Shown in pieces: positions 1-8,819 of a stretch of DNA of 8,819 bases. Within the stretch, counting starts at the first letter, position 1; every line of letters begins with the position of its first letter. A model generated the notes under the pieces. The model saw only the letters and a program-made list of their open reading frames with translations. It was not told where the DNA came from and did not search any database. The stretch is taken from NCBI GenBank assembly GCA_014730295.1, contig WJIN01000166.1:1-8819 (forward strand), read 5' to 3'. The stretch comes from Promethearchaeota archaeon. GTDB lineage: Archaea; Asgardarchaeota; Lokiarchaeia; Sigynarchaeales; SOKP01. Made by a program: the position numbers and the translations under genes.

Positions 1-131
1 GATAATATATAGGCAATATGCATTAATTGGTAAAAGTCCTTTGATTGAACATTCATTAAATCAATTTTGAAAAACCCTGACATTATATCTCCATTCGCGT
101 ATTCTATACATCTTGGAATATAAGGTCTTAC
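1..131 (+). pseudogene. Decayed upstream remnant of the SNF2-family helicase gene
   Basis: No frame is open through this stretch: frame 1 stops at 10, 31, 46 and 121, frame 2 at 68, and frame 3 at 3, 24, 42, 57 and 78. From 81 onward frame 3 is open and runs without a stop into the 132-407 fragment, so coding probably begins left of the ATG at 132. Frame 1 from 49 to 120 also reads like protein (a stretch ending PFAYSIHLG), which would fit a frameshift between about 115 and 150, but this is tentative. The first helicase lobe with its ATP-binding motifs would lie further left, outside the window. I read this stretch as a broken part of one gene and not as a normal upstream region. Confidence 0.4.
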
Positions 132-407
132 ATGAATATTCCTTCGATTGGTATCCCAAATTTGAAAGATTATTTTAAAGAAATTGAAAGTGGAAAAGCA
201 GATATTGATCTATTAAAACAAAAATTAATGGTTGCTCATAGTAGGGCAATGATAAGATATCGTCAAAAGAAGCACCATGTAGATATTATGCTTCCAAATA
301 ATGTAATGATAGAATTTCCCAACAGGGAATTAAAAACTGCCCATTATTCACTCATTCCAATGAATGAGCATGAATTAAATCAATATAATCAAGAGCTCGA
401 AGAATAG
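132..407 (+). CDS. SNF2-family helicase fragment: end of the first helicase lobe
   Basis: This 91-residue piece resembles the last part of the first RecA-like lobe of SNF2-type superfamily 2 helicases. There a helical segment (here NLKDYFKEIESG, about residues 11-22) and an LLKQKLM...R stretch (about 28-43) are followed by a conserved 'FP.R.L....YSL' signature, seen here as FPNRELKTAHYSL at about residues 62-74. It ends at a TAG (405-407) that is in the same frame as the next coding region (417-2687). Reading through that one codon would join both into a continuous helicase. The ATG at 132 has no Shine-Dalgarno site and the same frame is open back to 81, so it is probably an internal methionine. 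Most likely a fragment of a disrupted gene; a free-standing 91-residue protein is unlikely. The family assignment rests on remembered signatures, not a search. Confidence 0.6.
   Translation: MNIPSIGIPNLKDYFKEIESGKADIDLLKQKLMVAHSRAMIRYRQKKHHVDIMLPNNVMIEFPNRELKTAHYSLIPMNEHELNQYNQELEE
405..407 (+). other. In-frame TAG splitting the helicase gene
   Basis: The codon order here is GAA GAA TAG CGT AAT AGA ATG, and the frame is identical before and after. It is therefore a single nonsense codon and not a frameshift. Possible causes are a nonsense mutation, a sequencing or assembly error, or decoding as pyrrolysine. The 958-residue gene downstream ends with TAG (6305-6307) at the natural end of its last domain, and the other complete genes end with TAA. 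This argues against general TAG reassignment. Confidence 0.75.
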
Positions 408-416
408 CGTAATAGA

Positions 417-2687
417 ATGACTGAGATAATGGAAAAATATGAAGGCAAAAGCATACCTTCAGAAGAAAAGAAGATATTACAATCATCAAGACCAAGTTCA
501 CGATCTGAAGACTTCTATGAGCATATTTTTGACACTCTAGATTCCCTTAAGTTGGTTCCTTTCAATTTAGAATTATATAAGGATGAAGAATACCAGGAAA
601 AGGAAATATTACAGAGAAATCGGGGAATAATAGCTATGCTAAGGACGACCTTATTAAAAAGGATGGAATCTTCCCTAATATCATTTATGGAATCCATAGA
701 AACGCAAATTAAACTATGTGTTATATTTGAAAATCTTCTTGAAAAAAATTATGTTGCTACTTCACAATTTATTGATAAGCTTGAAGAATATATTGAAAAA
801 ATATCAGAAGAAGATGATGAAGTTGAGGTTGAGTTAGATTTATTATCCTTCGATAAATTAAAGCAATTTGCCGATAGGATAAAACCTGAGGAATTAGAAG
901 ATATGAGAAAAAAACAATTAACTCAAGAAGAGTTAGAAGAAAGAGATGAAAAGGATAAATATTTTAACTATTTAAAAAAAATTAATCCAGAAGAATTTAT
1001 TGAAGACTATCAAGAAAAGATGATTTCAGATGTCAAATATGACCAAGAAAAGTTTGAAGAGTTGTTGAATCAGACTAGGGACATTCTGGATGAGGGAGAT
1101 TTTAAATTAGAAGAGCTAAAATCAACTATAACTTCTCTTTTGGAAAATGCTCATGAAGAGAATGAAAGAAAAATCGTTATTTTTTCCTACTTTCGTACAA
1201 CCGCAGATTATATATTTGAAGAGTTAATAAATGATAATAGCTGGAATATGACAAATGATAATCCCGTAATCAAAAAAATTACTGGAGATACTCCTACCAC
1301 CAAAAGAATAGATTATGTGGAGAGATTTGCTCCAAATTCTTGTCTATTAGAATTAAAAGGGCCTACTAAAGTTAATAAAAAGAAAGAACTTGAAGATAAA
1401 GAGAAAATAAATATATTAGTCTCTACTGATGTTTTATCGGAAGGACAAAACCTTCAAGATGGTCGTTATGTAATCAATTATGACCTTCATTGGAACCCAG
1501 TACGAATGATACAAAGATCTGGAAGAATTGATCGTTTAGGAGCATTACATGATAAGGTAGGAATTTTTAATTTTTTCCCCCAAACAGGTCTGGAAAGGTT
1601 AATTCATTTGATAGAACGGTTACGACGTCGTTTGACTACCATTGATAATGCTTTAGGACTTGATGCGGATACTCTCGATGACGGAGATGCAAAAAAGAGA
1701 AGAAGAGTATTGGAGGAACGTAAAAAGAGAGAACAAGAGAAGCAAACTCGAGATGAAATTCAGAGAATAGAAGAAGAAGATGAAAATATTATCGAAGAAT
1801 TCGAAGAGAGGATGGAATTCGGAGGTACTGACTTAGCAAAGATAAAATTATTTAGTGAAATTAAAAGACAAGGTTATGAATATTATAGAAATGAAGTACC
1901 CTTGGGAATCCATTCTGGTCTTGTTGATGTAAGTTATTCTGGATATATCGTTGTAGTTTCAATAAAAAATCAAGATGTAGAACAATTGAAGTGGATGTTT
2001 TGGTCAGAGGATGAAAAATTTCGGAAAAATTTAGAACATAATTATGGTTTATTGATAGATAAACCCAAAGTAGAGCGGATGCTGGATAACGTAGTCTCTG
2101 AATGGGAAGAAATTAAAAAGGCGCGTTATGAACAACAACCGAGAATTATAAAAGAAGAGCCCCAAGAACTCTTTAGAAAAGTTATCCATATTATTAGACG
2201 TTTTAAAAAAGCTCAAAAGAAAGATGATAAACTCGCAAATTTAAAAAATAAAAAGCCGATAAAAGGAAATGGAATTTATCATCGCTTTTTGAATAAAGCA
2301 ATTCAAAAGGGATTAATTAAAAAGAAATTTGCTAGTAAATTCCAGCAACTTCTATTACAAAAAAGTATTAAGGTTTTGGCAAAAGAAGAAGACGTTGCGG
2401 ACATTATTGATGAATTTAATAAAACGAGAGACAAGATAGAAAAAGTAAGAAATGATCCGAAGATTGATGAATTAGAGAAAGAAGAAATTATAAATGGATT
2501 ATATAGAAAGGGCGCGATTGAGCTTCTCGAGAGATTTTATAAATATATGGAAAAAACAGGTCTAAAAGTCAGAGAAATCAAAAAATCAAAAATTGAGAAT
2601 GAGAATCTAAAACTGGTTGGATTCATAAGACTTTATAAAATAGATAATGAGATGGAAACAGATTATATCCAAGATAGTTTACGATAA
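417..2687 (+). CDS. SNF2-family helicase, second lobe plus charged C-terminal region
   Basis: The protein carries the second RecA-like lobe (HELICc) of a superfamily 2, SNF2-type DNA translocase. KIVIFSYFRTTADYI starts at about residue 252. Motif V is STDVLSEGQNLQDG (D338), followed by the NYDLHWNPVRMIQRSGRIDRLG stretch holding motif VI (Q366, R370, R373). Residues 1-235 are the helical region between lobes, with the LLKRMESS segment typical of this group at about 80-87. After the lobe comes a very charged, probably coiled-coil segment (about 425-475), a VPLGIHSG element (494-501) and a lysine-rich helical tail. Walker A and the DEAH box are absent; they belong to the lost or upstream part, so this piece alone should not hydrolyse ATP. 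The ATG at 417 has no ribosome site and follows a TAG in the same frame, so it may not be a real start. Such helicases often sit with nucleases or methylases in defence islands, but none is visible here. The 756 codons after the TAG are intact, implying a recent lesion or a sequence error. Confidence 0.8.
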   Translation: MTEIMEKYEGKSIPSEEKKILQSSRPSSRSEDFYEHIFDTLDSLKLVPFNLELYKDEEYQEKEILQRNRGIIAMLRTTLLKRMESSLISFMESIETQIKLCVIFENLLEKNYVATSQFIDKLEEYIEKISEEDDEVEVELDLLSFDKLKQFADRIKPEELEDMRKKQLTQEELEERDEKDKYFNYLKKINPEEFIEDYQEKMISDVKYDQEKFEELLNQTRDILDEGDFKLEELKSTITSLLENAHEENERKIVIFSYFRTTADYIFEELINDNSWNMTNDNPVIKKITGDTPTTKRIDYVERFAPNSCLLELKGPTKVNKKKELEDKEKINILVSTDVLSEGQNLQDGRYVINYDLHWNPVRMIQRSGRIDRLGALHDKVGIFNFFPQTGLERLIHLIERLRRRLTTIDNALGLDADTLDDGDAKKRRRVLEERKKREQEKQTRDEIQRIEEEDENIIEEFEERMEFGGTDLAKIKLFSEIKRQGYEYYRNEVPLGIHSGLVDVSYSGYIVVVSIKNQDVEQLKWMFWSEDEKFRKNLEHNYGLLIDKPKVERMLDNVVSEWEEIKKARYEQQPRIIKEEPQELFRKVIHIIRRFKKAQKKDDKLANLKNKKPIKGNGIYHRFLNKAIQKGLIKKKFASKFQQLLLQKSIKVLAKEEDVADIIDEFNKTRDKIEKVRNDPKIDELEKEEIINGLYRKGAIELLERFYKYMEKTGLKVREIKKSKIENENLKLVGFIRLYKIDNEMETDYIQDSLR

Positions 2688-2792
2688 TGATAAGCATTAC
2701 AGAAAAACCGTCTCCATTTTATTATTATTAGATATGAATAGGGAGCCAAATTAAAGAAATAATATTAATTTCCATAATTTTCATTAGAACGA

Positions 2793-2814
2793 GAAATATT
2801 TTATCGTATAAATT
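2793..2814 (+). promoter_or_regulatory. Possible archaeal TATA region for the cysteine-rich small gene
   Basis: The 148 bases between the helicase stop and this gene are AT-rich. They include GAAATATTTTA (2793-2803) and CGTATAAATTC (2805-2815). The second is centred about 26 bases before the ATG at 2836, the spacing expected for a TATA box driving a leaderless transcript. In such AT-rich DNA this match is weak evidence. Confidence 0.3.
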
Positions 2815-2835
2815 CTTAAATTGATATGTAAAAAA

Positions 2836-3156
2836 ATGACTAAAAAACAAGAAAATGCTCTTTTTAGTATTATTAAGGAGGGATATACATATGAACTACA
2901 TTGTAATAAAAAGAACATTATTATTGGTAAAGAAGAATGTGAAGTTAAGTGTGAGAGCGAAAAAAAAAAATGTATGATATGGGAAAAAGGAACAGAATTT
3001 GACCAATATTATTATAATAACGATATTTGTCCTTATTGTATAATGAATTCAAGATCGAGGGGTTTAATGTATATTAACTTTAAACTTATGGAAATGGATT
3101 TAGTCAAGCGTAAAATTCCTTGTTGTGAATGCTATTTTGAAAATCCTGATCTCTAA
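2836..3156 (+). CDS. Small cysteine-rich protein, probably metal-binding, function unknown
   Basis: I do not recognise the family. The protein has 106 residues from the ATG at 2836, or 111 from an in-frame TTG at 2821. I prefer the ATG because a TATA-like element lies about 26 bases upstream and neither start has a Shine-Dalgarno site. In the 111-residue numbering, cysteines are at 3, 28, 40, 44, 51, 70, 73, 101, 102 and 104. They include a CPYC pair (70-73) and a terminal CCEC cluster (101-104). Two separated CxxC-like pairs are a typical layout for one zinc site, with C40/C44/C51 as possible extra ligands; this is inference. There is no signal peptide or membrane segment, so it is probably cytosolic. 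It lies between the broken helicase and the GTPase gene and appears to be transcribed on its own. It ends with TAA. Confidence 0.7.
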   Translation: MTKKQENALFSIIKEGYTYELHCNKKNIIIGKEECEVKCESEKKKCMIWEKGTEFDQYYYNNDICPYCIMNSRSRGLMYINFKLMEMDLVKRKIPCCECYFENPDL

Positions 3157-3241
3157 GTCATTCTTTCAAAAGTCAGTGTTTTAATGAAACTATTTTATTA
3201 TGTCCAAAGTACTAATATCCTTCGAATTTATGAAACAATTC

Positions 3242-3255
3242 TTAACTTGAGTTAA
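3242..3255. repeat. Short inverted repeat, TTAACT-TG-AGTTAA
   Basis: This is a perfect dyad with 6-base arms and a 2-base centre. It lies in the 274-base gap between the cysteine-rich gene and the GTPase gene, about 175 bases before the latter's start. It could be a protein-binding site, but one such dyad is not rare in AT-rich sequence. Nothing else in the gap looks like a gene; a 23-codon ATG frame at 3265 is not convincing. Confidence 0.25.
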
Positions 3256-3374
3256 AATTTTATAATGCAGCGAAGGGAATACAATATTTACAAGTTTCAA
3301 ACTCCTGAACCTTCAATTATTATAATTAAAGATTAAAATTATTAGCAATTACTTATAAATGAAAATCCTTTCTA

Positions 3375-3397
3375 ATTATATAAATTAGGTTATATAT
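3375..3397 (+). promoter_or_regulatory. Probable promoter (TATA elements) of the propeller-Roc-COR-AlbA_2 gene
   Basis: Two TATA-like elements lie close together: ATTATATAAATT (3375-3386) and TTATATAT (3390-3397). If the second is used, transcription would begin near 3420 and give a leader of about 10 bases before the ATG at 3431. The bases before the start (GAGAGCCAA) are not a good Shine-Dalgarno site, which fits a short or leaderless archaeal transcript. Confidence 0.4.
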
Positions 3398-3430
3398 CAT
3401 TTCTTAGTAAATGCAAAAATTGAGAGCCAA

Positions 3431-6307
3431 ATGGAAGAAAATGAAGTTTTTACTTGTTGCTTACTTTTAAAAAATAACTCGATAATGTTAGGTTCCTCCT
3501 ATGGAAATATATACATAGGTCAATTGAGAACGCCTTCAGAAGTTAATAATTTAGAATTTAATAATAATGATAATATTGAAGTTATTACAAAGATATCAGA
3601 AAAAATTCTATCCTTTCAAGGTTCAATCCGAACAATCGAAAATCTTAATGAAAATAATATTTTAATTCTTAGTAGTTATGGCGATATTATATGCTATTCA
3701 ATTAAAAATAGATCACATACTGAAATACAAAAAGGAAAATCATCAAAGTTTAGTAAAACTTGGAGGTTACTTGTAATTGATGAGGATCGATTTATAACTA
3801 TTGGAAATTACAAGAAATTAATGTATTGGTATCGATCGGGTGATAATTTCGAATCAAATACACAACCTGAATTTCAAGAATTTAATGAGAAACATGCTTA
3901 TTTCTGCTTAAATTGGTTTGAAGGGAAAAATATTTTTCTGATAAATAATTTTAAAGGACATACCGAACTTTGGGAAGTTAACGCATCTGGAATCTCTAGA
4001 ATTGCTAGAGATACTCTTGAAGGAAATTTGCAAGACTTTCTTACTATAAATAATGATTATTTAATTACCGTTGATTATTTTGGATATATTTATGTGTTTA
4101 GAATAGAAGATCATACATTTAAAAAAGTATTTGAGTTTAAGATCTCATCTAATCAGGGAAATATAGTTTATTATTCACCTGAAAATGAATTAATATTAAT
4201 CGGGACTAATAATGAATTAATTTTTCTTGAAAATGATTTTCAAAAAGTCTATAAAAAGGATGTGCCGGTTAAGCAAATATTTAGATATGGGAATATCGAT
4301 TTAATTTTGTCTAGCAAAGGAATTATTCGACTCAATTTTGATAAAAAGGAAGTTCCAGAATCCATTATAAATTATAGATATAAAAAAATTGGATTAATAG
4401 GGGATCATGATGTGGGAAAAACGACTTTTTGTAGGTATTTGAAAAAAGGGTCATTAAGTGATGAAGATTTAACTTCTGAGGAATCTTCACTAGGGAGACA
4501 TGTATGGACCATTAGTGTTGAAGATAGCAATGAACAAGACAATAAAATTTTATCTTTTTTAGATGACGATATTAGTAAAAAAATCTTATATTTTGATATT
4601 GCAGGTCAGAAATCTGAACATTTCACCTATTTTCCAATCTTATATGATTCAGATATTATCTTATTATTTTATCAAGGAACATCTAGAGAGACTTTTGACC
4701 AAGTATTAAAATATTATTTAGAACTGAAGAATAGATGCTCAAAAGCAAATTTTTTTATTATACAAACTCATTCTGAACAACACCAAAGAATCACAGATAG
4801 ATATCTTAAGAGAGAACTTATTAGAATTGGTTTGGATGATACAATCTTAATAAAGATAGATTCAAAAACAGGAAAGGGATATAATGACTTTAAAGAGATT
4901 GTTCTTGAGAATATAGATTGGAATTCTGCTCCGACCGTAATTGAAATGCCAATTTTTAATAATCTAATGGAATTTTTTGATCAGCTATATATGAGTGGTA
5001 AATCCTCTTCAATATCATTAGAAGATCTTCCGAGTATGATACTTAATTTAGATGAACAAAGATTAGAAAACATAATTTTATCTTTATATAAAAAAGGTAT
5101 AATTCAGTATTTGGAAGAAGATAAGAGAATTTTAATAAATAATGAAGAATATGAAACAATGCATTCTGAAATCACAAATTTAATAGATGAAGAATATGGT
5201 TATATTAAAACAAAATTAATATATAAAGAATTAGGAAATAATCTACAGAAAAAAAAATTTATAAAAAATATACTGAAATATTTTAAGGATAATGAAATTG
5301 GAATTATCTTCAAGGAAAATAGTAAGAAAAAAGAAACACATATATTTCCTCGTAAGCTTAGAAGTGATCTTTATTATCCAAATCAATATGAAGATCTTAT
5401 TCCTAAAAATCTTACTAAGTTTAAATTTAGTGATAATTTGTTGCAATTAGAATCTTTTATAGCTTTTTTGGATATATATCCTTTAGATTTGATTAGTATT
5501 TCGAAATCAGAAATCCTATTTAAGATCGATCATGAACCAGATAATGCTCTTCTTTATTTAAATATTTCCAGAAAAGAATCATTTAAAGTTTGCTCTATTG
5601 GAATAAATAAAATAGAAAATGTAGATTATCAGATTGAAAAAGAAATACTCTCTTTTATATTAGAAAATATTGGTAATTATTTAAACGATGTTTCATTTAA
5701 ATCTAATCAACCATCACTTCAAGGACTAGATATTGAGGAACAAGTTAAAATATTATTAAAAACTACTTATGAACGCCCCTTTCTAGATTTTAAAACAGAA
5801 TATAATTTAAATACCAAAGCAGAAAAGGCAGAATTTCTCAAAGATACAATTGCTTTAACAAATTCTGCTGTATTTAATGAAAATATGGGATTTTTAATTA
5901 TTGGAATCGAAGAGAAAGATGGCCAAATTTTAAACATTTTTGATATAAGTAATAGTAGTCTGTTAGAAGAAAAATCTGCGGTTATTTTAAATGATTATCT
6001 CAATAATTTCCCTTTATTAGACTTTTATGAAATTAAGATTCATGATCTTTATGAATGGCAAGAAAATGAAGAAATTTCAAATCAGATTCCTTTTACAGAA
6101 AATCAAAAAGATCCATCAAACGAAGATAAACTCCTTGTAATAAGAATTAATAGATTAAAAGAAACCGTGTGTGATATTAAGAAAAAAATTCATTTTGAAA
6201 AAAAAGGCAAACAAAAATTATATGATAGAGGGTGGTCCTGGTGGAGAATTAATTCTTATACTTTTCCAATATCAGAAATAGAAAAGCAGATTTTAAGGAA
6301 TAAATAG
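3431..6307 (+). CDS. Roco-like protein: beta-propeller, Roc GTPase, COR-like region, AlbA_2 (Schlafen-type) domain
   Basis: Residues 1-312 form about seven degenerate WD40-like repeats (for example SSYGDIICYSI, FGYIYVFRI, SKGIIRLNF), consistent with a beta-propeller binding a partner or ligand. Residues 318-490 are a Ras-superfamily GTPase: P-loop GDHDVGKT (324-331), switch II DIAGQ (389-393), a G4 site THSE (446-449) in place of NKxD, and G5 SKTGKG (478-483). The TH..-type G4 is Roc-like. Residues of about 500-760 resemble COR: a winged-helix part (LPSMILNLDEQ, then IIQYLEED..ILINN), an 'IFPRKL' segment near 637, and a beta-rich second half. Residues of about 780-955 match AlbA_2, the Schlafen-type nucleic-acid-binding fold: ERPFLDFKTE (781-790), ALTNSAVF, MGFLIIGIEE (819-828), then a terminal LYDRGWSWWRI. 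No membrane segment is seen, so it is probably cytosolic. It likely acts as a GTP-controlled switch coupling the propeller to nucleic acid; that role is inference. It ends with TAG. The GTPase and AlbA_2 calls are firm, COR less so. Confidence 0.9.
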   Translation: MEENEVFTCCLLLKNNSIMLGSSYGNIYIGQLRTPSEVNNLEFNNNDNIEVITKISEKILSFQGSIRTIENLNENNILILSSYGDIICYSIKNRSHTEIQKGKSSKFSKTWRLLVIDEDRFITIGNYKKLMYWYRSGDNFESNTQPEFQEFNEKHAYFCLNWFEGKNIFLINNFKGHTELWEVNASGISRIARDTLEGNLQDFLTINNDYLITVDYFGYIYVFRIEDHTFKKVFEFKISSNQGNIVYYSPENELILIGTNNELIFLENDFQKVYKKDVPVKQIFRYGNIDLILSSKGIIRLNFDKKEVPESIINYRYKKIGLIGDHDVGKTTFCRYLKKGSLSDEDLTSEESSLGRHVWTISVEDSNEQDNKILSFLDDDISKKILYFDIAGQKSEHFTYFPILYDSDIILLFYQGTSRETFDQVLKYYLELKNRCSKANFFIIQTHSEQHQRITDRYLKRELIRIGLDDTILIKIDSKTGKGYNDFKEIVLENIDWNSAPTVIEMPIFNNLMEFFDQLYMSGKSSSISLEDLPSMILNLDEQRLENIILSLYKKGIIQYLEEDKRILINNEEYETMHSEITNLIDEEYGYIKTKLIYKELGNNLQKKKFIKNILKYFKDNEIGIIFKENSKKKETHIFPRKLRSDLYYPNQYEDLIPKNLTKFKFSDNLLQLESFIAFLDIYPLDLISISKSEILFKIDHEPDNALLYLNISRKESFKVCSIGINKIENVDYQIEKEILSFILENIGNYLNDVSFKSNQPSLQGLDIEEQVKILLKTTYERPFLDFKTEYNLNTKAEKAEFLKDTIALTNSAVFNENMGFLIIGIEEKDGQILNIFDISNSSLLEEKSAVILNDYLNNFPLLDFYEIKIHDLYEWQENEEISNQIPFTENQKDPSNEDKLLVIRINRLKETVCDIKKKIHFEKKGKQKLYDRGWSWWRINSYTFPISEIEKQILRNK

Positions 6308-6645
6308 AAAACCTTAATCAGAAGGAAATGTATACTGCCGAAAAGAAATAACATTCTGGAGATGATCAATATCTAAATTTTTATCTTAGTTAAATTTGAT
6401 TTTTGTAATCATAGTCCATAATTTATAATTAAATTTAAAAATTTTGAAATAAACAAATGTATAGGAAAAAATACTAAAAATATCCTTAAAACAACTAATT
6501 TCGTATTTTTTTTCATTTTATGAGAAACAAAGGCCACTAATTTTAAAAAATTTTAATACAATTATTGCAATAAATAGAGGAGTAACAATATAAAATTCAA
6601 AATTTAGTTTTCCAAATAAGCAAAACCGTTAAAAAAGTAAAGGTC
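6308..6645. other. Gene-free AT-rich spacer
   Basis: I see no convincing gene on either strand. The stretch is dominated by A and T runs. It contains a T8 tract at 6506-6513, about 200 bases after the GTPase gene stop and only weakly suggestive of termination. A GAGGAG sequence at 6576-6582 looks like a ribosome site, but no ATG, GTG or TTG follows at a usable distance. A TATA-like AATATAAAAT (6587-6596) could serve the small genes to the right. Confidence 0.5.
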
Positions 6646-6732
6646 ATGTGCGGTTGGTGCGATTACTCGTATATAGTCTATAATATCCCCGAAACCGACC
6701 TCGAAGAGATTACAACCAAAACCATTTACTAA
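6646..6732 (+). CDS. Possible 28-residue CxxC peptide, function unknown
   Basis: The ATG at 6646 opens a 28-codon frame starting MCGWCDYSYIVY and ending at TAA. The frame is open further left to 6586, and the residues just before the ATG read KTVKKVKV, so the true start could be a non-ATG codon upstream. A basic strand followed by CxxC resembles the first half of a small zinc ribbon, though a second cysteine pair is absent. The codons prefer C in the third position (TGC, TAC, ATC, CCC, ACC, GAC, CTC), as in the 73-residue gene 65 bases downstream and unlike the rest of the window. That shared bias is the main reason to think it is real. There is no ribosome site at a proper distance; AAAGGT ends one base before the ATG. 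It may be a tiny gene or the tail of a broken one. Confidence 0.35.
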   Translation: MCGWCDYSYIVYNIPETDLEEITTKTIY

Positions 6733-6796
6733 CTTAAAAACAAATCACATCAACCTATAATAAATTAAAATACACCAATAAGGTGAATAAAAAAAT
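6733..6796 (+). promoter_or_regulatory. G-depleted leader with Shine-Dalgarno site AAGGTGA
   Basis: The leader between the 28-residue frame and the ATG at 6797 has only three G bases, all inside the ribosome-binding sequence AAGGTGA (6780-6786). That sequence lies 10 bases before the start codon and complements the archaeal 16S rRNA tail. It is the clearest ribosome site in the window. A leader without G should stay unfolded and leave the site open. Confidence 0.65.
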
Positions 6797-7018
6797 ATGA
6801 CCGAATCCAAAACAAACCATACCATCCAAGACCAACAGCAAGAACGCCCCCGAAATAGAATTATGGAAGAGTTAGCGGAGATCCAAGAAGAGTGCGACGG
6901 AAAGCGATTAGTCTATATTACCGGCTCCCACGATCCCTACGAACACGCCCTCGAAACCTTAGATACGTTTTTCGCAGAATATTGCTATAAGGTCAAGATC
7001 CTCTTCCATTCTAACTAA
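6797..7018 (+). CDS. Small 73-residue acidic protein, function unknown
   Basis: I do not recognise the family. Residues 1-20 are polar and glutamine-rich, probably disordered. Residues 22-35 form a likely acidic helix (IMEELAEIQEECDG). Residues 36-73 could form a small alpha/beta unit: strand KRLVYITG, then a helix containing HALETLDTFFAEY, then strand KVKILFHS. There is no signal peptide or membrane segment. The start is well supported by AAGGTGA 10 bases upstream, and a T8 tract lies just after the TAA stop. Codons are C-rich in the third position (ACC, ATC, GAC, TAC, CTC, TTC), unlike the A/T-ending codons of the flanking genes. This points either to selection for strong expression or to an origin outside this genome. 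The possible 28-residue CxxC frame upstream has the same bias and may be its partner. Confidence 0.75.
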   Translation: MTESKTNHTIQDQQQERPRNRIMEELAEIQEECDGKRLVYITGSHDPYEHALETLDTFFAEYCYKVKILFHSN

Positions 7019-7024
7019 TAACTA

Positions 7025-7032
7025 TTTTTTTT
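7025..7032 (+). terminator. T8 tract, probable archaeal terminator of the 73-residue gene
   Basis: A run of eight T bases begins seven bases after the TAA stop. Archaeal RNA polymerase typically stops at such tracts without needing a hairpin, so this probably ends the small-gene transcript. Confidence 0.5.
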
Positions 7033-7127
7033 CGATATCATCAACAAATACTTCCTCGACAAAAATTACTGTTCGCTAAGATCCTATATCTGCAATTTCA
7101 CATGCATATCATAATTTTCTAAACATT

Positions 7128-7173
7128 AACCTTTTATCTTTTGTTTTATTAAGGTGTAGATGTAGATAAGGTT
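7128..7173. repeat. Imperfect inverted repeat upstream of the membrane hydrolase gene
   Basis: AACCTTTTATCT (7128-7139) pairs with AGATAAGGTT (7164-7173), giving ten base pairs with a two-T bulge and a loop of 24 bases. The loop contains GTAGAT twice in tandem (7156-7161 and 7162-7167, the second copy entering the right arm). It lies in the gap after the T8 tract and about 70 bases before the next start. It may be a binding site or a chance fold. Confidence 0.3.
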
Positions 7174-7214
7174 TATTCCTAAGAGTTTACAAATTTTGAA
7201 ATAGTTAAATAAAT

Positions 7215-7242
7215 CTTTAAATTCTTTTCTGGTTAATTAACC
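7215..7242 (+). promoter_or_regulatory. TATA element and perfect 12-base palindrome at the hydrolase gene start
   Basis: CTTTAAATT (7215-7223) is centred 26 bases before the ATG at 7245, the spacing of a TATA box for a leaderless transcript. Between it and the ATG lies the perfect palindrome GGTTAATTAACC (7231-7242), ending two bases before the start codon. A protein bound there would cover the transcription start, so it is a candidate operator. No regulator gene is visible nearby. Confidence 0.45.
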
Positions 7243-7244
7243 TT

Positions 7245-8819
7245 ATGAAAGATATTTTGCAAACTATTTTATCAGTATTCAAGATTAAATATTTGAGCTA
7301 CATTGTATTTTTGCTAAATCTTACAAATATGATTATGGGACTTTTCTATATTATCTTTCAAAGTTCAATTATTATATGGAATGTATATGGTATCTTAATT
7401 CTAGTAAACCTTATTCTCAATTTTATACTTATATTTGTAACTAAGAAAAACATAGAGAAGGCGACCAAATTATGTGGAAGAATAAATTTTCTTTGTTATT
7501 TCTATTTAATCATTACAGCAATCTCACCATTGTTAATTTTATTAGGAAATTTTCTAATCTCTGTTTCGTATTCAAATAGCACTATATTAAATATTGTTTT
7601 TTATCTTATGGTTTATTCTGGGTTTTTTGGCATATTAACCCTTGGAACTATAATTTCTTATATTGATATAAAGAACCTTAATAACAGGGAATATTGGAAG
7701 AATAATGAAGTAAAGAAGCTAAAAAATCTCCCATCTCTAAAAAGAAGGCTTTTAAAAACTGGTTTTGGTATTTTTGGATTATTTAGCTTAATTTTAGGCT
7801 CATATATCGCATATAATCTAGTTTTCGTTCCTTATAGTGATTATACCGGATGGTGGATAGGGATTATTTTCTATCAATTTTCACTTTCATTATTCGTTAT
7901 TCTGCTTTCAAGTACTTTTATATTTTTGTTATTGATTAATCGAAAGAAATATCCCTATTATTTTTACAGTTTTGGTATTTTTGGATTAATACTTTCAAGT
8001 ATTTTTCTACTTCCATTGATTTCTATACCTTATATTTCATTCCAAGCGAATCAAGAATTTACTCAAGCATTTGGAGTTGATTGGGAATCTAAAATTGATC
8101 CTTCTATGGAAAGATTTTTTCAAGTTAATCCATATTCTATCACAGAATATTTTTTAGGAAATCATCCAAAAGAATGCAATATTGATATAAATATTCCTTT
8201 TTACTCCAACAAAAGTGAAGGTATTACTTTACATTATGATGCTTATTATCCTAAAACCTCGGGAAGCTTACTTCCAGGAAATAATTCTGTAATTATCAAT
8301 ATTCATGGAGGCGCATGGACAATTGGAGATAAAGGCCCATCTAATATGCTTCAAGTTAATAAATACTTTGCAGCGCAAGGATATGTTGTTTTTGATATTC
8401 AGTATGGACTAAAAGAAGGAGAATTTCTCATAATTCCTACACCAGACCAAGTCGGTGGTAATTTTACAATTAATGATCAGCTAAGACATATAGGAAATTT
8501 CACCAAATATCTTAACACCTCTTTCTTTAAAAATCGTTATAATTTAAATTTAAATTCTGTATTTATTACAGGGAACTCTGCAGGGGGTCATCTCTCCTTG
8601 GCAAGCGCTTTACTAATAGATAATGGTACCTATACAGATATCTTCAATTCAGCTCTAAATATTAAAGGAATAATTCCTGTTTATCCTGCTGATCCTCCTG
8701 AAAGTATTATAAGTGGTTCAGAAAAATTTAGAAATCCAGAAAATTACTTTATCACCTCTAATAGTCCTCCTTGTTTGATGTTTCAAGGAACTAAAGATTT
8801 TACCCTCATTGAATCTAAA
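7245..8819 (+). CDS. Membrane-anchored alpha/beta hydrolase (esterase-like), 3' end outside the window
   Basis: The frame is open for 525 codons to the window edge. Residues 1-266 hold about seven hydrophobic helices (near 16-39, 41-65, 81-105, 113-140, 173-195, 203-231 and 241-266). Positive loops follow helices 2, 4 and 6 (TKKNIEKATK, KKLKNLPSLKRRLLK, NRKK), which places the N-terminus inside and the following domain outside the cell. Residues of about 310 onward are an alpha/beta hydrolase of the carboxylesterase/BD-FAE type: oxyanion-hole motif HGGAW (354-358), nucleophile elbow GNSAGGH with S445, and the probable acid D518 in QGTKDFT. The catalytic histidine should lie just beyond the window. 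It would cleave ester-type bonds at the cell surface; the substrate cannot be told. Six N-x-S/T sequons lie in the outer domain, fitting archaeal surface glycosylation. The ATG fits a TATA element 26 bases upstream and has no ribosome site. Confidence 0.88.
   Translation, partial: MKDILQTILSVFKIKYLSYIVFLLNLTNMIMGLFYIIFQSSIIIWNVYGILILVNLILNFILIFVTKKNIEKATKLCGRINFLCYFYLIITAISPLLILLGNFLISVSYSNSTILNIVFYLMVYSGFFGILTLGTIISYIDIKNLNNREYWKNNEVKKLKNLPSLKRRLLKTGFGIFGLFSLILGSYIAYNLVFVPYSDYTGWWIGIIFYQFSLSLFVILLSSTFIFLLLINRKKYPYYFYSFGIFGLILSSIFLLPLISIPYISFQANQEFTQAFGVDWESKIDPSMERFFQVNPYSITEYFLGNHPKECNIDINIPFYSNKSEGITLHYDAYYPKTSGSLLPGNNSVIINIHGGAWTIGDKGPSNMLQVNKYFAAQGYVVFDIQYGLKEGEFLIIPTPDQVGGNFTINDQLRHIGNFTKYLNTSFFKNRYNLNLNSVFITGNSAGGHLSLASALLIDNGTYTDIFNSALNIKGIIPVYPADPPESIISGSEKFRNPENYFITSNSPPCLMFQGTKDFTLIESK
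7762..7988 (+). repeat. 20-base direct repeat inside the hydrolase membrane region
   Basis: The same 20 bases occur at 7762-7781 and 7969-7988. Both are in the same frame and encode FGIFGL at the start of helices 5 and 7. Nearby, CTTTCAAGTA also occurs twice, at about 7905 and 7992. This could be a trace of internal helix duplication or low-complexity convergence. Confidence 0.4.

Follow-up and report, generated by a model that had tools for sequence, protein, structure and literature searches.

The window, by which we mean the whole stretch of DNA analysed, is an entire contig of 8,819 bases. A single uninterrupted frame on its + strand, running from ATG to TAG at positions 3431-6307, encodes a protein of 958 amino acids in which four parts follow one another. 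These are a WD40-type beta-propeller, its blades uncounted, presumed to be a sensor or scaffold (residues 1-305, 3431-4345, +); a Roc/Ras-type GTPase domain (residues 312-495, 4364-4915, +); a COR-like region of two winged-helix-like units followed by an alpha/beta unit (residues 505-757, 4943-5701, +); and an AlbA_2 domain of the Schlafen/SAMD9 type, the presumed effector (residues 768-958, 5732-6304, +). This four-part architecture, assigned by profile and predicted fold and shared by 14 full-length relatives, is very probable. It had been put forward in the original prediction, and the Pfam scores for Roc and AlbA_2, the confident models and the fold matches bear it out; all sequence motifs quoted there are found in the translated frame.

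The gene stands apart from its neighbours, with 274 bases separating it from the preceding frame of at least 60 amino acids, and 489 and 937 bases lying between its end and a 73-amino-acid frame and the next long frame, respectively. Further upstream, a DrmD-like helicase of the SNF2 type is represented by its C-terminal part (417-2687, +), which matches positions 418-699 of the 1021 of profile NF038317 at 90 bits against a cut-off of 610. The helicase gene is in pieces, with likely upstream parts at 1-131 (by reading, in different frames) and at 132-407, and with an in-frame TAG at 405-407 before the long frame begins; the gene may have decayed, or sequence errors at the contig end may have broken it up. 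The argument drawn from the SNF2-type helicase therefore has to be dropped, because what lies beside the gene is a broken piece where the contig stops and gives no ground for a partnership. This fragment is also the only DISARM-like sequence seen where the contig ends, and except for it no defence gene was recognised in the contig with Pfam, NCBIfam and PADLOC.

Other features of the contig are recorded here as observations. A 111-amino-acid frame with a TTG start (window 2821-3156) contains several cysteine pairs, giving it a zinc-binding look, and has no match in Pfam (E ≤ 1), NCBIfam/PADLOC (0.1) or PHROGs (0.01). Downstream of the gene, window positions 6501-7250 have a G+C of 0.33-0.35, higher than the 0.24-0.25 of the flanks, and a negative GC skew; this island contains the 73-amino-acid frame (6797-7018) and is possibly inserted DNA. 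The frame at 7245-8819 runs off the contig end; by reading, its N-terminal half is hydrophobic and looks membrane-spanning, and behind it comes a BD-FAE-type alpha/beta hydrolase.

Fifteen relatives were found besides the window protein, 14 of full length (939-956 amino acids) and one of 538, and a third protein search brought no more. The domain order is the same in all 14, and therefore the possibility that an assembly error had joined two genes is ruled out. The 15 full-length members, window protein included, align end to end over 939-958 amino acids, with pairwise identities of 0.32 to 0.82 (median 0.40). Where a source is named, two are a 'Promethearchaeota archaeon' and one is a 'Candidatus Helarchaeota archaeon'. 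Promethearchaeota are an archaeal phylum, the Asgard group, and to judge from these names the window itself is presumably Asgard DNA. Scans with short conserved patterns found no member in 84,980 species genomes or in viral contigs; members may have been missed, because these scans were pattern-based and the candidates scored in each protein search numbered only about 8,000.

The N-terminal residues 1-305 form a WD40-type propeller by predicted model and fold comparison. Propeller families of Pfam match within residues 117-266, below their cut-offs, and no leucine-rich repeat family of Pfam matches the window protein, the propeller standing at the N-terminus instead. Pfam Roc was identified at residues 319-448 with 33.7 bits against a cut-off of 27. 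The Roc and Ras profiles each match all 16 family members at E ≤ 0.1, and the model of the GTPase region matches the KRAS fold. The NCBIfam family small_GTP reached 28.9 bits, below its cut-off of 42.5, and no PADLOC profile matches the 958-residue protein at E ≤ 0.1. We also considered a STAND/NLR NTPase, and this identity was ruled out: the P-loop domain is of the Roc/Ras type, without a STAND module, and NB-ARC, NACHT and STAND are absent from the seven Pfam families listed.

Two of the GTPase motifs are kept throughout the family, although the counts are not independent because the 15 sequences are related: G324, G329, K330 and T331 of the P-loop GDHDVGKT (G1; residues 324-331, 4400-4423, +) and D389, A391, G392 and Q393 of DIAGQ (G3; residues 389-393, 4595-4609, +) are invariant in 15 of 15 full-length members. 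The G4 position is unusual. It reads THSE in the window protein (residues 446-449, 4766-4777, +), and column counts over the same 15 members give the consensus T-[HFY]-[ST]-[EDN], with T in 14 (Ala in one), H, F or Y at 447, S in 13, and E, D or N at 449, whereas the canonical form is [NT]KxD. Because G4 is non-canonical, GTP specificity is not assured; G4 and G5 are described as varying among Roco proteins in the consulted part of a Roco review (PMC6337361). Between G1 and G3 there are inserts of low pLDDT (window 4475-4567, residues 349-379), with values below 50 at residues 365-379. They are longest in members P0001-P0003 and partial in P0006, P0007, P0011 and P0013.

A COR domain directly behind Roc was assigned from the predicted fold. 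The model of residues 495-958 has a pLDDT of 90, and the best of its 1212 Foldseek matches is 3dpt, the COR of the Chlorobium Roco protein (E 3.7e-6). Only six of 350,542 PDB chains match this model at E ≤ 0.001, namely the 3dpt COR, four chains of the SAMD9 tRNase 9o0d and LRRK2 (6vno); LRRK2 ranks sixth and LRRK1 seventh. Sequence comparison gave a different picture: the COR family of Pfam has no match in the window protein, COR-A and COR-B are not among the best 25 of the 29 families listed for the 16 members, and hhalign of the COR-like region against a true COR gave E 0.35. The family's own COR profile scored below shuffles on five bona fide COR proteins, all of which do match Pfam COR. 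The region is thus recognisable as COR by its modelled fold only. Roc and AlbA_2 of the original prediction are recovered by profile, whereas its COR is recovered by fold but not by profile. LRRK2 and other eukaryotic Roco kinases share the Roc-COR tandem (fold matches 6vno and 8txz) but have a kinase as output. LRRK2 has leucine-rich repeats and carries its WD40 propeller at the C-terminus.

At the other end of the protein, SLFN_AlbA_2 (PF04326) matches residues 781-928 with 36.5 bits against a cut-off of 25.3 (Pfam); at E ≤ 0.1 its profile matches six of the 16 members, among which one fragment lacks this region. A putative catalytic motif, E781-x4-D786-x-K788 (5771-5794, +), has spacing identical to the E-x4-E-x-K pattern of SLFN11, in which tRNA cleavage requires E209, E214 and K216, according to the parts of PMC9482658 consulted. 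E781 and K788 are present in all 15 full-length members, with Asp at position 786 in 14 and Glu in one, and E828 (5912-5914, +), a candidate third acidic residue, is invariant in the 15. Across residues 766-958, 19 of 193 columns are invariant and five of 193 are all acidic, three of these five being positions 781, 786 and 828. In our placement E828 would correspond to D252 of SLFN11, which is dispensable there (PMC9482658, in part). SAMD9L is reported to require two of the three corresponding acids, which were mutated jointly, for arresting translation and for restricting viruses (PMC11221667), and PMC12331169 names the tRNase residues of SAMD9, both again as excerpts. The two-lobed Schlafen core is absent, since Pfam finds a single AlbA_2 stretch and the model a single such unit; what precedes it is the COR-like region.

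These comparisons suggest that AlbA_2 is probably a nuclease rather than a mere binder. Perhaps the protein is instead a GTP-regulated nucleic-acid binder, in which AlbA_2 and the winged helices would bind DNA or RNA and the GTPase would control how target genes are transcribed or translated. Asp in place of the second catalytic Glu in 14 of the 15 could mean altered or lost cleavage. However, 15 of 15 members keep E781, K788, E828 and an acid at position 786, and residues 781, 786 and 788 are spaced as in Schlafens that cleave; we consider the binder fairly unlikely.

We also used members P0004 and P0012 and the window protein as tblastn queries against 72,556 plasmid records. P0004 and P0012 each found the same two records, from Nostoc sp. 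C057 and Calothrix NIES-4101 (E 2e-5 to 4e-6 and 3e-8 to 3e-5), and the window protein found the Nostoc record alone (E 7e-3). The encoded proteins have the layout of the Asgard family, with WD40 repeats, Roc, a region of similar length without a Pfam family, and an effector last. Their effectors differ from that of the Asgard family, being Metallophos and CHAT in Nostoc (WP_256874761) and TIR in Calothrix (BAZ36750), with a stretch of cysteine pairs, by reading, ahead of the effector. Among the proteins compared, these two were the best matches of the family Roc profile outside the family (51.2 bits for Nostoc and 38.6 for Calothrix), followed by a Nostoc SAV_2336-RocCOR protein at 35.8 and four LRR-Roc-COR proteins at 25.5 to 13.1, the best of 350 shuffles reaching 5.2 bits. 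The family propeller and COR profiles match none of these seven proteins above shuffles, and common descent is therefore established for the GTPase only. hhalign of the middle regions of the family and the cyanobacterial proteins gave E 0.04. Judged from these alignments, the shared propeller-Roc layout may be partly convergent.

The surroundings of the compared proteins were also noted. On the Calothrix plasmid (6594-11950), two further genes follow that for the propeller-Roc-TIR protein, and their products look like double TIR-type proteins by reading. On a Nostoc plasmid (1278-5809), a MoxR ATPase gene lies immediately upstream of that for the SAV_2336-Roc-COR protein, a pair reminiscent of the ternary conflict systems outlined in PMC7159879. 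A Haliscomenobacter LRR-Roc-COR-EAD11 protein (2687-8588) is encoded near DUF1788 and brxC (BREX) genes. One of the five COR proteins adjoins type I restriction-type genes, and two of the five have no BREX, restriction-type or MoxR neighbour in the stretch taken.

Each of the domains is already known, and their combination in a single protein appears to be absent from the literature searched. AP-GTPase (Roc)-COR proteins, as presented in the consulted text of PMC8195603, have leucine-rich repeats at the N-terminus, end in one of at least 24 different domains and form counter-invader systems. Our protein resembles such prokaryotic Roco proteins in having an N-terminal repeat sensor, a Roc-type GTPase, a COR-like unit and a C-terminal effector; it differs from those of PMC8195603, as seen in part, in its WD40-type propeller, in a COR recognised by fold only and in the Asgard origin of the named members. 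'Schlafen' and 'AlbA' are absent from the main text of that paper and from the searched text of PMC7159879, which in the excerpts seen assigns AP-GTPase-COR to the vWA-MoxR conflict systems, in which the vWA component can be fused to propellers. According to part of a 2019 review (PMC6337361), every prokaryotic Roco protein known at that time had the LRR-RocCOR layout. In the portion consulted of a 2026 BREX survey (PMC12839542), Schlafen RNases figure as backup effectors of wide occurrence, with a citation of preprint work on phage defence by Schlafens of bacteria.

SAMD9 and SAMD9L, antiviral factors of animals, are similar in joining one AlbA_2 tRNase domain, a P-loop NTPase and repeats on one chain (PMC5445408, PMC12331169 and PMC11221667, in part), and the AlbA_2 fold matches SAMD9 (9o0d, Foldseek). 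They differ in having AlbA_2 near the N-terminus, a STAND-like NTPase and Sir2-like, TPR and OB parts; their architecture, as described in these excerpts, includes no Roc, COR or propeller. SLFN11, 12, 13 and 14 share the AlbA_2 Pfam family and the active-site pattern, with Glu where our protein has Asp, but they have a core of N- and C-lobes and, in SLFN11, a helicase domain (PMC9482658, in part), whereas here a single AlbA_2 stands behind a GTPase. The main texts of two papers on archaeal defence (PMC11291487, PMC12988326) contain none of the terms GTPase, Schlafen, WD40 and AlbA. Within the 5.39 million papers searched, which leave out most subscription papers, 'Asgard archaea' and 'Schlafen' never occur together, and Asgard with Roc domain and GTPase retrieves a single paper, on giant viruses. 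When WD40 was combined with Roco, AP-GTPase or COR domain, none of the matches listed described the architecture in its title or the start of its abstract.

The best reading of these results is a chassis of the Roco/AP-GTPase conflict type with a SAMD9-like output. A trigger or partner would be bound by the propeller, whose sensor role is suggested by its position, and binding would alter the nucleotide state of the Roc GTPase. By homology to Roco proteins, the COR-like region would relay this change by moving, pairing or unpairing two subunits, and AlbA_2 would be released or brought into its working arrangement. CtRoco is described as dimeric in the nucleotide-free state and monomeric when bound to GTP in the part of PMC11052575 consulted, and by analogy the GTP cycle would set the pairing of two AlbA_2 units. 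Schlafen-type cleavage by SLFN11 depends on a dimer, its cleavage-active form (PMC9482658, in part). AlbA_2, to judge from its relatives, would then cut RNA, most likely tRNA, and shut down translation in the affected cell. The role may be antiviral or stress defence via growth arrest, as for SAMD9/9L and, by proposal, for the bacterial Roco/AP-GTPase conflict proteins that carry other effectors.

Of the overall interpretation offered originally, the architecture stands, and so does an output switch as the best reading; the helicase argument does not. A GTP switch with a nucleic-acid output replacing the kinase agrees with the E-x4-[DE]-x-K pattern and with bacterial proteins that have the same propeller-Roc front and other effectors, but cleavage and gating are only inferred. 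We think a GTP-gated AlbA_2 output rather likely. A defence role is possible, its chances falling somewhat short of even. That the protein was an undescribed defence effector is plausible for the combination, but the wider class of Roc-COR proteins with variable effectors has been described (PMC8195603, in part). Taken whole, the statement that a single gene here encodes sensor, switch and effector, with the GTP cycle gating an AlbA_2 nuclease, is tentative, at close to an even chance. A bolder version must be called doubtful: a one-gene Asgard immune receptor, in which the propeller would read the threat and a Roco GTP switch, not an ATP-driven STAND engine, would activate a Schlafen/SAMD9-type tRNase via COR pairing or unpairing. 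The protein would then be an archaeal counterpart of SAMD9 that uses an LRRK2-type switch.

Alternatively, the protein could be a housekeeping or stress-response ribonuclease switch, for example for growth arrest in starvation, without an antiviral role. This would suit the isolated position of the gene, the lack of an intact recognised defence gene in the contig and the near-constant length of members that align end to end. However, with 16 proteins found and none in the species genomes by pattern scans that may miss members, such scarcity suits an accessory gene better, and the relatives of the same layout are plasmid-borne, one with a TIR effector; we regard the housekeeping switch as unlikely. 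A degenerate protein with an inactive GTPase or effector, kept as a binding platform, would fit the non-canonical G4 and the poorly modelled insert within the GTPase but is most improbable given that members down to 32% identity show little or no variation in the P-loop, in DxAGQ and in the AlbA_2 motif residues.

The protein is a divergent Roco-type switch protein of Asgard archaea, whose propeller precedes the switch and whose AlbA_2 effector follows it. How the GTPase cycle is coupled to output in LRRK2 is still debated, according to the parts of PMC6337361 and PMC11052575 consulted, and this family may offer a simple test of how an output domain is driven by a Roc-COR cycle, since a chain of fewer than 1,000 residues contains sensor, switch and output. 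If the sensor-switch-effector reading is true, one protein would unite the LRRK2-type Roc-COR switch with the AlbA_2 tRNase known from Schlafen/SAMD9. Its hosts would belong to the archaea held closest to eukaryotes, in which both domain lines matter for immunity and disease.
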